Positions 1-64,000 of a stretch of 64,000 nt of DNA are shown piece after piece. Under the pieces are notes generated by a model. The model was not told the DNA's origin and did not search any database. It saw only the letters and a list, made by a program, of their open reading frames with translations. Each line of letters starts with the position of its first letter. The first letter of the stretch is position 1. The translations under genes were made by a program, and so were the position numbers. Source of the DNA: an uncultured Isosphaeraceae bacterium (GTDB taxonomy: Bacteria; Planctomycetota; Planctomycetia; Isosphaerales; Isosphaeraceae); the NCBI GenBank assembly GCA_945957605.1, contig CAMFLR010000014.1, positions 1 through 64,000 on the forward strand. Direction: 5' to 3'.

Positions 1-566
1 CCTGGGGAGCCGGGGCAACCTTCGCCGGAGCTTGGGGAGCCGGAGCAACCTTGGCAGGAGCCTGAGGAGCCGGAGCGATCTTCGCCGGGGCCTGCGGGGC
101 CGGGGCAATCTTCGCGGGAGCTTGGGGAGCCGGAGCAACCTTGGCCGGAGCCTGGGGAGCCGGGGCAACCTTCGCCGGAGCTTGGGGAGCCGGAGCAACC
201 TTGGCCGGAGCCTGGGGAGCCGGAGCGATCTTCGCCGGGGCCTGCGGGGCCGGGGCGATCTTCGCGGGAGCTTGGGGAGCCGGGGCAACCTTGGCCGGAG
301 CCTGGGGAGCCGGGGCAATCTTCGCCGGAGCCTGCGGGGCCGGAGCAATCTTGGCCGGAGCTTGCGGCGCCGGGGCAATCTTGGCGGGGGCCTGCGGGGC
401 CGGGGCTACCTTGGCCGGAGCCTGGGGAGCCGGGGCAATCTTGGCCGGAGCCTGAGGAGCCGGAGCAATCTTGCTCGGCGCCTGAGGAGCCGGGGCTACC
501 TTGGAAGGAGCCTGGGGGGCCGGGGCGATCTTGGTCGGAGCCTGGGCAACCGGCAAAACCTTACCG
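1..566. repeat. 30-bp tandem repeat array (~18 units)
   Basis: Imperfect 30-bp units run head to tail and encode the ten-residue unit of the minus-strand protein. Variation is mostly at third codon positions and in alternation of GTT/ATT/ATC (Val or Ile) at one position. This fits selection on the peptide plus slippage or recombination. Units near the 5' end of the gene (about 480-566) are the most degenerate. Confidence 0.9.
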
Positions 567-646
567 GGGGCCTGAGCGCTGGCGTAGGCCGAGTGGTTAC
601 CCAAGCCAACGCCGCTGAGGGCGAGAATCAGAACCGCGCTGGTCAT
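1..646 (-). CDS. Secreted Ala/Pro/Lys/Gln decapeptide-repeat protein, 3' end beyond window
   Basis: The minus-strand frame is open from an ATG at 646 to the window edge (about 215 codons) with no stop, so it is partial. AAGGA lies about 8 nt upstream of the ATG. The first ~23 residues are a signal-peptide-like hydrophobic stretch ending around SAYASAQ. After that the protein is built almost wholly of ten-residue units of the form APAKVAPAPQ or APAKIAPAPQ, about 18 of them. The Lys is evenly spaced in a Pro/Ala-rich, probably extended chain. I recognise no catalytic domain in the visible part; a structural or cell-envelope role is inference. The function may depend on a C-terminal domain outside the window. 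The plus-strand open frames here are artefacts of the 30-bp repeat. Confidence 0.75.
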   Translation of the reverse strand, partial: MTSAVLILALSGVGLGNHSAYASAQAPGKVLPVAQAPTKIAPAPQAPSKVAPAPQAPSKIAPAPQAPAKIAPAPQAPAKVAPAPQAPAKIAPAPQAPAKIAPAPQAPAKIAPAPQAPAKVAPAPQAPAKIAPAPQAPAKIAPAPQAPAKVAPAPQAPAKVAPAPQAPAKVAPAPQAPAKIAPAPQAPAKIAPAPQAPAKVAPAPQAPAKVAPAPQ

Positions 647-773
647 CGCGATGTCCTTGGGGAATTGGTGGGGTGTAATCGAGACGTGCGACGTCTTGTT
701 CCGTCTAAAATATTTATCCCTGCCGGCTTGGCTTGGTTGAAGGAGAGCCATCTCCTTTAAGCCGTCACCAACA

Positions 774-938
774 CCACCGCCCCTGTCGGGAGCCTGTTCC
801 GCCGTGAACAGCGCCCACGTTAAAACAGGCATGATCCCCAACCCGCGTAAGGGAACCCGACTAAGTCGGCCTCGGGGCGATAGTGGAAGCCCTTGATCCA
901 GCCGTATGACCGTACAAGGCGCTCCACCCCAGGGGTGG
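774..938. ncRNA. Possible structured RNA (6S-like?) in a gene-poor interval
   Basis: The 561-bp interval 647-1207 has no convincing gene. Within it a ~165-nt segment can close on itself: CCA plus CCCCTG at 774-786 pairs with CAGGGGTGG at 930-938. Inside are smaller hairpins (CTGTTC/GAACAG near 795-810, CCGAC/GTCGG near 857-869). The size and the long closing stem resemble 6S RNA, but I cannot find a diagnostic consensus. The strand is undecided. This is a weak structural call, not a recognised family. Confidence 0.22.
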
Positions 939-1066
939 CCAGGCTATTCATCGGCAATCACGCTTCCGAACGTTGACGTCTTTGTGAAAATCGAGGAGAT
1001 AGGAGTTTTGGCGGACTCTAGGGACTCTGACGCGTAGTTACAAAATGGGTAAAAAGTCTCTTGATT

Positions 1067-1095
1067 TTGACAAACCTCTTGCAACGCCTTATGCC
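1067..1095 (+). promoter_or_regulatory. Sigma70-type promoter for the 1208 gene
   Basis: TTGACA at 1067-1072 and TATGCC at 1090-1095 are separated by exactly 17 nt. This would start transcription about 105 nt before the ATG at 1208. The -35 is perfect; the -10 matches TATAAT at four of six positions at most. Confidence 0.5.
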
Positions 1096-1207
1096 GAACC
1101 ATTGGTCGTAACACGGACGTTTCGGTACGCTGGTGCGATCACACTCGGTCTCATTCGGCGTCCCGACAAGGGGCGGCACGCGTAACAACCGGATCTCGGG
1201 AGGCAGC

Positions 1208-2761
1208 ATGCGTATTGGCAACAGGCTCTTCGGCTACGTCGCCGGAGCATTCGTTGCGGTCGTCACCGCGACATTTCCGCCTCTATTAAAGGCCGAAGAG
1301 CAGGTGCAGCCAGTTCCCCTCGGGGGATCGCTCACCGGTCAGAAGGGTGATAAGTACTTCGGCGTCTACGTGCCCACGAAATTTGGAGGGGTGCTCTCGC
1401 TGAAGTCCACCTCCGGGACGGTCAAGGAAATCAAGGGACCCGACGGCGCCGAACGCCGTAACGGTGAGGAAGTCGGCAACGATAAGCACGGCTGGTACAC
1501 CTTCAAGGTTGTTGGACCTGAAAAGGATAAGTCGTACGAAGTTTCCAATAACTTCGTGCAGACGGCGACCAGCAGCCGCCTCCCCTGGAACTTCTATTAC
1601 TGGCCCACCAAATCGGACGCGATTCACGAACCCTGGGCGAACGGAAATGCCCGGGTCGATACCGCCCGCAACCCGGCCAGCGACGATATTCAGGTCGTTC
1701 CGCTCGGCAGCTACATCGCTCCCGGCCAGGACATCATCCGCGCCGGCCCGAACGGCATCCTCGAAACGTCAGTCGGCAGCGGCGACGATTCGACCTGGTT
1801 CCCCAACCTCTATGATGACCTTACCTGGCGCGGTAAGGACGGCACGATCTACGGTACTCCGGCCCCGATGCTGAAGTACGACCAGATCTTCCGCAGCTCT
1901 GCCCGTAACTGGGAAGCCGCCAACAGCCAGAACCAGGACATCCAGCGCTGGCCCGGTCACTGCCTCGGCGGTGCGGTCGCCTCGATCCTCCTGAACGAGC
2001 CCTCCCCTGCCCCCGGCTCGGGCATGACACGCGACGAGCTCAAGTCCCTCTGGGCTGAACTCGGCGAAAACCACTACAACCACCGAATCGGCGACTACGC
2101 GACCGACATCCCTCCCGGTCCTCCTCGCCCAGGTTATGATCCCTGCGACCGCTCGGTTTCGCGCTTCCACCAGATGCTCGAAACTCACATTCGCGGCCAG
2201 AAGCAGAATCTCCTCGGTAACCTGCGCGGCTTCCCACCCCGCGGAACATCGAACGAAGTGTGGAATCACGGCGTCGGCAAGTACATCGCCACGTACCACT
2301 CAGTTCCTGGTAAGGGCGAACGTTCGGTCCGCCTCCAGGTTGACCTCTATGCCAACTCCGGCTCCAGCCTGAATGGCGACGACTCGAACCCGCGCGTCTG
2401 CAAGTACGAGTACATCCTCGTCTACGGACTCGACGGCAAGGTCGACGAAACCAACCCCGACCTGGCCGACTGGGTCTCGGTCGGCGGTGAAGCGATGTTC
2501 GCCCCGCTGAACATCCTCGAAGTTACGCAGACGCGTTGGCAGGGCCACAACCCGTACGTTACCGAATCGAACGTGCGTGCCCTCGACCTCGCGAATGGTG
2601 GCGGCGGCCGCATGCTGGCCGCGACTGCACCCGCCTTCCGTCCGGTTGGCAGCTACGAAGCGGGCCGCGCTCCGATCTTTGCGAATGGCACCGGTCGTGA
2701 CGACGATAGCCCGACTCCTCCCGGCCGTGGCTTCTTCGGACTCTTCCGCCGAAGCCGCTAA
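1208..2761 (+). CDS. Secreted protein of unknown function, possible Cys-dependent (transglutaminase-like) enzyme
   Basis: 517 aa from the ATG at 1208, chosen over an upstream in-frame start because GGGAGG sits just before it and because it begins a good signal peptide (LFGYVAGAFVAVVTATF, cleavage likely near LKAEEQ). The middle holds WPGHCLGGAVASI, a Cys in a small-residue-rich helix start. Later comes a Trp-rich segment, WVSVGGEAMFAPLNILEV, and WQGHNPYV with a His. This resembles the layout of papain/transglutaminase-type folds such as the TGase elicitor family, but that is only a motif impression. The C-terminus is Gly/Pro/Arg-rich (FGLFRRSR). It stands alone with its own promoter and a strong terminator. 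Confidence 0.85.
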   Translation: MRIGNRLFGYVAGAFVAVVTATFPPLLKAEEQVQPVPLGGSLTGQKGDKYFGVYVPTKFGGVLSLKSTSGTVKEIKGPDGAERRNGEEVGNDKHGWYTFKVVGPEKDKSYEVSNNFVQTATSSRLPWNFYYWPTKSDAIHEPWANGNARVDTARNPASDDIQVVPLGSYIAPGQDIIRAGPNGILETSVGSGDDSTWFPNLYDDLTWRGKDGTIYGTPAPMLKYDQIFRSSARNWEAANSQNQDIQRWPGHCLGGAVASILLNEPSPAPGSGMTRDELKSLWAELGENHYNHRIGDYATDIPPGPPRPGYDPCDRSVSRFHQMLETHIRGQKQNLLGNLRGFPPRGTSNEVWNHGVGKYIATYHSVPGKGERSVRLQVDLYANSGSSLNGDDSNPRVCKYEYILVYGLDGKVDETNPDLADWVSVGGEAMFAPLNILEVTQTRWQGHNPYVTESNVRALDLANGGGGRMLAATAPAFRPVGSYEAGRAPIFANGTGRDDDSPTPPGRGFFGLFRRSR

Positions 2762-2793
2762 TCGCCGGTCGCCTGCCGCCCTCCCCCTTCCAG

Positions 2794-2840
2794 AACCCCG
2801 CGTCACGACCTTACTGGTTACGTGACGCGGGGTTTCTTCG
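2794..2840 (+). terminator. Rho-independent terminator after the 1208 gene
   Basis: A 14-bp perfect stem pairs AACCCCGCGTCACG (2794-2807) with its complement at 2821-2834 around a 13-nt loop, followed by TTTCTT. It ends the transcript of the gene stopping at 2761. The interval 2841-3051 shows no gene I can support. Confidence 0.9.
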
Positions 2841-3051
2841 TTTGTGCCGACGAGCTTCCCAGTCCTCGCTAGACCGCCCGTCTTCCGGTTTCCGATTTTT
2901 CGTCACGCGCGTTCAAGTTTACCAGGACGATATCCGATCACTTTAACCAGGCGGATAACTCTACCAAGCTTATCCAGCCCAACCACTCCGCCAGAGTCTC
3001 GCAACAACAAACCCGGCTCGCTTCCGAAGGCGACCCCAGGGGGCAAGAGCC

Positions 3052-3471
3052 ATGACCACGACACGCCACCTTCCAGCAAGAAAGGGAACGACGACTGATG
3101 TCGTGCGGCCCGACCTGCCGATTTTGATACAAGTGCCGGCTTTGACGACCTCGAGGCGAGGGATCAGCCGGTCGAAACCACGGCGCCGTCTCCGCAAGGA
3201 AGTGCGGTTCGCTGGCCTGACGATGATGAGCGCGGTTCCCGTCGGTTTGCTACTCCTCACGCTCGGTGGCGCCCGCCCCGTCGATCGGCCTCACAAGCCG
3301 GTCGCGACTGTCGCGGCGATTGAACGTGAATGGACCAACGCCCCGCGAGTTTCGCTCTCCATCGAAGCAGCCCACCCGACGCAATCCGAAAGGTGCGCCG
3401 CGCCGGTCGAGTTTTCCGGTTACGTGCTGCCGGTCGACGGCCCTGAGGAGCCGGCTCATGCAGGAAATTGA
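3052..3471 (+). CDS. Small single-pass membrane protein upstream of CpsD-like ATPase
   Basis: 139 aa. The ATG at 3052 follows AGGGGGC at about 7 nt. A basic N-terminal half (RRGISRSKPRRRLRK) precedes one membrane segment (FAGLTMMSAVPVGLLLLTLGG, about residues 54-74). A short extracytoplasmic tail follows, with no recognisable domain. Its stop overlaps the start of the next gene by 14 nt, so translation is probably coupled. By position it could be a membrane partner of the ATPase in an exopolysaccharide chain-length or export system; this is inferred from context only. Confidence 0.6.
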   Translation: MTTTRHLPARKGTTTDVVRPDLPILIQVPALTTSRRGISRSKPRRRLRKEVRFAGLTMMSAVPVGLLLLTLGGARPVDRPHKPVATVAAIEREWTNAPRVSLSIEAAHPTQSERCAAPVEFSGYVLPVDGPEEPAHAGN

Positions 3472-4210
3472 CCAAGCCCTCGCACGCGTCTATGCACGCC
3501 GCGAATCCAACAATGAGGCACCGGCTGTACCGCCGGCGCCTCATTTCGTCGTTGAGCCCGGCCGCCCTTCCTCAAAGGAAGCGCCCGGTCTCGACTGGCC
3601 CGCGACCGTCAAGGCGCTCGAACGCGAGCACGGCGACCGCTTTCGCCGCCTCGCCGACGCCCTGGTCGACGTGCGCGACTCGCGAGGGATGAAGGTCGTT
3701 CTCTTTACGAGCTGTCACCGGGCCGAAGGCCGTACGACGCTCGTTCTCACACTCGCACGTGCCCTGGCTCGGAAGCCCGGCCGCACACTTTTGATCGACG
3801 CCGACCTCACCGGCCCGATGCTCGCTCGCCAGCTCGGACTGCTGCCCCGCGCCGGTCTCGATGACGTGGTAGAACACGGCCAGGCCCTTGCCGACGCGAT
3901 CATCGAATCGCCCGACGACCACCTGGCGATTCTCCCCTTGCGTGCGCCCGTCGCCGGCCCGCGCGAGTTCCTGTCGAATCCCGGCTGGTCGTGCGCAATG
4001 GCCAAACTCCGCCGCGAGTTCGACCTGATCCTGATCGACGGCAGCCCGCTTTTTGCGGGTCTCAGTGCGGCCGTTCTTCATCGATCGGTGGACGCCGCTG
4101 TGCTCGTTCACAATCGCGCACTGACGGGCGAACGCGCTCTTCTTCGAGCCCGAGAAGTGCTCGAAGCCGGCGGAATTCCGCTGCTTGGCCTCGCCGAGAC
4201 GTTTGTTTAA
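3458..4210 (+). CDS. CpsD/CapB-like (BY-kinase/MinD-fold) ATPase with altered Walker A
   Basis: 250 aa from the ATG at 3458; a longer open frame extends upstream but overlaps the preceding gene, so I reject it. The core matches the bacterial tyrosine-kinase/ParA-like fold: a P-loop region TSCHRAEGRTT (about 84-94), a Walker A' LLIDADLTGP (about 111-120) and a Walker B-like LILIDGSP. The P-loop reads AEGRTT where the family has GEGKST, so the invariant Lys is Arg. No C-terminal tyrosine cluster is present (it ends LGLAETFV). It is therefore likely a regulatory or weakly active member. Neighbours (TM protein before, ExeA-like ATPase after) suggest an exopolysaccharide locus. Confidence 0.8.
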   Translation: MQEIDQALARVYARRESNNEAPAVPPAPHFVVEPGRPSSKEAPGLDWPATVKALEREHGDRFRRLADALVDVRDSRGMKVVLFTSCHRAEGRTTLVLTLARALARKPGRTLLIDADLTGPMLARQLGLLPRAGLDDVVEHGQALADAIIESPDDHLAILPLRAPVAGPREFLSNPGWSCAMAKLRREFDLILIDGSPLFAGLSAAVLHRSVDAAVLVHNRALTGERALLRAREVLEAGGIPLLGLAETFV

Positions 4211-4220
4211 GCGATCTGAT

Positions 4221-4295
4221 GGGTGCCACTGGCTCGGCCAGTGCTCTTCGTCTGTTGGTTTGGAATAGGGGACACTGGCCGAGCCAGTGGCACCC
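4221..4295. repeat. Palindromic interspersed repeat, family A (GTGCCACTGGC)
   Basis: A perfect 23-bp inverted repeat has arms at 4221-4243 and 4273-4295. Each arm is itself nearly palindromic (CACTGGC...GCCAGTG). The same family recurs at 54634-54708 and, degenerate, at 10076-10152. This paired-REP layout suggests a REP/BIME or small MITE lodged between the CpsD-like and ExeA-like genes. Confidence 0.85.
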
Positions 4296-4353
4296 GAATC
4301 TTTCGCCGTGACAAGGCGATAGACTCGTTCGCAACAGCCAAGGAGTGGCGGCG

Positions 4354-5154
4354 TTGTACGAAGCGCATTACGGACTCGGCCCCCATCCGTTCAGCGATTC
4401 CCCGCGCGCCGAGACTTACGTCGCACTCCCCTCGCACGACTCAGCGCTTCGGCGTCTGCGGTTCGGCATCGAACACGGTGGCGGCCCCGCCCTGCTCTTC
4501 GGCACGTCCGGCATCGGCAAAACCTGCGTTGCGCATGCGCTTGCCCAGGACTTGAACTGGCCGACAGCCCACATCGCATTCCCGGCGATGCCCGCCGACG
4601 AATTGATGAGCTTCCTTGCCGATGAACTCGGAGCGCCCGCCGGCAAATCAGGAATCGCCGGCGCTGTCGCTCGGGTCCGCAATCAGCTCGCGCAAACCGC
4701 AAAACAGGGCATGCGAACCCTGCTCATCGTCGATGAAGCGCAACTCATCGAAGATCCGGCCGTCTTCGAGTCGCTTCGGCTCCTATCGAACTTCGCAACC
4801 GGCACGCTACCCGATCTCGCACTGCTGATCGTGGGCGGCCCGGAAGTGCTTGTCCGAATCTCCCCGTCGCTCGCCGACCGTCTGACTGCTCGCGCGCTGC
4901 TCACGCCGCTGACCGAAGAAGAAACCGGGACCTACGTGCTGGGTCGGCTCGCTGCCGCTGGCAACACGACCGAGCTATTTGACGAAAGAGCCCTGCGGGA
5001 ACTCCACCGCTCATCGGATGGAATTCCTCGCCGGCTCAATCGGCTGGTCGACCTCGCGCTTCTGATTTCATACGCCGAAGGCAACGATCGGCCCGACGCT
5101 CGCAGCGTCGAGATCGCGACCCGAGAAGCCGCGTTCGAACCAATCGGCGTTTAA
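4354..5154 (+). CDS. ExeA-like AAA ATPase
   Basis: 266 aa from a TTG at 4354. I prefer this start because AAGGAG lies 8 nt upstream and because the protein then begins LYEAHYGLGPHPF, which matches the usual MYxxFYGLxxxPF start of this family; the GTG at 4345 overlaps the ribosome site. Walker A is GTSGIGKTC, Walker B is TLLIVDEAQ, and an arginine-rich sensor region follows (GIPRRLNRLVDLA). Members sit in type II secretion (GspA/ExeA) or exopolysaccharide loci; the CpsD-like gene just upstream favours the latter. It converges on the kinase gene with a 7-nt gap. Confidence 0.88.
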   Translation: MYEAHYGLGPHPFSDSPRAETYVALPSHDSALRRLRFGIEHGGGPALLFGTSGIGKTCVAHALAQDLNWPTAHIAFPAMPADELMSFLADELGAPAGKSGIAGAVARVRNQLAQTAKQGMRTLLIVDEAQLIEDPAVFESLRLLSNFATGTLPDLALLIVGGPEVLVRISPSLADRLTARALLTPLTEEETGTYVLGRLAAAGNTTELFDERALRELHRSSDGIPRRLNRLVDLALLISYAEGNDRPDARSVEIATREAAFEPIGV

Positions 5155-5161
5155 TCAAACA

Positions 5162-8100
5162 TCAAAGCTTCGTGTCGACGATCTGATGGAACTTCTCGTT
5201 GTTCGCGAACAGCGCGAAGTCGGGATCGGCCTTCGCGATTTCGCGAGGGAAGCCAGCGTCGATTGCACGCCGCAGCAGATTGAGTGCCTCGGTCTGGTGA
5301 GCGGGACTCGGCTGCTTCTGAGCCAGCGCGGCCATCGCGCACGCGGCGTTATACAGGCGGTTGTCAGTCGGGTTTTGCAGCAGAGTCTTCACATCATTGA
5401 CCGCATCGCCTCGCCCCAGTCGAGCACGAATCAGAGCACGAAGCTGCGTCGCATCGAGGAAACTCGGCGACCGCTCGAGCGCCTGATCAACAGCGAAAAG
5501 CGCCTTCGAGAGATCGGTGCGATAGAGCAACCGCGCCTGGCCGTAGTAGGCCATCGGAGCGGCCGGATCGAGCTTGATCGCGGCCTGGAAATCGTCGGAC
5601 GCACTCTTCGCGTCGTTCGTTAGCTGAATCATTCCGCGAGCAGCGAGCAAGCGAGCGTCTCCCGGATGTGCGGCGATCAAACTGCTCAAGATCGTCACCG
5701 CCTCGCCTTGCTTGCCCTGCTTGGCAAGAGCTTCAGCCAGGCCAGCTTCGGCACTCGCGTCGATCGGGCTCAGCGTCCTCGCCTTTCGCAGATCCGCCTC
5801 GGCGTCAACGGCGAGTCCAAGTTCGAGGCTGACGAGTCCGCGGCCAACAAGTGCGTCAACGAAGTTGGGGCTGAGGTCGAGCGCCTTGCTGTAAGCGTCG
5901 CGTGCTTCGGCAAGCCGTCCCGCCCGCGCCAGTGCCTGTCCACGATTTGCGAACGGCCAGGCGAAGTCTTTCATGATCACAGTACAAACGCTGAAATCGT
6001 GCGAGGCCTGCTCGAATCGCCCCTGATCGTAGTGACAAATCCCCAGCGCGAACCATGCCCAGAATCGCTGCGAGTCGAGCGACACCGCATGATTCAGCCG
6101 CTGCTCGGCACGATCATATCGGCCGACTGCAAGATCCGAAGTCCCCATCAAGTATTCATCTCGGCACGTGTCTGAAGGCGTCTTCTCAGCGAGCGCCAGG
6201 TCACGTCGCGCCAGGTCGGCATTTCCAAGAGCGCGATTGTAGCGGCCGCGATCGGCATACACTGCCGCCGATGGAGTCGGCACGAATCGCTCCGCCAGGT
6301 CGAGCCAGGAAACCGCCCATTCGAGCACGCGACGCCGATCGTCTTCAGTCCCTTCGCGCTCGGCGATCGCAACCTTCGCCCGCGCTTCGAGCACGATCAG
6401 CTCGGCGATGTCCTGCTTCAGGCTCTTGCGCTCCTCGCCCGATAGCGGCGCGGCCCAGTACGACTTATCCCAATCGCCGGCCTTTGTGATGCCGTAGCGC
6501 TCGATCGCCGCTTGAGCTTTTTTCACACCGAGCGTGAGATGCCCGGTCAAATCGCCGCCGCTCGTCGTGTTAAGCAGGAACTGGCATTCCTGAAAATCAT
6601 CGTGAAACTTGCGGAGATTCAACCGCGCCGCCACCGTTTTGAGGTAGCGCGACTGCACCGCCATCGCCGAGAAGATGAGGAAGATCAGGCAGCCGACGAT
6701 CGGCAAAATCGTGCTCGCCGACGAGGCTTTGGGATGCCGTTTCGCCCACTTCTTGACGCTTTCACGAATGCTCGGTTCTTTGGTGTACTTGAGCGGCTGA
6801 TCGTCGAGAAATCTCCGTAATTCCTCAGCAAATTGGCCGGCCGTGCGATAACGCTTGGCAGGATTGGGATCGATGCATTTGGTCACGATCGCGTCGAGGC
6901 TCCAGGGAACCTCGGGATTCGCATATCGTAGCGATGGCGCTGGCCCGCTGCGCTGGGCGTGCATCAGTTCGACGGCTTCGATCAACTTCAACTGGTCGGG
7001 CGGTGATGGGAACGGATGCCGGCCGGCGATCATTTCGAATAGAATGAGTCCAAGCGCGTAGATATCTGCTTGCACACCGACGTCGGCCGCAGAAGTTTTG
7101 CCGTTCGGATTGAACGCGTCGAGATGCTCGGGCGCCATGTACGGCAGCGTTCCACCAATACGGGCCTTCTCGCCACTTTCGGCCGCGTCGACCTCGCTCT
7201 CGGTCGCGAGGTTGAAGTCGAGCAGCATCGGCGTGCCGTCGGCGGCGATGAGGATGTTCGAGGGCTTAAGGTCGCGATGGAGCAACTGCCGCGAATGCGC
7301 GTGCTCGAGTCCTTCGGCGAGCCGTGCCATGAGCCAGACCGACGCACGCACATAGGTCGCGGCGTTCATAAACTGACGGGCCGGCTGCGCGAGTGTCTCG
7401 GTCGAGTCGGTGCTCGGTTCTTCAACCGGAGCGTTTGCGAGCGACTGCCGCCACCAGGGGATTCGCTCCAGGAGCGATCGCTGCATCGTGTGCTGAGTCG
7501 CCGCCAGCGTGGCTGGGGTGCTCATCATCTCGGCCGGCGGCGGTAGAGCAGCGGCGGCGAGCGAAACTCCTCGTGCCACCTGAGTTCTGGCCCCTCTCGT
7601 CGCGATGACCGGCTGACCGATCAGGTCGAGCGCATTAATGAGGCTACGCCCCTGAGTTTGGCCGCCGCGATGTGCTCCGGCTGCTTCGAGGACCTGTGCC
7701 AGGTTCGCCCCGCCGAAATACGGCATACACATGAGCCGAAGGCCGGTTTGCGGGTCGTCGAGCAGTGAGTGAATCGGCACGATGTTCGTGTGCTGCAATC
7801 GCGCAAGAATTTGCGGCTCTTCACCTTCCGCTTTCGACACTTTGAGCGCGACATGCCGGCTGCCGAGCCCAAGTTCCTGCGCCAGATAGACTCGCGCGAA
7901 CGCTCCGCGGCCCAGCTCGGAGATCAGCCGGAATCCACCGATTGCCTCGCCGATGTCGGGAAAGATCGTTTTGCGGGAGACGGGCTCGCGAACCGCCGTT
8001 TGGTCTCGATCTCCATCAATGACGTCGATCGTTTCATCGACCGGCGGCGGTTCATAGCGTGTCCGCGACGCACAGGTGCTGCCTGCGAAGCGGCTCACAT

Positions 8101-8290
8101 CCTCTTTCATTACGCGGGCAACGGTGTCATCACACAGGCTCGACCCATCTTTCCGTTCGATCAAGCCGTCGAGGCTATCGCCAAGCGGTTCCTCGCGTTC
8201 GCTGTCTCCGGAGAAGTCGGGCGACCAGTCCTGAAAGAACGCCTCGCTTCTCGAGTCGTCAAACGAAGGGTTACGAGGATTGATCCGCAT
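5162..8290 (-). CDS. Transmembrane Ser/Thr protein kinase with TPR sensor domain
   Basis: 1042 aa from the ATG at 8290 (AGAGG about 7 nt upstream; an in-frame GTG at 8314 lacks one). An acidic disordered N-terminus of ~115 residues precedes a Hanks-type kinase: glycine loop ELGRGAFARVYLA, VALKVS, catalytic HRDLKPSN, MAPE. The metal-binding DFG reads DFN. About 115 residues are inserted between the N-lobe and the catalytic loop. A single membrane segment (ILPIVGCLIFLIFSAMAV) follows near residue 545, then ~450 residues with several TPR-like repeats, presumably a protein-binding sensor region on the far side of the membrane. This architecture is common in planctomycetes. The divergent gene is an HD-GYP protein, so the two may share a regulatory interval. 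Confidence 0.92.
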   Translation of the reverse strand: MRINPRNPSFDDSRSEAFFQDWSPDFSGDSEREEPLGDSLDGLIERKDGSSLCDDTVARVMKEDVSRFAGSTCASRTRYEPPPVDETIDVIDGDRDQTAVREPVSRKTIFPDIGEAIGGFRLISELGRGAFARVYLAQELGLGSRHVALKVSKAEGEEPQILARLQHTNIVPIHSLLDDPQTGLRLMCMPYFGGANLAQVLEAAGAHRGGQTQGRSLINALDLIGQPVIATRGARTQVARGVSLAAAALPPPAEMMSTPATLAATQHTMQRSLLERIPWWRQSLANAPVEEPSTDSTETLAQPARQFMNAATYVRASVWLMARLAEGLEHAHSRQLLHRDLKPSNILIAADGTPMLLDFNLATESEVDAAESGEKARIGGTLPYMAPEHLDAFNPNGKTSAADVGVQADIYALGLILFEMIAGRHPFPSPPDQLKLIEAVELMHAQRSGPAPSLRYANPEVPWSLDAIVTKCIDPNPAKRYRTAGQFAEELRRFLDDQPLKYTKEPSIRESVKKWAKRHPKASSASTILPIVGCLIFLIFSAMAVQSRYLKTVAARLNLRKFHDDFQECQFLLNTTSGGDLTGHLTLGVKKAQAAIERYGITKAGDWDKSYWAAPLSGEERKSLKQDIAELIVLEARAKVAIAEREGTEDDRRRVLEWAVSWLDLAERFVPTPSAAVYADRGRYNRALGNADLARRDLALAEKTPSDTCRDEYLMGTSDLAVGRYDRAEQRLNHAVSLDSQRFWAWFALGICHYDQGRFEQASHDFSVCTVIMKDFAWPFANRGQALARAGRLAEARDAYSKALDLSPNFVDALVGRGLVSLELGLAVDAEADLRKARTLSPIDASAEAGLAEALAKQGKQGEAVTILSSLIAAHPGDARLLAARGMIQLTNDAKSASDDFQAAIKLDPAAPMAYYGQARLLYRTDLSKALFAVDQALERSPSFLDATQLRALIRARLGRGDAVNDVKTLLQNPTDNRLYNAACAMAALAQKQPSPAHQTEALNLLRRAIDAGFPREIAKADPDFALFANNEKFHQIVDTKL

Positions 8291-8473
8291 GTCAGCACCT
8301 CTTACAGAATTCACGGCATCACACCAGACGTCACGAAGAGGCTATAGGCCATGCGTGCGTTGCTGTCCAAATGTGCGGGAAGTCCGTCCATGCATTTGTC
8401 GACTCGCATTCCGTGATCTACGTTAGGCACAGGGATAAGCGGAAAGGATCAGGAAACGCGGGGATATCGAGGA

Positions 8474-10018
8474 ATGCACTTATCGCGTTCGACTCTGAAA
8501 TTTGACAAGGACTCCTCGGTCGAACAGGGCGACGCCGGAATTGCGCGACGGATCTCTCGTGAGTTCGAGGCTCCGGTCGGTCTGCTCGATCCCACTTCGC
8601 TCGCCTGGTGTGCCCGTGAAGGGCTGGCCCCCGAGCAGTTCCCAGCAGCCGACGCCGCGCTTACTTCCGCGCTCTCTTACGGCGTGCTCTGGCACGGTCG
8701 CGTCAACCTCTGGCGGCCCGAACGAGATTCCGGCAAGGTCTGGCTCGTGCTGCCCGTTCCCAAGTCCGACGGCACAAACCTCGTCGGCATCGTCGGTTTC
8801 GCCGCCGATATTGCGACGGCCGCACCATCGTACGGCCCCCCTTGCCCCGACCGCGCCCTCCGCGCCTGGGGCCAGTCATTTGCCGACGGTCTCCGTGGCG
8901 AAGCATTCGCCCGGACTCCCCAAGCTGCCGCAGCCGCCCGAACCGATAGCAACGACCGCCTACTCGCGGCCCGGCTCATCCGCCGGATGCGCATCTCGGA
9001 CTCACCCGAGCAATTTCAGGAACTCGCACTCAAGGCGCTTCGAAGCGTGCTTCAGGCCGCAGCCGTGGCCTGGGTCCCGCGCTCGTCGGGCGAACCTGTC
9101 ATCATGGTGGGCGAGGTTCCCGGCATCAAACCGCGAGATTTTCGGAACTTCCTACCGACAAATCTCGCCTCAAATGTTCACGTCGACAACAACGCCAGTG
9201 ACGATCCCAACGGGGCGATCAAGGGAATCGCCGTCGTCGCGTCCGACTCACAGTCGGTCACCGGCTGGATCGTCGCCATCAACCTGCTCGACGGCCGTCC
9301 GTTCGCCTCGAATGAGGTCGAGCTACTCAAGCCGATCGCCTCGATTCTCGGCACCCAGCGCATCAATAATCGCGTCTACGGCGACCTCAAGGATATGCTT
9401 TTTGGCATCATCCGGGCGCTAACCGCGGCAATTGACGCCAAAGATCATTACACGTCAGGCCATTCCGAACGCGTCGCACGCATCGCCGTCCGGCTCGCTA
9501 AAGAGTTGGGGATGCCCGCAAGCCAGCGCGGCGACCTCTACTTGATGGGCCTGCTACACGACGTCGGCAAGATCGGCATCGACGACGAAGTGCTCAAGAA
9601 GTCGGGCCCGCTCACTCCTGACGAACGTCGCCTGATTCAGTCGCATGTCGCGATCGGCGTGAAGATTCTCTCCGACCTCAAGAAGCTTCGTCATCTGCTC
9701 CCCGGCGTTGCCTCGCACCACGAGTCTTTCGACGGCTCGGGCTACCCCGAAAAGCTCGCGGGCGAAAACATTCCGTTCGTCGCACGAATTCTGGCCGTGG
9801 CCGATTCGTTCGACGCCATGTCGAGCTGCCGCCCGTACCGTCAGCGGATGCCGCTCACCAAGATCTACGACATCTTCCGCGCTGGCTCGAACCAGCAGTG
9901 GGATCCCAAGGTCGTCGAGGCACTTTTCGCCGCTCGTGCCGATATTGAGAACATTCGCTCGACCGGCCTCGGCGATAGCCTGGTGGTTGCTGTCGAAGGC
10001 ACGTTCAGCACCTTCTGA
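8474..10018 (+). CDS. GAF-like/HD-GYP domain protein (probable cyclic-di-GMP phosphodiesterase)
   Basis: 514 aa. Residues ~160-310 look like a GAF-type sensor. Residues ~312-480 are an HD-GYP domain with HYTSGHSERV, the HD pair in LLHDVGKIGI, QSHVAIGVKIL, HHESFDGSGYP and ADSFDAM. The third signature residue run is GSGYP rather than the usual GxGYP, which still fits. HD-GYP enzymes hydrolyse cyclic-di-GMP; the first ~150 residues are unassigned. No signal peptide or membrane segment is visible, so it should be cytoplasmic. Confidence 0.9.
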   Translation: MHLSRSTLKFDKDSSVEQGDAGIARRISREFEAPVGLLDPTSLAWCAREGLAPEQFPAADAALTSALSYGVLWHGRVNLWRPERDSGKVWLVLPVPKSDGTNLVGIVGFAADIATAAPSYGPPCPDRALRAWGQSFADGLRGEAFARTPQAAAAARTDSNDRLLAARLIRRMRISDSPEQFQELALKALRSVLQAAAVAWVPRSSGEPVIMVGEVPGIKPRDFRNFLPTNLASNVHVDNNASDDPNGAIKGIAVVASDSQSVTGWIVAINLLDGRPFASNEVELLKPIASILGTQRINNRVYGDLKDMLFGIIRALTAAIDAKDHYTSGHSERVARIAVRLAKELGMPASQRGDLYLMGLLHDVGKIGIDDEVLKKSGPLTPDERRLIQSHVAIGVKILSDLKKLRHLLPGVASHHESFDGSGYPEKLAGENIPFVARILAVADSFDAMSSCRPYRQRMPLTKIYDIFRAGSNQQWDPKVVEALFAARADIENIRSTGLGDSLVVAVEGTFSTF

Positions 10019-10075
10019 CAGGAAAACATCAAAGCGTATGTTGGGTTTTGGGGTGATGGTCTAAATCAGACCGTC

Positions 10076-10152
10076 GGGTGCCACTGGTGGTACCCCACCA
10101 GTGGCCTAAGTGACGTCCAACACACTGGTTGAGTACAACGAGGGCACCCAGA
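10076..10152. repeat. Palindromic interspersed repeat, family A, degenerate copy
   Basis: One intact unit (GGGTGCCACTGG...CCAGTGGC, 10076-10105) is followed by a decayed opposite arm (CACACTGGTTGAG ... GGGCACCC, about 10123-10152). It lies in the gap between the convergent HD-GYP and zinc-ribbon genes. Confidence 0.65.
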
Positions 10153-10174
10153 ACGTGTTGATCTAGACGCGACA

Positions 10175-11404
10175 TCAAAGCGCCGGCACTCCCTTAAGTG
10201 CAGGCGTGATCTGGGCGAGGAACGACGCAAACGCATCGTCGTAAAGGATCTTCTCCGCCTCGGAACTCCGGCGATCCGCAACTGCAAGCCGGCTCCCGAC
10301 AAATGCGGAACGATCTGGCAAGGGAACCTGGGTGCGCAGTGAAAGATTCGTGTGCCAGACCGTCGCTCCCCCGCGCTTGAAGTTGATGCGAACGTTGACG
10401 TTGCTAATTCGGTTTTGCGACTGAAGATAAAGCACGCCAAACGCTTCCGACGGCTGATATTCAAGCCTCTGGCCTGCGAAACGATCCCACAAAACCGCCG
10501 CCGGTCCCTTGGAAGGCCGCGGCATATAGCCCTGCTGGCGCAGGCCGTCGATCAGGTAAGGCAAGGCCTGGTTGGAATACGATTCCGATGACCCAAACGT
10601 AAATTGGCCGGATTGCTGCGTGATGATCACCCCGCGCAGGCCAAGAATCGGCCCGAGGATCGACTCCGCTTCGGCCATCGTCGCGCGAAACGTCTGCGGA
10701 TCGAGTTTGTCGGCGATTGTCAGTGCAGATTCGAAGAGTGCAATCGCGTCGAGCGGTCGCTTCTCCTCAGCCGCCTTCCGCGCCCCAGCGATCTCTCCGT
10801 TCACCTGCTTGCGGCGCGCTGAATCCAAGGCGTCGCTGATTGCGGGCGCGATGCCGACGAGCGCGCGGTCGGTTCTTGCTCGTTGCTGCAACAACAACAA
10901 ATCGCCCACCGCCGCGGCTGGTTCCAGCTTAGCAGCCGCTTCCAGACGGGCTTCGGCCTCGCGCAGAGAAAGGCGATCGCGACGGGCCTTCAGCTCGGCG
11001 ACCTGATCGCGATCTGGTGCGTCGCACTTTTTGAGATAGGCGAGCGCCGACTCGATCTCGACGAGCGCGGTTCCATTCTGGCCCGACTTCTCCGCGGTGT
11101 CTGCCGCGCGGACGAATTCGTTCAACGCCGACTCGCGTGCAGCACGGTTCTGCGACGAAACGTACTTGGAGACGGCGAGAATCGTGATCAAAAGCGCGAG
11201 CAGGCCGACCCCGCTCCAGGCGAGCGGCACCAACCATTTGTAACGCGACTCGCGAAAGCGGGCACGAGTCCAGACGCCCGCTCGCGGAAAATAGGGCACT
11301 TCGACCCAGGTCGCGCAGCGCGTACACTGGACCTCGCGACCTGGAGTCGCCCCCTGCAACGTTACCTCATCCCCGCATTCGGGGCAGGCAAACGTCTCCG
11401 TCAT
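10175..11404 (-). CDS. Zinc-ribbon membrane protein of unknown function
   Basis: 409 aa from the ATG at 11404; an upstream TTG would add seven residues. The N-terminus is a four-Cys ribbon (FACPECGDEV ... VQCTRCATWV). A membrane segment follows at ~60-80 (WSGVGLLALLITILAV), then a long helical Ala/Glu/Arg-rich stretch. The C-terminal ~170 residues look globular (QSGQFTFGSSESYSNQALPY). The start resembles planctomycete proteins that pair a GATA-like or MJ0042-type ribbon with a membrane anchor. I assign no function. Confidence 0.75.
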   Translation of the reverse strand: MTETFACPECGDEVTLQGATPGREVQCTRCATWVEVPYFPRAGVWTRARFRESRYKWLVPLAWSGVGLLALLITILAVSKYVSSQNRAARESALNEFVRAADTAEKSGQNGTALVEIESALAYLKKCDAPDRDQVAELKARRDRLSLREAEARLEAAAKLEPAAAVGDLLLLQQRARTDRALVGIAPAISDALDSARRKQVNGEIAGARKAAEEKRPLDAIALFESALTIADKLDPQTFRATMAEAESILGPILGLRGVIITQQSGQFTFGSSESYSNQALPYLIDGLRQQGYMPRPSKGPAAVLWDRFAGQRLEYQPSEAFGVLYLQSQNRISNVNVRINFKRGGATVWHTNLSLRTQVPLPDRSAFVGSRLAVADRRSSEAEKILYDDAFASFLAQITPALKGVPAL

Positions 11405-11499
11405 CACACGCTCTCGACGGGCCAATCGCTCTGGAAGACAACGCCCCAGATTATTGTACTAAGCCGCCGATGTAATTAAACGGGGGTCGCGTGTTTCTC

Positions 11500-12282
11500 T
11501 TAGACCTCATTCGTGCACTGGTTGATCAACCAGGTATCTACGTCCGAAAGCATCGGCGAGGTCAGGCGGTGGGCACAGGGATATGACTGGAACGCGACCT
11601 TCAACCCGCCAGCCCGCATCGTGGCGACATCCCGTCGCGCCTGCTCAACCCGCGCCCGTGCGTTCCATTCGCCATGCACGACGAGGATTTTTAGCTCGCG
11701 GCAATCCTTGAGGCGAGCCAAAGGACGGCAGCGCGTTGGCAGCCAGCCGTTGATCGCGACCACGCCGGCAAACCGCTCGGGATAATTGAACGCCATTCGG
11801 TAAGCGACTGCCGCCCCTTCACCGCTGCCGACCAGGAAGATCCGCTCGGAATGAACGTGCAGGCTCGAACGCGTCTTGCGAACGGCGCTGAAGACGGCGT
11901 CTTCAAGCACGTCAACCGGCTCGAGCTCGTCGTGCAACCGGCGGCGGAGGAGTTCTGCGTCATTTACGGCCGGCTGGGCAGGATCGGCGGCTTTTTCGCG
12001 ATCGCGGCGGGAGAACTCGGGGCCCCAGCCGTAGCCGACAAGCTGACCGCGTCTTACCACCTCCTCGGGACCGCGAAGGCTGAGGCCGACGTAGTTCCGC
12101 CAGTTGATCGCCGAGGCGTTGCGGACCATCTGCTGCTCGTCGCTTCCGCGAGCGTGAAACATCACCAGCAACGGGTACGGGTAGTTCGGCTCATACCGTT
12201 GCGGGACGTAACAGGCTTCGACAAGCGGCTCCGTCCCCGACTTTTGGTTCGTTGGACGGGCCTGGCGACGGTCAGACGACAT
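11500..12282 (-). CDS. Alpha/beta-hydrolase fold esterase-like protein, probably catalytically dead
   Basis: 260 aa from the ATG at 12282, with AGGAG about 8 nt upstream. The pattern is that of phospholipase/carboxylesterase or PHB-depolymerase-like hydrolases: YPLLVMFHARG near the start, a nucleophile-elbow region FLVGSGEGAA (~149-158), ILVVHGEWN (~199-207) and CAHR (~236-239). The nucleophile position of GxSxG is Gly154 (GSGEG) and the acid position of HGxxD is Asn207; only the His remains. It may therefore be a pseudoenzyme or bind without hydrolysis. No signal peptide is visible. Confidence 0.8.
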   Translation of the reverse strand: MSSDRRQARPTNQKSGTEPLVEACYVPQRYEPNYPYPLLVMFHARGSDEQQMVRNASAINWRNYVGLSLRGPEEVVRRGQLVGYGWGPEFSRRDREKAADPAQPAVNDAELLRRRLHDELEPVDVLEDAVFSAVRKTRSSLHVHSERIFLVGSGEGAAVAYRMAFNYPERFAGVVAINGWLPTRCRPLARLKDCRELKILVVHGEWNARARVEQARRDVATMRAGGLKVAFQSYPCAHRLTSPMLSDVDTWLINQCTNEV

Positions 12283-12587
12283 CGAGGATACTCCTGGGTG
12301 TCCCGGCAACTCAGCGGATAATCAATTGGTGCGACCCGGGCCCGGTCGGCTGCGGGGTTTTCGTCGCTCTTGGCTTAACGACTTTCCCCCGCGTCGACAG
12401 CCAAAGCATAGCCACGAAATTGCCGCTCTTCAACAAAACGCCCAGTTATTTCTGGTTTTCTCTAAAGTTTTTTTCGAGATTCGCCGCACGGGGGCGACAC
12501 GCCGTAAGTTCTTACAGCTACATAAATTGTGAGGCGCGATCAGAATCAACCCAACCCGCAAACTCAGTGCGATCGTCAAGGTCTTGC

Positions 12588-12653
12588 CCACGCGACGCTT
12601 GACTGTAGATTACGCTGTTTACGCAATCCAACATGGTCTCGTGCGTCGCGTGG
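12588..12653. other. Stem-loop element in a gene-free 396-bp interval
   Basis: A perfect 11-bp inverted repeat (CCACGCGACGC at 12588-12598, complement at 12643-12653) encloses a second 7-bp stem with one G-T (GATTACG 12608-12614, CGCAATC 12622-12628). It lies just past the stop of the CARDB gene and could end its transcript, though no T-run follows. The rest of 12283-12678 is AT-richer and shows no gene I can support. Confidence 0.55.
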
Positions 12654-12678
12654 CGGAGACACCAATTGCTTACCTGTT

Positions 12679-14280
12679 TTACTTCTTCTTCGCAGCCGCT
12701 TTAGCCTTGGCTTTTGCTTTTGGCTTCGCCTTGGTGGGAGCGACCACGTTCTTGATGAACGTGCCGATCGTCGACGGATAGTTGAGGATATCCTTGACGA
12801 CGTTCGTCTTGTGCTTGACCGGGATCTTGTACGACCCCTTCTTCTTGGGAACGACCACGTGCTTGACCGTCGTGGCGACGACGTTAGGCGTTGCAGCCGG
12901 CTGGCTTGTGCGCACCGGCGGGCTAACCGGCACCGTCGTCGATCCATCCGAGCCGAAGAGCCGTAGCGTCACCGGCGCAGACTGGGCAGAGTTGTTCGTC
13001 TTCACCGCCTCGTCGATCTGATACTCAGGGTCGACAATCGCGATGATGCGGCCGACCGTCGCCGACGAGATGTTGTACCCGTATGGCAGACGGCTGGGAA
13101 GCTGGAGGGTTTGGATAATCGACTGGGTGAAGCCAGCCTTCACGCCAGCGACTTCCGCCGAGCCAAGGTAGATCGATTGATTGACCGCACCGCCGGTTCC
13201 CGTGAGCAAGAACTCGACCTTGAACGGTCCCGCATCTCCCTGGCCGATGTTTTGAACGGCCGTGGAGACCTGGAACGGCTGCCCCCAGTAGAGCGCGGTG
13301 CTCGGCGTCACGACCCCAGTCGCAGCGAGGTCGGGACGAGGGACTGCGGCCGGAGCTGCGGGGTTGGCACCGATCGAGATCACTGCCGTATCGAGGCCGA
13401 GCCCCTGCATCGTCGCGTTCTGGACGATCGGGCTGGCGACGTGATCGGCATCCTGGATCATCGAGATCAGGTACGCTCCCTGGCCAGCCAGGAGCGCGGG
13501 GGCAATTGCGGGCAACGTGATCGATCCGGTGACGTTAACCGTCTGGAACGCGGGGATCGCCGGAACGTCGATGCTGCCGACGGTGATGTCGTTCGTACCG
13601 CCGGGCGTAAGTCCGTTGGGTGTAAGGACAATCTTCGCACGAGTCGCGGGGGCGTCGCCCTGGGCACGATTGGTAATCTGCCCAGCGACCTGAATTGTCG
13701 AGCCCCACGTCGTGTTCGGAGCGCTGACCGAGAACGAAGTGCCGAGGAGGTTTGACGGGCGGTCGGCGGTGATCGTCACCACCGCCTGGTCGATCCCCAT
13801 CCCCACGCCTTCGTTGTCGTTCTTGTTCGACTCGGCAATGATCGACCCCGGGTCTAGCCGGACGCCGAGGAACAGAGTCTTGTCGGTCGTTCCCATGCCG
13901 GGAAGCGGCGATGGTGGCAACGCGATTTGCTGCTGGTAGGTCTGCGTCGCACCGGCTTGCAGACCGGCCGTGATGTTCACAGTCCCGACCAGAACCGAGC
14001 CTGGGCCAATCACTTGCGTCGGCGACGCATAGATGGCCGCAATCGCACCGACGGGCACGGGCGCATTGCCGTTATTGAGAATCGCGCCGGTGATCTGAAC
14101 CGTCTGGTTCCAGTCGGCGTTTGGCGTCACGGAGAACGCAGCGTCGACGAGATTCGGCAGCGCGGCCGAAGTTGAGTATGCCATGAGCGCCCGCCCCTCC
14201 AACGGCTCGAACCGAAGGATCATGGGGCCGCGCCCCCAGGCGCGACGGCGTGCGGCCGCACGTCGGTCGTGGGACGACAT
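12679..14280 (-). CDS. Planctomycete LEPR-XLL-type surface protein with CARDB domains
   Basis: 533 aa from the ATG at 14280, with GGAGGAG about 9 nt upstream; an open frame continues 33 codons further but lacks signal character. Residues ~1-35 are basic and end in MILRFEPLEGRALM, the LEPR-XLL-like N-terminal signature of planctomycete surface proteins. Three beta-rich repeats of the CARDB/immunoglobulin type follow, each with a phrase like DAAFSVTPNADWNQTVQ, GTSFSVSAPNTTWGSTIQ or LYWGQPFQVSTAVQNIGQGD. The C-terminus is a Lys/Ala tail (TKAKPKAKAKAKAAAKKK), unusual for a surface adhesin and possibly wall- or nucleic-acid-binding. Confidence 0.85.
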   Translation of the reverse strand: MSSHDRRAAARRRAWGRGPMILRFEPLEGRALMAYSTSAALPNLVDAAFSVTPNADWNQTVQITGAILNNGNAPVPVGAIAAIYASPTQVIGPGSVLVGTVNITAGLQAGATQTYQQQIALPPSPLPGMGTTDKTLFLGVRLDPGSIIAESNKNDNEGVGMGIDQAVVTITADRPSNLLGTSFSVSAPNTTWGSTIQVAGQITNRAQGDAPATRAKIVLTPNGLTPGGTNDITVGSIDVPAIPAFQTVNVTGSITLPAIAPALLAGQGAYLISMIQDADHVASPIVQNATMQGLGLDTAVISIGANPAAPAAVPRPDLAATGVVTPSTALYWGQPFQVSTAVQNIGQGDAGPFKVEFLLTGTGGAVNQSIYLGSAEVAGVKAGFTQSIIQTLQLPSRLPYGYNISSATVGRIIAIVDPEYQIDEAVKTNNSAQSAPVTLRLFGSDGSTTVPVSPPVRTSQPAATPNVVATTVKHVVVPKKKGSYKIPVKHKTNVVKDILNYPSTIGTFIKNVVAPTKAKPKAKAKAKAAAKKK

Positions 14281-14473
14281 ATGAAGAGGCTCCTCCGTGA
14301 AGTCGCAACGCCGCTCGCTCAAACGAAGCCGATTCGAGTCGCGAATCCGCCATAACGCCGAGCACTGCTGCGTACCCATCCTGGGATTTCGACGCGGATA
14401 CTAACCACGTTACCTATTACGGTCAATACGAACCGAAGACACTCGTGTGCCAACGATTATTCCGCTCCTAACG

Positions 14474-14516
14474 ATCATCCCGAGGCCAGCGCACACAGGC
14501 GCGGCCCCGGGATGAT
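14474..14516 (-). terminator. Strong hairpin downstream of mdh
   Basis: ATCATCCCGAGGCC (14474-14487) pairs with GGCCCCGGGATGAT (14503-14516), allowing a single bulge, around a 15-nt loop. It lies directly past the mdh stop on the minus strand. No T-run follows, so it may work as a rho-aided or RNA-stabilising end. Confidence 0.5.
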
Positions 14517-14543
14517 TCGCGTAACCTCAATTGTGACTGAAGC

Positions 14544-15536
14544 TTAGACCGCTGGACCGAGAAGGTCCTTGACGGTATCGCGTTCTGAGACGAGTTCGGC
14601 CGCCGAGGCGTCGATGCGCTTCTGCGCATCTTCGTCGATCGACAAACCTTTCACAACCGACCACGTCTTGCCGTCGCTCGTGAGCGGGAAGCTGTAGAGC
14701 AATCCGGCCGGAACGCCGTAGCTGCCGTCCGAAATCACCCCCGCGCTGAACCAATCGCCGCTCGGAGTGGCAACCGACGCCGAACGCACGCTATCGAGCG
14801 CAGCATTCGCAGCCGACGCCGCCGAAGAAGCGCCACGCGCCTTGATGACTGCACTGCCACGCTTGGCGACGGTTGGCACGAACGTGTCGCTGAACCATGC
14901 GGCGTCCTTGATGACTTCAGTCGCCGGCTTGCCGCCGATGAGGGCGTTCTTGTAGTCCGGGTACTGGGTATCGCTGTGATTGCCCCAGATCGCCATCTTG
15001 CTGACGCTTCCTACCGGCACGCCTGCCTTGACCGCAAGCTGCGAAGCAGCGCGGTTCTGGTCGAGCCGAGTCATCGCGTACCAGCGATCGTTGGGGACCT
15101 TGGGAGCGTGCGACCGGGCGATCAGGCAGTTTGTATTGCACGGGTTCGCGACGACTAGCACCCGGACATTCGGCCCAGCGGCTTCGTTGATCGCCTTCCC
15201 CTGACCCGTGAAAATCGGGCCGTTGGCGCGGATAAGGTCGGCACGCGACATTCCATCCTTGCGCGGCATGCCGCCGACGAGGACGACCCAATCAGCCCCT
15301 TCAAAAGCTTCTTCGGCCTTGTCGCTGGCTTTCACGTCGCTCAAGAGCGGGAAGGCGCAGTCTTCGAGTTCCATAATCGTGCCGCCGAGCGACGGCAGAG
15401 CGGGCGTGATTTCGAGCAGCCGGAGCGAAACCGGCGTGTTGGGACCGAAAAGTCCTCCCGAAGCGATCCGAAAGATCAAGGCATAGCCAATCTGGCCGCC
15501 GGCTCCGCTCACGGCGATCCGGATAGGTTGAGTCAT
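14544..15536 (-). CDS. mdh: Malate dehydrogenase
   Basis: 330 aa from the ATG at 15536 (AAGGA about 9 nt upstream). It oxidises malate to oxaloacetate with NAD in the TCA cycle, in the cytoplasm. The Rossmann start is IRIAVSGAGGQIGYAL. The substrate loop is VLVGGMPRKDGMSRADL, with the two Arg residues seen in malate rather than lactate dehydrogenases. VVANPCNTNCLIA and the catalytic pair region (MTRLDQNRA, IWGNHSDTQYPD with the proton-relay His) follow. This is the long cytosolic-type group (about 325-330 aa). It stands alone behind a ~450-bp interval with an AT-rich inverted repeat. Confidence 0.97.
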   Translation of the reverse strand: MTQPIRIAVSGAGGQIGYALIFRIASGGLFGPNTPVSLRLLEITPALPSLGGTIMELEDCAFPLLSDVKASDKAEEAFEGADWVVLVGGMPRKDGMSRADLIRANGPIFTGQGKAINEAAGPNVRVLVVANPCNTNCLIARSHAPKVPNDRWYAMTRLDQNRAASQLAVKAGVPVGSVSKMAIWGNHSDTQYPDYKNALIGGKPATEVIKDAAWFSDTFVPTVAKRGSAVIKARGASSAASAANAALDSVRSASVATPSGDWFSAGVISDGSYGVPAGLLYSFPLTSDGKTWSVVKGLSIDEDAQKRIDASAAELVSERDTVKDLLGPAV

Positions 15537-15801
15537 CGCAGGAATTCCTTGCTCGGGAAGAGAAAACGGGAGGCTCGTCACCTCTCAGGTCACGACATTT
15601 TTCGTTTATAGGGCAAAACCGCGCGCTTCGCCAGTGAACTCAGTGACGACAACGATAAGAAAGGTTCAGACGCCGAGAGAGAAACAGACACGATCCAAGC
15701 CGCCAATTCATTATTCTACTATATTTTCACGTGATAATTAGTATTTGAGCGAGATTACAAACTTCTCGGTGAAATCACCTGACGATCCAATTGAATTGGG
15801 C

Positions 15802-15900
15802 ATTCTTCGCTACCTTCGCTTCCTTCTGTTCAAATTCTTCTCTTAGAAAGAGAATCAGAGCTTGAACAGAAGCTAGCAAAGAGAGCGAAGGAAGAAGAAT
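15802..15900. repeat. AT-rich imperfect inverted repeat upstream of mdh
   Basis: The left arm (15802-15833, ATTCTTCGC ... TTCTGTTCAA) matches the right arm (15862-15900, TTGAACAGAAG ... GAAGAAGAAT) with small insertions, around a core with a further hairpin (TTCTCTT AGAA AGAGAA). The surrounding 15697-15920 is much more AT-rich than its neighbours. It could be a decayed MITE or a structured leader. No gene is visible between 15537 and 15989. Confidence 0.7.
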
Positions 15901-15989
15901 CAATTCCTGGTCGACTCAATGGCATTCGTTTTTTTGCTTCAATTGACCCAACTTAGTGTTCGAGTCATTTCCGCCGACTTACGAGACTC

Positions 15990-17417
15990 TCAACGTTTCG
16001 CGGCGTCAGAACTTGGCACTGGAGCGGCCTTGAGTTTCGCCAGCATGAGCGCCATTTCCCTCGGCAAATGTCGCGCACCAGCAAGCAGCACGACGCCCGA
16101 TAATAGCACCGCCGGAACGACGATCAACAAACCCGCCACCATGTTCTGAGGGGCCGTTCCCTCATCGCCCTGCACCGGCACCGCGCCTACCGATTTCAGC
16201 ACGGTGCCGATCGAGCTAAGCATCGTATCCGGCTTGCCGAAGAGGTCGGCGAAATAGCCAATCAACGGCGGCGACCAGATATCACCCAGGAAATGCACGG
16301 CAAAAATCGCCACCGCGTAAGCCGCTGCCCGCATGTTAGGCGCGACGACGTTCGCAATCACCGCATTGCACGGCCCGGTGTTGATGAACATCAACAGCTC
16401 GGCGAAGAAGATCCCGATGAAAATCACCGTGATATTCGTCGAAAACAGCCCGAGCAAAATGAACGGGATCGACCCAAGCATCGCAACGCCCGGCACAATG
16501 AACAGGTAGCGCGGATTGGCTTTACCCAGCCGATCGGCCAGCCATCCACCCGCCGACATGCCAATAATCGCCGCCAGCGCTGTGACACCGCCGAGCACGG
16601 TGTTTGCCTTCACCTTTTCGACGTGGCGTGTGAACTCGAGGAACTTCGGCAGCCAGACCGCCAAACCACCAATCGCAAACGTGTACATCGCCATTCCGAA
16701 GACAGAATACGTGTACGACGAGTTCACCATGAGATCGATGTAGTCAGCCTGACTGGCCCCTGCCTTCTCGTGCTCTTTGAGCCGGTTCGTATCGACGCCT
16801 TCACTCAAGCCTCGCACCGGTTCTGGCAAGATCCAGGCGGTAAGGGCCGCGAGTAACCCCGGCGCACCCACGATAAAAAACGAATATCGCCAGCCCCATT
16901 GTTTGGCGATCACAGCGCCGAGCGTCATGCCGAGTGCGCCGCCAAGTGGCATCGCGAGATAGAAGGCCGACATCACCCGCGAGCGTTTGTCGCGGGGGAA
17001 AAGGTCCATCAAGATCGTCGGCGCCAGCACGCCGTAGGTCGCCTCGCCAATTCCGAGCAAGCTGCGGGCGAGCACGAGATGGTTATAGTGCTTCGCGAGG
17101 CCGGTGCCGACCGTCGCCAGGCTCCAGACTCCGACGCCGATTCCCAGTAGCCAGGTGCGTTTGGTTCGATCGCCGAGCCAGCCCATCACCGGGCTGATCA
17201 ACGAGTAGCTGATCAAAAAATATGTCGAAAGCAGGCCACCGTAGTAATTATCGAGTTTGAAGTCGCGCTGGACGTCAGTCATCACCGACGACAACACCCA
17301 GCGATCGGTGTAGTCGAGCAGGTTCATCAGGAACAGGATGACGAACGTGACCTTCGCCCACCGCGACGCGCGTTCCACACCCGGGCTCGCAAACTCCGAT
17401 GAATCCACAACCTGCAT
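15990..17417 (-). CDS. Spinster-like MFS transporter
   Basis: 475 aa from the ATG at 17417; upstream in-frame codons overlap the next gene and lack membrane character. About 12 membrane helices. The MFS signature between helices 2 and 3 is GWLGDRTKRTWLLGIG, with the second-half copy GGWLADRLGKANPRYLF. Helix 1 carries LLDYTDRWVLSSV, close to the DRxxxx pattern of the Spinster/S1P-like subfamily. The substrate is unknown; relatives move lysolipids, sugars or organic acids. The winged-helix gene immediately upstream (37-nt gap) is probably cotranscribed and may regulate it. Confidence 0.88.
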   Translation of the reverse strand: MQVVDSSEFASPGVERASRWAKVTFVILFLMNLLDYTDRWVLSSVMTDVQRDFKLDNYYGGLLSTYFLISYSLISPVMGWLGDRTKRTWLLGIGVGVWSLATVGTGLAKHYNHLVLARSLLGIGEATYGVLAPTILMDLFPRDKRSRVMSAFYLAMPLGGALGMTLGAVIAKQWGWRYSFFIVGAPGLLAALTAWILPEPVRGLSEGVDTNRLKEHEKAGASQADYIDLMVNSSYTYSVFGMAMYTFAIGGLAVWLPKFLEFTRHVEKVKANTVLGGVTALAAIIGMSAGGWLADRLGKANPRYLFIVPGVAMLGSIPFILLGLFSTNITVIFIGIFFAELLMFINTGPCNAVIANVVAPNMRAAAYAVAIFAVHFLGDIWSPPLIGYFADLFGKPDTMLSSIGTVLKSVGAVPVQGDEGTAPQNMVAGLLIVVPAVLLSGVVLLAGARHLPREMALMLAKLKAAPVPSSDAAKR

Positions 17418-17454
17418 ATCGCTATCTCGCTTGGTCGAGGGGGCGTTCGTCGCG

Positions 17455-18204
17455 TCAAGAATCGGCAGGCAGATCTTCAATGCGCATGTGCAGCTTGAGC
17501 GCCTGCAACAACCGATCAAAACTCGCTGGAGTGATCGTCTCCGGCGCCCGGACACAAATCACCTTGCCCGAGTCTTCACCCCAAAGTTGCAAATCGAATC
17601 GAACTTCGCTGCGTGATTTGGGAACGGATCGTTCCGTCTTTCGACTCGTCTGAGGTTTTTCGACCGGCGATGTCGCGGGCGCGGCGGGATTCAATCGCAA
17701 AATCCCATCATCACCGAGTGCGCCAGCAAACTTCGCCGACGCAACAAACGCCTCGGCCGCCGACTCTTTGGCTGTCGCGATGATGTTGTGATTGTGATAA
17801 AGAATGTTGCCGAGAATCTCGACGTCGGGCACACGCTTTTCCGCGAGTCGCTCGACGAGTTCGGCGTAAATCGGCGGCACGATCAGCGCCTGGCGATAGA
17901 TCTTGGCGATCTCGGCTGGGTCGATCGGATGCAGGATCGACTTCGCCAGCGCGGTGAGGTGATAGCCCTCATTCTCAAGGTGCAGCAGGCCAAACTGGCG
18001 TGCCGCACTCAGTCGCGCCGAGAATGTGTTCGTCTTGATGTTCTTGTAGCCGAGCGCCTGGGCAACGTCGCCAGCGGTTAATCCATCCAGGCCGCGGCTC
18101 TCGATGAATTTCGCCAGTTCGACGCAATCCGACAGGGGGACGCCGGGATATCGGGTGCTGCGTTCGCGTCGCGCACGGTTCGACGCGGGCTCTTCGTTCA
18201 GCAT
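17455..18204 (-). CDS. Winged-helix protein of unknown function
   Basis: 249 aa. Residues ~22-85 read as a winged helix (LSDCVELAKFIESRGLDGL, VAQALGYKNIKTNTFSARLSAARQFGLL), typical of a dimeric DNA- or RNA-binding module. The middle contains YHNHNIIATAKESAAEAFVAS, a helical region. The C-terminal ~60 residues after a Pro/Lys linker may form a second small domain (VRFDLQLWGEDSGKVICVRAP). It is not matched to a named family with confidence. It sits just ahead of the MFS gene. Confidence 0.65.
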   Translation of the reverse strand: MLNEEPASNRARRERSTRYPGVPLSDCVELAKFIESRGLDGLTAGDVAQALGYKNIKTNTFSARLSAARQFGLLHLENEGYHLTALAKSILHPIDPAEIAKIYRQALIVPPIYAELVERLAEKRVPDVEILGNILYHNHNIIATAKESAAEAFVASAKFAGALGDDGILRLNPAAPATSPVEKPQTSRKTERSVPKSRSEVRFDLQLWGEDSGKVICVRAPETITPASFDRLLQALKLHMRIEDLPADS

Positions 18205-18339
18205 CGGGAAATCAATTCCTGGGCTCGAAACCTACACCAACAACCCGGCCGCAATGGGGGCTGGCCCAACCGTTTTCCCATAAAGGGGCGGCCAGACACA
18301 AGCCACCATCGCGGCCGTTTGTCGTTCAGTCGCAGCGAA

Positions 18340-21300
18340 TTACTTCGGTTTGCTCGCGTTCGGCGCCGGCGCGTGCAGGGCCGATGTGTCCTTGAGCGTT
18401 TCAAGGTAAGCGATCAAATCCGCGAAGTCGCCTGCCGTCAAACCTTCCGCCAGGCCATTCGGCATCAGCGAAACCTCGCTCTGCTTGCGGCCGTCGAGAT
18501 CGGTCTTGAGCACCTTGATCCGCTTCGCGTCGACGTCTTCGATCTCGATCGCTTCGGGCGTTTCCGACTTCAAGATGCCCGTGAGCACCTTACCGTCGGC
18601 CGTCGCCAGCACAACAGGTTCATAACCCGACGAAATCTTCTGAGAGGGCAAAAGCACCGACGTGATGATTTCCTCACGCGGGTACTTCAACCCAACCGCC
18701 GAAAGCTCGGGACCAACCTGTCCCCCCTTGCCTGCCACCGCGTGGCACTTGATACACGCAACGCCCTTGAGGTCGTTGAACAGTTCCTTGCCATGCTCGG
18801 CCTTCCCCTTGCCGGCCATGGCGGTTTTGCGGAACTGGTCGGCATTGAATCCGCCGGCGTCGTTCCCCTTCAGGAACGCATATTCGCCGTCGGTCCCGGT
18901 GATTCCGACCGAAAAAGCCCACGGTCCGCCGGTGTTGCCGCAGCGGACGAGCACCCGGTTCACACCTTTGTTGAGATTCACCTCAACCGAATCAACCTCG
19001 GGCGTGAAGCCGCGGTTCGTATCGAAGCGATAGACCGACTTGCCGTTGAGCCAAACGGTCAGCGTGTCGTCCGAACCCACCGCCATCCGCGCCTGACGCG
19101 CCATCGGCGAGTTGATCTCGGCATAAGCGAAGACCGACTTGTTATCGATCTCATTGAGCAACTTCGTGACATCGACCTGTCCGTGCTCGTCAACTACTTT
19201 CGTTTCACGCCACTCGATCGGTTTCTTGTCGCCGATGGTCACGGGCTTGGTCACGTCGATCTTGCCATTCGTCGCAAATGGCGGTCGGCCGCGTTCCGCG
19301 AACGGACCAACGATGTGCCATTTCATGATCGGCTGCACCGCGGAAAACACCTTGCGAAGCTCGGGCAAAGCGGCCGAAGGCAGTTCCTTGCGCTTGTGCA
19401 GTTCTTCGAGAATCGGCAACGCTTTCTCACGAACCGCAATCATCGCCGAGGTTGAAGCCTTGCGCAGTTCGGGGCTCTTCTCGCCCAGACCGCGAAGGTA
19501 AACGTGAATCGCGCGAATGTCGGGCATTGCGCCGAGAGCTGTCGTCGCTTCGAACCGCACGTTTTCATCATTCGCCGAGTCGATGAGCAGCGGAATCGCC
19601 TCGCGATCGCGAAGAGATCCAAGCGCCACGACAGACGCCTTACGAACATCGACCGACGCATCCTTCAAGCGATCGCGAACAGCCGAAGACACCTTGGTAT
19701 CGCCAATCAATCCCAGCGCCTCGGCAGCACTCGCGCGAACCTTGGCGTCGCTGCTTCCCAGCGCTTTGACGATCGCCGGAACCGCGCCGCGAGCCTTCGC
19801 CCGACCCAGCGCCGCAATCACGCGCACCTGGCGATCGGCCTTCAAATTGGCCTCGCCCAGCAGCTCGACGAGTGCCTTCGTCGCATCGCTGCCGCCGATC
19901 TTCTCGACGCTCGCAAGTGCCGCTTCACGCAAGCTATCGGCCGACTTCGCATCGCGAAGCGCACCAATCAGAAGCGGCAAGGATGCCTTATCCTCAAGCG
20001 TTCCCAGGCTGACGACGATTTCCTTGCGAACGGCGTCCGACGTCTCGCGTGTGAACTGCTCGCGCAGCTTCGCGAACGTCGCTTTGTCATTCATCTCGCG
20101 AAGCGCCGAGACCGCCGCGAGCCGGATCGCCTCATTCGCATCGGCCAAACCAGCCAGCACGGTGTCGCCAACAAGCGTGGTGCCATCCCACGACACAACC
20201 TTCTCGGGCGGCTTGCCGGCGGCCGGACGCGTCCCCCACCAGTTGCCATCCCAGGGACGCGCCTTCATGTAAGCTTCCGCCAGAAATGCATAGGCCTTGC
20301 TGCGTTCCTCGACCGGCCGCGATGCATCGCTCGCGACCGACTTGAGCAATCCCACCGCATCAACGTCATACTGATCTTCGAGCGCGCCAAGAATTTCCTT
20401 GCGGATCTTGGCGTCGGTCGAAGGCGAAATACCCGCAGCCGTGGCTTTCCAATCGTTGATGCGACGCAGCGCAACGCGTCCTGCAAACGCGACGTAACGA
20501 TCGCTATCGACAACCGTGTGGATCAATGCCGGAATCGCGCGAGCATCTTTGATGCGCCCCAGCGAGATGATCGCCTGCAACCGCACGGTGGGATCGCTGT
20601 CCTTTACCGCGGCGATCAACGGCTCAACTGCCGCCGTCACACCACGCAGGCCAATCGTTCGTGCGGCCTGGGCGCGGAGGTCGGGAACCGGCGACTTAAG
20701 CATCTCGACCAGCACCGCATTCGCTTCTGGCTTGCCGCCAGCAATGCCGTCGAGTGTCCAGATCAGGTGCCGCTTGGCGACGTCGTCGGTTTTCGAGTCT
20801 TTGAGTGCGGCAACTACGGGAGCGAGTGCCTCGTTCCCCTTCTTGATCAGCGCCGTTTGCGCTCGCATCCGTTCGTTGAACGACGCGTGCGAGAGCGACT
20901 TGATCTGCGCGGGAATCGGGTCGCTATCGTTGCCGCGAGGCTTGGCGTCGCTGGGGCCAACGTATGTCACCGCATAAATCTTGCCGACCTTTTCGGTCTT
21001 GTTCGACCAGCCGCCCATGCCCCAGTCGGCCACATAGAGCGTTTTGCCGTCGTACGAGAGCGTGAGGTCGAGCGGATTGATGCTCTCCCCTTCGCCGGGC
21101 TCGAGGAACTTCATGTAGTCGACAACCTTGTAGCTCGCACCTTCGGGCGCGAACTTGATCGCCGCGACATGCCGCTTGCCCCACTCGGCCCAGAAGGCTC
21201 GGCCGCGATATTCCGCCGGCCAAACGTCTTCCTTGTACAAAATCCCGCCGCATGGCGAACCGCCGCCATATTCGGCCAGACGCGGCAGGTGCTTGTCGTT

Positions 21301-22068
21301 GCGGTCGTGGTAGTCGAACGGATAGCCGAAATAGCCGCCGTCCATGTGGTGCGTCACCCGCGTCCACCAGCCGAGGCCATCGTCGGTATTATCGTACGTG
21401 AACATATTATCGCGCTCATCAAGATTCACTTCAAGATGATTACGTGTACCAGACGTATAAACCTCAATCCCCGTGCCATCGGGACGGCAGCGCATCGTGC
21501 CGCCGCCCTTGAGCTGGGCGTACCGGCCGTCGTTACCGTGGACGCCGTGAACGCCCTTGTCGCCGACTGAGATATAGAGCCAGCCGTCCATGCCGAACTG
21601 AATGCCCGAGACGATGTGGTCGTTAAAACCATGCGGGCCTTTGCCGAGATCCTTGAAGATATCCTTGCGCGAATCGGCCTTGCCGTCGCCGTTGGTGTCG
21701 CGGAGCACGGTCAGGCGCGGCATGTTCATCACATAGAGCGCACCGTCGTGCCAGGCCATACCGAAGATCGGCCGAAAACCTTCGGCGAAAACGACCGGCT
21801 CTTTCCCTTCGCGGAACAGGAGGATCCGTCCGTCGTCGGTGTCATATGGGCCGATCTGGTCCATCGGATCTTCCGCGACAAACAGCGAGCCGTCGGGCGC
21901 GGTGGCAACTTGGCTCGGATAAGTCACAGCCGGAACGGCGGCGACGAGTCGAACCTTGAAGCCATTTGGCACTTTCGGAAGTGCGAAAAGCGTGGCCGGA
22001 AACGCGGCGAGACCGAATGTCGCGGCGAGAGCCCAGACCAAGGCCCTCCGTGCGGGAGCGATCCTCAT
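18340..22068 (-). CDS. PVC-type dehydrogenase/HEAT-repeat/cytochrome c protein
   Basis: 1242 aa with an N-terminal signal peptide (LVWALAATFGLAAFPATLFA). Order: a six-bladed sugar-dehydrogenase-like propeller (~35-370; LYISVGDKGVHGVHGNDG, SGTRNHLEVNLDERDNMFTYD); about 500 residues of HEAT-like helical repeats (many DxxVRxxA-type units); a small beta segment with FAYAEINSPMARQARMAVG (a PA14-like ligand fold is possible); and a C-terminal cytochrome c with one CIKCH heme site. This multi-domain layout is characteristic of Planctomycetes/Verrucomicrobia and is thought to oxidise sugars or alcohols in the periplasm; the substrate is not known. A paralogue lies at 23355. Confidence 0.92.
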   Translation of the reverse strand: MRIAPARRALVWALAATFGLAAFPATLFALPKVPNGFKVRLVAAVPAVTYPSQVATAPDGSLFVAEDPMDQIGPYDTDDGRILLFREGKEPVVFAEGFRPIFGMAWHDGALYVMNMPRLTVLRDTNGDGKADSRKDIFKDLGKGPHGFNDHIVSGIQFGMDGWLYISVGDKGVHGVHGNDGRYAQLKGGGTMRCRPDGTGIEVYTSGTRNHLEVNLDERDNMFTYDNTDDGLGWWTRVTHHMDGGYFGYPFDYHDRNDKHLPRLAEYGGGSPCGGILYKEDVWPAEYRGRAFWAEWGKRHVAAIKFAPEGASYKVVDYMKFLEPGEGESINPLDLTLSYDGKTLYVADWGMGGWSNKTEKVGKIYAVTYVGPSDAKPRGNDSDPIPAQIKSLSHASFNERMRAQTALIKKGNEALAPVVAALKDSKTDDVAKRHLIWTLDGIAGGKPEANAVLVEMLKSPVPDLRAQAARTIGLRGVTAAVEPLIAAVKDSDPTVRLQAIISLGRIKDARAIPALIHTVVDSDRYVAFAGRVALRRINDWKATAAGISPSTDAKIRKEILGALEDQYDVDAVGLLKSVASDASRPVEERSKAYAFLAEAYMKARPWDGNWWGTRPAAGKPPEKVVSWDGTTLVGDTVLAGLADANEAIRLAAVSALREMNDKATFAKLREQFTRETSDAVRKEIVVSLGTLEDKASLPLLIGALRDAKSADSLREAALASVEKIGGSDATKALVELLGEANLKADRQVRVIAALGRAKARGAVPAIVKALGSSDAKVRASAAEALGLIGDTKVSSAVRDRLKDASVDVRKASVVALGSLRDREAIPLLIDSANDENVRFEATTALGAMPDIRAIHVYLRGLGEKSPELRKASTSAMIAVREKALPILEELHKRKELPSAALPELRKVFSAVQPIMKWHIVGPFAERGRPPFATNGKIDVTKPVTIGDKKPIEWRETKVVDEHGQVDVTKLLNEIDNKSVFAYAEINSPMARQARMAVGSDDTLTVWLNGKSVYRFDTNRGFTPEVDSVEVNLNKGVNRVLVRCGNTGGPWAFSVGITGTDGEYAFLKGNDAGGFNADQFRKTAMAGKGKAEHGKELFNDLKGVACIKCHAVAGKGGQVGPELSAVGLKYPREEIITSVLLPSQKISSGYEPVVLATADGKVLTGILKSETPEAIEIEDVDAKRIKVLKTDLDGRKQSEVSLMPNGLAEGLTAGDFADLIAYLETLKDTSALHAPAPNASKPK

Positions 22069-22222
22069 GGAAGTCGGTTCCGTTCAAGAGAAGTTCAGCC
22101 GGTATGCTCAACGAGGCATAAGGAGGGAAGCACGCGTGCGACTCCATAGGAATCGGCATGCATGCTCTGTGCGCGAGCCTTCAGAATCGTAGCCGAAAGC
22201 GGTGTCGGCTTTCAACTGACGC

Positions 22223-23056
22223 TTATCTTCGCGTCTTGGCGCGAACCCAGGCAGCGGGAGCAATCGCCGCGACGAGCCACGTCGCGCCGAGGTAAAACAA
22301 GACTTGCGACCGCGCGAGCATCCCCAGAATCGCGAGCCCAATGCCGACGATTCCCATGATTCGCCAGGGGCGCAAACGAACACTCTGCCGGAAGATCATC
22401 CAGAGAATCCGCCGGCCGTCACGAAACGCGCGGAGCTTGCTAACAGTCCCCTCAATTCGGGGATGATACGGCACCGGTACTTCAACAACCTTCATCCCCC
22501 GCGCCACCGCTTCGCTCGCCAATTCGGTCTCGATCTCAAAGCCGCCAGACCGCAACTTTACTTCGTTCAAGAAATGTGGAGAGAAGACGCGATAGCCTGA
22601 AAGCAAATCGCTATTTCCCGGCCCGATCAGCACGTAAAACGCAGCAGGAATGAGCAGATTCCCCACGCCGCGAACAAACGACATCGCCCCCTGAGCGGCG
22701 ACGGGCCGACGCGCACCGACAGCCATATCCGCCTTGCCTTCGAGCACTGGCGTTAACAGGCCAGAAATGCGATCGGCGGGATAAGTGCCGTCGCCATCGG
22801 TCAAAATCACGGCCGGCCGATCGCCGAGCGTGGCGAAAATCGCCTGAACCGCGTGACCTTTCCCCTGCGCCGTCACAGATACAACGCGCACGCCAAGTGC
22901 CTGCGCCCGCATCGCGGTGTCATCAGTCGAGTTGTTATCAAAAACGACAATTTCGCCGTCGGGCAACGCTTGACGCCAGGCCTGAATCACAGCGTCGATC
23001 GCCGCGGCTTCGTTGTAGCAGGGAATGGCGACAGCCACGGGCAGAGGGGAATTCAT
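22223..23056 (-). CDS. Family 2 glycosyltransferase (DPM1-like) with C-terminal membrane helices
   Basis: 277 aa. GT-A fold: VAVAIPCYNEAAAID, VVFDNNSTDDT, and the metal-binding DxD as LTDGDGTYPAD. The acceptor region is VEVPVPYHPRIEGTVSKLRAFRDG. Two membrane helices end the protein (MGIVGIGLAILGML, VLFYLGATWLVAAIAP). It resembles polyprenyl-phosphate sugar synthases that make undecaprenyl-linked donors for GT39/GT-C enzymes such as the one at 47051, although the two are not adjacent. Confidence 0.9.
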   Translation of the reverse strand: MNSPLPVAVAIPCYNEAAAIDAVIQAWRQALPDGEIVVFDNNSTDDTAMRAQALGVRVVSVTAQGKGHAVQAIFATLGDRPAVILTDGDGTYPADRISGLLTPVLEGKADMAVGARRPVAAQGAMSFVRGVGNLLIPAAFYVLIGPGNSDLLSGYRVFSPHFLNEVKLRSGGFEIETELASEAVARGMKVVEVPVPYHPRIEGTVSKLRAFRDGRRILWMIFRQSVRLRPWRIMGIVGIGLAILGMLARSQVLFYLGATWLVAAIAPAAWVRAKTRR

Positions 23057-23196
23057 GAGACATTCAAGCCCGAGGAAAGCGTTCGCTCCGGCCCAATCCC
23101 TTATGACTGGACCGGAGCGATACGATGTCGCGAAACGTCAGTTCAACACAACCACATAAGAAGTTACGCAACTGACAGTGGAGACGAAAAGGTATG

Positions 23197-23312
23197 GGGT
23201 GGCCGGGACAACTTCGTTGTCCCGGTCGCGAAGCGACAAAAGGAGATGGCAAAACGTTCCACTTCCCCTCTTATGGCTGCTCCACCTGGACAACAAGTTG
23301 TCCAGGCCACCC
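23197..23312. repeat. Palindromic interspersed repeat, family B (GGGTGGCC)
   Basis: The left unit starts GGGTGGCC and contains GGGACAACttcGTTGTCCC. The right unit contains CTGGACAACAAGTTGTCCAG and ends GGCCACCC. The whole pair is an imperfect inverted repeat of ~116 bp between two minus-strand genes. It differs in sequence from families A and C but shares the paired-palindrome layout. The remaining 23057-23354 has no gene. Confidence 0.75.
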
Positions 23313-23354
23313 GATGCAATCCACTCCATGACACCAACCGCGTGCTCCTTCAAA

Positions 23355-26300
23355 TCAACGGAAATCAATCGCCTTGGGAGCGACGATTGTCGTCACCAAA
23401 CCACCCTCAGCGCCGCCGTGAACCATCAGCACGAGGTGGTTTTCTCCCTTATTCAGGGTGATTTCCCCCGAGTTCGGCCCACCGTTCTCGCTCTTGAGTT
23501 CGACCGGCTTGCCGTTGAGGGTCGCGACCACCTTTGCCTTGGTATCAACCACCAGCTTCGCCTTCGTCGTCTCGCCCGCGACCGGGTTGACGACGAGATA
23601 GCCGACGCGATCCTTGTCGTCACCGGCGATCGTCTTGAGCGAAACCTGCCCCTCGGCATCGGCATTGATGGGATGATAATTGAAGGCTGCGGCCGCGTCG
23701 CTGGGAACGACCTTCGGCGCGACGAGATACTTGCCCACAATGCTCACTGGCTGGCGAAGTGTCGTCAGGAATGTGAGCAGGTCGATGAGATCCTGGTCGC
23801 TCATCGTCTGCGCCAGCCCCTCCGGCATCAACGAGACTTCGCTCTGCTTACGATCCTCAATCGCATTCGTAGGCACGTTAACGCGCTGGCCCTCCGCCGT
23901 CTTGATCACGAGCCGATCGGGCGCCTCTTCAACGAGCAGCCCCGTCACGACGCGCCCATCATTCAGCGCGATCACCTGCGAGCGGAAGTTGTAACCAATC
24001 GCAGCACTCGGATTGAGGATCGACTGAATCAGTTCGGCCTTGCCGTCCTTCGCGCCAATCGTTGACAGGTCGGGGCCAATCCAGTTCCCCTGCCCCTGTA
24101 CCCGGTGGCAAGAAGCACACGCGTTGGCACCGCTGCGGAAGAAAACCTGACGGCCCTTCTCTGCATTCCCCTCCGCCCGCACGAGCATGAAAATCGGCGG
24201 CACCGAGCGTCCGTTCGCCATCTTGGGCAGCGGCAAAACCTGTGCGGCTTCCTCACGCACGCGACGATCGGTATCGCGATGCACGAGCGTCGTCGCCTCA
24301 GTCTTCAGGTCTTCCGGCAGCTTGCCTTCGCGTGCGAGAGCGATCACCTTGAGACCGCCATTGTTCAAGCGGCCATAAGTCCGAAGTGCCTCGCGACGCA
24401 GGCCGACCGGGTAATCCTTCGCGGTGATGATCGACGTCAGCGTTGCAGCTGCGTCGCGAACCGATGGCAACGTGCGAAGCGCCGCGTCGGCGAGCGGGTT
24501 CGACGTCCCCTTCCCCTTGGCGGAGAGAATCAGACCGTCGAGGAATTCAGCCGTCTTGGGCGGCTTGATCTGACCGACGGCCTCCACCGCCGCGACCCGG
24601 CTATCGTTGTCGACCTTACTGTCGTTCACGAACGCCATCAGCGTGGAACCATAGCGACTATCGCGCGTCGCAGCCGCGGCAGTGATACCAGCGACTCGCT
24701 GCGCCGGATCTTTGAGCGCGGCTTCGATCACGTCGACCACTTCCTTGCTGCTTCGCGCGTCTTTCCAGTCGCCGCCGATCTTGCGCGAGAGCGTCGCCAG
24801 GAGTTGTCCCTTACGCGTGGGATCGGTCGCCTGGGAAATGAGCTCGGCCAGAACGATCGCCGCACTCTTATCAGTGAATTGCTTCAAAACATCGTCGGCG
24901 GCTTGCTTGAGCTCAGCCGCTTCGAGGCTGGGCAAGATCCGACCAATGAGTCTGAGTGCCTCGGCACGATGTAGTCGCCAGGCGAGCCCGAGCGTCTTGC
25001 CGAGAGCATTCGACGACAGGTCGGGCGTTCCCGTCTTGATGTAAGCCTCATTGCGATCGGCCGGGAAGTACGGCGGAACGGCGATCGAGCCGTCCTTGCC
25101 GGTTTCTGACAGGTTCAAATCACCGTACAAATTGCCGTCGAAGAGGCGGATCATCATTTCGGGTTCGCGACCATCGAGCGCCAGTCCCAGCGCTTCGAGA
25201 TACCAGCGATCCTGGCCGTCCCAAAGGCTCGCGAGCGTTATGAGTGCGTCGCCAGCGACCTTTGTTGGAACATCCTGAAGCGCGAGGATCAATTCGCGGC
25301 GCACGCCTGGATCGGGATCGTTTGCGAGCGGAGCGAGGTGAACGAAATTCGCTTCACCACGAAGTGGCTTGTTGACCTCGTCCTTCGAGAGCGTGACGTT
25401 ACCATTGCGGCTGACGTCTCGGCCAAGGATGCGAACGGCGAGTTCACGTACTGCGGGATCGCTCGACTTGAGCATTGGGTAGATAGCGTTATCGCCTTGA
25501 ATGGCGTGCAGGACAAAACAAGCCCTTGCGGCCGCCCATTTTGTCTGGGGTGAGGCGACATGAGTCCCCCCCGCACCAGTGCTGACGCGGCCGCCGAGCA
25601 TATACTGACTGAGTAAATTCCCAAGAACGTTCTCGGTCAACGCCTTATCCGCTGCGAGTGCGATCAGCACCTCTCGCGCGGCAAAGCGGGTCGCGACGTT
25701 CGCCGAGCCGAGGGCATTCGCCAAATCATGAATCTTCTGTTCATCAGCCTTTGAATCAGCCAGCGGCGACTTAACCGACGCGGGCTTGTTGCCAGTCGGC
25801 GCGACACGATAAATCCGCCCCGTCGTCTGGTCGCGGAACGCATGCCCGCCAACGCCACCGTCATACCAATCGGCAACAAACACCGCGCCGTCTGGAGCAA
25901 CCGTCACATCAACCGGCCGGAACCACTGGTCGTCGCTCGCGAGCAGAACCTTGTGCTCGGTGCGAAACTCAGCCTTGTGACGTTCGACCGGGAAGTAATT
26001 GATCACCCGAGGACCGGCTTCGGCTTCGAGAAGCGCTCCCTGGAATTCCTTGGGTAGCAAATTCCCTTCATAAACCGCAAGGCCGCACGGGCTGCCGTTA
26101 CCAGTGCCGACAAGCTTGGGAATCGGCCCCGGCGTGTCTTCGCCCCAGTGCCGAGCCGAGCCAGGTGTGCGGTAGCCGTAGTGGCCGCCTTCCATCACCC
26201 AGATCACCCGGCTGCCACGGTTGCCGTCGTCGTCGTTGTCGGACGTGAAAATGTTGCCGAAGGCGTTGAGCGCGGTTTCGTAGTTGTTCCGCTGGCGGTC

Positions 26301-27053
26301 GGCGAGAATCTCGAACTGCGTGCCGTCGCGATTCACTCGCAAGGTGTTCGCAAGCTGATCCGACGAAACGTGCCGGCCCGACTTGTCGACGACGTCAAAA
26401 TTCTGCACCCGCTCCGACTTGTCCTGCTGAACCGAGCAGCAACCGTCGCCGTGGGTGAAGTACAGCTTGCCGTCGATGCCAAGCACCATGCCGTGGACGC
26501 CGTGGTCGGAGTCGATGCCGCCGAAGCCGGTGAGCAGCGGATAACGCTTGTCGGCCTTGTCGTCGCCGTCGGTGTCTTCGAGCACGAGGATGTCGGGGCT
26601 GTTGCCAACGTAAACCTTCGAGCCTAAATACTTTCCGTCCTTACTCCACTTCTCTTCGAGGGCCAGTCCCATCGGTACGGGAAAGACCTTGTCGGCAAAG
26701 ACGGTCATCTTATCGGCCTTGCCGTCGCCGTCGGTGTCTTCGAGAATCTTGATCTTGTCCGCTTCCTCATTCCGCTTGAACTGCCGGTTTCCACCACGCG
26801 AGAGGCGATAGTTCAGCCCTTCGGTGATCCAAACCCGGCCGCGCGAGTCGATATCCATCGTCGTCGGGTTGACGACCATCGGCTCCGACGCCCAGAGCTT
26901 GGCTTCGAGCCCTTCGGCCGGTTTGAGCATCTTGGCCGACTGTTCGGCAGTGACCTGCGCAACCGCGCTGCCCACCCAGGAAAGCGAAAGAATGCCGATG
27001 CCCACAATCGCCCGCACGGCGACCTGGGTACGCGGCTGCGACAAGATCAACAT
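23355..27053 (-). CDS. PVC-type dehydrogenase/HEAT-repeat/cytochrome c protein (paralogue of 18340)
   Basis: 1232 aa from the ATG at 27053 (AGAGGAG 6 nt upstream). The signal peptide is VGIGILSLSWVGSAVAQ. It has the same order of domains as the 18340 gene: a propeller with calcium-like loops (LEDTDGDGKADKM, DSDHGVHGMVLGIDGKLYF), HEAT-like repeats, cytochrome c with one CASCH site, then ~130 extra C-terminal residues forming a small beta domain (VKVVATLNGKPVEL-like strands, LVLMVHGGAEGG). The two paralogues share the post-heme phrase DRKQSEVSLMPEGLAQ / GRKQSEVSLMPNGLAE. Predicted periplasmic; substrate unknown. Confidence 0.92.
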   Translation of the reverse strand: MLILSQPRTQVAVRAIVGIGILSLSWVGSAVAQVTAEQSAKMLKPAEGLEAKLWASEPMVVNPTTMDIDSRGRVWITEGLNYRLSRGGNRQFKRNEEADKIKILEDTDGDGKADKMTVFADKVFPVPMGLALEEKWSKDGKYLGSKVYVGNSPDILVLEDTDGDDKADKRYPLLTGFGGIDSDHGVHGMVLGIDGKLYFTHGDGCCSVQQDKSERVQNFDVVDKSGRHVSSDQLANTLRVNRDGTQFEILADRQRNNYETALNAFGNIFTSDNDDDGNRGSRVIWVMEGGHYGYRTPGSARHWGEDTPGPIPKLVGTGNGSPCGLAVYEGNLLPKEFQGALLEAEAGPRVINYFPVERHKAEFRTEHKVLLASDDQWFRPVDVTVAPDGAVFVADWYDGGVGGHAFRDQTTGRIYRVAPTGNKPASVKSPLADSKADEQKIHDLANALGSANVATRFAAREVLIALAADKALTENVLGNLLSQYMLGGRVSTGAGGTHVASPQTKWAAARACFVLHAIQGDNAIYPMLKSSDPAVRELAVRILGRDVSRNGNVTLSKDEVNKPLRGEANFVHLAPLANDPDPGVRRELILALQDVPTKVAGDALITLASLWDGQDRWYLEALGLALDGREPEMMIRLFDGNLYGDLNLSETGKDGSIAVPPYFPADRNEAYIKTGTPDLSSNALGKTLGLAWRLHRAEALRLIGRILPSLEAAELKQAADDVLKQFTDKSAAIVLAELISQATDPTRKGQLLATLSRKIGGDWKDARSSKEVVDVIEAALKDPAQRVAGITAAAATRDSRYGSTLMAFVNDSKVDNDSRVAAVEAVGQIKPPKTAEFLDGLILSAKGKGTSNPLADAALRTLPSVRDAAATLTSIITAKDYPVGLRREALRTYGRLNNGGLKVIALAREGKLPEDLKTEATTLVHRDTDRRVREEAAQVLPLPKMANGRSVPPIFMLVRAEGNAEKGRQVFFRSGANACASCHRVQGQGNWIGPDLSTIGAKDGKAELIQSILNPSAAIGYNFRSQVIALNDGRVVTGLLVEEAPDRLVIKTAEGQRVNVPTNAIEDRKQSEVSLMPEGLAQTMSDQDLIDLLTFLTTLRQPVSIVGKYLVAPKVVPSDAAAAFNYHPINADAEGQVSLKTIAGDDKDRVGYLVVNPVAGETTKAKLVVDTKAKVVATLNGKPVELKSENGGPNSGEITLNKGENHLVLMVHGGAEGGLVTTIVAPKAIDFR

Positions 27054-27291
27054 CAGGAACTCCTCTGGCTGGGACGATCGGCGGTCTCGAGGCGGCGTCG
27101 TTTTTGCATGTCGAATGAGAAAAAGGGGCTTCCCTTCCCTCGGGCCAACATTGTGTCGCGCCAAAGTGCCGCCGTCCAGACGCCTGACCGAACGACCTGG
27201 GCGTTGCGAACGTATTGACAGCACAGGAAAATGACGGCAAATACTCCGAAAACGGATCTATAAGTCCGTTATCGCGCTGAGGCTCATTGCC

Positions 27292-28455
27292 ATGTCGGGC
27301 TGGAACCGGATTGGATCGCACGTATTAACGATTCTGGTCACCCTTGGGCTCGTCGCCCTCTGGTTCGGTCCCGGCCGTGGGCCGCTTAACCAGATTGCAC
27401 GCCAGGGAAGCGCCGTCGCCGCCGCGCCCACCGAGCCAGCCGTGCCTCCCGTCGCTCCTCCCGCCCTGCCCGCCGATATTCTCGCCAAGGCCGACGCCGA
27501 CGAGCAAATCAACATCCGCGTCTACGCCGCAGTGAATCGCAGCGTCGTGAACATCACAACCGCCGCCGAAACTTCCGGCTTCTTCGGCGACGAGACGTCG
27601 AGCGGTACCGGCTCAGGTTTCATCATCGATAAAGATGGCCACATTCTCACAAACTATCACGTCATTGAAGGTGCCGACTCGGTTCATGTCAATCTAGCCA
27701 ATGGCTCGACCCACGACGCCAAGATCATCGGCCAAGACGCTTCGAACGACGTCGCAGTGCTCAAGATCGAAGCCCCTGCCGCACAGCTCGTACCGGTTGC
27801 GCTTGGTGATTCATCGAAGCTGCTAGTTGGCCAGAAGATTCTGGCAGTCGGCAATCCCTTCGGCCTGGAACGAACGTTGACGACCGGCATCATCAGCAGC
27901 CTCGACCGTTCGCTCAAGGCAAAGAACGGTCGGATGATCAAGGGGATCATTCAAACCGATGCCGCGATCAACCCCGGCAATTCGGGTGGCCCACTGCTCA
28001 ACTCACGCGGCGAAGTAATCGGCATGAACACGGCGATCATCAGCCAGGTTGGCCAATCCGCCGGTATCTCGTTCGCCGTACCGATCAACGCCATTCAGCG
28101 CATCCTCCATTCGTTGATTCACAATGGGCGAGTCATCCGTGCCGATCTCGGAATCACTCGCGTCTATCGCGGCAACAATGGCCTACTCGTACTCGGTGTT
28201 TCCGAGGGCGGACCGGCCGAACGCGCGGGGATCAAGCCGATCGCTGTGAAATTGCTTCGCTACGGTGGAGGAATTGTTCGCCGCCTCGATCCTGAATCGG
28301 CCGACGTCATTCTTGCGATCGACGGCAAGACGGTGCGATCGGTTGAAGACCTGCTGGGTGAGGTTGAATCGCATGCGCCTGGGGATTCGGTGACGGTGAC
28401 GATCGAGCGTGGCGGAAAGACAATCGAGGTGCAGGTGAAGTTGGGAGAGTCGTGA
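27292..28455 (+). CDS. HtrA/DegP-like serine protease with PDZ domain
   Basis: 387 aa. An N-terminal hydrophobic segment (ILVTLGLVALWFG) serves as signal or anchor, then a Pro/Ala linker. The trypsin-like domain has the triad His123 (NYHVIEG), Asp153 (SNDVAVLK) and Ser231 (PGNSGGPLL). A PDZ domain follows (~285-387; LLVLGVSEGGPAERAGI, VDVILAIDGKTVRSVEDL-like). It probably degrades or refolds misfolded proteins in the cell envelope. It is transcribed divergently from the 23355 gene and followed by the TA pair after a ~145-bp gap. Trypsin-like proteases serve as effectors in some retron types, but this one looks like an ordinary housekeeping HtrA. Confidence 0.95.
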   Translation: MSGWNRIGSHVLTILVTLGLVALWFGPGRGPLNQIARQGSAVAAAPTEPAVPPVAPPALPADILAKADADEQINIRVYAAVNRSVVNITTAAETSGFFGDETSSGTGSGFIIDKDGHILTNYHVIEGADSVHVNLANGSTHDAKIIGQDASNDVAVLKIEAPAAQLVPVALGDSSKLLVGQKILAVGNPFGLERTLTTGIISSLDRSLKAKNGRMIKGIIQTDAAINPGNSGGPLLNSRGEVIGMNTAIISQVGQSAGISFAVPINAIQRILHSLIHNGRVIRADLGITRVYRGNNGLLVLGVSEGGPAERAGIKPIAVKLLRYGGGIVRRLDPESADVILAIDGKTVRSVEDLLGEVESHAPGDSVTVTIERGGKTIEVQVKLGES

Positions 28456-28599
28456 TCGAAAGTGAAACTGAGTCCAACAGTGATTGCGGTTGGCTTTTTT
28501 GGCATAATCAACGAATAGCGCAACGGTTCGATACGACTCGATCGTGCTTCTGCAAAACCAGGTGATGAGAGACCTCTGCGCTAGATGGGAGCGTTTGCA

Positions 28600-28857
28600 A
28601 TGACGGTAAACATAACGCTTCCTGATTCGATGAAAAACTTCATCGAAACGGAAGCTGCGAATGCAGGTTTTGCGTCAATCGATGAATATCTTGCATCGGT
28701 GATTTCTGAGCTTCAACAGCGAAAAGCGATGGAAGAGCTCGAGGCCAAGCTGTTGGCCGCGATGGAGGGCCCCTTTGTCGAAGTGACTCCAGATTTTTGG
28801 GATTCAGTCCGCTGTAAAGGTAAGCAGATCGCAGCCGAGAAGCAGAGTCAACCGTGA
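28600..28857 (+). CDS. ParD/CopG-like antitoxin
   Basis: 85 aa from the ATG at 28600 (GGGAG about 9 nt upstream). The ribbon-helix-helix start MTVNITLPDSMKNFIETEA is typical of ParD-like antitoxins that bind operator DNA as dimers. The C-terminal part (LEAKLLAAMEGPFVEVT) would wrap the toxin. The stop overlaps the toxin start by 4 nt (GTGA), the classic arrangement. Base composition is lower in GC than the surroundings, suggesting acquisition. Confidence 0.85.
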   Translation: MTVNITLPDSMKNFIETEAANAGFASIDEYLASVISELQQRKAMEELEAKLLAAMEGPFVEVTPDFWDSVRCKGKQIAAEKQSQP

Positions 28858-29210
28858 GCCAAGGAATTCGCGTATCTTTAGATGCTGAGGATGACTTAGT
28901 CTCGATTTATGAACGCCTTCAAAGAGAAGCAAGCGAGACAATCGCGGATCGATTTGTCGTGGTTGCGAACAAAGAGTTTCTGCGACTGGCAAAAATGCCG
29001 GGAATTGGAGTCAAGTTTCAGAGTGGAAATCCACATGCTTCTAGAATTCGCTTTACCGCGTTACCAACACGATTTAAGGCCTATTTAGTATTCTACAGGC
29101 CAATCGATGATGGGATCGAAATTCTACGCGTGCTATATGGAGCACGGGATATTCCAAACGTTCTTGCATCGCTCTTAAACGCCAATTTCACTCCTCCCGA
29201 CGAAGTTTAG
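28854..29210 (+). CDS. ParE/RelE-superfamily toxin
   Basis: 118 aa from the GTG at 28854. It has the pattern of the RelE/ParE fold: an N-terminal helical hairpin (AEDDLVSIYERLQREASE), then strands with KMPGIGVKFQSGNP, FKAYLVFYRPIDDGIEILRVLYGARD. The last phrase is characteristic of ParE-like toxins (a GxRD or GARD turn). Such toxins poison gyrase or cut mRNA; which applies here cannot be told. It converges on the retron reverse transcriptase, with 58 nt between the two stops. Confidence 0.85.
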   Translation: MSQGIRVSLDAEDDLVSIYERLQREASETIADRFVVVANKEFLRLAKMPGIGVKFQSGNPHASRIRFTALPTRFKAYLVFYRPIDDGIEILRVLYGARDIPNVLASLLNANFTPPDEV

Positions 29211-29268
29211 AACGACTCTAAATCATGAGACTTGGTTCCTGCCCCGCGAAGCTGACGAATCGAACTCA

Positions 29269-30579
29269 TCAGCCTTCTCCGACCCAACAGATCTGTTCAA
29301 ACAATCCCTTGAGGCGATCTCCTCTCCCTGGATTCAGCGAATTCACATAAGAAACACGTCCCTTCAAATGCTGGCGAAAATCCACCACACGCTCCCGATT
29401 CTGACTCTCCGGCCCGAACTTCACACAGTTATGTAACGTCGCCTTGAGGCGATCATATTCATCCCGCGCAATGTTCGGCCACTCGTTGATCACCACGCCT
29501 GCCACGCGCTGGCGAATCGACGATCGCATCACACGCGTTTTGCGTGGCTGGATCGCAAATCCCTCCTCGAGCGCGATCGCCATGACATGAATCACGAAGC
29601 GATCGGCCCCGCGTGCAAATGAGTCGTCGCCGGAAAATGCCAGGTCGTCGGCGTATCGTGTATAAACCCCGCCCGAAGCAGCCGCGAGTCCTGCCAGCCG
29701 CATATCGAGTCGGAACGCGCAGAGATTCGCAAGCGCGGGGGACGTCGGCGCGCCTTGAGGCAGGTGCGCCTCCTCATATTTTCGCGTATCGAACTGACGG
29801 GACAAATCGCGACCACGAAATTCGCCTCGTGAAATGCGATTTGTCGTCAGACCTGCCAGAGTTCGTGCCACATCTTCGGGATAGCCGGCTCGCATGAAGA
29901 GTGAGCGCACGCGTGCCGCAGTGATCGACGGGAAGAAGTCCTGAATGTCGAGTTTGATGACCACACGCTTGCAGACGTGCGGCTCGACGTAACTTCGCAC
30001 CGAACGTCCTGGCCGAAATCCGTGGGCCGCGTCGTGCGGCGGAATTTGCATCAGTATCGAGCGCAAGACTTCGCGTTGGGCATAGCGCAATGTTCCGCAA
30101 GGTGCCTCGATCACCCGCACACCGCCGTGACGCTTGGGAACAAACCGAACTTGATAGCGCGGATGTGCAGACTCGGTTTGATGCGACTCGTAACCGCCGC
30201 AATCCGCCAGCCAGTCGAGCGCGAGCAGTCCAAGACCTAACCGTTCCGCCAGTGCAGAGACTTCGACAATTTCGGGGACGTTCCACGCCATGGGGAGCGT
30301 CGCCGCTGGCCACATCAAGGGCTTGGTGGGCTCGGGAATGTCTCGCCGAAAGAAACGCGTCCTGCCAGTCACAGTCTCATGAAACGGCGGATCGTTCCAA
30401 AGAAAGCTCGTTACGCGATGGCGAAGCGGACGAGTTTTCCAGCCGAGTGTGTTCATCATTCGGACAATGAACGCGTCGAGTCCCTTCCACGGCCGCTTGA
30501 ATAGCCTTGTCACGCACGCCCGGAGATCGGTGTCGCGCCACCGACCGGCGACCATCTCACCGGCGAGAAAGTCGCACAT
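29269..30579 (-). CDS. Retron-type reverse transcriptase with N-terminal extension
   Basis: 436 aa from the ATG at 30579, my preferred start; an 80-codon upstream open frame begins with TTG inside the -35 box and runs through the msr-msd RNA, so it cannot be the start. A GTG at 30642 and a CTG inside the a2 arm are less likely. Residues ~1-110 form an extension. The RT domain has FVPKRHGGVRVIEAP (~147-160), AAHGFRPGRS (motif 1-2 region), VVIKLDIQDFFPSI, LPQGAPTSP (~273-281), YTRYADDLAFSG (YADD ~309-312) and QRVAGVVINEW, in the position of the retron VTG motif (here VAG). It reverse-transcribes the adjacent RNA into msDNA. Myxobacterial retron RTs such as Mx162 share a long N-terminal extension, as I recall. 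Confidence 0.92.
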   Translation of the reverse strand: MCDFLAGEMVAGRWRDTDLRACVTRLFKRPWKGLDAFIVRMMNTLGWKTRPLRHRVTSFLWNDPPFHETVTGRTRFFRRDIPEPTKPLMWPAATLPMAWNVPEIVEVSALAERLGLGLLALDWLADCGGYESHQTESAHPRYQVRFVPKRHGGVRVIEAPCGTLRYAQREVLRSILMQIPPHDAAHGFRPGRSVRSYVEPHVCKRVVIKLDIQDFFPSITAARVRSLFMRAGYPEDVARTLAGLTTNRISRGEFRGRDLSRQFDTRKYEEAHLPQGAPTSPALANLCAFRLDMRLAGLAAASGGVYTRYADDLAFSGDDSFARGADRFVIHVMAIALEEGFAIQPRKTRVMRSSIRQRVAGVVINEWPNIARDEYDRLKATLHNCVKFGPESQNRERVVDFRQHLKGRVSYVNSLNPGRGDRLKGLFEQICWVGEG

Positions 30580-30603
30580 CTCCCAAGGTTCGTCGGGGTC
30601 AAT

Positions 30604-30784
30604 TGTGAACAGCGGCGGCCTCCAACCTATCTCATTCGGCACGTAGCGACGTACGCGCAGCGTACCATCTCTACGTGCTTTCTTCTGGCGTGGTGAGGCG
30701 TTCCCCCGGGGTAACCCCGGAGAGGTAGTTGGGCCGGTTTGTGACCGCCGTTCTACCCGCTTGGATCGACCGCCGCTGAACACA
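30604..30784 (-). ncRNA. Retron msr-msd RNA gene
   Basis: The minus-strand transcript would start at about 30784 and ends in a 17-nt inverted repeat: a1 at 30784-30768 and a2 at 30620-30604, with 14 Watson-Crick pairs, one G-U and two mismatches. Inside, in transcript order: AAGCGGG (possible branch-G region), an msr hairpin GGCGGTCACAAACCGGCC (30749-30732), an 8-bp hairpin CTCCGGGG/CCCCGGGG (30722-30704), then an msd region closed by GCCTC/GAGGC (30699-30695 with 30622-30618). The msd hairpin pairs GCACGTAG/CTACGTGC (30678-30671, 30646-30639) and GTACGC/GCGTAC inside. The layout and position directly before the RT match known retrons. Confidence 0.85.
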
Positions 30785-30790
30785 CCATTT

Positions 30791-30819
30791 ACGTTAGAAA
30801 CGCCACAGCACGGTGTCAA
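30791..30819 (-). promoter_or_regulatory. Promoter of the retron operon
   Basis: TTGACA at 30819-30814 and TAACGT at 30796-30791, 17-nt spacer. Transcription from it would start near 30784, exactly at the outer end of the a1 arm. It shows that the apparent 516-codon RT frame, starting at 30819, is not the true RT start. Confidence 0.8.
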
Positions 30820-30957
30820 TTCACCCGAACTTAAAGCCGCTACAAGATAAGAAATCGATCAGGCCGGTTCGAAACGCTCAATCGCTCGAACCCTTCAAAC
30901 CGACAAAACTTCGAGGGTCGCATGACGAATCTTACATAACTTCAAAGGGGAAACGCG

Positions 30958-32445
30958 TTGCCACATTCGCCGCTAGTCGCCGTAACGCGTTGGAACCGAG
31001 CGATCGTTGCGATCCTGACCGCGATTCTACTTTCACACTTACCAGATCGATCCACGATCGGGCAAACCGTACCGCCGCCGCGACTACCCGCCGCCACGAC
31101 TCCGTCATCCGCTCCGGCAGACCCAGCACAAACAACCCCGACCGCTCCGTCCACGGCCTCGACGCCAGCGGCGAACGTTCGGCCGCCTCTTCCTGCCGCA
31201 TCGACGCCCGCGGCAACTCCTCCCGCGACCGAAGCGCCTGGAGGTAGTGCCGTTGATGCGATCGCCAACGCACTCCCTTTGCCACTACCTCTCTTACCGC
31301 AGTCGAACCGCAACTCGTCGCCGGGTGCGCCGAAGCGCCGTCCTCGACCGGGCGGAATCTTTGATCCGGGCGCAGCGGGACCGGGAATTAGCCAGAGCGG
31401 CGATCAGAACTTTCTCGACGGCGCGCTCGACCCGCGCACCGGTTGGCCCTTCGTCTTTTTGAACCACTTCAAGCCACGGCCCGAGCGACTCGAGGCGTTT
31501 TGGATTGTCTCGACGCGCGAGTGTCCGCAGGAAATGGGGACCGATCCCTGGCCCAAAATGACAGCGCAGCGATTTGATGAGGAGGGCAACCTCGTCGAAG
31601 CTCCCATTGTCGACCTGCTCGCCCAGGTGAGCAATCGCCCGGTCTTTATTCAGGTCCAGGGAAGTCTGACAACGCCCGATATCGCTCTCGGTGGTCTGCT
31701 CTGGACCCACGCCTGGCTCGATTCCTATCGCTGCCTCCCCGCCGATGCCGTGATCATCGCGTTCGACTGGCCCAGCCAACGCGTCTATCGCAACGACCTG
31801 CGTGACATCAATGAAAAGGGGCGAAGGGCGTATGTCGCCGGCTATCATCTCGCCAGCTTCTTGTTGAAATTCCCGGCGAACAGCCGGGTTTGCATTCTCG
31901 GCCAAAGTTATGGGGGGCGAGTTGTTCCTTCCGCGCTTCACCTACTTGGCGGCGGGGCGCTCAACAGCCAGGCGCACGACCCTGAAGTTCAACTTCCTTG
32001 CACGCGTCCCGACTTGCAGCCCTACGCAATCTTGATCGCTGCGGCCAGCGATCGCACCTGGCTCGATCCAGGGCAACGGCTCGACAAGGCTCTTGTCGGA
32101 GCGCATGGAATTCTCAACCTGTATAATCGCCGTGATGAGTCGCTGCTGTTCTATCCTGGCCTGATCCGCAGCAACCATCACCGGGCGATCGGCCGGCTTG
32201 GCTTGAGCAATCGCGACCTCGACCGGCTGGGACCGCTCGCAAGCCGTTACGCCGAACAGGATATCGCCGACGTCCTCGGAACGGAGCACTCGCTGCTCGA
32301 CGCAGTCGCCAACCCGCGCGTCGCGCGCTGGATTGCTCCCTACGCGGGTGCAGAGGATCCCGGTGTCCTTCCCGAGCTCGAAGCGGGAACAGCTCCCAGC
32401 CGGTGGTCGATGATGACCCGACGTTCCGGCAGCTCGCGCAATTGA
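30958..32445 (+). CDS. Secreted alpha/beta-hydrolase-fold protein
   Basis: 495 aa from a TTG at 30958 with AAAGGGGA upstream. The signal peptide is VAILTAILLSHL, then a Pro/Thr/Ala-rich linker (~35-130) of low complexity. The hydrolase core has FIQVQGSLTTPDIALGGL, VIIAFDWPSQRV, and a nucleophile elbow ILGQSYGGRVV (Ser in GQSYG). This resembles the DUF900 group of secreted serine hydrolases. Substrate unknown. It is divergent from the retron with 138 bp between its start and the retron promoter's outer edge; its own promoter was not resolved. Confidence 0.85.
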   Translation: MPHSPLVAVTRWNRAIVAILTAILLSHLPDRSTIGQTVPPPRLPAATTPSSAPADPAQTTPTAPSTASTPAANVRPPLPAASTPAATPPATEAPGGSAVDAIANALPLPLPLLPQSNRNSSPGAPKRRPRPGGIFDPGAAGPGISQSGDQNFLDGALDPRTGWPFVFLNHFKPRPERLEAFWIVSTRECPQEMGTDPWPKMTAQRFDEEGNLVEAPIVDLLAQVSNRPVFIQVQGSLTTPDIALGGLLWTHAWLDSYRCLPADAVIIAFDWPSQRVYRNDLRDINEKGRRAYVAGYHLASFLLKFPANSRVCILGQSYGGRVVPSALHLLGGGALNSQAHDPEVQLPCTRPDLQPYAILIAAASDRTWLDPGQRLDKALVGAHGILNLYNRRDESLLFYPGLIRSNHHRAIGRLGLSNRDLDRLGPLASRYAEQDIADVLGTEHSLLDAVANPRVARWIAPYAGAEDPGVLPELEAGTAPSRWSMMTRRSGSSRN

Positions 32446-32499
32446 GCTGTTTTTGATGTGACTCGTCGAGCGCGAGTTGCGTAGTAAGAGAGCAAGACA

Positions 32500-32959
32500 G
32501 TCCAGCCCGAGAAAAGCGCCGAAAGTCGTCCGGGGCGACTTCGGGCCTCTCGGGCTGGACCTTTTGCGTCGGTCGGCCTGTCTTGCGCGTCTTTGCGGTG
32601 CGACGGGCTTTCAAAGCGTGTGACAGTCCATCCCGAACGGTTAGCCAAAACACTTCCGGGGCGGTTTGGGCCCGCTCGGGATGGACATGTTTCCAATGAC
32701 TCATCTGGCGACGGCGGTCTGGCAGGGTTCTTCCCCTCGCTCAGCTCGCTGTGCCATCCAGCCCGAGTGGTGATCCAAAACGCGTCCGGGGCGGTTTTGG
32801 GACCACTCGGGCTGGCGGTGTACTCATCAATTCGTGACGTTCGTCATGTGATTCGCAGCGGTCCGTCGTGCGTATGGCAGGCGATCGAAGTATCCAGTCC
32901 AACCCGAGCGTTGCGCCAAAACTCGTCCGGGGCGGTTCCGGGAACGCTCGGGTCGGACT
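32500..32959. repeat. Array of four covarying hairpin repeats
   Basis: Four 58-64 nt hairpins lie at 32500-32560, 32626-32686, 32758-32815 and 32896-32959, with starts 126-138 nt apart. Each stem is long (up to ~24 bp in copy 3), and the terminal loop region carries TCCGGGGCG. Arm sequences differ between copies but stay complementary: copy 1 has CCAGCCCGAG/CTCGGGCTGG, copy 2 TCCATCCCGA/TCGGGATGGA, copy 4 AGTCCAACCCGAG/CTCGGGTCGGACT with a G-T. A fifth partial copy (core 33112-33131) lies in the next gene. The region 32446-33021 has no other gene. The long minus-strand open frames that cross it are repeats, not proteins. Confidence 0.85.
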
Positions 32960-33021
32960 GAAATCTCAAGCTGGATTGGCCGCGAGGAGAGAACTCCCGT
33001 CGCGACCAACCCTCATTTGGG

Positions 33022-33258
33022 TCAGGCGATATCAGGAGTCGGCGTCTTCCGAGACGATTCGGCCTCGGGCTCGCTCAAAAGCCCGAGGAAGTCGAGTTCT
33101 TCGACTGGGTTTTCCGGGGCGATTTCGGGCCGCAGCAGTGCGATTTCACCGAGATCGACGGGAGTCGGTTCCGCGTTGTCGACGTTCGTATTGTTGCTAG
33201 CCTTCAGATCCTTCGTCGGGATGCTCGAGATGTTCTCGTGAGTGAGGGTCGCGCTCAT
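33022..33258 (-). CDS. Small acidic hypothetical protein with a captured hairpin-repeat segment
   Basis: 78 aa from the ATG at 33258 (AAGGGAG about 9 nt upstream). No signal peptide or membrane segment. The middle (LLRPEIAPENPVEELDFLGLL) corresponds to a partial fifth copy of the neighbouring hairpin repeat: the DNA core TTCCGGGGCGATTTCGGGCC at 33112-33131 matches copy 1 at 18 of 19 bases compared. A separate perfect stem, CCTCGGGC/GCCCGAGG (33063-33088), also lies inside the gene. A RiPP-like precursor is conceivable from size alone but no maturation enzyme is near. Function unknown. Confidence 0.55.
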   Translation of the reverse strand: MSATLTHENISSIPTKDLKASNNTNVDNAEPTPVDLGEIALLRPEIAPENPVEELDFLGLLSEPEAESSRKTPTPDIA

Positions 33259-33518
33259 ACGACACACTCCCTTCTGTTCAAGATCCAAGCACACTTAGAT
33301 AGAATTAACCCATAACATTGTGGTCGCATCGACGGAGTTTCCACCTTGGGGATTCTCGCGGGTTATTCGCGGAGTCCGGTCAGGCGATGGCGTCGAAGCG
33401 AGGAGCCGATCGGTGGCGGAGGATTGGTCCGCCCACGGAATGGCTGCAGGGCGCCATTACATCGGATTAAAGGCTCAGTTCGGGCGATAAAAGACGGCGC
33501 CCGCTGGCCTTGGCCGCT

Positions 33519-33995
33519 CTAGCACTTCCAGCGTTGAAGTTGCGAGGCAGACGGAGAATGATCGCTTCGTTCAACAAGGCACGCGAATGCGAAGATTGCC
33601 TGTTCGTGTGGTGTCAGCGTGTTGGCTACAAATCCACGAACCGGCCACGCCGATCGCGCAGAGGAGCTTCGGACAAGATGAATGTGGAGGCTGTTACGTG
33701 TGGTCGAGACAAAAAACGAGCGTTGCGAGGACTTATGTCGGGTCCAGTGGCGAATTCGCAGCGAAGGGTGCCGGACCACGCCATCGACATCGGCTGAGAA
33801 CGAGTCGATCAGCAGTTCATGAACTTCATCGATTTCCAGAATCGAGGCCGGCTCTGCGCCGAGCGTTGCTGAGCCTAACGCATTGAGACCAGGATCACTC
33901 GCCCGGCACTGGGTCCAAAGCGACGGAATGAGCAGGAACGTCGCGGTTGCGACTCCCAGCATCAGCCTTCGCAATGAAATCCGTTGCCGAAACAT
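33519..33995 (-). CDS. Small secreted hypothetical protein
   Basis: 158 aa with AAGGG before the ATG at 33995. It starts with a basic stretch and a signal-peptide-like core (LMLGVATATFLLIPSLW), cleavage likely near CRAS. The second half (VRHPSLRIRHWTRHKSSQRSF) has unusual Arg/Ser-rich composition, so a frameshift or decay is possible. No family recognised. The interval 33295-33518 shows nothing supportable. Confidence 0.45.
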   Translation of the reverse strand: MFRQRISLRRLMLGVATATFLLIPSLWTQCRASDPGLNALGSATLGAEPASILEIDEVHELLIDSFSADVDGVVRHPSLRIRHWTRHKSSQRSFFVSTTRNSLHIHLVRSSSARSAWPVRGFVANTLTPHEQAIFAFACLVERSDHSPSASQLQRWKC

Positions 33996-34163
33996 GAAAA
34001 TCCCTTCGTTTGAGAGAACGGCCCATTTGGAGTCTAACGGCCCTTACTCTCCAGGTCAACACTCTCCCGACTTTTGTCGGCGTTTGGCTGTCGATTCCGA
34101 CACTATTTCTACGAAGTCTGTGATTCCGTTGTTTGCGCGGCGAGGCAAGGATTCGCATCGTCG

Positions 34164-35012
34164 ATGGGCAACTACCGGCAACATGTCGCTTTTGCTTCGA
34201 CCCTGGGTGTGGGCTATGGAGTTGCGGCGTATTTCCTCGCCGGGCTTCACTGGCTCTACGGCTCAGTCGCGGCCCTGTTGGCGGCACTTGGCGGCCTACT
34301 TCCCGACCTCGACTCCCCCACCGGCGTCGAGATGAAGGGATTCACCGGGGTCCTCGGCGTGCTTGGCGCGCTCATCGTCTGGCAGCGCGTCGGCCAGATT
34401 CACCCTGCTCCGATCTTCGAAGTTCATCTCTGGGCGGTCATCGTCACGTTCTGGCTCATCCGACATGGTCTCAGCCGGATCGTCGGCCATCTTGCCGTGC
34501 ATCGCGGAATCAGCCATAGCATCCCGACCCTCGGCGTCTGGACTCTACTTGTTTACCTACATTACCCATCCGATAGCCACGTCATCCGCTTGATGATGGG
34601 CATTGCGATTGGAATGGGATTCTTCTCGCATCTCCTGCTCGACGAAATGTGCAGCGTCGACCTCAAAGGCGCGCGGCTGAACAAGGCGTTCGGGACGGCG
34701 ATGAAGTTTTGGGCGCCGTCGGCGACATCCACTCTGCTGATCTACGGCATTCTGAGCTACTTGAGCTACCAGGCGATTCAGGAATGGCCCGACGACGCCC
34801 TGCGTGATGCCATCGAGATCCACGTTCCCGAGTGGCCCGAGAAATGGCCGAAACCGGCGTGGCTCGAATCGATCTGGGGCAAGGCCCGCAGCAGTTTGGC
34901 ACCCAGCGAGGAGAAACGCAGCGCAACGCAGACTCGAGATGACTTCCCCCCGCGTAACATGCCATCGCTCAAAGTGCCGCTACCGCGTCCATCCGCGAAG
35001 CCGCGCGAATGA
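34164..35012 (+). CDS. YdjM-like membrane-bound metal-dependent hydrolase
   Basis: 282 aa from the ATG at 34164; a longer frame upstream has no membrane character. The start YRQHVAFASTLGVGYGVAAYFLA and the metal-binding segments (LLPDLDSP, VHRGISHSIP, HLLLDEMCSVD) fit the YdjM/DUF457 family of membrane-bound metal-dependent hydrolases. About four membrane segments are visible, followed by a basic/Pro-rich cytoplasmic tail of ~80 residues that is an extra for the family. Substrate unknown. Confidence 0.85.
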   Translation: MGNYRQHVAFASTLGVGYGVAAYFLAGLHWLYGSVAALLAALGGLLPDLDSPTGVEMKGFTGVLGVLGALIVWQRVGQIHPAPIFEVHLWAVIVTFWLIRHGLSRIVGHLAVHRGISHSIPTLGVWTLLVYLHYPSDSHVIRLMMGIAIGMGFFSHLLLDEMCSVDLKGARLNKAFGTAMKFWAPSATSTLLIYGILSYLSYQAIQEWPDDALRDAIEIHVPEWPEKWPKPAWLESIWGKARSSLAPSEEKRSATQTRDDFPPRNMPSLKVPLPRPSAKPRE

Positions 35013-35062
35013 CATGCGTCGGATTTCCGCCGGATTGGCGCGGCGGTTGATGGCGCAATCCG

Positions 35063-35068
35063 TATAAT
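35063..35068 (+). promoter_or_regulatory. Perfect -10 box for the parvulin gene
   Basis: TATAAT at 35063-35068 lies 91 nt before the ATG at 35159. No good -35 sits at 16-18 nt spacing (TTGATG is only 10 nt away), so recognition may need an activator or another sigma factor. Confidence 0.4.
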
Positions 35069-35158
35069 TACCCCAATCGAACCGGTGAATCGCGGCGACC
35101 GAGGGACGGTCGCGGGTTCGAAACCACGGTACCATTAGAAGTTAGGGAGAACCGTTCG

Positions 35159-36244
35159 ATGCTTCAGCGAGTCCACACCGGTTTCATCACCGCACTGGCC
35201 GCGGGGGTTTTCCTCGCCGCCACCTCGTGGGTAAGCGCCCAACAGGCTCCGGCAACAGGCGCAGCCCCTGCCGCTGCGGCTCCCGCGCCGCTTAGCCCCG
35301 CGGTGCTCAAGCAGGTCGTCGCCACCGTGAACGGCACGCCGATCACCCGAGGCGAGTTGATCAACCTGCTCGAACGCGTTCCCCTCCCCCCGGCCGATCA
35401 GGAACAGACCTACCAGCTCGGCATTCAAATCATCGCCAACAACATGCTGATCAAGCAGTTCCTCACCCGCGGCCGGATCGCCGTCACCGACGCGGAGATG
35501 AACGCGAAGATCGCCGAGATCGAAAACGACATCAAGTCGAAGCAGGGCCGCGACCTCAAAACGGTTCTGGCCGAAGCAAACTCGTCGATCGAAGATCTCA
35601 AAAAGCAAATCGCCCCGCAGCTCGGTTGGGACAAATACATCAACGCCGTCGCCACCGACGCAGCGCTCAAGAAGTTCGCCGACGACAACAAAGACATGTT
35701 CTCGCGAGCAACCGTGAAGGCGAGCCACATCCTCATCGCGGTTCCCGAAGACGCGACCCCGGCCGTGAAAGAAGCCGCCAAGAAGAAGCTGCTCGCCATC
35801 AAGGCGGAAATCGATGGCGGTAAGATCACCTTTGCCGACGCTGCGAACAAGTACTCCGAAGACACCGCCAACAAGACGTCGCCCAACGGCGGCGACCTTG
35901 GCTACTTCGTCCGCAAGGGCCAGTTCATCGAGCGTTTCGCCGCGACGGCCTTCTCGATGCAGAAGGGCCAGATCTCCGCTCCGCTCGAAACCGACTACGG
36001 CCTGCACCTGATTTTCGTCACCGACCGCAAGCCCGGCCAGCCGTTCGACTTCGAGGCGAACAAAGCCGCCGTGCTCAACCAGTACAAAGCCGACCTCGAA
36101 GAGCGAGTGATCGCCAGCGAGCGCAAGACGGCGAAGATCGAAGTGAAGCCAATGCCCGCCGACTTCTTCCCCGCGCCCGCCAACGCCCCCGCAGCCGCAC
36201 CAGCCGCCAAGGGTGCAAGCGCCGGAACCGCTGCCCCCAAGTGA
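35159..36244 (+). CDS. SurA/PrsA-like peptidyl-prolyl isomerase (parvulin)
   Basis: 361 aa with a signal peptide (FITALAAGVFLAATSWVSAQ) and AGGGAG upstream. N-terminal ~40-170 is a SurA-type chaperone segment (VVATVNGTPITRGELINLLE). Residues ~185-285 are a parvulin rotamase (VKASHILIAVPEDA, KYSEDTANKTSPNGGDLGYFVRKGQFIERFAATAFSM, DYGLHLIFVTDRK). The C-terminus is Pro/Ala-rich. It should fold or escort secreted proteins in the periplasm. A strong terminator follows. The 419-codon open frame on the opposite strand is a shadow. Confidence 0.93.
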   Translation: MLQRVHTGFITALAAGVFLAATSWVSAQQAPATGAAPAAAAPAPLSPAVLKQVVATVNGTPITRGELINLLERVPLPPADQEQTYQLGIQIIANNMLIKQFLTRGRIAVTDAEMNAKIAEIENDIKSKQGRDLKTVLAEANSSIEDLKKQIAPQLGWDKYINAVATDAALKKFADDNKDMFSRATVKASHILIAVPEDATPAVKEAAKKKLLAIKAEIDGGKITFADAANKYSEDTANKTSPNGGDLGYFVRKGQFIERFAATAFSMQKGQISAPLETDYGLHLIFVTDRKPGQPFDFEANKAAVLNQYKADLEERVIASERKTAKIEVKPMPADFFPAPANAPAAAPAAKGASAGTAAPK

Positions 36245-36273
36245 GCCGCAGAACTGCTGAAGCGTGAAATGAT

Positions 36274-36310
36274 AGGCGGCCAGGACTTCGGTTCCGGCCG
36301 CCTTTTTTTT
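36274..36310 (+). terminator. Rho-independent terminator after the parvulin gene
   Basis: AGGCGGCC (36274-36281) pairs with GGCCGCCT (36295-36302) and is followed by an eight-T run. It lies between convergent genes and its right edge touches the stop of the acyltransferase gene. Confidence 0.92.
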
Positions 36311-37427
36311 ATTCGCTCGTGCGAGATGCGACGACGTTCCCAGTCTTGCGATGCGGCCCGGCGAGCGCTGTATGAGCTGCGGGCCGGTAGTCAAACCGAT
36401 CCTTCAGGCTCAAGATCGGGCGTTCGACGCAACGCCACGAAAGCTCCGCGAGAGCGATGCAAACCCCAAGCTTCACGACATCCATCCAGGGCGATCCTTT
36501 GATTCCCAGCGCTCGATGGATCATCGGAAAGAAAATCAGCACAAATGGATGATAGAGATAGACGCCGTAGCTGATTGTTCCCACCCGAACAAGCGCCCGA
36601 TGCCGCAACCAGGCGAGCCGCGGGCCCCCTTGATGCATCAACACGAGCCCGACGATGGAAAAGTAAATCAAACTGAGTTCCGTCGTGCCAAACGCAAAGG
36701 TCCAAACAGCCCAGAAGCCCCCCGGAACCGGATCGAGCCGCGTAAGAAGTGGTCCGACGACGAACTTTGCAACTAACGAGCAAGCCGCAATCGAAATGAA
36801 CACTCGCTGATACCGCACTCGATTGGCCTGCACGCGTTCGGGCGAGAAAAACAGGTCCGCAAGCAAGGCACCAAGCGCCAGCGAATCGCACCGCACGAAC
36901 AGCAAGTGGCGATAATAACCCTGCGCGCGCAGGACGATCGGCAGAATCAAAAGCGGAACGATTGCCAACCTGAGATGCTTCCGCCCCAGCAAGACAACCG
37001 CAAGCGGCCAGAGCAAGTAGAACTGCTCTTCGATCGCCAAGGTCCACGAATGCAGATAGAGACGGCTGAACGGCGGCGTTTCTCCGCCCCAGTACGCCGG
37101 TACGTGCTGCAAATAAGCAAAATAATGCCAGAACCCATCAAGTCGCTCTGGCTTGGCCATCAATGGATTGAGCAGCACGCAAGCGAACAGGCCAAGGTAG
37201 TAGATCGGCCAGATCCGCAATGCTCTGCGCGCGTAAAACGTCCGAAAGAACCCTGGCCGTTGACCCTGCGCAAGAATAATCGTGGTAATGAGATAGCCGG
37301 AAAGGACAAAGAACAGGTCGACCGCCGAACCCATCACGGGATACGTGTTCACAAAACGCATATGGAACACGACGATCACAATCGCCGCAATTCCTCTCAG
37401 CGCATCGAGTTCCGTGATGCGTCCCAT
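36309..37427 (-). CDS. Acyltransferase family 3 membrane protein
   Basis: 372 aa, about 10 membrane helices. Family landmarks are clear: the opening ELDALRGIAAIVIVVFHM with the catalytic-region His, the helix-2 phrase AVDLFFVLSGYLITTIIL, the Arg pair in FYARRALRIWPIYYLGL, and SWTLAIEEQFYLLWPL. Enzymes of this family O-acylate sugars, lipids or surface polysaccharides. Context does not show which substrate. Confidence 0.9.
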   Translation of the reverse strand: MGRITELDALRGIAAIVIVVFHMRFVNTYPVMGSAVDLFFVLSGYLITTIILAQGQRPGFFRTFYARRALRIWPIYYLGLFACVLLNPLMAKPERLDGFWHYFAYLQHVPAYWGGETPPFSRLYLHSWTLAIEEQFYLLWPLAVVLLGRKHLRLAIVPLLILPIVLRAQGYYRHLLFVRCDSLALGALLADLFFSPERVQANRVRYQRVFISIAACSLVAKFVVGPLLTRLDPVPGGFWAVWTFAFGTTELSLIYFSIVGLVLMHQGGPRLAWLRHRALVRVGTISYGVYLYHPFVLIFFPMIHRALGIKGSPWMDVVKLGVCIALAELSWRCVERPILSLKDRFDYRPAAHTALAGPHRKTGNVVASRTSE

Positions 37428-37586
37428 CGGCAGCCAGCCTCCCTGCTCCGCTATTGATCCACAGTTAACGGGCGAACTATAGGCAATTCGCCCATTACGG
37501 CCAATGGCGGATGCGCAGCGAGGCTGGCCACTTCAACTCGGGATGGGGCGAGCCACCGGTCCCAGGAACTCTTTCACCCGATGATG

Positions 37587-38684
37587 TTACCTCATCTCGT
37601 CCATGAGGCTCAGGGCCAGTTTCATGGGGTCGAACCATTCCGAGTTGGTCATCAGCGCGATGCCCTTTTTCGCTCCAGGGTCGAGCAGCAATGCCGTCTT
37701 CGCCTTCGTCTGACTCCCATCGTGGCCTACCAGCTTTCTCCCGCCTGGTCGCTCGATCACGAAAAATCCCAATCCGTACGGCTTGAATCCCTCAGGATTC
37801 GCGGGCTTGGTCACGGTCCACATGAGCCGTTCCGTTTCCTCCGTCACCAGCTTCCGGCCCAGCAGCCCGACACCGAAGTCCGCGAGGTCAGTCGCCGGCG
37901 ATGTGAAACCACCGCCGCCAAGTTTCCAGCTCACGTCTTCGATCTGTGCGTCGGGACGACGGCGAATCGTGCCTCCTTGGCGAGTATAACCAGCCGCCCG
38001 ATTCGGGATCTCTTCCCACTGATAATCGGGGCGGAAATCGTTCATGCCGAGCGGCCTGGCAATGCGTCCCCTCACCTGATCCGCGAACCGTTGTTTTCCG
38101 GCTCGTTCGACGACGGCGCTGAGGAGAATATAGCCATGAGTCGAGTACGACTGCTTCGTGCCCGGCGCGCAGACAAGCGGGGAATCCTTGAACCGGTCGA
38201 GTGCGACGACAACCTCGGCAAACGGGTGGGATACGGAGTACGTTTTTTCAGTGCGAATCACCGGCCCGTTTGAGTAGTGGACGATCCCTCCCTGGTGTCG
38301 CAGGAGGTCGCGTGCGGTGATCTTCGCCCCCTTATCGGGGAACTCGGGCACGTAGGTTCGGATGTCGGCGTCGAGGTCGAGTAATCCCTTCTCGACGAGT
38401 TGGAGGGCAGCGACCGCCGTCACCGATTTGGAGATGGACGCCCAGCGGAACTGGGTAACGGCGGGGTCCACCGGAACGTTCTTTTCCCGATCGGCAAAGC
38501 CATATCCCTTCGTCCAGGCGATCGCCCCATCGTCGATCACGACAACAGCCAGCCCGACGACCTCCTGTCGCACAATCTCTGCCCGGACCTTCGCGTCAAC
38601 ACGCTCGGAACGGGCGTAAGGACGATCTTGGGCGAAGACTGGAGTTGTGACGAGAAGCAGGAGGAAGGCGAGAGGGCGATTCAT
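37587..38684 (-). CDS. Secreted serine beta-lactamase-fold hydrolase
   Basis: 365 aa from the ATG at 38684 (GGAG before it); a longer open frame upstream has no signal. The signal peptide is LAFLLLLVTTPVFAQ. It has the class C/PBP-like motifs SISK (SxxK, in WASISKSVTA) and YSN (YxN, in GGIVHYSNG), and a KTG-equivalent HDG near the C-terminus (VGHDGSQTKAK). The size and divergence suggest a peptidase/esterase-type member rather than an antibiotic-resistance enzyme; that is inference. Confidence 0.88.
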   Translation of the reverse strand: MNRPLAFLLLLVTTPVFAQDRPYARSERVDAKVRAEIVRQEVVGLAVVVIDDGAIAWTKGYGFADREKNVPVDPAVTQFRWASISKSVTAVAALQLVEKGLLDLDADIRTYVPEFPDKGAKITARDLLRHQGGIVHYSNGPVIRTEKTYSVSHPFAEVVVALDRFKDSPLVCAPGTKQSYSTHGYILLSAVVERAGKQRFADQVRGRIARPLGMNDFRPDYQWEEIPNRAAGYTRQGGTIRRRPDAQIEDVSWKLGGGGFTSPATDLADFGVGLLGRKLVTEETERLMWTVTKPANPEGFKPYGLGFFVIERPGGRKLVGHDGSQTKAKTALLLDPGAKKGIALMTNSEWFDPMKLALSLMDEMR

Positions 38685-38788
38685 GACATCTCCGCGATCG
38701 TTGGTTTGGTGCGGCCCGACCAAACGTATTCGCAACGACGGCGAATATCTTCGCGAACCACCGTCACTCGCCCCTCGCAACGCATCGA

Positions 38789-39772
38789 CTAGCCGAGGTC
38801 GCTCAGGTCGAGCCGCCCCTGTTCGCGCAGCTTCACGAACCGCTCGTAAGTATCGCGAATGCCTTCGCGCAGGCTGGTAACCGGCAGCGGCCCGAACTGG
38901 GCGCTGAGACGCGAATCATCGAGGTCAGGCGCGATCGGCAACTGACGGTCGCCATGCGTGACAAGCGTCTTGGCGTCTGGGGCAACGTCGCGCAATACGC
39001 TCACGAACTCCTCGATCGTCACAACGGCGCCGTGGACGTTGTAAGCTTCAGCGCCTTTAAACGGATCGGCGAGCGTCTTCAAGAACGTCGCGGCGATGTC
39101 TGAGACATACTGCAAATCCTGCAGGCCGCCGTAGCTGATGTGATACGGCCGTCCCGCGGCCACTGACTTAATCGCCTTCGTCGGTTCGCTCGTCACGCCG
39201 AAATCGCGGCCGACGCCGTAAACCGTCCAGGGCCGCAGCCCCACCGAGCTAATCCCCTGGTCGAGCCAGTAAACCCGTGCATTGAGCTCGTTGCAAACCT
39301 TGAACGCACCGTAATGCGTGAGCGGACTGAGCCGGACTTCATCGCCGATCGGACCGGATGAATCGGGATCGCTCGGACCGTGAACCGCAGCCGAGCTCGC
39401 ATATACCACGCGCTGAACTTGTCCCTTGTGGGCGACCGCAGCTTCAAAGGCCGCGAGCGTGCCGATCACATTGACCTTTGCGCCCAGAATTGGGTTGGCA
39501 CGACAGGTGGGCACTTGAAGGCCGGCGAGGTGTAGAATGTGCGTCGCTTCGGACTTTTCGACCGCGGTTTGAAAGGTGAACGCGTCGGAAACGTCGCCTT
39601 CGAGGAAGTGAACGCGTTCGCGCTCGCTGGGGTTGAGCAGCAGGTCGAGCCGGTGCGTGTCTTCCTTGATGTCGAGAATCCAAACGTCCTGTCCCTGGTC
39701 GAGCAAGAGCCGAGCAACCCAGGACCCGATGCAGCCGTATCCGCCGGTCATCAACACGCGCACGATCGCCAC
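38789..39772 (-). CDS. NAD-dependent sugar epimerase/dehydratase (SDR)
   Basis: 327 aa. Rossmann start VLMTGGYGCIGSWVA (GxxGxxG), VWILDIKED, then the active-site region YASSAAVHGP with YGAFK providing Tyr and Lys (YxxxK), and VGLRPWTVYGVGRD. This is the extended SDR class that epimerises or dehydrates nucleotide sugars, probably for surface polysaccharide. Substrate not determinable. It is on the same strand as the preceding hydrolase with a ~104-nt gap. Confidence 0.9.
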   Translation of the reverse strand: MAIVRVLMTGGYGCIGSWVARLLLDQGQDVWILDIKEDTHRLDLLLNPSERERVHFLEGDVSDAFTFQTAVEKSEATHILHLAGLQVPTCRANPILGAKVNVIGTLAAFEAAVAHKGQVQRVVYASSAAVHGPSDPDSSGPIGDEVRLSPLTHYGAFKVCNELNARVYWLDQGISSVGLRPWTVYGVGRDFGVTSEPTKAIKSVAAGRPYHISYGGLQDLQYVSDIAATFLKTLADPFKGAEAYNVHGAVVTIEEFVSVLRDVAPDAKTLVTHGDRQLPIAPDLDDSRLSAQFGPLPVTSLREGIRDTYERFVKLREQGRLDLSDLG

Positions 39773-39971
39773 TCCCGTTCTCGACCCCGTTCATCAGACA
39801 ATCCCAGGCGACAGGCTAACCCGGATAAGAGGGTACGTCGAGAGGGCGCCCGGCCGAGACAAAATCGCCGGTATGAAGTTTTTGACGAAACGACATACGC
39901 ACCGTACGATGAAGGTCACCGGGAGGCAGGGCAACGGATCCACGCCGTCTTACGCGAAGCCAGGAATCACG

Positions 39972-40976
39972 ATGCACATTCCGGACGCCGTGATCGACGA
40001 TCCTCGCGTGATTATGGCCACAAGCGCCATTGCACTCGGCGGGCTCGGCTTTGCGGTTTCGCGGCTCAAAAACCAGCTTCGCGACAAAACGACCGTGCTC
40101 ATGGGCATCACCGCGGCCGGCATTTTCGCTGCCCAGATGGTGAACTTTCCCCTCTTTTTCTTCGGTGCACCGGTTTCGGGGCACCTGCTCGGCGGCATGC
40201 TTTCCGCTGTCATGCTCGGCCCCTGGGGCGGTGCGTGCGTCATCGCGACGGTGCTGATCGTTCAATGCCTGCTCTGCGGCGATGGCGGTCTCTCTGCGCT
40301 GGGTGCGAATTTCGTGAATATGGGTCTCATTGGCTCAATTTGTGGCTACGCGATCTATGAACCGCTGCGCCGGGCGATCGGCGGCAGTCGCGGCGTGTTG
40401 ATCGGCGCGATGGTTGGCGCCTGGTTCTCCGTCCTGCTCGCCGCCGGCACATTCACGTTTGAGTTGGCCGCGTCGGGACGACAGGCCGACTTCTTCAATG
40501 TTCTCGGCTGGATGGTGCTCGTTCACGCGGCGATTGGCGTTGGCGAGGCGGTCATCACCGGGCTTGTTGTGCGCTACGTGCTGAGCGTGCGGCCCGACTT
40601 GATTTATTTACCCGACGCCGCGCCAGTCGCGAAACCGATTCGCTGGAGCCAAACGGGCGTGGCTGGACTTGGCATCGCGCTGGCCGTCGCCATCTTTCTC
40701 GCCCCGTTCGCGTCGGAGCATCCCGACGGTCTCGAGGCCGTCGGCGGTTGGTTCAAATTCATTGATGTTTCGAAGGAAGTACAACCGGCCGTAACGCCCC
40801 TGATTCCCGACTACCAGATGCCTGGCCTGACGCGTTGGAAAGGCATCGCGACCGCCGCCGCAGGTTGCGTGGGAACGCTGGTTGTATTCGGTTTGGGAAT
40901 GATTTTGGCGGGCACGATCACGCGTGGAACTCCGGCCGAGCGTGGGCCGGAAAGGGTCGCGCCGGATGCGGCTTGA
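39972..40976 (+). CDS. Ni/Co ECF transporter S component, CbiM fused to a CbiN/PDGLE-type domain
   Basis: 334 aa from the ATG at 39972 (AGGA before it). The start MHIPDAVIDDPRVIMATS is the usual MHIPD of CbiM/NikM; the metal site of this family includes that first-strand His. The N-terminal ~220 residues are CbiM (membrane helices, GHLLGGMLSAVMLGPWGGA). The C-terminal part carries SEHPDGLEAVGGW, the PDGLE motif of CbiN/NikN. It binds Co or Ni for uptake. Genes 40966 and 41631 complete the transporter. Confidence 0.92.
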   Translation: MHIPDAVIDDPRVIMATSAIALGGLGFAVSRLKNQLRDKTTVLMGITAAGIFAAQMVNFPLFFFGAPVSGHLLGGMLSAVMLGPWGGACVIATVLIVQCLLCGDGGLSALGANFVNMGLIGSICGYAIYEPLRRAIGGSRGVLIGAMVGAWFSVLLAAGTFTFELAASGRQADFFNVLGWMVLVHAAIGVGEAVITGLVVRYVLSVRPDLIYLPDAAPVAKPIRWSQTGVAGLGIALAVAIFLAPFASEHPDGLEAVGGWFKFIDVSKEVQPAVTPLIPDYQMPGLTRWKGIATAAAGCVGTLVVFGLGMILAGTITRGTPAERGPERVAPDAA

Positions 40977-41634
40977 GGCACTCGACCGCCACGCCTATCA
41001 CAACGGCCCACTGCACCGCGCTGACGTTCGCATCAAACTCTGCGCGACGCTCGCGTTCGTTATTGCCGTGGTGGCGACGCCTGTCGGCCTTTGGCGCCCC
41101 CTCGCGATCGAGGGCTTACTGCTTGCGTTCTTCGTCGGCTTGGCACGCATCGACCCCGCGCTCCTCGCGCGAAGATGGCTGGGATTCTTGCTACTCGTCG
41201 CGTTTCTGGGAGCGACCGTCGCTCAATCGCATCCCGCTCGCACACAACTTGGCTGGGCCGTGGTCTGGCTATCGATCCTCGCGAAAAACAGCCTCGCGTT
41301 CGTCGCGGTGCTCACATTAGCGGGCACGACACCATTCCCCAAATTGCTCGACGGCCTTCGCCGACTGGGAATGCCGGCTGTGCTCGTGTCGACACTTCAC
41401 TTCATGAATCGATATACGCACGTCCTCACATCAGAACTCGCGAGAATGACCCAAGCTCGACGATCACGCACGTTCAAACGCTCTGGCCGTCTCGATTGGG
41501 GCTTGCTCACCGGCCTCATCGGCAATTTGCTCGTGCGATCGTTCGAGCGTGGCGAGCGGGTTCACGCGGCGATGCTGGCACGCGGCTGGGACGGCACGAT
41601 TCGCACGCTCGACGGCGAGGCGGAAGCGTCATGA
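40966..41634 (+). CDS. cbiQ: CbiQ-like ECF transporter T component
   Basis: 222 aa from the ATG at 40966, overlapping the CbiM-N stop by 11 nt. About five membrane helices. The cytoplasmic coupling helices with conserved A-R-G motifs are visible (TQARRSRTF and ERVHAAMLARGWDG). It links the S component to the ATPase. Transcription and translation are clearly coupled to neighbours. Confidence 0.9.
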   Translation: MRLEALDRHAYHNGPLHRADVRIKLCATLAFVIAVVATPVGLWRPLAIEGLLLAFFVGLARIDPALLARRWLGFLLLVAFLGATVAQSHPARTQLGWAVVWLSILAKNSLAFVAVLTLAGTTPFPKLLDGLRRLGMPAVLVSTLHFMNRYTHVLTSELARMTQARRSRTFKRSGRLDWGLLTGLIGNLLVRSFERGERVHAAMLARGWDGTIRTLDGEAEAS

Positions 41635-42434
41635 CAGAATCCGCCGCAGCGCTCATTGTCTCGCAACTGCTCTTTCGTTATCCCGACGGCCGCCGTGCGC
41701 TCGACGGCGTGAATTTCTCGATCCAGCCGGGTGAGTCCGTCGCGCTCGTCGGCCCCAACGGTGCCGGTAAAAGCACGCTGCTTCTCCATCTGAACGGCAT
41801 CCTACCCGACCGCGGCCGCAACAGCACGCCGCTCCATTCTCACGGCGATTCGGGCGAGGACCAGGCACGTTCGAGCGGAACAATTACCGTCGATGGAATC
41901 GTCCTCACCGAGCGTACAGCGCACGAAGTAAGGCGTCATGTCGGCCTGCTGTTCCAGGATCCCGACGACCAACTCTTTTCCACGAGCGTGATCGAAGACG
42001 TCGCCTTCGGCCCGCTCAATCTCGGCAAATCAAAGACACAGGCCCGGGCGATCGCGCTCGAATCGCTGACGCGCGTCGATCTCGCCAGCGCCGCCGATCG
42101 TCCGCCGCATCACCTCAGCTTCGGTGAACGCAAGCGGGTTTGCCTCGCCGGTATCCTCGCATGCGAGCCATCGGTGCTCGTGCTCGACGAACCAACCGCG
42201 AACCTAGACCCGCGCGGCCGCCGACGCTTTCTCGCACTCATTCAAAGCCTCGCCGCCACGAAGCTCATCGCCACGCACGACCTCGAAATGGTGCTCGAAC
42301 TCTGCACCCGGACGATTCTACTCGACTCCGGTCGAGTCGTCGCCGACGGCCCGACGCGCGACGTTCTTGGCGATGAACCACTACTCGAACAGCACGGTCT
42401 CGAAATGCCTCTGAGCCTCAAATTGGCTCGATGA
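41631..42434 (+). CDS. cbiO: CbiO-like ECF transporter ATPase
   Basis: 267 aa from the ATG at 41631; it overlaps the cbiQ stop by ATGA. The long frame reaching upstream to 41091 is a shadow. Walker A LVGPNGAGKSTL, signature LSFGERKR, Walker B VLVLDEPTANLD, switch His ATHD. Between Walker A and the Q-loop there is an insert of ~20 residues with HSH (NSTPLHSHGDSGEDQA), absent from usual CbiO; it could bind metal or be decoration. It supplies energy for Ni/Co uptake. Confidence 0.93.
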   Translation: MTESAAALIVSQLLFRYPDGRRALDGVNFSIQPGESVALVGPNGAGKSTLLLHLNGILPDRGRNSTPLHSHGDSGEDQARSSGTITVDGIVLTERTAHEVRRHVGLLFQDPDDQLFSTSVIEDVAFGPLNLGKSKTQARAIALESLTRVDLASAADRPPHHLSFGERKRVCLAGILACEPSVLVLDEPTANLDPRGRRRFLALIQSLAATKLIATHDLEMVLELCTRTILLDSGRVVADGPTRDVLGDEPLLEQHGLEMPLSLKLAR

Positions 42435-42438
42435 AACA

Positions 42439-44028
42439 TCACTCACGATTGGGATTGAAATATCCTGGCTTCACATCAGTGAAGACGCGAATCTTGCCCG
42501 ATGAATCTCGAATACTCAGCCGATCAACGCGTTCGTTCGCGCCCAGACTGAAATGCGATCGACAATCGGATGTTGAAAGATAGCTCCCACCGAAAGCGCG
42601 TGGAACCGCTTGCTCCTTGCCGCCAATCGTGGCCGTCACGGTCTCATTGGGACGCAAATCGACCGTCAAACCACGGCCGCCCGAAGTGTTCTTCAAAAGT
42701 AGTGGCGGAACATCAATCGCGGCGATCACCACATCAAGCTTGCCGTCATTATCCAAATCACCAACAGCAAGCCCACGACCAAGAATCTCCCGCGAAAACG
42801 CAACACCTGCCTTCTCTGAAACATCAACAAATCGCCGCCCCTGGTTCCATAACAGAGTCGGATGCATTGCGAACGGCACGCCCAACCGCGCACGATCCAG
42901 CACGTGCCCGTTCGCCTGAATCAAATCAAGCTGGCCATCGTCATCAAAATCCGCCAGCGCAACGCCAAAACCGGTCACTCGCCTTGTCGCCGTCACCAAT
43001 CCGATTTCACCCGAGACATCCATAAATTGATCGTTCGGTTCAAGACAAAATGCAATACTCGAACGATCATAGAAGTTTGTGACAACAAGCGTTGGCTTTG
43101 ATGCAACCGTACCAAATGCAACCCCCATCGCCGCCAGCGCAGTTCCCTTCTGATCGAACGCCGCACCCGACGCGACGGCGACATCTTCAAACTTCAATCC
43201 GCCCAGATTCTTGAACAGCGAACAGGCCGAGCCATCGTTGGCCACAAATACGTCGAGCTTAGAATCACCCACCAAATCCGCAATCAGAACGCCGAGCCCG
43301 CGACTCCTCGGATTGCGAATCCCCGCCTCGCGTGCGACATCGGTAAACGTGCCGTCGCCATTGTTGCGATAGAGCTTGTGCGGCTGGGGCGAAAAATCCT
43401 CGGGACCGGCGTAGTCACGCTTGCCATCTGGCGCGGCGATGAACGGTGGAGCGTCGGGATCGTAGTCGACGTACGCTGCAACGTAGAGATCGAGATCGCC
43501 GTCCTCATCGAGATCAGCAAATGCGGCGGAAGTCGTCCAGTCGGTCGACGTCAAACCGGCTTTGAACGTCACATCGCTGAACTTGCCGCCACCATCGTTG
43601 TGATACAACCGCTGCCCACGCCAGCCGGAGATGAAAAGGTCGACGCGGCCGTCGCCATCAAAGTCGCCCACCGCCGTTCCCATCGCATAAGGCGGTCCGG
43701 ACGGGCCATCAGGCACGCGCTTGAACGTCCAATCGCCCAGGTTGCGATAGAGTGCACCCGGCGTTAACGGCCCATTCGCCTCAATTGGTCCGCCATTGCA
43801 AAAGTAGAGATCGAGCCGGCCGTCGCCGTCGAAATCGATCATCGCCACGCCGCCGCCCATGATTTCGGGTAAGTCGTGACGTCCGCGAGAGCCGTTTTGA
43901 AAGCGAAAGTCAATTCCCGATTGGGCCGTCTTGTCCTGAAACGAAATCCGAACATCCTCCGCGTTGACTACCTCGAGTTCACCAAAGATCAACAACAAGA
44001 CATAACCGATCGCGAATGGTTTCGACAT
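42439..44028 (-). CDS. FG-GAP/ASPIC-UnbV repeat protein (CRTAC1-like)
   Basis: 529 aa, signal peptide at the start (FAIGYVLLLIFGELEV). Seven or so FG-GAP/VCBS blades with calcium loops such as MIDFDGDGRLDLYF, DFDGDGRVDLFISG and DLDNDGKLDVVIAA, ending with an ASPIC/UnbV-type domain (LTVDLRPNETVTATIGG...RDSSGKIRVF). These extracellular propellers are abundant in planctomycetes; adhesion or binding is typical. The gene is convergent with cbiO (4-nt gap). Confidence 0.9.
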   Translation of the reverse strand: MSKPFAIGYVLLLIFGELEVVNAEDVRISFQDKTAQSGIDFRFQNGSRGRHDLPEIMGGGVAMIDFDGDGRLDLYFCNGGPIEANGPLTPGALYRNLGDWTFKRVPDGPSGPPYAMGTAVGDFDGDGRVDLFISGWRGQRLYHNDGGGKFSDVTFKAGLTSTDWTTSAAFADLDEDGDLDLYVAAYVDYDPDAPPFIAAPDGKRDYAGPEDFSPQPHKLYRNNGDGTFTDVAREAGIRNPRSRGLGVLIADLVGDSKLDVFVANDGSACSLFKNLGGLKFEDVAVASGAAFDQKGTALAAMGVAFGTVASKPTLVVTNFYDRSSIAFCLEPNDQFMDVSGEIGLVTATRRVTGFGVALADFDDDGQLDLIQANGHVLDRARLGVPFAMHPTLLWNQGRRFVDVSEKAGVAFSREILGRGLAVGDLDNDGKLDVVIAAIDVPPLLLKNTSGGRGLTVDLRPNETVTATIGGKEQAVPRAFGGSYLSTSDCRSHFSLGANERVDRLSIRDSSGKIRVFTDVKPGYFNPNRE

Positions 44029-44147
44029 ACTGCGCTCACGGAAAAATCATTGGACAAGTCGGAGTGCGCCGAACATCATACCGCTTTGCCAGCGTTCCGC
44101 AGAAATCCCCCGCTCAGCACGCACCGCATCCCTTTGAGAATCCACCC

Positions 44148-46601
44148 ATGCTCCACCGCGCACCACGACTCATCCTGGCGCTGCTCGCCGTGTGCGCGAC
44201 AGCCGCACAGGCACAGGATGCCACCCATTTCCCCGGTAAGAACGACCGCGGCTTCCTCCTTCCGAACGGCTGGACGATCAGCCCCGCCGGTGACCAGGTA
44301 ACGCTTACCGACCTGCCGCTGAACATCATCGCCCTGCCCGGCGGCAAGCAGGCGCTCGTCGCCACGAGCGGCTACAACGCCCACGAACTGAGCCTGGTCG
44401 ATCTCGAAGCGAAGAAGGTCATCACCAAGGCCACACAGCGCCAGAGTTGGTTCGGCCTCGCGTTCGACGCCAAGTCGGGCAAGATCTGGTGGGCCGGCGG
44501 CGGCTCGAGCGTCGTTCACCCGTTCACCCTCAATGGGACCGAAATCGTCGCTAAAGGCGAAAAGACAGAGCCAGCCCCTGCGACCAAAGGCGCTCCCCAA
44601 CACTTCCGCAGCGGTCTGACGTTGAGCAACGACGGCAAGACGCTGTTCTCGCTCGATATCGACGCCGGCGCGATCTCCGCCACGGCCCTCGAAGGCGGTA
44701 AGGTTTCAACCGGCAAAGTCGGCAGCCGCCCTTACGACGTGATTCAGTCGAAGGCGACCGGTCTGCTCTACGTCTCCGACTGGGTCGGCCGCACGGTTCT
44801 GGCCGTTCACCCGACCGAACTCCGCGTATTGGCCAAGATTTCTGTGGGCGAGCACCCGAATCAGATCGTCGAGCACCCCAAGGACGGCCGTCTGTTCGTC
44901 GCTTGTGCTTCGAGCAACACCGTCGTCGTCATCGACCCGAAGCGTGGTCACGCGATCGAAACGATCTTCACCTCGCTCTTTCCTCTCGCCCCTGAAGGCA
45001 GCACGCCCGACGCCGTCGCGGTTGCCCCCGATGGCGAAACGCTGTATGTCGCCAATGCCGATAACAACAGTATCGCAGTGATCGACATCGAAACGCCCGG
45101 CAAGAGCCAGGTGAAGGGTTTCATCCCGACCGGCTGGTACCCCACCTCGGTCGCCGTCACCCCCGATAACACCAAGCTTCTCATCGGTGTCGGCAAGGGA
45201 AATCAAACGAAGCCGAATCCCCGCCCGAAGTCGGCCGACGCTGACGCCAAGCTGCCCTTCCCCTACATCGGCACCACGCTTTCGGGCGCACTCTCGATCG
45301 TTAACATTCCTGATGAAAAGGCACTGGCCGCCTACACGGAAACCGTCTACAAGAACTGCCCCTACTCCGACCGCCTGCTGAGCAACGCCCCCTCGACGCA
45401 GAAGACGGCGATTCCGAATAAGGTTGGCGACCCGTCGCCGATCAAGCACGTCCTCTACATCATCAAGGAAAACCGCACCTACGATCAGGTTTTCAGCGAC
45501 ATCCCCCGAGGTAATCGCGACCCCGCGCTCCTGATGTTCGGCGAGGAAATCACGCCAAATCACCACAAGCTCGCGAACGACTTCGTACTGCTCGACAACC
45601 TCTACTGCAACGGTCACGTCTCGGCCGACGGCCATCCCTGGTCGACGATGGCGTATAACACCGACTACATCGCCCGCAACTGGGCGCTGACCTACTCGCG
45701 ACGCGCGGGTGTCGATGCCGATGACGACGGCGATCTCGCGAAGGCCCCCTCCGGCTACATCTGGGACGCCTGCGCCCGCCTGGGACTTTCCTACCGCAGC
45801 TATGGCGAATACGGTCGCCGCGTGAGCGAGCCCGATGGTAGCTTGCGTATGGAAGGGGCTGTGCCAGGCCTGGTTGGTCACATGAGCCCCGAATTCGGCA
45901 CCCCCGCAACCCGCGGCAAGCGTGCCCGTGACACGGATAATGCCGATGTATTCATTCGCGAATTCAAGAAATATGAAGCCGAGAACAATCTTCCGCGCTT
46001 TATGGTGATGAGCCTCGGCGAAGACCACACTTCCGGAACGTCGCCCGGAGCTTTCACGCCGCAAGCTTGCGTCGCCTCGAACGACGTCGCGCTCGGTAAG
46101 ATTGTCGAAACGATCACCAAGAGCAAATACTGGCCGCAGACGGCGATTTTCGTGATCGAAGACGACGCCCAGAACGGTCCCGACCACGTCGACGCGCACC
46201 GCACGATCGGCCTGGTGATCAGCCCCTACACCAAGCGCGGCCAGCTTGATAGCACACAGTACAGCACGGTAAGCATGCTGCGAACGATGGAACTAATCCT
46301 CGGCATTCCGCCGCTGAGCCAGTTCGACGCCGCCGCTACACCTATGTTCAACAGTTTCACCGACAAGGCCGATCTGACGACCTACACCGCCCTGCCCGCC
46401 CGAATCGATCTGAACGCGACCAACACGGCCACCGCTTACGGCGCCGATCGTTCGAGCAAGATGGATTTCTCGGAGTACGACAAGATCGACGATTTCGAGT
46501 TGAACGAAATCCTCTGGCGTGCGATCAAGGGGAAAGACGCTCCGCTGCCCCCCGCCGTGCGTCGCGCCATCGCCTATCGTCCGCTGCCGAACGCGAAGTA
46601 A
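44148..46601 (+). CDS. Secreted YVTN-propeller/phosphoesterase fusion
   Basis: 817 aa from the ATG at 44148; the upstream in-frame 44 codons lack a signal. Signal LILALLAVCATAAQAQ. Residues ~25-390 form a seven-bladed YVTN-type propeller (LYVANADNNSIAVIDIETPG is one blade). The C-terminal ~420 residues are a phosphoesterase of the phospholipase C/acid phosphatase group: VLYIIKENRTYDQVFSD, VLLDNLYCNGHVSADGHPWS, MVMSLGEDHTSG, FVIEDDAQNGPDHVDAHR. It likely hydrolyses phosphoesters outside the cell. A strong terminator follows. Confidence 0.93.
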   Translation: MLHRAPRLILALLAVCATAAQAQDATHFPGKNDRGFLLPNGWTISPAGDQVTLTDLPLNIIALPGGKQALVATSGYNAHELSLVDLEAKKVITKATQRQSWFGLAFDAKSGKIWWAGGGSSVVHPFTLNGTEIVAKGEKTEPAPATKGAPQHFRSGLTLSNDGKTLFSLDIDAGAISATALEGGKVSTGKVGSRPYDVIQSKATGLLYVSDWVGRTVLAVHPTELRVLAKISVGEHPNQIVEHPKDGRLFVACASSNTVVVIDPKRGHAIETIFTSLFPLAPEGSTPDAVAVAPDGETLYVANADNNSIAVIDIETPGKSQVKGFIPTGWYPTSVAVTPDNTKLLIGVGKGNQTKPNPRPKSADADAKLPFPYIGTTLSGALSIVNIPDEKALAAYTETVYKNCPYSDRLLSNAPSTQKTAIPNKVGDPSPIKHVLYIIKENRTYDQVFSDIPRGNRDPALLMFGEEITPNHHKLANDFVLLDNLYCNGHVSADGHPWSTMAYNTDYIARNWALTYSRRAGVDADDDGDLAKAPSGYIWDACARLGLSYRSYGEYGRRVSEPDGSLRMEGAVPGLVGHMSPEFGTPATRGKRARDTDNADVFIREFKKYEAENNLPRFMVMSLGEDHTSGTSPGAFTPQACVASNDVALGKIVETITKSKYWPQTAIFVIEDDAQNGPDHVDAHRTIGLVISPYTKRGQLDSTQYSTVSMLRTMELILGIPPLSQFDAAATPMFNSFTDKADLTTYTALPARIDLNATNTATAYGADRSSKMDFSEYDKIDDFELNEILWRAIKGKDAPLPPAVRRAIAYRPLPNAK

Positions 46602-46626
46602 GTTGCAAGGCAATTGCTGTCATCAC

Positions 46627-46668
46627 AAAACGCGGCTCACTTCCATTTGTGAAGTGGGTCGCGTTTTT
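46627..46668 (+). terminator. Rho-independent terminator after the phosphoesterase gene
   Basis: A 17-bp stem (46627-46643 with 46651-46667) with two G-T pairs and a 7-nt loop, ending in a T-run (TTTTTT around 46664-46669). Confidence 0.9.
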
Positions 46669-46746
46669 TGCATAGTGGATTCGGATCGTTGCAAGTGTGT
46701 TGTTGGCTGTCTCCGCACAAGTTGATGGGAGAATTAGCGTTCTTCC

Positions 46747-46940
46747 GAACCTTGTGGGTACCCCCGGTTCTTGAACCGGGGCGGCGCAGCCGCAAGAAGT
46801 CTCAGTTGGAAATTGCCTACTCCACAATCACGTCTCACTTTGCTTGAAGAACGCTGAATTTGGACATGGGCCGTTGCTTCCAAACGTCTTGAGGCTCCGC
46901 CTTACCGGTTCAAGAACCGGTGCCCCCTATCCCAAGGTTC
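46747..46940. repeat. MITE-like element, palindromic family C (CCGGTTCTTGAACCGG)
   Basis: A ~194-bp element has imperfect terminal inverted repeats of ~57 bp: left 46747-46803, right 46884-46940. The outer ends are GAACCTTGTGGGTA and TATCCCAAGGTTC. Each arm contains CCGGTTCTTGAACCGG or its mirror. The core shows no gene. It is shorter than an IS, so a non-autonomous element or a REP pair. The rest of 46602-47050 is empty. Confidence 0.75.
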
Positions 46941-47050
46941 GCCGAGGAGGATGACAATGCCATCCGCATGGAGTTCCGATTGACAGAATTTCACATAACC
47001 GCTAAATCACGCACGCTGAATTCCATTTTCCTCAGAATGGATGCCCACAC

Positions 47051-48472
47051 ATGCGCAAGGATTGCGCACAATTCGAACCTCGCTTAACGATCACGCGTCC
47101 CGACGCAATCGTGCTCGGCCTGATCGTCGCGTTCGCAGCCGCGGTGCGATTTTATGCGCTCGGCGACCTTAGCCTCTGGTCCGACGAAGTCGTCACCATG
47201 ATGCTCGCCCAGCGCAGCAGCTTGAGCGATCTCGCCGACAAGATCCAGCACTGGGACGCCACACGTGCAATCATGCACCCCTATCTCCTGCATCAATGGA
47301 TCGCCGTCTTCGGCTCAAGCGAAGCGGCCGCGCGATCCCTAAGTGCAGTTTGCGGGCTTGTCACGGTCGGGCTCGTGTATTTGATCGGTCGTCAAACATC
47401 AGATCGTGTCGTCGCACTCTGGGCCGCCTGGTTCGCCGCGATCAGCCCGCTCGACGTCCATCACAGTCGCGAAATCCGCATGTATGCCTGGCTGGTGATG
47501 ATCACCTGCGCAAGCTGGAGCCTGCTGCTCAGTATGCGCACGTCGGCCGGAATTGCCAAACGTATCGGCCTCTGGTTCTTGCTCACAGCGCTCGTCTATT
47601 CGCACCCGCTCGGTACCTTGATGGTTGCAGCACTGGGTGCAGGTTACTTGCTCATTCATCGCGAGTCGCAACTCGGCTGGGGCGGGTGGATTCTCATCCA
47701 GGTCGCGATGGTTCTCGCGTTCCTCCCCTGGGCGCCGCGCTATCTCGATCACAATCCCGAGGTGCTGGTTTCGAAACTGAATCTGCGATATCTCCTCGAA
47801 TGGCCCGAAGCCTTCACCGGCGGACGCGGTGAAATGGTGATCGTGGTCGTGGGATTGATCGCCTGGGGCATCTACCATCGTCGCAAGACCGACGCACAAT
47901 CATCGCAATATCTGCTTGCGTGGTTCTTTGTGCCTGTCGGACTATTGCTCGCATACTCACTTGTTCGACATCCCATTTTCGGCCAACGACGCTATCTCCT
48001 GTTCGTCAGCCCCGCGTACCTGATCTTGCTCGCACGCGGGGTTGCGGGCCTGCGCTGGCGCTCGCGCATCGTGTTCGGAGTCGTTGCCGCGGCGATTGCC
48101 ATCGCGACATTTCCTGCCCGCGTGTTTCACCCCGAACGCAGCCACTATCGCGACGCTGCTGCCATCCTTCGCACGCTCGATCCCAACGCGACGATCATCG
48201 TGCCGACGCACGGTACGCGCGTCTGCCTCGGCTATTACATGAACGGTTGGGAAGGGATGTTGCTCGAATCGGAATTGCTCACGCAACCGAAGCCCGAGCG
48301 CGTTTGGCATGTCGTGCCAACCGTCGTTCACAAACAAGATCCAGAAGTCGTGGCACAGGTGAAGGCGGCATACGAGATCGATGACTTCCGCGATCAGCCT
48401 GGTCTACAAATCTGGCACATGAGACGCAAGGAAAGCCAAATCGCCGAGACAGATCGTCCCAGCCCCAAATAA
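47051..48472 (+). CDS. GT39-like membrane glycosyltransferase
   Basis: 473 aa with about ten membrane helices. The first extracytoplasmic loop has SLWSDEVVTMMLAQ (acidic DE pair after the first helix), characteristic of PMT/ArnT-type (GT-C fold) enzymes; HSREIRMYAWL follows in the second loop. Such enzymes transfer sugars from polyprenyl donors onto lipids or proteins in the envelope. Donor and acceptor unknown. Confidence 0.88.
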   Translation: MRKDCAQFEPRLTITRPDAIVLGLIVAFAAAVRFYALGDLSLWSDEVVTMMLAQRSSLSDLADKIQHWDATRAIMHPYLLHQWIAVFGSSEAAARSLSAVCGLVTVGLVYLIGRQTSDRVVALWAAWFAAISPLDVHHSREIRMYAWLVMITCASWSLLLSMRTSAGIAKRIGLWFLLTALVYSHPLGTLMVAALGAGYLLIHRESQLGWGGWILIQVAMVLAFLPWAPRYLDHNPEVLVSKLNLRYLLEWPEAFTGGRGEMVIVVVGLIAWGIYHRRKTDAQSSQYLLAWFFVPVGLLLAYSLVRHPIFGQRRYLLFVSPAYLILLARGVAGLRWRSRIVFGVVAAAIAIATFPARVFHPERSHYRDAAAILRTLDPNATIIVPTHGTRVCLGYYMNGWEGMLLESELLTQPKPERVWHVVPTVVHKQDPEVVAQVKAAYEIDDFRDQPGLQIWHMRRKESQIAETDRPSPK

Positions 48473-48558
48473 TCACCGCGCAGCAAAAATCGCCTGCCGG
48501 CTGAACACTTTCCTGATCGACCGGCAGACGATGAAGGTAATTCGTTTCGCGGCGTAAT

Positions 48559-49719
48559 TTACGCAGCGCTCAACCAATCGCGAATGCGTCCCAGGTCGCG
48601 TGTCCAGTCGGGACCAATCCGTCGGCGACCATAGGCGTCGTACAGCAGGTCGAGCGACTCGACGAGATGACGCAGGCTATCAACCCGCGACCAGTGGATT
48701 TCGTGCGGTCCGCGACCTTCCGCCTTGGGCAGCCCCGCCCCGCTGACGGCCATCGTCTCGGCCTGGAGCGTCAGGTCGTACTGAATGCCGTCGCGAACGA
48801 TGATCAACCCGGCCTTGCGAGGCAACTTGCCGGCCTGAAGGGCGCGGAAGGCCTCGGGAAGCTTTGTGGGGCCTTCGGTCGTGAGCTGATCGCGACCCGT
48901 CTCGCCACGCGGGCAGTCAAGCGTCAGCGTCTTGGCGAGCATCACAGTCGCTTCGGAACCATCGGGCAGCGTGATGGTGTCGCCGTCGGCCTGCAGCTTG
49001 TGCCAGAGCCAGAGGACGAACTCGTTGCCCCAGAAGTCGCGGCTCGACTCGTCGGAGTCAGTCCAAGCAACCGTCGGGCCCGACGCGCCTTCCTTCGTGA
49101 ACACAACCGGGCCGTTATCTTCAACAGCGCGTGATTCACCACGCACGTCCGCGAGGCTATACGCCAGGCTTCCCGCGGTGATCGGCTCGAGAATGCGGTC
49201 GAACGTCTCGCGGAAAAGCGTTTGCAGGCGTTCGAGCACATTCGCGCTGGTTACACCGGCATACAACACGTTCGTCTGACCGTCCCAAAGAACGGGATAG
49301 AACGCCTGCTTGCGAAACCGTCCGTCGGCGGCTTCGGCCTCGGCGCGAATCAGAGCCGCTTCCTTGGCTTCCTGCCGCTGAGCCTTGGTGGGGAAACCGC
49401 TGGGATTCGACATCGCACGGGCGTCGGTTTCGATCTTCGTGTAAGCGCGGAGCAACGTGCCGGGGATCTTGTTCGTGTCGACGCGAATCGCCATGTGCAG
49501 CGCGTCGTTGATGACGTTCTTGCTGAAGTCGAGCGTGGTATCGAGGAGGTGGTCGCCGCCGGCCCAGCCAATTGAGACACCGTCGGTCGCTTCGGTCGCC
49601 GAGTGGACGCCGATCGCGTGAGCTCGCGCCTGTTCGAGCAGTTCTTCGCTGAACGGCAAGGGGCTGTCGCCCGTCACGCGGAAACGCAAGTAGGTCACCC
49701 GACCGTTCAAGAAGCCCAT
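48559..49719 (-). CDS. RdgC-like protein
   Basis: 386 aa from the ATG at 49719 (AAGGAGG about 8 nt upstream). It begins MGFLNGRVTYLRFRV, recalling the RdgC start. The middle runs HMAIRVDTNKIPGTLLRAY, then a charged helix (KAQRQEAKEAALIRAEAEAADGRFRKQAFYPVLWD), then NVLERLQTLFRETF, followed by EFVLWLWHKLQADGD. This order matches RdgC, a ring-forming DNA-binding recombination factor in Proteobacteria. The match is from memory of the pattern only; similarity is partial. Confidence 0.62.
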   Translation of the reverse strand: MGFLNGRVTYLRFRVTGDSPLPFSEELLEQARAHAIGVHSATEATDGVSIGWAGGDHLLDTTLDFSKNVINDALHMAIRVDTNKIPGTLLRAYTKIETDARAMSNPSGFPTKAQRQEAKEAALIRAEAEAADGRFRKQAFYPVLWDGQTNVLYAGVTSANVLERLQTLFRETFDRILEPITAGSLAYSLADVRGESRAVEDNGPVVFTKEGASGPTVAWTDSDESSRDFWGNEFVLWLWHKLQADGDTITLPDGSEATVMLAKTLTLDCPRGETGRDQLTTEGPTKLPEAFRALQAGKLPRKAGLIIVRDGIQYDLTLQAETMAVSGAGLPKAEGRGPHEIHWSRVDSLRHLVESLDLLYDAYGRRRIGPDWTRDLGRIRDWLSAA

Positions 49720-49936
49720 CTGCACGCCCTCCTTGCTCAAACCGACAACTCGCCCGGCCTGGTCCTCAAGCCGGCCCGAGGGAGCCTCCCTCGCTACCCT
49801 GGGTTAAATCGGCCGGATCGAACTCCACCTCAACCGTTTCAGGAGCGTCGAAAGCGCGCCACGTCCCGTCGCGCGGGGTCCGTAAACCCGCCCGGCTGGG
49901 TAAAGACGTCCGGTCAGCAAGAGTTGACCGGCAATC

Positions 49937-51502
49937 TCAGGCCGAAACACGATCGAGGAACTGCGTCGCCGCATCCATGATCGTTTCTTCGGTCGCCTGA
50001 GCGCGAGGGATCTCGGCCGTCAGCCGCCCTTCGCAAAGCACCAAAATCCGGTCGCTGACGGTGAGCAATTCAGGCAATTCGCTCGACGTCATCAAAATCG
50101 CCATGCCTTCATCCGCCAGGCGACGAATCAGCGCGTAGATTTCAGCCTTCGCGCCGACGTCGATCCCGCGCGTTGGCTCGTCGAGTAACAACAGCTTCGG
50201 CTCGGTGAGCAGCCAGCGGGCGATGATGCACTTTTGCTGATTCCCGCCCGAAAGGCTCGTGATTGCCGCTCGTCCGCCGGCGGTTTTGATCGACAGGTCG
50301 ACAATCGACTGTGCCACCGCATTGCCTTCGGCGCGCTTGCTCACCAATCCGCGATTCTTGAATTCGCCCAAACGTGCCAGCGAAATGTTCTCGGCGACCG
50401 TCATTTCGGTGAAGAGGCCGAGCGTTTTGCGGTCCTCAGTGACGAGCGCGACACCGGCGGCAATCGCCTGGTCGGGTCGGCGGAATTTGACGACTTCACC
50501 ACCGAGTCGGATCGTCCCCGATGGCGTACTCGAAGATGCTCCAAAGAGCGCTTCGAGCAACTCTGTACGTCCTGCGCCGAGCAAACCGGCCACGCCGACA
50601 ATCTCGCCCGCTCGCACCGAAAAGCTCAGGTCGGACAACGAAGGGCGTCCAGGCTGGCTCGGCAGGCTGAGGTTTTCGACGCTCACCACCGTCTCGCCGG
50701 TCTTTTCGTGAGGCTGGAACGACAGTCCGGCAATCTCGCGGCCGACCATCCAGCGCACCACCTGCGCGGCGTCGCATTCGGTGCGAGAGGCAGAGGCGAC
50801 GAATCGTCCATCGCGCAGAACCGTCACACTATCGGAAAGCGTGAACACCTCATTCATTTTATGAGAGATATAAATGATCGTCGTACCGGCCTTGCGGAGG
50901 TCGTTGATCACGCGAAACAGCCGAGCCACTTCGCTGTCGGAAATCGCCGAGGTCGGCTCGTCCATGATCAGAATCGCCGCGTCGAACATCAGCGCCTTGG
51001 CGATTTCCACCATCTGCTGATCGCCGATACGCAGGTCGCCCACGTGCGCACGAGGGTCGATCGGCGCGCCGAGACGTTCGAACATTGCCCGCGCCCGTTT
51101 TTCCATCGCGCGATCGTCGACGAGTCCCAGCGAAGTCGTCATCTCGCGGCCGAGGAAGATATTCGAAGCGACGGTGAGATCGGGAACGAGGTTCAGTTCC
51201 TGGTGAATGATCCGCACGCCCGCGTCTTCCGCGTCCTTGGGACCGCGAAACGCCACGGTTTTACCGTTGAGGACGATCTCGCCCTGAAAGTCGGTGATTG
51301 CCCCGGCGAGGATCTTCATCAGGGTCGACTTACCCGCGCCGTTTTCGCCGCAGAGCGAATGGACCTCGCCGGCTCGCGCGTGGAATTTCACGTCTTCGAG
51401 TGCGTGCACCCCGCCGAATCGCTTGGTGATGGCGCGCATCTCGAGACGGATCGGAACAAGTGAGAGGCCTTCAGAATTCTCTGTCGCCACTGCGTCGGTC
51501 AT
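49937..51502 (-). CDS. Sugar ABC transporter ATPase, two-domain (RbsA/MglA type)
   Basis: 521 aa. Two ABC domains in tandem: first Walker A CGENGAGKSTLMKIL with LRIGDQQMVEIAKAL and ILIMDEPTSAI; second with degenerate Walker A VAGLLGAGRTELLEAL (typical of this family), LSGGNQQKCIIARWL and LLLLDEPTRGIDVGA. It should energise uptake of a monosaccharide (ribose, galactose or similar) but no permease or binding protein is adjacent; the upstream neighbour is a GNAT overlapping by 4 nt (ATGA). Confidence 0.92.
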   Translation of the reverse strand: MTDAVATENSEGLSLVPIRLEMRAITKRFGGVHALEDVKFHARAGEVHSLCGENGAGKSTLMKILAGAITDFQGEIVLNGKTVAFRGPKDAEDAGVRIIHQELNLVPDLTVASNIFLGREMTTSLGLVDDRAMEKRARAMFERLGAPIDPRAHVGDLRIGDQQMVEIAKALMFDAAILIMDEPTSAISDSEVARLFRVINDLRKAGTTIIYISHKMNEVFTLSDSVTVLRDGRFVASASRTECDAAQVVRWMVGREIAGLSFQPHEKTGETVVSVENLSLPSQPGRPSLSDLSFSVRAGEIVGVAGLLGAGRTELLEALFGASSSTPSGTIRLGGEVVKFRRPDQAIAAGVALVTEDRKTLGLFTEMTVAENISLARLGEFKNRGLVSKRAEGNAVAQSIVDLSIKTAGGRAAITSLSGGNQQKCIIARWLLTEPKLLLLDEPTRGIDVGAKAEIYALIRRLADEGMAILMTSSELPELLTVSDRILVLCEGRLTAEIPRAQATEETIMDAATQFLDRVSA

Positions 51503-51984
51503 CGGCTGCCTCGCACGTCGATCGCGTAATGAACTTGCCGGGCCACCTCAACGAATCCCACGCTCGGGTAGAGGTGCCGGCCGATCGGGTTATGTTCTAA
51601 CGTCTCAATTCGAGCAACCGCCATCCCCTCGTCGCGAAACCGCGCCAGTGCCGCTTCGAGCAGCATCCGGCCGATCCCCTGCCCTCTTAGGCTCGACCAT
51701 ACCGCCAGATTCGGAATCCGGCCGACCTGCGCTTCGCGATCGAATCTCAACGAAACGTATCCCACCGCCTCGCCCGATTCGTCTGCAACGAGTACAACTC
51801 CATCGACAACATCCATGTCGTCGTCGAGGTGTCGCCCCTTGCGCGCAGCCCAGTCGGTCGCAGCGATCGGCCCCAGTTTTTCCTCGATGGCATGGTCGAT
51901 CGACACGCCAACGAACCCCTCGACCGTCAACTCGCGAAGACGGCCGCGGTCGGTTTCGCGCGCGGGCCTGATCACCACCGGCAT
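51499..51984 (-). CDS. GNAT family N-acetyltransferase
   Basis: 161 aa. Acetyl-CoA site in ARLPNLAVWSSLRGQGIGRMLLEAAL-type run (V-V-x-R/Q-G-x-G-R: RGQGIGRMLL), with EHNPIGRHLYPSVGFVEVARQVHYAIDV at the end. Acceptor unknown. Its stop overlaps the ABC start, so they form one unit. Confidence 0.9.
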   Translation of the reverse strand: MPVVIRPARETDRGRLRELTVEGFVGVSIDHAIEEKLGPIAATDWAARKGRHLDDDMDVVDGVVLVADESGEAVGYVSLRFDREAQVGRIPNLAVWSSLRGQGIGRMLLEAALARFRDEGMAVARIETLEHNPIGRHLYPSVGFVEVARQVHYAIDVRGSR

Positions 51985-52142
51985 CGGTTTTTCTCGAATG
52001 ACCTGATCTCAACGACGGGACGTGCCAGCTTACCCGGATTTCCGTCGCGACGAAACCTTTGTCAGCGATGAAAAGGTGCGGTACGATCATCCTGTGACAA
52101 TCGTCTGGCCCCTCGCCGGATCGGCCGACTCAGGACGCCTCA

Positions 52143-52703
52143 ATGAGCACGCTCATCGCCTACCAGTGCCCCTCGTGTGGAACCATGCTCGAGGCCGAAC
52201 GGGCGAGCTGGCAAGACTGGTTCCGTTGCCCGATCTGCGAAAAGCCCGGCCAGCCGCCTTACACTCGTGCCACGCCGACGACCCCGCCCGCATACTCGCA
52301 GGATATTCTGTACATTGGCGAAGCACCGCAGAACGCTGGGGTAATTGACGCGACGATCGTCGAGTCCCCGGCCACTCCTCCGTACACACCGTCGTACGCC
52401 CCACCGCCGAACTATGGCCCCCAGCCGTCTTACGGCTCGCCGCCAGCAGGAAACGGCTCGACACCGTCGACGCCAACGAATCTGTTCCCGCCGGGCTATC
52501 CTGGCACACACCAGTTTCAGCAGCCGATGCCCGAAGCCCCGGCCGGCCCCGGATTTCAGCGAGTTGTGCTTGGCGGCGCGTTTTTTCTTTCCGTCGTACT
52601 CACATTGATTTCGCTCGTCCAGCGCAATGCGGCGCAAGCGGGGGTGCTCGCGGTTGTATCCGTTTTCCTCGTCATCTTGCTGGCGCGGTCGAACCGTTAT
52701 TGA
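52143..52703 (+). CDS. Zinc-ribbon two-TM protein of unknown function
   Basis: 186 aa. The N-terminus holds a CPSC...CPIC ribbon (YQCPSCGTML ... FRCPICEKPG). Pro/Ser/Tyr-rich spacer to ~140. Two membrane segments at the C-terminus (VVLGGAFFLSVVLTLISLV, AGVLAVVSVFLVILLA). Planctomycete proteins of this layout are common and uncharacterised. Confidence 0.75.
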   Translation: MSTLIAYQCPSCGTMLEAERASWQDWFRCPICEKPGQPPYTRATPTTPPAYSQDILYIGEAPQNAGVIDATIVESPATPPYTPSYAPPPNYGPQPSYGSPPAGNGSTPSTPTNLFPPGYPGTHQFQQPMPEAPAGPGFQRVVLGGAFFLSVVLTLISLVQRNAAQAGVLAVVSVFLVILLARSNRY

Positions 52704-52736
52704 TTAAACGATGTTGTCCCGCGCCGGAGTTTGCCA

Positions 52737-54044
52737 GTGGATCGTCTCCCCCTCGCCGACGAGTTTCCGTACGAGTTTCTCGAGCCCAAAATCTCTCCGT
52801 TCTGGCTCTGGGTTGGCCATCAATACGGCTGGCATATACGCCTGCGCAAGTTGCAAAAAGTGCAGAGCATCGAAGTCGATGGGATGGATCGGCTCAAGGC
52901 GATGGTCGGCAAAGGCGACGGCGTACTATTCGCGCCGAACCACTGCGACCCTGCCGACGCCGCCGTGATGCTCGAAGTGAGCCGTAGAAGCAAAACGCCT
53001 TTCAACTTCATGGCGGCGTATCAAATTTTCCGCGGCTCCGCCGGCCTTGCGAGATTTCTACTGCCACGCGTGGGAGCGTTCCCCGTCGATCGTGAAGGAT
53101 CCGACCTGCGTGCGTTTCGCACCGGCGTCGAGATTCTGGGAGGCGGAAAAAATCCGCTCGTCATCTTCCCCGAAGGCGAGATTTATCACACCTCCGACCG
53201 CCTGACGCCGATTCGCGAAGGAACGGCCGTCATCGCAACGAGTGCTGCGAAACGGACGGCCGAACGAGGCAAAACGGTGTACCTCGTTCCTGTCGGTATT
53301 AAATATCGTTTCCTGGACGGGGAGGATCCGCTCCCCACGATTCACACGATGATGGACCAGCTCGAATCGCGATTCACCTGGTGGAAACGCGGCTCGCACC
53401 TCTTAATCGAGCGGATTTATGCCTTCGCCGATGCACTTCTCGGCTTGAAGGAACTCGAGTACCTGGGCGGCGCGCAATCGGGGCCGCTCAAGCCTCGAAT
53501 CGCCACTCTGCGCGACGCGATTCTCGACTTTCTCGAAGACAAACATTGCGGCAAACGTCGCGTCGATACCGTGCCGGTGCGAGCTAAGGAACTGCGGCAC
53601 GTTTGCCTCGAGAAACTCGCGAAACCGGAGATCACGGCAAACGAAGTGGAACTCCTGCGGCGCGACCTGAATGACATATTCGTTGCCATTCAATTGTTCA
53701 GCTATCCCGGTGATTATCTCCAGGCCGATGCGTCGGTCGAGCGCATCTCCGAAACCGTCCGCAAGTTCGAACAAGACATCCTCGGCATTGAGCCGATCCC
53801 ACATGCAAATCGCAAGGCGGTCGTGAAAATCGGCGAGCCGATCGATGTTCGCGAACGCATGGCGGCATACGCCAAACCAAGGCTCGCGGCGGGGGCGATC
53901 ACAACCGAGTTGGAGACGAAAATCCAGGAGTTGCTCGACAGCCTCGGCCCCGGCCGCCCCTATTCTGCGCAGTCGAAAGAGACAACCGAACCGCTGAGGC
54001 CACGGTTGCAGACGTGCGAGTTGACTCCCCTGGTCGGCTCTTGA
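52737..54044 (+). CDS. 1-acyl-glycerol-phosphate acyltransferase-like (PlsC fold)
   Basis: 435 aa from the GTG at 52737 (CCGGAG 7 nt before); a TTG at 52731 is also in frame. Motifs: FAPNHCDPADA (the HX4D box), FPEGEIYHT (FPEG), VGAFPVDREG and VPVGIKY. An extra ~220 C-terminal residues of helical type are atypical. It probably acylates phospholipid or glycolipid precursors at the membrane. Confidence 0.85.
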   Translation: MDRLPLADEFPYEFLEPKISPFWLWVGHQYGWHIRLRKLQKVQSIEVDGMDRLKAMVGKGDGVLFAPNHCDPADAAVMLEVSRRSKTPFNFMAAYQIFRGSAGLARFLLPRVGAFPVDREGSDLRAFRTGVEILGGGKNPLVIFPEGEIYHTSDRLTPIREGTAVIATSAAKRTAERGKTVYLVPVGIKYRFLDGEDPLPTIHTMMDQLESRFTWWKRGSHLLIERIYAFADALLGLKELEYLGGAQSGPLKPRIATLRDAILDFLEDKHCGKRRVDTVPVRAKELRHVCLEKLAKPEITANEVELLRRDLNDIFVAIQLFSYPGDYLQADASVERISETVRKFEQDILGIEPIPHANRKAVVKIGEPIDVRERMAAYAKPRLAAGAITTELETKIQELLDSLGPGRPYSAQSKETTEPLRPRLQTCELTPLVGS

Positions 54045-54130
54045 CGTGAGCGCGATGCGAGGTCACGATTGAGGCTCGGCATTAGCCGGTTGAGTCGCAC
54101 CCGCTCGCGCATGCCCCAGGTAAACCCACC

Positions 54131-54613
54131 GTGGCGTCGAACCCTCCCGTCCGCAAATCACCGATTTCCGCACGAGCCCTGCTCGTCGCGCTGATCGTGC
54201 TTGCGGGATCGGCATGGAACGCCCCCTCGGCGTTTGCTTCGGCGACGATCAAGAAGGCGAGCCATCACAACTGCAAGTGCGCGACGCATTGCAAAGGGTC
54301 GAAGTGCTGCTGCCCTTCGGACGAGCTTGAAGAAGCACCCGAAGCACCTCGCGAACTCGAGCTCAAGGCAGAACCAACCGCCCCAGCAACTTCGCACACC
54401 AACCCCTGCATGCGATCGAGTCCCTGCGGCCAGCCCGACATGCCGCATCCCAACTCGGCTCCTCCCGTCACTCGCCTGGCAGCTCTCGGCGTGATGGCGG
54501 ATTTTACGCTGGATGAAACGTCGCGCGTTCATCACGTCACGGAACATCCCACGCTCCCCGCACTCGTCGCCGCTCGAATCGACGACCCGCCGGAATCCTC
54601 GCCCCTCGCCTGA
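54131..54613 (+). CDS. Secreted Cys/His-rich small protein, possible metal binder
   Basis: 160 aa from the GTG at 54131. Signal peptide ([21 protein letters not shown]). It then has [22 protein letters not shown], a dense Cys/His cluster, and later CMRSSPCG. No family recognised; the cluster suggests copper or zinc binding. It lies ~1.3 kb upstream of a BNR protein and a cytochrome c/thioredoxin fusion, but a DUF1559 gene intervenes. Confidence 0.65.
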
Positions 54614-54633
54614 TCTCGTCACGGCGAAAACTC

Positions 54634-54708
54634 GGGTGCCACTGGCTCTGCCAGTGCTCCTCAGTGCACACAGTAGGGGGACAAGCACTGGCAGAGCCAG
54701 TGGCACCC
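54634..54708. repeat. Palindromic interspersed repeat, family A, intact copy
   Basis: Perfect 25-bp inverted repeat (54634-54658 and 54684-54708) with the same GGGTGCCACTGGC ... GCCAGTGGCACCC core as the copy at 4221. Confidence 0.9.
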
Positions 54709-54818
54709 CCAGTCGTGTCGCCATCGTTCAAATTACGGGGCTGATTCATAACGTTCGCGTCATTCCTCGCGCGCTTTGCGTTGCGACGTGTTCGCGTTCC
54801 GGCTGGGAGTTCAAGTTC

Positions 54819-55847
54819 ATGTCCAAATCGATGCGCCAGCGCTCGAAATCCGGCTTCACGCTTATTGAATTGCTGGTGGTGATCGCAATCATTGCGGTAC
54901 TGATCGCACTGCTTTTGCCGGCCGTCCAGGCCGCGCGTGAAGCGGCTCGACGCGCTCAGTGTGTTAACAATCTCAAGCAAATCGGCCTCGCGCTTCACAA
55001 CTACGAAGGAACCTGGACCTGCTTGCCGGCCGGCCGCTACGGCTATCCCTATTTGTGGTCTTCGTTGGCATCGCTGCTCTCGTACATCGAAGCCGCGAAC
55101 ATGTCGAACGCCCTGAATTTCTCGTTCCCGTCCGAAACGAACCAGTTGCCTTACCCCGCGAACCTGACCGTCGAATCGGCGGTGATCAACGTGTTTCTCT
55201 GTCCCTCCGATGGCCAGAAACGCGTCGATCCCACGAACTTCGGCGCCACGAACTACATGTCGAACTCGGGCACCGGCACGCTCAATAACGGCAACTTCAA
55301 CATCGTCGCCGGCGCATCGTTGCCCGATGGCCCGTTCTACAACACGAGCGCGATACGTTTCTCGCAAATCACCGACGGCCTGTCCTCAACCGCCGGCTAC
55401 AGCGAGTCGTTGATGGGCAATAACATCAACACCTCACCCGGCTCCGGCCCGCCAACGCAATTCAATCGCCAGTTCGCCCTCTTCAACACGTCGGGCTACA
55501 TGACAACATCGTTGCCCGCCTCCGCATTCCTACCGCCGAACTATTCGATTCCGGCATGCAACACGCCCGACCAATGGTCCGGCGATCGCGGCCGCGAATG
55601 GTCGCGAGGAAGTTTTTTCATGACTTCCTATAATCACTTCTACCCCCCCAACAGCAAGTTCCCCGACTGCACCGACGCCGGCCGCAACGCGGCGATTTCC
55701 GGCCCGCGCAGCCTGCACTCGGGCGGCGTGAACATGCTGATGCTTGACGGCCACATTCAGTTCATCAAGGATTCGGTGAACATCACTGTCTTCCGCGCTC
55801 TGTCCACTCGTGCGGGTGGTGAAATCGTTTCGGCCGACGCGTTCTGA
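54819..55847 (+). CDS. DUF1559 prepilin-like planctomycete protein
   Basis: 342 aa from the ATG at 54819 (GGGAG 9 nt upstream); the long frame from 54513 is an artefact. The N-terminus is a type IV pilin-like signal, [22 protein letters not shown], with Glu at +5, followed by [14 protein letters not shown] and the beta-rich DUF1559 domain. The C-terminus has the H-rich turn [19 protein letters not shown], the HxxxxDG signature. Such genes are multiplied in planctomycetes and are thought to form pseudopilin-like surface fibres. Confidence 0.95.
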
Positions 55848-55879
55848 TCCATTCTCATACAAAATCCTGAAAGGATCAG

Positions 55880-57292
55880 ATGATTAGCACAAAACGACTC
55901 GCGACTCTTCTTGGGCTGATGGCCTTAGGTGTGCTTGTTGGCTACTTTGCAACGCCTGGAAATGAAAAACGGCCGCCACTTCCGGCCGAAGCGGTTCCGC
56001 CTGCCCCTCCCAACAAGGAACTGACCGGCACGCACCGCTTTTTGCTTGGCGAAGGAAACGTGCAGGCCGACCGCGAGACGCCGGCAATTGCGGTCGATGG
56101 CAAAGGACGTGTCTTGCTCGCATACGCCGAGCAAACCGCTCCGCTCGAACGTACGCTTTTCGTCGTTCGTTCAGCAGACGGCGTGACGTTTGAGAAGCCG
56201 ACGCCGTTCCGCAAAGTGCCGATTTACAAGTACGCGGCGGGAACTTCTCGCAAGAAGACCGACAGCCCACCGGCCGAATCCGACAAGCCCGCGATGACCT
56301 TTTCCACGCACGTTTTGCCGCGACTCGCCACTCACGGCGACGAGATCACGCTCGGCTGGGTCGAGGCAGTGAATGGCGGGCCAAAAGTCGTCTATTACAC
56401 CGCAACCAGCACAGATGGCGGCAAAACTTTCGGTGAGCCGCAAGCCGCGCACTCGCCTGAAGTAGCGAAGCCTGGATTCACCGCGCTCAGCACTTCGGCG
56501 AGCGGCGAAGTCGAAGCAAGCTGGCTCGACGGCGGCAAACCGGTGGTCGCAGTAAAGCAGCCCGGCTCGGCCGGTTTCGAGGCCGAAACCGTGGCCTATC
56601 CCGGCCCTCCCGGTGGTGGCGGAATCTGCCCTTGCTGCGACACTGCAGTCATTCATCCCGAAAAGGGTCCGCTGCTCGTCGCGTTCCGCAACAACGACGG
56701 CGACCGCCGCGACATCTGGATTGCTGCTGCCAGCGATAAGGGTTTCAAAGCCGCACAACCGATAGGCAAACATCAGTGGACCTTCAAGGGTTGCCCGCAC
56801 GACGGCCCCTCACTCGCCGACGTGGGTGGTCGACTTCAAGTTGTGTTCATGGACGCACACACCGGTGTGAATCGCGTCTACTTCGCCGAAAGCGATCTAG
56901 GCTCGCTCGCCTTCGAACCGCGCGAGTTAGCGGCAGACTCAAAGGGCTCGCAAGGCCACCCGCGAATCGTCCGCAATGGTAACGGATTGATCGCGATCTG
57001 GGATGAATCGCTTGAGCCTGCTGTCGCCGCCAAGCCGGGCGAAGATCACAGCAAGGGGCATCACGCGGCAGCTACATCCGGCTCCGGCCGCGCGGTGCGA
57101 GTTGCGGCGTCGATCGACGGCAAATCGTTCGGCCCTTCGATCGCAGTCAACGCGACGGAAAACGCCTTCCAGCTCAATCCGGCAGCGGTCGTCCTACCCA
57201 GCGGCGATGTTCTTGTCGCGTGGAATGAACTCGACGCTAACGGCAAAACGATCGTGACGCAACTCGTGTCCAAGTCACAATTGCGAAAGTGA
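55880..57292 (+). CDS. Secreted BNR-repeat (sialidase-fold) protein with CPCC motif
   Basis: 470 aa. Single N-terminal hydrophobic segment (ATLLGLMALGVLVGYF). BNR-type blades such as YTATSTDGGKTFGEPQ and VRVAASIDGKSFGPSIA. An unusual loop GGGGICPCCDTAV with CPCC lies in the middle; a His-rich stretch (EDHSKGHHAAA) lies near the end. No Arg-triad for sialidase could be confirmed. It is 4 nt upstream of the cytochrome c/thioredoxin gene, so they are translationally coupled and probably act together. Confidence 0.85.
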   Translation: MISTKRLATLLGLMALGVLVGYFATPGNEKRPPLPAEAVPPAPPNKELTGTHRFLLGEGNVQADRETPAIAVDGKGRVLLAYAEQTAPLERTLFVVRSADGVTFEKPTPFRKVPIYKYAAGTSRKKTDSPPAESDKPAMTFSTHVLPRLATHGDEITLGWVEAVNGGPKVVYYTATSTDGGKTFGEPQAAHSPEVAKPGFTALSTSASGEVEASWLDGGKPVVAVKQPGSAGFEAETVAYPGPPGGGGICPCCDTAVIHPEKGPLLVAFRNNDGDRRDIWIAAASDKGFKAAQPIGKHQWTFKGCPHDGPSLADVGGRLQVVFMDAHTGVNRVYFAESDLGSLAFEPRELAADSKGSQGHPRIVRNGNGLIAIWDESLEPAVAAKPGEDHSKGHHAAATSGSGRAVRVAASIDGKSFGPSIAVNATENAFQLNPAAVVLPSGDVLVAWNELDANGKTIVTQLVSKSQLRK

Positions 57293-57296
57293 TTCT

Positions 57297-58250
57297 GTGA
57301 ACGCGCCTTCAAATAAAAAGTCAGTCACTGCCCCCCGGCGCACGGCCGCGACGATCGCATTCGGCGCGGCCGTGCTTGGCATTTCGTTTCTGATCGGCGC
57401 GATGTTCCGAGGCGACCACACCAGAACGGTCGTCGCCAAGCCGGTCGTGACGCAGCCAGCCACGCACGTCGAAGAAGAACCATCGCGCAAACTTGCGAAG
57501 ATGGGTCGGCTCGTCTACCAGATTCAGTGCGCGAAATGCCACGGCGCCGAAGGACATGGTGACGGCTCTGACGCCGCAACGCTCAAGCCTGCACCACGCG
57601 ATTTCGCATCAACCAACTGGCGATTTTCTCCGAACGCCGCCTCGATTCGCCGAGTAATTCAGAGCGGCATCCCCGAGACGTCGATGACCTCGTTCGCGCA
57701 AATTCTTTCGCACACCGAGCTCGACGCCGTCACGCATTATGTGAGCACTCTGGCGCCGCCTGTTTCTGCTGTACTGGCGCCGAAAGCAGAATCGGCCGGT
57801 TTGCGACCGATCGTCCAGCAACGCACCGCCCCTGACTTCAAGATGACGACAACCGACGGAACGGCCGTTTCATTGAGCCAGTTCAAGAACAAGGTCGTGC
57901 TCATTACCTTCTGGGCGCCAAGCTGTGCGCCCTGCATCGGTAAGATGCCCGCGCTCGATGCGCTGGCCGCCCAGCATCAGGCTGATGGTCTCGAAGTGCT
58001 ACCCGTGTGTGTCGGCGAGTCTGATGTCGATGTCGTCACAGCTTCAGTTCGCGGTCGACTCAATCGGCTCAAGCCTCTGATCGACGAAGGCATGGGCGCA
58101 GTGCGATACGACGTGCTTTCGACACCGACCACGGTGCTGATCGGCCGCGACGGAACGCTCCTCGCACGCACCGAAGGGGCAATCGACTGGTCGAGTCCCG
58201 CGCTCGCCGATCTCATTTCCGCCGCGCTCACCATGACCGCGGCGGAATAA
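57297..58250 (+). CDS. Cytochrome c/thioredoxin (TlpA-like) fusion protein
   Basis: 317 aa from the GTG at 57297. N-terminal anchor (TIAFGAAVLGISFLIGAMF). A class I cytochrome c with CAKCH and a distal Met (ETSMTSF) follows at ~60-150; then a TlpA/ResA-like thioredoxin with CAPC in FWAPSCAPCIGKMP. It is predicted in the periplasm. With the upstream CPCC protein it may handle electron flow or thiol/metal chemistry. Convergent with pheT (3-nt gap). Confidence 0.88.
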   Translation: MNAPSNKKSVTAPRRTAATIAFGAAVLGISFLIGAMFRGDHTRTVVAKPVVTQPATHVEEEPSRKLAKMGRLVYQIQCAKCHGAEGHGDGSDAATLKPAPRDFASTNWRFSPNAASIRRVIQSGIPETSMTSFAQILSHTELDAVTHYVSTLAPPVSAVLAPKAESAGLRPIVQQRTAPDFKMTTTDGTAVSLSQFKNKVVLITFWAPSCAPCIGKMPALDALAAQHQADGLEVLPVCVGESDVDVVTASVRGRLNRLKPLIDEGMGAVRYDVLSTPTTVLIGRDGTLLARTEGAIDWSSPALADLISAALTMTAAE

Positions 58251-58253
58251 AAT

Positions 58254-60269
58254 TCAGCTTCGCAACGTCGCCTGGAACTGAGTCGAGCAAGTGTCGATGA
58301 TCGACCTGACCGACTCATCCACTTCGTCGCCGGTAAGCGTGCGCTCAGGGTGACGGAACCGCAGGCCGAAGTGCAGGCTCTGGCGGTCTTCAGGCAAGTT
58401 GCCGCCCTGGAAGGTGTCGAGATAGACGATCGATTCCAGCGTCGATCCGCCCGCGCGTCCCACAGCGCCCGCAAGTTCGCCCCACGCCAGACTGCGCGGG
58501 ACAACGAGCGAGAGGTCGCGTGCGACAACCGGGAACGACGGCAGCGGCTGGTATCGCGGCACGAGATCGGCCGTGTTTTGCAGGAGGTCGAACGCGAGCT
58601 CCGCCGCGGAGCATGCCTCGCGCAGGTCGAGTGCTTTGAGCACTGACGGGTCAACTTCGCCGATGAACCCGAGCCGTTGATCGCCGAGCAACAGTTCGGC
58701 CGATCGTCCGGGTTTGAACAACGGCACCTGGGCCGGCCTCACGCGGAAATTCTTCTCGGCGTGAAACCGCGCCAGCAGCGCTTCGACGACACCTTTCAAG
58801 CCAAGAAAATCGCGACCGGTGACGATTGCCAGCCGCGTCGGCTGTTCGGGCAACGGCTGATTCGGGCGCGGAAGATAGACGTTGGCGATCTCGAAAATCT
58901 CTGCGTTCGGGCTGCCGTGCGCTTCATTATGCTGCCGGACCGCAAGCAAACTCGGCACCAGGCTCCGGCGCAGGTTGCGCTCTCGTTTGCGGCTCGAATG
59001 CTCGACGTGTACGGGTTCCCCCTGCTCCGCCGGATCGATCGGAACGGCGTACTCGTCAGCCACGAGGCTGAAAGTGACGGCCTCGTCGATACCCAATCCG
59101 ATCAGCGTGTTTCGCACCTCGGTTTCGACACGTTCGCGCGGAGAACGTGAGGCCGTGGTGAGCGGCACGGCGCGATCTTCGGGAATATGCTCATATCCAT
59201 GAACGCGAGCGACTTCTTCGATCAGGTCGATCTCGCGTTCGAGGTCGCATCGCCAGCTTGGTGGCGTGAAAATTGGTGCCTCGGGCGCTCCGCCATCGTG
59301 CGTTAGCCCCAAGGCTTGAAGAATTCGCAACACTTCCGGGCGATCGATGGCAATACCCAGAATCCGCGAAATTTGCGAGAGCCGGAAAGTCACTGGCTGG
59401 CGTGAGGGACGCTGCGTGCCGACGTCGACCACGCCGGGATGTAGCGTTCCGCCGGCCGTTTGAAGGATCAACTCGCAACAACGGCGGCTCGCCCAGTCGG
59501 TCGCTTCGGGGTCGAGAGGACGTTCGAACCGATAGCTCGCCGCGCTGAAGAGTCCGAGCGCCCGCGAAGTCCGACGGATCGACATCGAATCGAACTGAGC
59601 CGCTTCGATCAGCACGTCCGTCGTCTGGTCGCTCACTTCGGTGTCGAGCCCGCCCATCACACCCGCGAGGCCAACCGGCCGCTGGCCGTCGGCAATCACG
59701 AGCATGTCGGCAGAAATCTCATATGTCTTGTTATTGATCGCCACGAGCTTCTCGCCCGCCTTCGCCTTGCGGACGACGATCCGCTTGTCGGCGAGCTTGG
59801 GGAGGTCGTAGGCGTGCAGCGGCTGGCCGCATTCGAACATGACGTAATTCGTCACGTCGACGACGTTGCTAATCGGCCTGACGCCCAGCGTTTCGAGGCG
59901 TTTGCGGAGCCAGAACGGGCTGGGGCCGATCTTCACACCCTTGATCACCCGAGCCGTGAAACGCGGGCAAAGGTCGGGCGCTTCGATTTGCACACTTGTT
60001 AGTGTGTCGGCATTTGCACCCGATGTCGGCGGTTGCGGGTTGGGAAATTTGACAGGACGATTGAAGAGCACGCCGATCTCGCGCGCGACGCCAAGGTGTC
60101 CGAGACAGTCGGGCCGGTTGCTCGTCACTTCGAGGTCGATCGCGAGATCGCCGCCCACATCCTCGGTCGACTCGTGGTTCAAACCAGCCAAGGCGAGGCG
60201 TTCGGTAAGTTGTTCCACCGGCATGTCGAGCCGGAGGTAGTCGGTCAACCAGTTCCAACTGACGATCAT
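58254..60269 (-). CDS. pheT: Phenylalanyl-tRNA synthetase beta subunit (EMAP-less)
   Basis: 671 aa, versus about 790-800 for most bacteria. The N-terminus passes directly from LTERLALAGLNHESTEDVGGD to AIDLEVTSNRPDCLGHLGVARE, so the EMAP/tRNA-binding insert is missing. The B3/B4 domain, B5 (ISRILGIAIDRPEVLRILQALGL), and the C-terminal anticodon-binding FDX-ACB domain (PSFPVVARDLSLVVP ... DTFQGG) are present. It forms the heterotetramer with pheS, which lies 2 kb away behind an amino-acid permease and a small gene. Confidence 0.95.
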   Translation of the reverse strand: MIVSWNWLTDYLRLDMPVEQLTERLALAGLNHESTEDVGGDLAIDLEVTSNRPDCLGHLGVAREIGVLFNRPVKFPNPQPPTSGANADTLTSVQIEAPDLCPRFTARVIKGVKIGPSPFWLRKRLETLGVRPISNVVDVTNYVMFECGQPLHAYDLPKLADKRIVVRKAKAGEKLVAINNKTYEISADMLVIADGQRPVGLAGVMGGLDTEVSDQTTDVLIEAAQFDSMSIRRTSRALGLFSAASYRFERPLDPEATDWASRRCCELILQTAGGTLHPGVVDVGTQRPSRQPVTFRLSQISRILGIAIDRPEVLRILQALGLTHDGGAPEAPIFTPPSWRCDLEREIDLIEEVARVHGYEHIPEDRAVPLTTASRSPRERVETEVRNTLIGLGIDEAVTFSLVADEYAVPIDPAEQGEPVHVEHSSRKRERNLRRSLVPSLLAVRQHNEAHGSPNAEIFEIANVYLPRPNQPLPEQPTRLAIVTGRDFLGLKGVVEALLARFHAEKNFRVRPAQVPLFKPGRSAELLLGDQRLGFIGEVDPSVLKALDLREACSAAELAFDLLQNTADLVPRYQPLPSFPVVARDLSLVVPRSLAWGELAGAVGRAGGSTLESIVYLDTFQGGNLPEDRQSLHFGLRFRHPERTLTGDEVDESVRSIIDTCSTQFQATLRS

Positions 60270-60333
60270 CGTGGTGCAAGTCCCAGGGCGGAAATACCCA
60301 AGTTGTGCGTGGCGAGCAGGTTTGCTTGGTGAG

Positions 60334-61842
60334 TTATTCGAGTGATTCCGTCGCGGGCAACGGCTTGCGGCCCAGCAGCGACCACGCGAAATACACAGGG
60401 AAACCCGTCAGCGCGATCAAGAAGCCGATCCCGGAGACTCCCGGCGAAAGGCAAACAAAATTGACGATGAGGCTTATCGCGAGGGCGATGTAAACCAGCG
60501 GCGTCAAAGGGTAACCGAAGGTGCGATACGGCCGGTCGACACCAGGAGATTTTACCCGAAAAAGAATCACCGAGCCCACCATTAACGTGTAAAAAAGCAG
60601 GTCGACCGGAATGATGTAATCGAGAAGTTGACCGTAGAGGTTGCCATATTTGGGCAAATTGTTCGTATCACGCGAAACGGTCACGGGGAGCACGAGAAGT
60701 GCGGCCCACAAACCTTGCGTGATCAGCGAAAACGCCGGAACCGATCGCGAGTTCGTCTCTCCCGCCTTGCGGAAGAAAAGCCCGTCGCGCGACATCGCGT
60801 AATAAACTCGTGCACCTGAGAGAATCAGGCCGTTCACACAACCGAATGTCGATATCAAAATGGCCGCGGCCATCAACTTCGTGCCGGTGTTCGGGAAAAC
60901 CGCTTCCATGAGCGCGGTTCCCACGCGATCGTTCTGCGCCTTCTGAATCTGGTCGAGCGGCAGTGTCAGCACGTACCCCAGGTTCGCGAGCAGGTAGAGC
61001 AAAACCACCGATCCGCAGCCGTAGAGCAGCGCACGCGGCAGCGTTTTTCCCGGATCGCGAATCTCGCCGCCGGTGAACGTGACACTATTCCACGCCGTTT
61101 GCGAAAAGAGCGGGCCGACCATGGCTTTGCCCACAACCATCGCGAAACCCATCATCCCGGCAATCGGAATTCCTTCCGCGAGCGACCAGCCGTTTTGCTC
61201 GGGATGCCACCACGAGCTCGACCACGCGGCTGCGAGTGGATTCTTGACGTGCAGCAGTCCAACGAGAATCAGCCCGACGAGTGCGGCCGTTTTTGTAAAC
61301 GTAAAGACCTTTTGAATCAACGAGCCCATCGCCAGACCGCGGGTGTTGATCCACGTAAGGCCGACGATCAACAAAAGCGCGACAAGCTGCTGGCTCGTGA
61401 AGGTGAGCGCATAGCCGCCGAGATGAAAGGCATCGATGAGATGCGTGTCGGCAGAGACCCAAGGAAAGAAGACGCCGAGGAACTTGGCGAACGCAACGGC
61501 GACCGCGGCGATCGTGCCGGTTTGCACGACGAGAAATGTCGACCAACCGAAGACGAAGCCAATCGACCGGCCATACGCTTCGCGCAGGAAAATGTACTGG
61601 CCGCCCGCGCGCGGCATCATGGCCGCGACTTCGGCAGCGCAAAGCGCGCCCGTGATCGTAAGCAGTCCGGCGAGTACCCAGACAACAATCAGCCAGCCGG
61701 GTGAACCGACCAAACGGGCGGCGTCGGCTGACGTGATGAAGATTCCCGAACCGATCATCGAGCCGATGACGAGCGTCGTCGCGTCGATCCCGCTCAGGCC
61801 TCGAACGAGTTTTGGCGACGTTTCGGTCTCACCTACGCTCAT
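60334..61842 (-). CDS. APC-family amino-acid permease
   Basis: 502 aa, about 12 membrane helices. The unwound first helix has TTLVIGSMIGSGIFI (G-S/A-G-I-F), and RAGGQYIFLREAYG is the family's helix-3 region, with INTRGLAMGSLIQ later. It imports or exchanges amino acids. It lies between pheT and pheS on the same strand. Confidence 0.9.
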   Translation of the reverse strand: MSVGETETSPKLVRGLSGIDATTLVIGSMIGSGIFITSADAARLVGSPGWLIVVWVLAGLLTITGALCAAEVAAMMPRAGGQYIFLREAYGRSIGFVFGWSTFLVVQTGTIAAVAVAFAKFLGVFFPWVSADTHLIDAFHLGGYALTFTSQQLVALLLIVGLTWINTRGLAMGSLIQKVFTFTKTAALVGLILVGLLHVKNPLAAAWSSSWWHPEQNGWSLAEGIPIAGMMGFAMVVGKAMVGPLFSQTAWNSVTFTGGEIRDPGKTLPRALLYGCGSVVLLYLLANLGYVLTLPLDQIQKAQNDRVGTALMEAVFPNTGTKLMAAAILISTFGCVNGLILSGARVYYAMSRDGLFFRKAGETNSRSVPAFSLITQGLWAALLVLPVTVSRDTNNLPKYGNLYGQLLDYIIPVDLLFYTLMVGSVILFRVKSPGVDRPYRTFGYPLTPLVYIALAISLIVNFVCLSPGVSGIGFLIALTGFPVYFAWSLLGRKPLPATESLE

Positions 61843-61897
61843 GGATTCGGGGCCTCCCGCATCATCACTCGCTGCCGAACTTCACTCGCTTTCGCCG

Positions 61898-62143
61898 TTA
61901 CTTCTTTTCCGAGTCCGCGAACGTCTGCACCTCGGCAATCGCCGTCTGAATCTGGTCGCGGCGCCACGTTGTGAGCGCGCTATCGAGTGCACGCGTCAGG
62001 TGGTTGACGAGTTGCTTTGCCGCAGCGAGTGCGTTTTCGCCTTCCGCCCGAATTTCGGGGAAATCGCGGTGATGAGCCTGAACGTGCGTACTATTGCCCG
62101 GCGAGCTGGGTGAGACAACTACGCGTGCGAGTTCGGTGCTCAT
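61898..62143 (-). CDS. Small hypothetical protein between permease and pheS
   Basis: 81 aa. HRDFPEIRAEGENALAAAKQLV followed by LDSALTTWRRDQIQTAIAEVQTFA gives a largely helical protein; the first phrase recalls HicB-like folds (a short beta strand then a helix) but no partner toxin is visible. Function unknown. Confidence 0.6.
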   Translation of the reverse strand: MSTELARVVVSPSSPGNSTHVQAHHRDFPEIRAEGENALAAAKQLVNHLTRALDSALTTWRRDQIQTAIAEVQTFADSEKK

Positions 62144-62242
62144 AGGTCGTGCCTCACTCTGGTAGACAGTGTTCGTCCAGGACCGAGGGACGCATCGCCC
62201 CGGAGATTTGCTCGCCCGCGACGGGAGCCTGTGGTTCGCTGC

Positions 62243-63253
62243 TTAGAACTGCGACAGGAACCGGCTCTCGTTCTGGTAGAGCAAGCGGATGTCGTCGATG
62301 CCGTGTCGTCGCATGCAGAGCCGCTCGATCCCCAGTCCGAACGCAAAGCCCGTGACTTCATCGGGATCGTAACCGACCGCGCGGAAGACGTTGGGATCGA
62401 CCATCCCCGCTCCACCCATTTCAACCCAACGGTCGCCGCCATGCCAGAGCATGTCGACCTCGACGCTCGGTTCCGTGAACGGAAAGAACGACGGGCGGAA
62501 ACGAATCTTGACGTCTTTGCCCAAGTAACTCGCGGCGAAGAGGCGGAGGACCGTCTTCAGGTCGGCCATGGTGACACCTTTGTCGACCATGAGACCTTCG
62601 ATCTGGTGAAACATGAACGAGTGTGTCGCATCCACCGTGTCGGGACGATAGACGCGGCCGATCGCAATCACACGCACTGGCGGCGGCTGATTTTCCATCA
62701 CCCGAATTTGCACCGTGCTCGTTTGGCTGCGAAGCATCAGGCCATCGGAGAGATAGAAGTTATCGAGCGGGTCACGAGCGGGGTGTGCAGGCGGGATATT
62801 GAGCGCATCGAAGTTGTGATGGATATCTTCGACTTCAGGACCACGCGCGACGGCGAATCCGAATCGGCCGAAAATGTCGATCAACTCATCGGCGGTTTGT
62901 GTCAGAGGATGACGGTGGCCGAGCTTGGGCAAATGGCCAGGAAGCGTAACGTCGAAACCATCCGAGACGGCCGACGCGATTTGTGAACCACGCGACTTCG
63001 CACCCTCAAGTGCGGCCTCGAGTGCGGTCTTCACAGCATTGAAGCGCTGGCCATAAACTCGCTTGGCGGCGGCGTCGAGCGACTTGAGCCGCTCTTGCGC
63101 CGTCTTGAGCCGTCCCTGTTTCATGCCCAGGAATTCGACCCGGGCGGCTTCGATGGCGGCGGAATTTGCTGCTTCAGCAAACGCCGAAACGCCCGCTTTC
63201 TCTAGTTCGTCAAGCGCGGCAAGAGCCTCGGCGGCCGAATCAGACAGGCTCAT
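62243..63253 (-). CDS. pheS: Phenylalanyl-tRNA synthetase alpha subunit
   Basis: 336 aa. Class II aminoacyl-tRNA synthetase: helical N-terminal coil ([17 protein letters not shown]), [22 protein letters not shown] (motif 1), [16 protein letters not shown], then the substrate pocket [13 protein letters not shown], motif 2 [23 protein letters not shown], and [21 protein letters not shown] (motif 3). It charges tRNA-Phe together with pheT. Confidence 0.97.
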
Positions 63254-63389
63254 GAACGTCCCTGCATCGCGGTCGAAGGGGCGGGATCAACATGAAGGTG
63301 CGCAAGCAGGCAGACGAACGCTGACGATCAAAAACAGTCGGCCCGAACACGCGAACAAGCACGTGGCCGGGCCGGTGCAAACTTCGATC

Positions 63390-63788
63390 TTAGGCGGTCT
63401 TGGCCTTGGGGCGGGCGGCAAGGGCGTCGTCGAACTTCTTCAGCTCGGCGAGAACCTTGTTGAAAACGGCGTCGAACGTCTCGGCGTCGTGAATCGCCAG
63501 CTCGGAAAGGCTCTTGCGATCGAGACCGATATTCGCCAGGCGCAGGCCGTGAATCAGGCGGCTGTAACGAATGCCACGCATTTCGGCGGCGGCGGTCAGA
63601 CGGATGATGAACAGCTTGCGGAAGCTGCGCTTCTTGGCGCGGCGGTCGCGGAAGGAGAATACACCGGCGCGAAGCAAGGTTTCCTTCGCCGACTTGAGCA
63701 GACGGCGACGTCCTCCGACGAACCCTTCAACCTTCTTGAACAACCGCTTCTTTGCGCGGTTACGGGCGAAGCCCTTCTTTGCACGCAT
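63390..63788 (-). CDS. rplT: 50S ribosomal protein L20
   Basis: 132 aa, basic. KKGFARNRAKKRLFKKVEGFVGGRRRLLKSAKETLLRA, then the family signature RRAKKRSFRKLFIIRLTAAA and RYSRLIHGLRLANIGLDRKSL. It binds 23S rRNA early in assembly. It is followed by pheS after 136 nt. A usual rpmI partner directly upstream is not seen. Confidence 0.97.
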   Translation of the reverse strand: MRAKKGFARNRAKKRLFKKVEGFVGGRRRLLKSAKETLLRAGVFSFRDRRAKKRSFRKLFIIRLTAAAEMRGIRYSRLIHGLRLANIGLDRKSLSELAIHDAETFDAVFNKVLAELKKFDDALAARPKAKTA

Positions 63789-63913
63789 GGCGAAACACTC
63801 TCGATCGGCTCAGGCTTGTGAATTTCTTATCAATGAAAGCTTGATCAACAAATCACGCCACGGGAGGTTGCCTTGGGCTCGACCGGGGTGATTCGCGATG
63901 GCGGTGTGCGTGT

Positions 63914-64000
63914 TCAGTTCTGCTCAGGCGCAGCGGTCGTTTCGACCTGTTCGCCCTCGGCCGGGCCGTTGACGGCGGCAAGACGGGCGGCGGCGATCAC
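63914..64000 (-). CDS. C-terminal end of an unidentified gene (partial)
   Basis: The minus-strand frame reading into the window from 64000 ends with TGA at 63914-63916 and gives 28 residues rich in Ala/Glu (VIAAARLAAVNGPAEGEQ...). It lies upstream of rplT, where rpmI or infC is usual. The sequence does not resemble the usual end of L35, so I leave it unnamed. Confidence 0.4.
   Translation of the reverse strand: MIAAARLAAVNGPAEGEQVETTAAPEQN

Follow-up and report, generated by a model that had tools for sequence, protein, structure and literature searches.

We describe here a locus of an uncultured Isosphaeraceae bacterium that very probably constitutes a complete two-component retron, composed of a non-coding RNA and a reverse transcriptase (RT), with a predicted msDNA of about 65–78 nt and no separate effector. 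The window, i.e. the whole stretch of DNA that was analysed, comprises 64,000 nt of contig CAMFLR010000014.1 (assembly GCA_945957605.1). The elements lie on its minus strand between positions 29269 and 30819, where a TTGACA-N17-TAACGT promoter is followed by an RNA of about 180 nt and a retron-type RT gene. A first-pass annotation had proposed a complete retron candidate in a planctomycete with these three elements in this order; all three were found as proposed, and the candidate is supported by RNA covariation, by the placement of the RT and by the promoter, the msDNA being a prediction. Beyond that annotation, the analysis adds the wider family, the actual start of the RT, its N-terminal domain, the missing effector and the proximity to myxobacterial retrons. 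The features of the locus are the following:

30791–30819, minus strand: sigma-70-like promoter (TTGACA at 30819–30814, 17-nt spacer, TAACGT at 30796–30791; the hexamers also occur in homologues)
30608–30781, minus strand: msr-msd non-coding RNA (extent of the model match; covariance model R1, covariation and fold)
30761–30783, minus strand: a1 arm, pairs with a2 (compensatory changes in homologues)
30760, minus strand: predicted priming (branch) guanosine in CCAAGC, assigned by analogy (unpaired; G in 97% of 70 RNAs, right after the a1 helix)
30724–30757, minus strand: msr hairpin 1 (fold; covarying pairs of helix 3)
30704–30722, minus strand: msr hairpin 2, 8-bp stem and 3-nt loop, CUCCGGGG-UUA-CCCCGGGG (helix 4)
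30626–30703, minus strand: predicted msd template, placed by analogy relative to a2 (end point inferred)
30639–30678, minus strand: msd hairpin (helices 5 and 6 covary)
30605–30625, minus strand: a2 arm, pairs with a1 (compensatory changes in homologues)
29269–30579, minus strand: retron-type RT, 436 aa, ATG start, stop included (Pfam RVT_1, PADLOC, AlphaFold2)
30367–30579, minus strand: family-specific N-terminal five-helix domain of the RT, residues 1–71 (own profile; pLDDT 86.5 when modelled alone)

The RNA folds with −89.9 kcal/mol (z = −5.0 versus dinucleotide shuffles). Its a1/a2 helix consists of five inner pairs (TCCAA/TTGGA), a 2-nt bulge, 11 pairs including one G-U, a 2x2 internal loop and three outer pairs, so that the previously noted helix holds, while the 17-nt length with 14 pairs plus one G-U given for it turned out somewhat too short. 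By an alignment-free search, inverted a1/a2 repeats of differing sequence and with the same span of approximately 170–180 nt were detected upstream of related RTs. In an alignment of 12 RNAs, both partners vary in 18 pairs, and none of 500 shuffles reached this count or the covariation score. Upon extension to 70 RNAs, both partners vary in 40 of 43 pairs, 94.4% of the cells pair, and the covariation score amounts to 0.58 compared with 0.07–0.10 for slid controls; the 12-RNA test is nevertheless the cleaner one, because the larger alignment was fitted to the covariance model. Arms that do not covary had been named in the first-pass annotation as evidence against a retron, and the arms covary in both alignments. 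The fold and the covariation in homologues also bear out the two msr-like hairpins and the long msd-like hairpin read from the window at the outset. Msr hairpin 2 is the best-conserved part of the RNA, with helix 4 paired in 98.9% of the cells. The msd region, formerly placed at 30618–30699, was corrected to approximately 30626 to 30690–30703. G30626 is expected to be copied first, this position being occupied by G in 97% of the 70 aligned RNAs, and by analogy the cDNA should begin opposite this base and end at about 30690–30703 (65–78 nt).

The covariance model R1 was built from the 12-RNA alignment and matches the window RNA, itself one of the training sequences, with 137.7 bits. Directly upstream of the RT, R1 finds the RNA in 74 of 80 GTDB homologues (E < 1e-4, RT strand), 72 of which lie outside the training set, L053 and L068 being copies of training loci. 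Homologues with both RNA and RT were found in Planctomycetota, Acidobacteriota, Verrucomicrobiota, Pseudomonadota, Actinomycetota and Myxococcota. R1 also recovers the RNA next to the RT at the non-training loci L007, L016–L018 and L019–L025 and on Burkholderia and Tsukamurella plasmids. When 59 related genomes were searched with R1, the strong matches adjoined an RT, one per genome and two in G052, in addition to a single orphan. This orphan copy (L251:3150-3329, corresponding to G034:C43:41149-41328) scores 71 bits, has a worn a1/a2 helix and is not accompanied by an RT. In Rfam, the RNA was without a match, both for the window at the gathering threshold and for five loci up to E = 1.

The TTGACA-N17-TAACGT promoter claimed initially is present. 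When the 55 nt ahead of the RNA were scored for hexamer pairs, 43 of 83 loci reached 8 or more of 12 matching positions, far more than in 200 rounds of shuffling (mean 7.8, maximum 14), and about half of the homologues resemble the window in promoter placement. Since the TTGAC starts in homologues cluster about 28–38 nt ahead of the start of the RNA model, transcription would start at a1. For the window, the inferred transcription start at approximately 30784 agrees with the earlier claim that it falls on the a1 end, located at 30783. Together, the covariation in homologues and the promoter statistics exclude a chance arrangement.

The RT had been read as an open reading frame covering 29269–30819. 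The upstream part of this frame is read-through of the RNA, and we assign the start to the ATG at 30579, because most homologues start 5–30 nt past a2. The YADD and LPQGAPTSP motifs highlighted before are both intact. Two motif deviations weigh against the retron reading. Region X reads DAAH (residues 183–186), with A and H kept and N replaced; the motif NAxxH is found in 14 of 16 validated retron RTs, and Mx65 and Ec48 differ at the N (PMC6868368). Region Y of the window RT starts with VAG (residues 359–361), family members have VAG or VTG, and VTG stands at this place in 14 of 16 validated retron RTs. Among the PADLOC profiles, the window RT scores 473 bits with RT_other, 446 with RT_outgroup and 316 with RT_XIII. 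The best retron model of NCBIfam yields 182 bits, less than the cut-off that this model sets for the St85 family, versus 52 for group II. Retron RTs are also on top of the sequence matches in the PDB. An AlphaFold2 model (pLDDT 93, 41-row alignment) was compared with solved structures by Foldseek and VIA-align, and Ec86, Eco2, Ec78/Eco7, Eco8 and Ec83 ranked first with Z 26.5 to 20.4. The top match, Ec86, has Z 26.5 across 299 aligned residues; group II and DGR enzymes reached Z of about 18. An RT outside the retrons, for example from a group II intron or a DGR, had been listed as contrary evidence, and profiles, tree and structures alike group this RT with retrons; PADLOC, NCBIfam, the PDB and Foldseek/VIA each place retron RTs ahead of group II, DGR and DRT enzymes.

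It is very unlikely that the RNA is the template of another RT system, namely a class 2 DRT (DRT2, DRT9, DRT10), that produces repeat or homopolymer DNA instead of msDNA. Such systems likewise pair an RT with a non-coding RNA (PMC12483538, PMC12632851). However, the RT profiles, the structure and the tree point to retrons, the DRT2 and DRT9 structures rank far lower, and an a1/a2 helix flanked by a conserved G is the layout of a retron and argues against a DRT template.

In a tree calculated by a quick method, the RT family forms one clade (SH-aLRT 99) far from group II, and the adjoining group contains Mx65, Mx162 and the second retron RT of the host. The family is a clade of its own, sister to the RTs of Mx65 and Mx162. 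The second retron-type RT of the host (G000:C9:191862-192824; L002, L252), of about 554 aa, clusters with Mx162 and with RTs from other planctomycetes, and the R1 RNA is absent beside it.

Myxobacterial retrons were the first kind of retron to be discovered. Myxococcus genomes contain several classes of retron RT, and we recognised the Mx65 and Mx162 copies from the length of the RT, 427 and 485 aa, and from their GAGC and CAGC motifs, not by name: the 427-aa RT goes with GAGC, and the RT of 485 aa, which we take to be the length of the Mx162 RT, is situated behind a long hairpin and CAGC. The GAGC and CAGC loci agree with the descriptions of Mx65 and Mx162 (PMC6868368), and the coordinates of the Mx65 RT give 427 aa (PMC8934634). 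Mx65 (Retron-Mxa2) and Mx162 (Retron-Mxa1), assigned to RT_XIII in PADLOC, are the nearest characterised RTs, with identities of 44% and 36%, respectively. The window locus shares with them an N-terminal extension of the RT, an RNA upstream of the RT and a predicted priming G adjoining a1, and with Mx65 in addition the substituted asparagine of region X, as reported (PMC6868368). In contrast to both, its RT belongs to a separate clade, and its best profiles are RT_other and RT_outgroup instead of RT_XIII, whereas the Mx65-like and Mx162-like RTs score higher with RT_XIII than with RT_other (the reverse of the 316 vs 473 bits of the window RT); moreover, its N-terminal domain is without detectable relation to theirs. 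R1 had no match at the Mx65 or Mx162 loci. A third Myxococcus retron lineage (L223–L233, L214, L215), present in many genomes, has an RT of about 442 aa that is approximately 50% identical and an R1-type RNA. These RTs were considered as Mx65 itself, which we rejected, as the genomes concerned carry Mx65- and Mx162-type RTs at loci of their own; some Myxococcus genomes combine Mx65-like, Mx162-like and R1-family loci.

Homologous RTs were detected by protein search in 40 of the 59 related genomes, approximately 17 of which also share the N-terminal part. Viral contigs and phage records contained distant RTs only, with an identity of at most 40%. We regard it as very unlikely that the window copy is the decaying remnant of a former retron and no longer works. 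Compared with its near sisters, the window RT sits on the longest terminal branch (0.9 vs 0.3–0.7), which makes a relaxed constraint possible; the family is distributed patchily over the relatives, one of which has an orphan RNA with no RT. The window copy, however, has an uninterrupted RT frame, its catalytic residues, every RNA helix and an undamaged promoter.

The extent of the retron unit was delimited by comparing 11 related loci with different flanks. Between unrelated contexts, DNA similarity runs from the promoter or RNA start to the RT stop codon, as exemplified by L032 and L038, which are similar at positions 3–1504 with the RT ending at 1503; a few same-genus pairs also share flanks through synteny. 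Clustering of open reading frames of at least 90 aa from about 100 loci revealed no gene family that recurs across distant hosts except the RT and its shadow frames. Apparent neighbour families recurring at 81, 41 and 39 loci proved to be mostly shadow frames overlapping the RT. Since conservation ends at the RT stop and no neighbour recurs, the unit consists of the RNA and the RT without a separate effector, in contrast to the well-studied defence retrons, and the short gap between RNA and RT along with the sharp end of conservation leaves no room for an effector of less than 90 aa. A conserved gene resembling membrane proteins, without a Pfam family, is located downstream of the RT in L107, L108, L111, L113 and L120, which stem from planctomycetes of another family. 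This gene was rejected as an effector, as further genomes from that family have it at a distance from the RT.

In the window, the retron is surrounded by genes of housekeeping type, encoding an HtrA protease, HEAT/cytochrome-c proteins, a glycosyltransferase, PpiC, an acyltransferase and an epimerase, and by a ParDE pair. A conventional tripartite retron with the neighbouring ParDE or the HtrA-like protease as effector is extremely unlikely. ParDE (28585–29210) adjoins the RT, and in PADLOC the HtrA gene resembles the trypsin-like domain of type XI retrons, but neither recurs near homologous RTs, both are encoded on the strand opposite to the RT, and the conserved DNA stops at the RT stop codon. 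The ParD/ParE-type toxin-antitoxin pair, on the plus strand and convergent with the RT, is not conserved with the retron.

Current retron models assume a toxin that is held in check by the RT and the msDNA. For the effector-free retron proposed here, the sequences show transcription signals, selection on the RNA fold, an intact RT and a near-obligate pairing of RNA and RT. By analogy with known retrons, the RT would bind the msr, probably gripping it at the 8-bp/3-nt hairpin, and would prime from the 2'-OH of G30760, a role taken from validated retrons (PMC6868368). Copying of the msd would then begin at G30626, run across the hairpin and stop at approximately 30690–30703, and RNase H would remove the template, giving an RNA-linked ssDNA of about 65–78 nt that stays bound to the RT. 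Most likely, although we state this with low confidence, the RT–msDNA particle would be the working part by means of its helical N-terminal domain, for instance by docking or releasing a host protein once phage or DNA damage disturbs the msDNA. It is also possible that the msDNA acts on host DNA-binding proteins or that a toxin is encoded elsewhere.

The N-terminal domain could itself be a built-in effector. Its profile matches family members beyond the training set (e.g. L003 with 83 bits), and no match was obtained in Mx65, Mx162, other retrons or the L019–L024 (sub2) branch. No Pfam family was assigned to the domain, Foldseek returned nothing below E = 3 for the domain alone, and the best fold match in a second look (Z 5.9) lies within the background of helical bundles. 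Only tentatively do we suggest that the locus represents a widespread effector-free lineage in which the RT–msDNA particle is the functional unit and the five-helix domain a built-in sensor or effector module, a reading we consider somewhat less probable than an even chance.

As RT_other (PDLC02949) and RT_outgroup (PDLC03740) are the best profiles for the window RT and its relatives, this RT group is already in the PADLOC database as retron-like; in the copy used, no retron type, RNA or effector is attached to these profiles. The RT group is therefore known as untyped and retron-like, and the RNA is new relative to Rfam and may have been described earlier. Retron-Eco1 (Ec86, type II-A) is the best match among solved structures, and the 8-bp/3-nt msr hairpin is of the kind bound by the Eco1 RT (PMC6868368); unlike the window retron, Ec86 works with an effector of its own and has no such N-terminal domain. 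By its published description, Retron-Bth1 makes RT-DNA with an unclassified RT and no obvious effector (PMC12548924), but differs in being disrupted by a group II intron. The combination of RNA and RT is an effector-less variant of retrons and not a separate kind of system. RNA and RT are jointly conserved as the sole parts of the unit in six or more phyla, and the RT is a sister lineage to the myxobacterial retron RTs; this joint conservation without other parts makes the role of effector-less retrons directly testable. The RNA family model and about 100 loci from varied hosts furthermore provide a resource for msDNA production and editing tools.

Two further observations concern the surroundings of such loci. 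In genome G010 (L036:6556-7815; also L007), a TnpB-like gene of about 1.26 kb occupies precisely the interval that separates the retron RNA from the RT, and G027, a relative of G010, has the empty site. In the window, two large HEAT-repeat/DUF7133/cytochrome-c proteins are encoded on the minus strand at positions 18340–27224.
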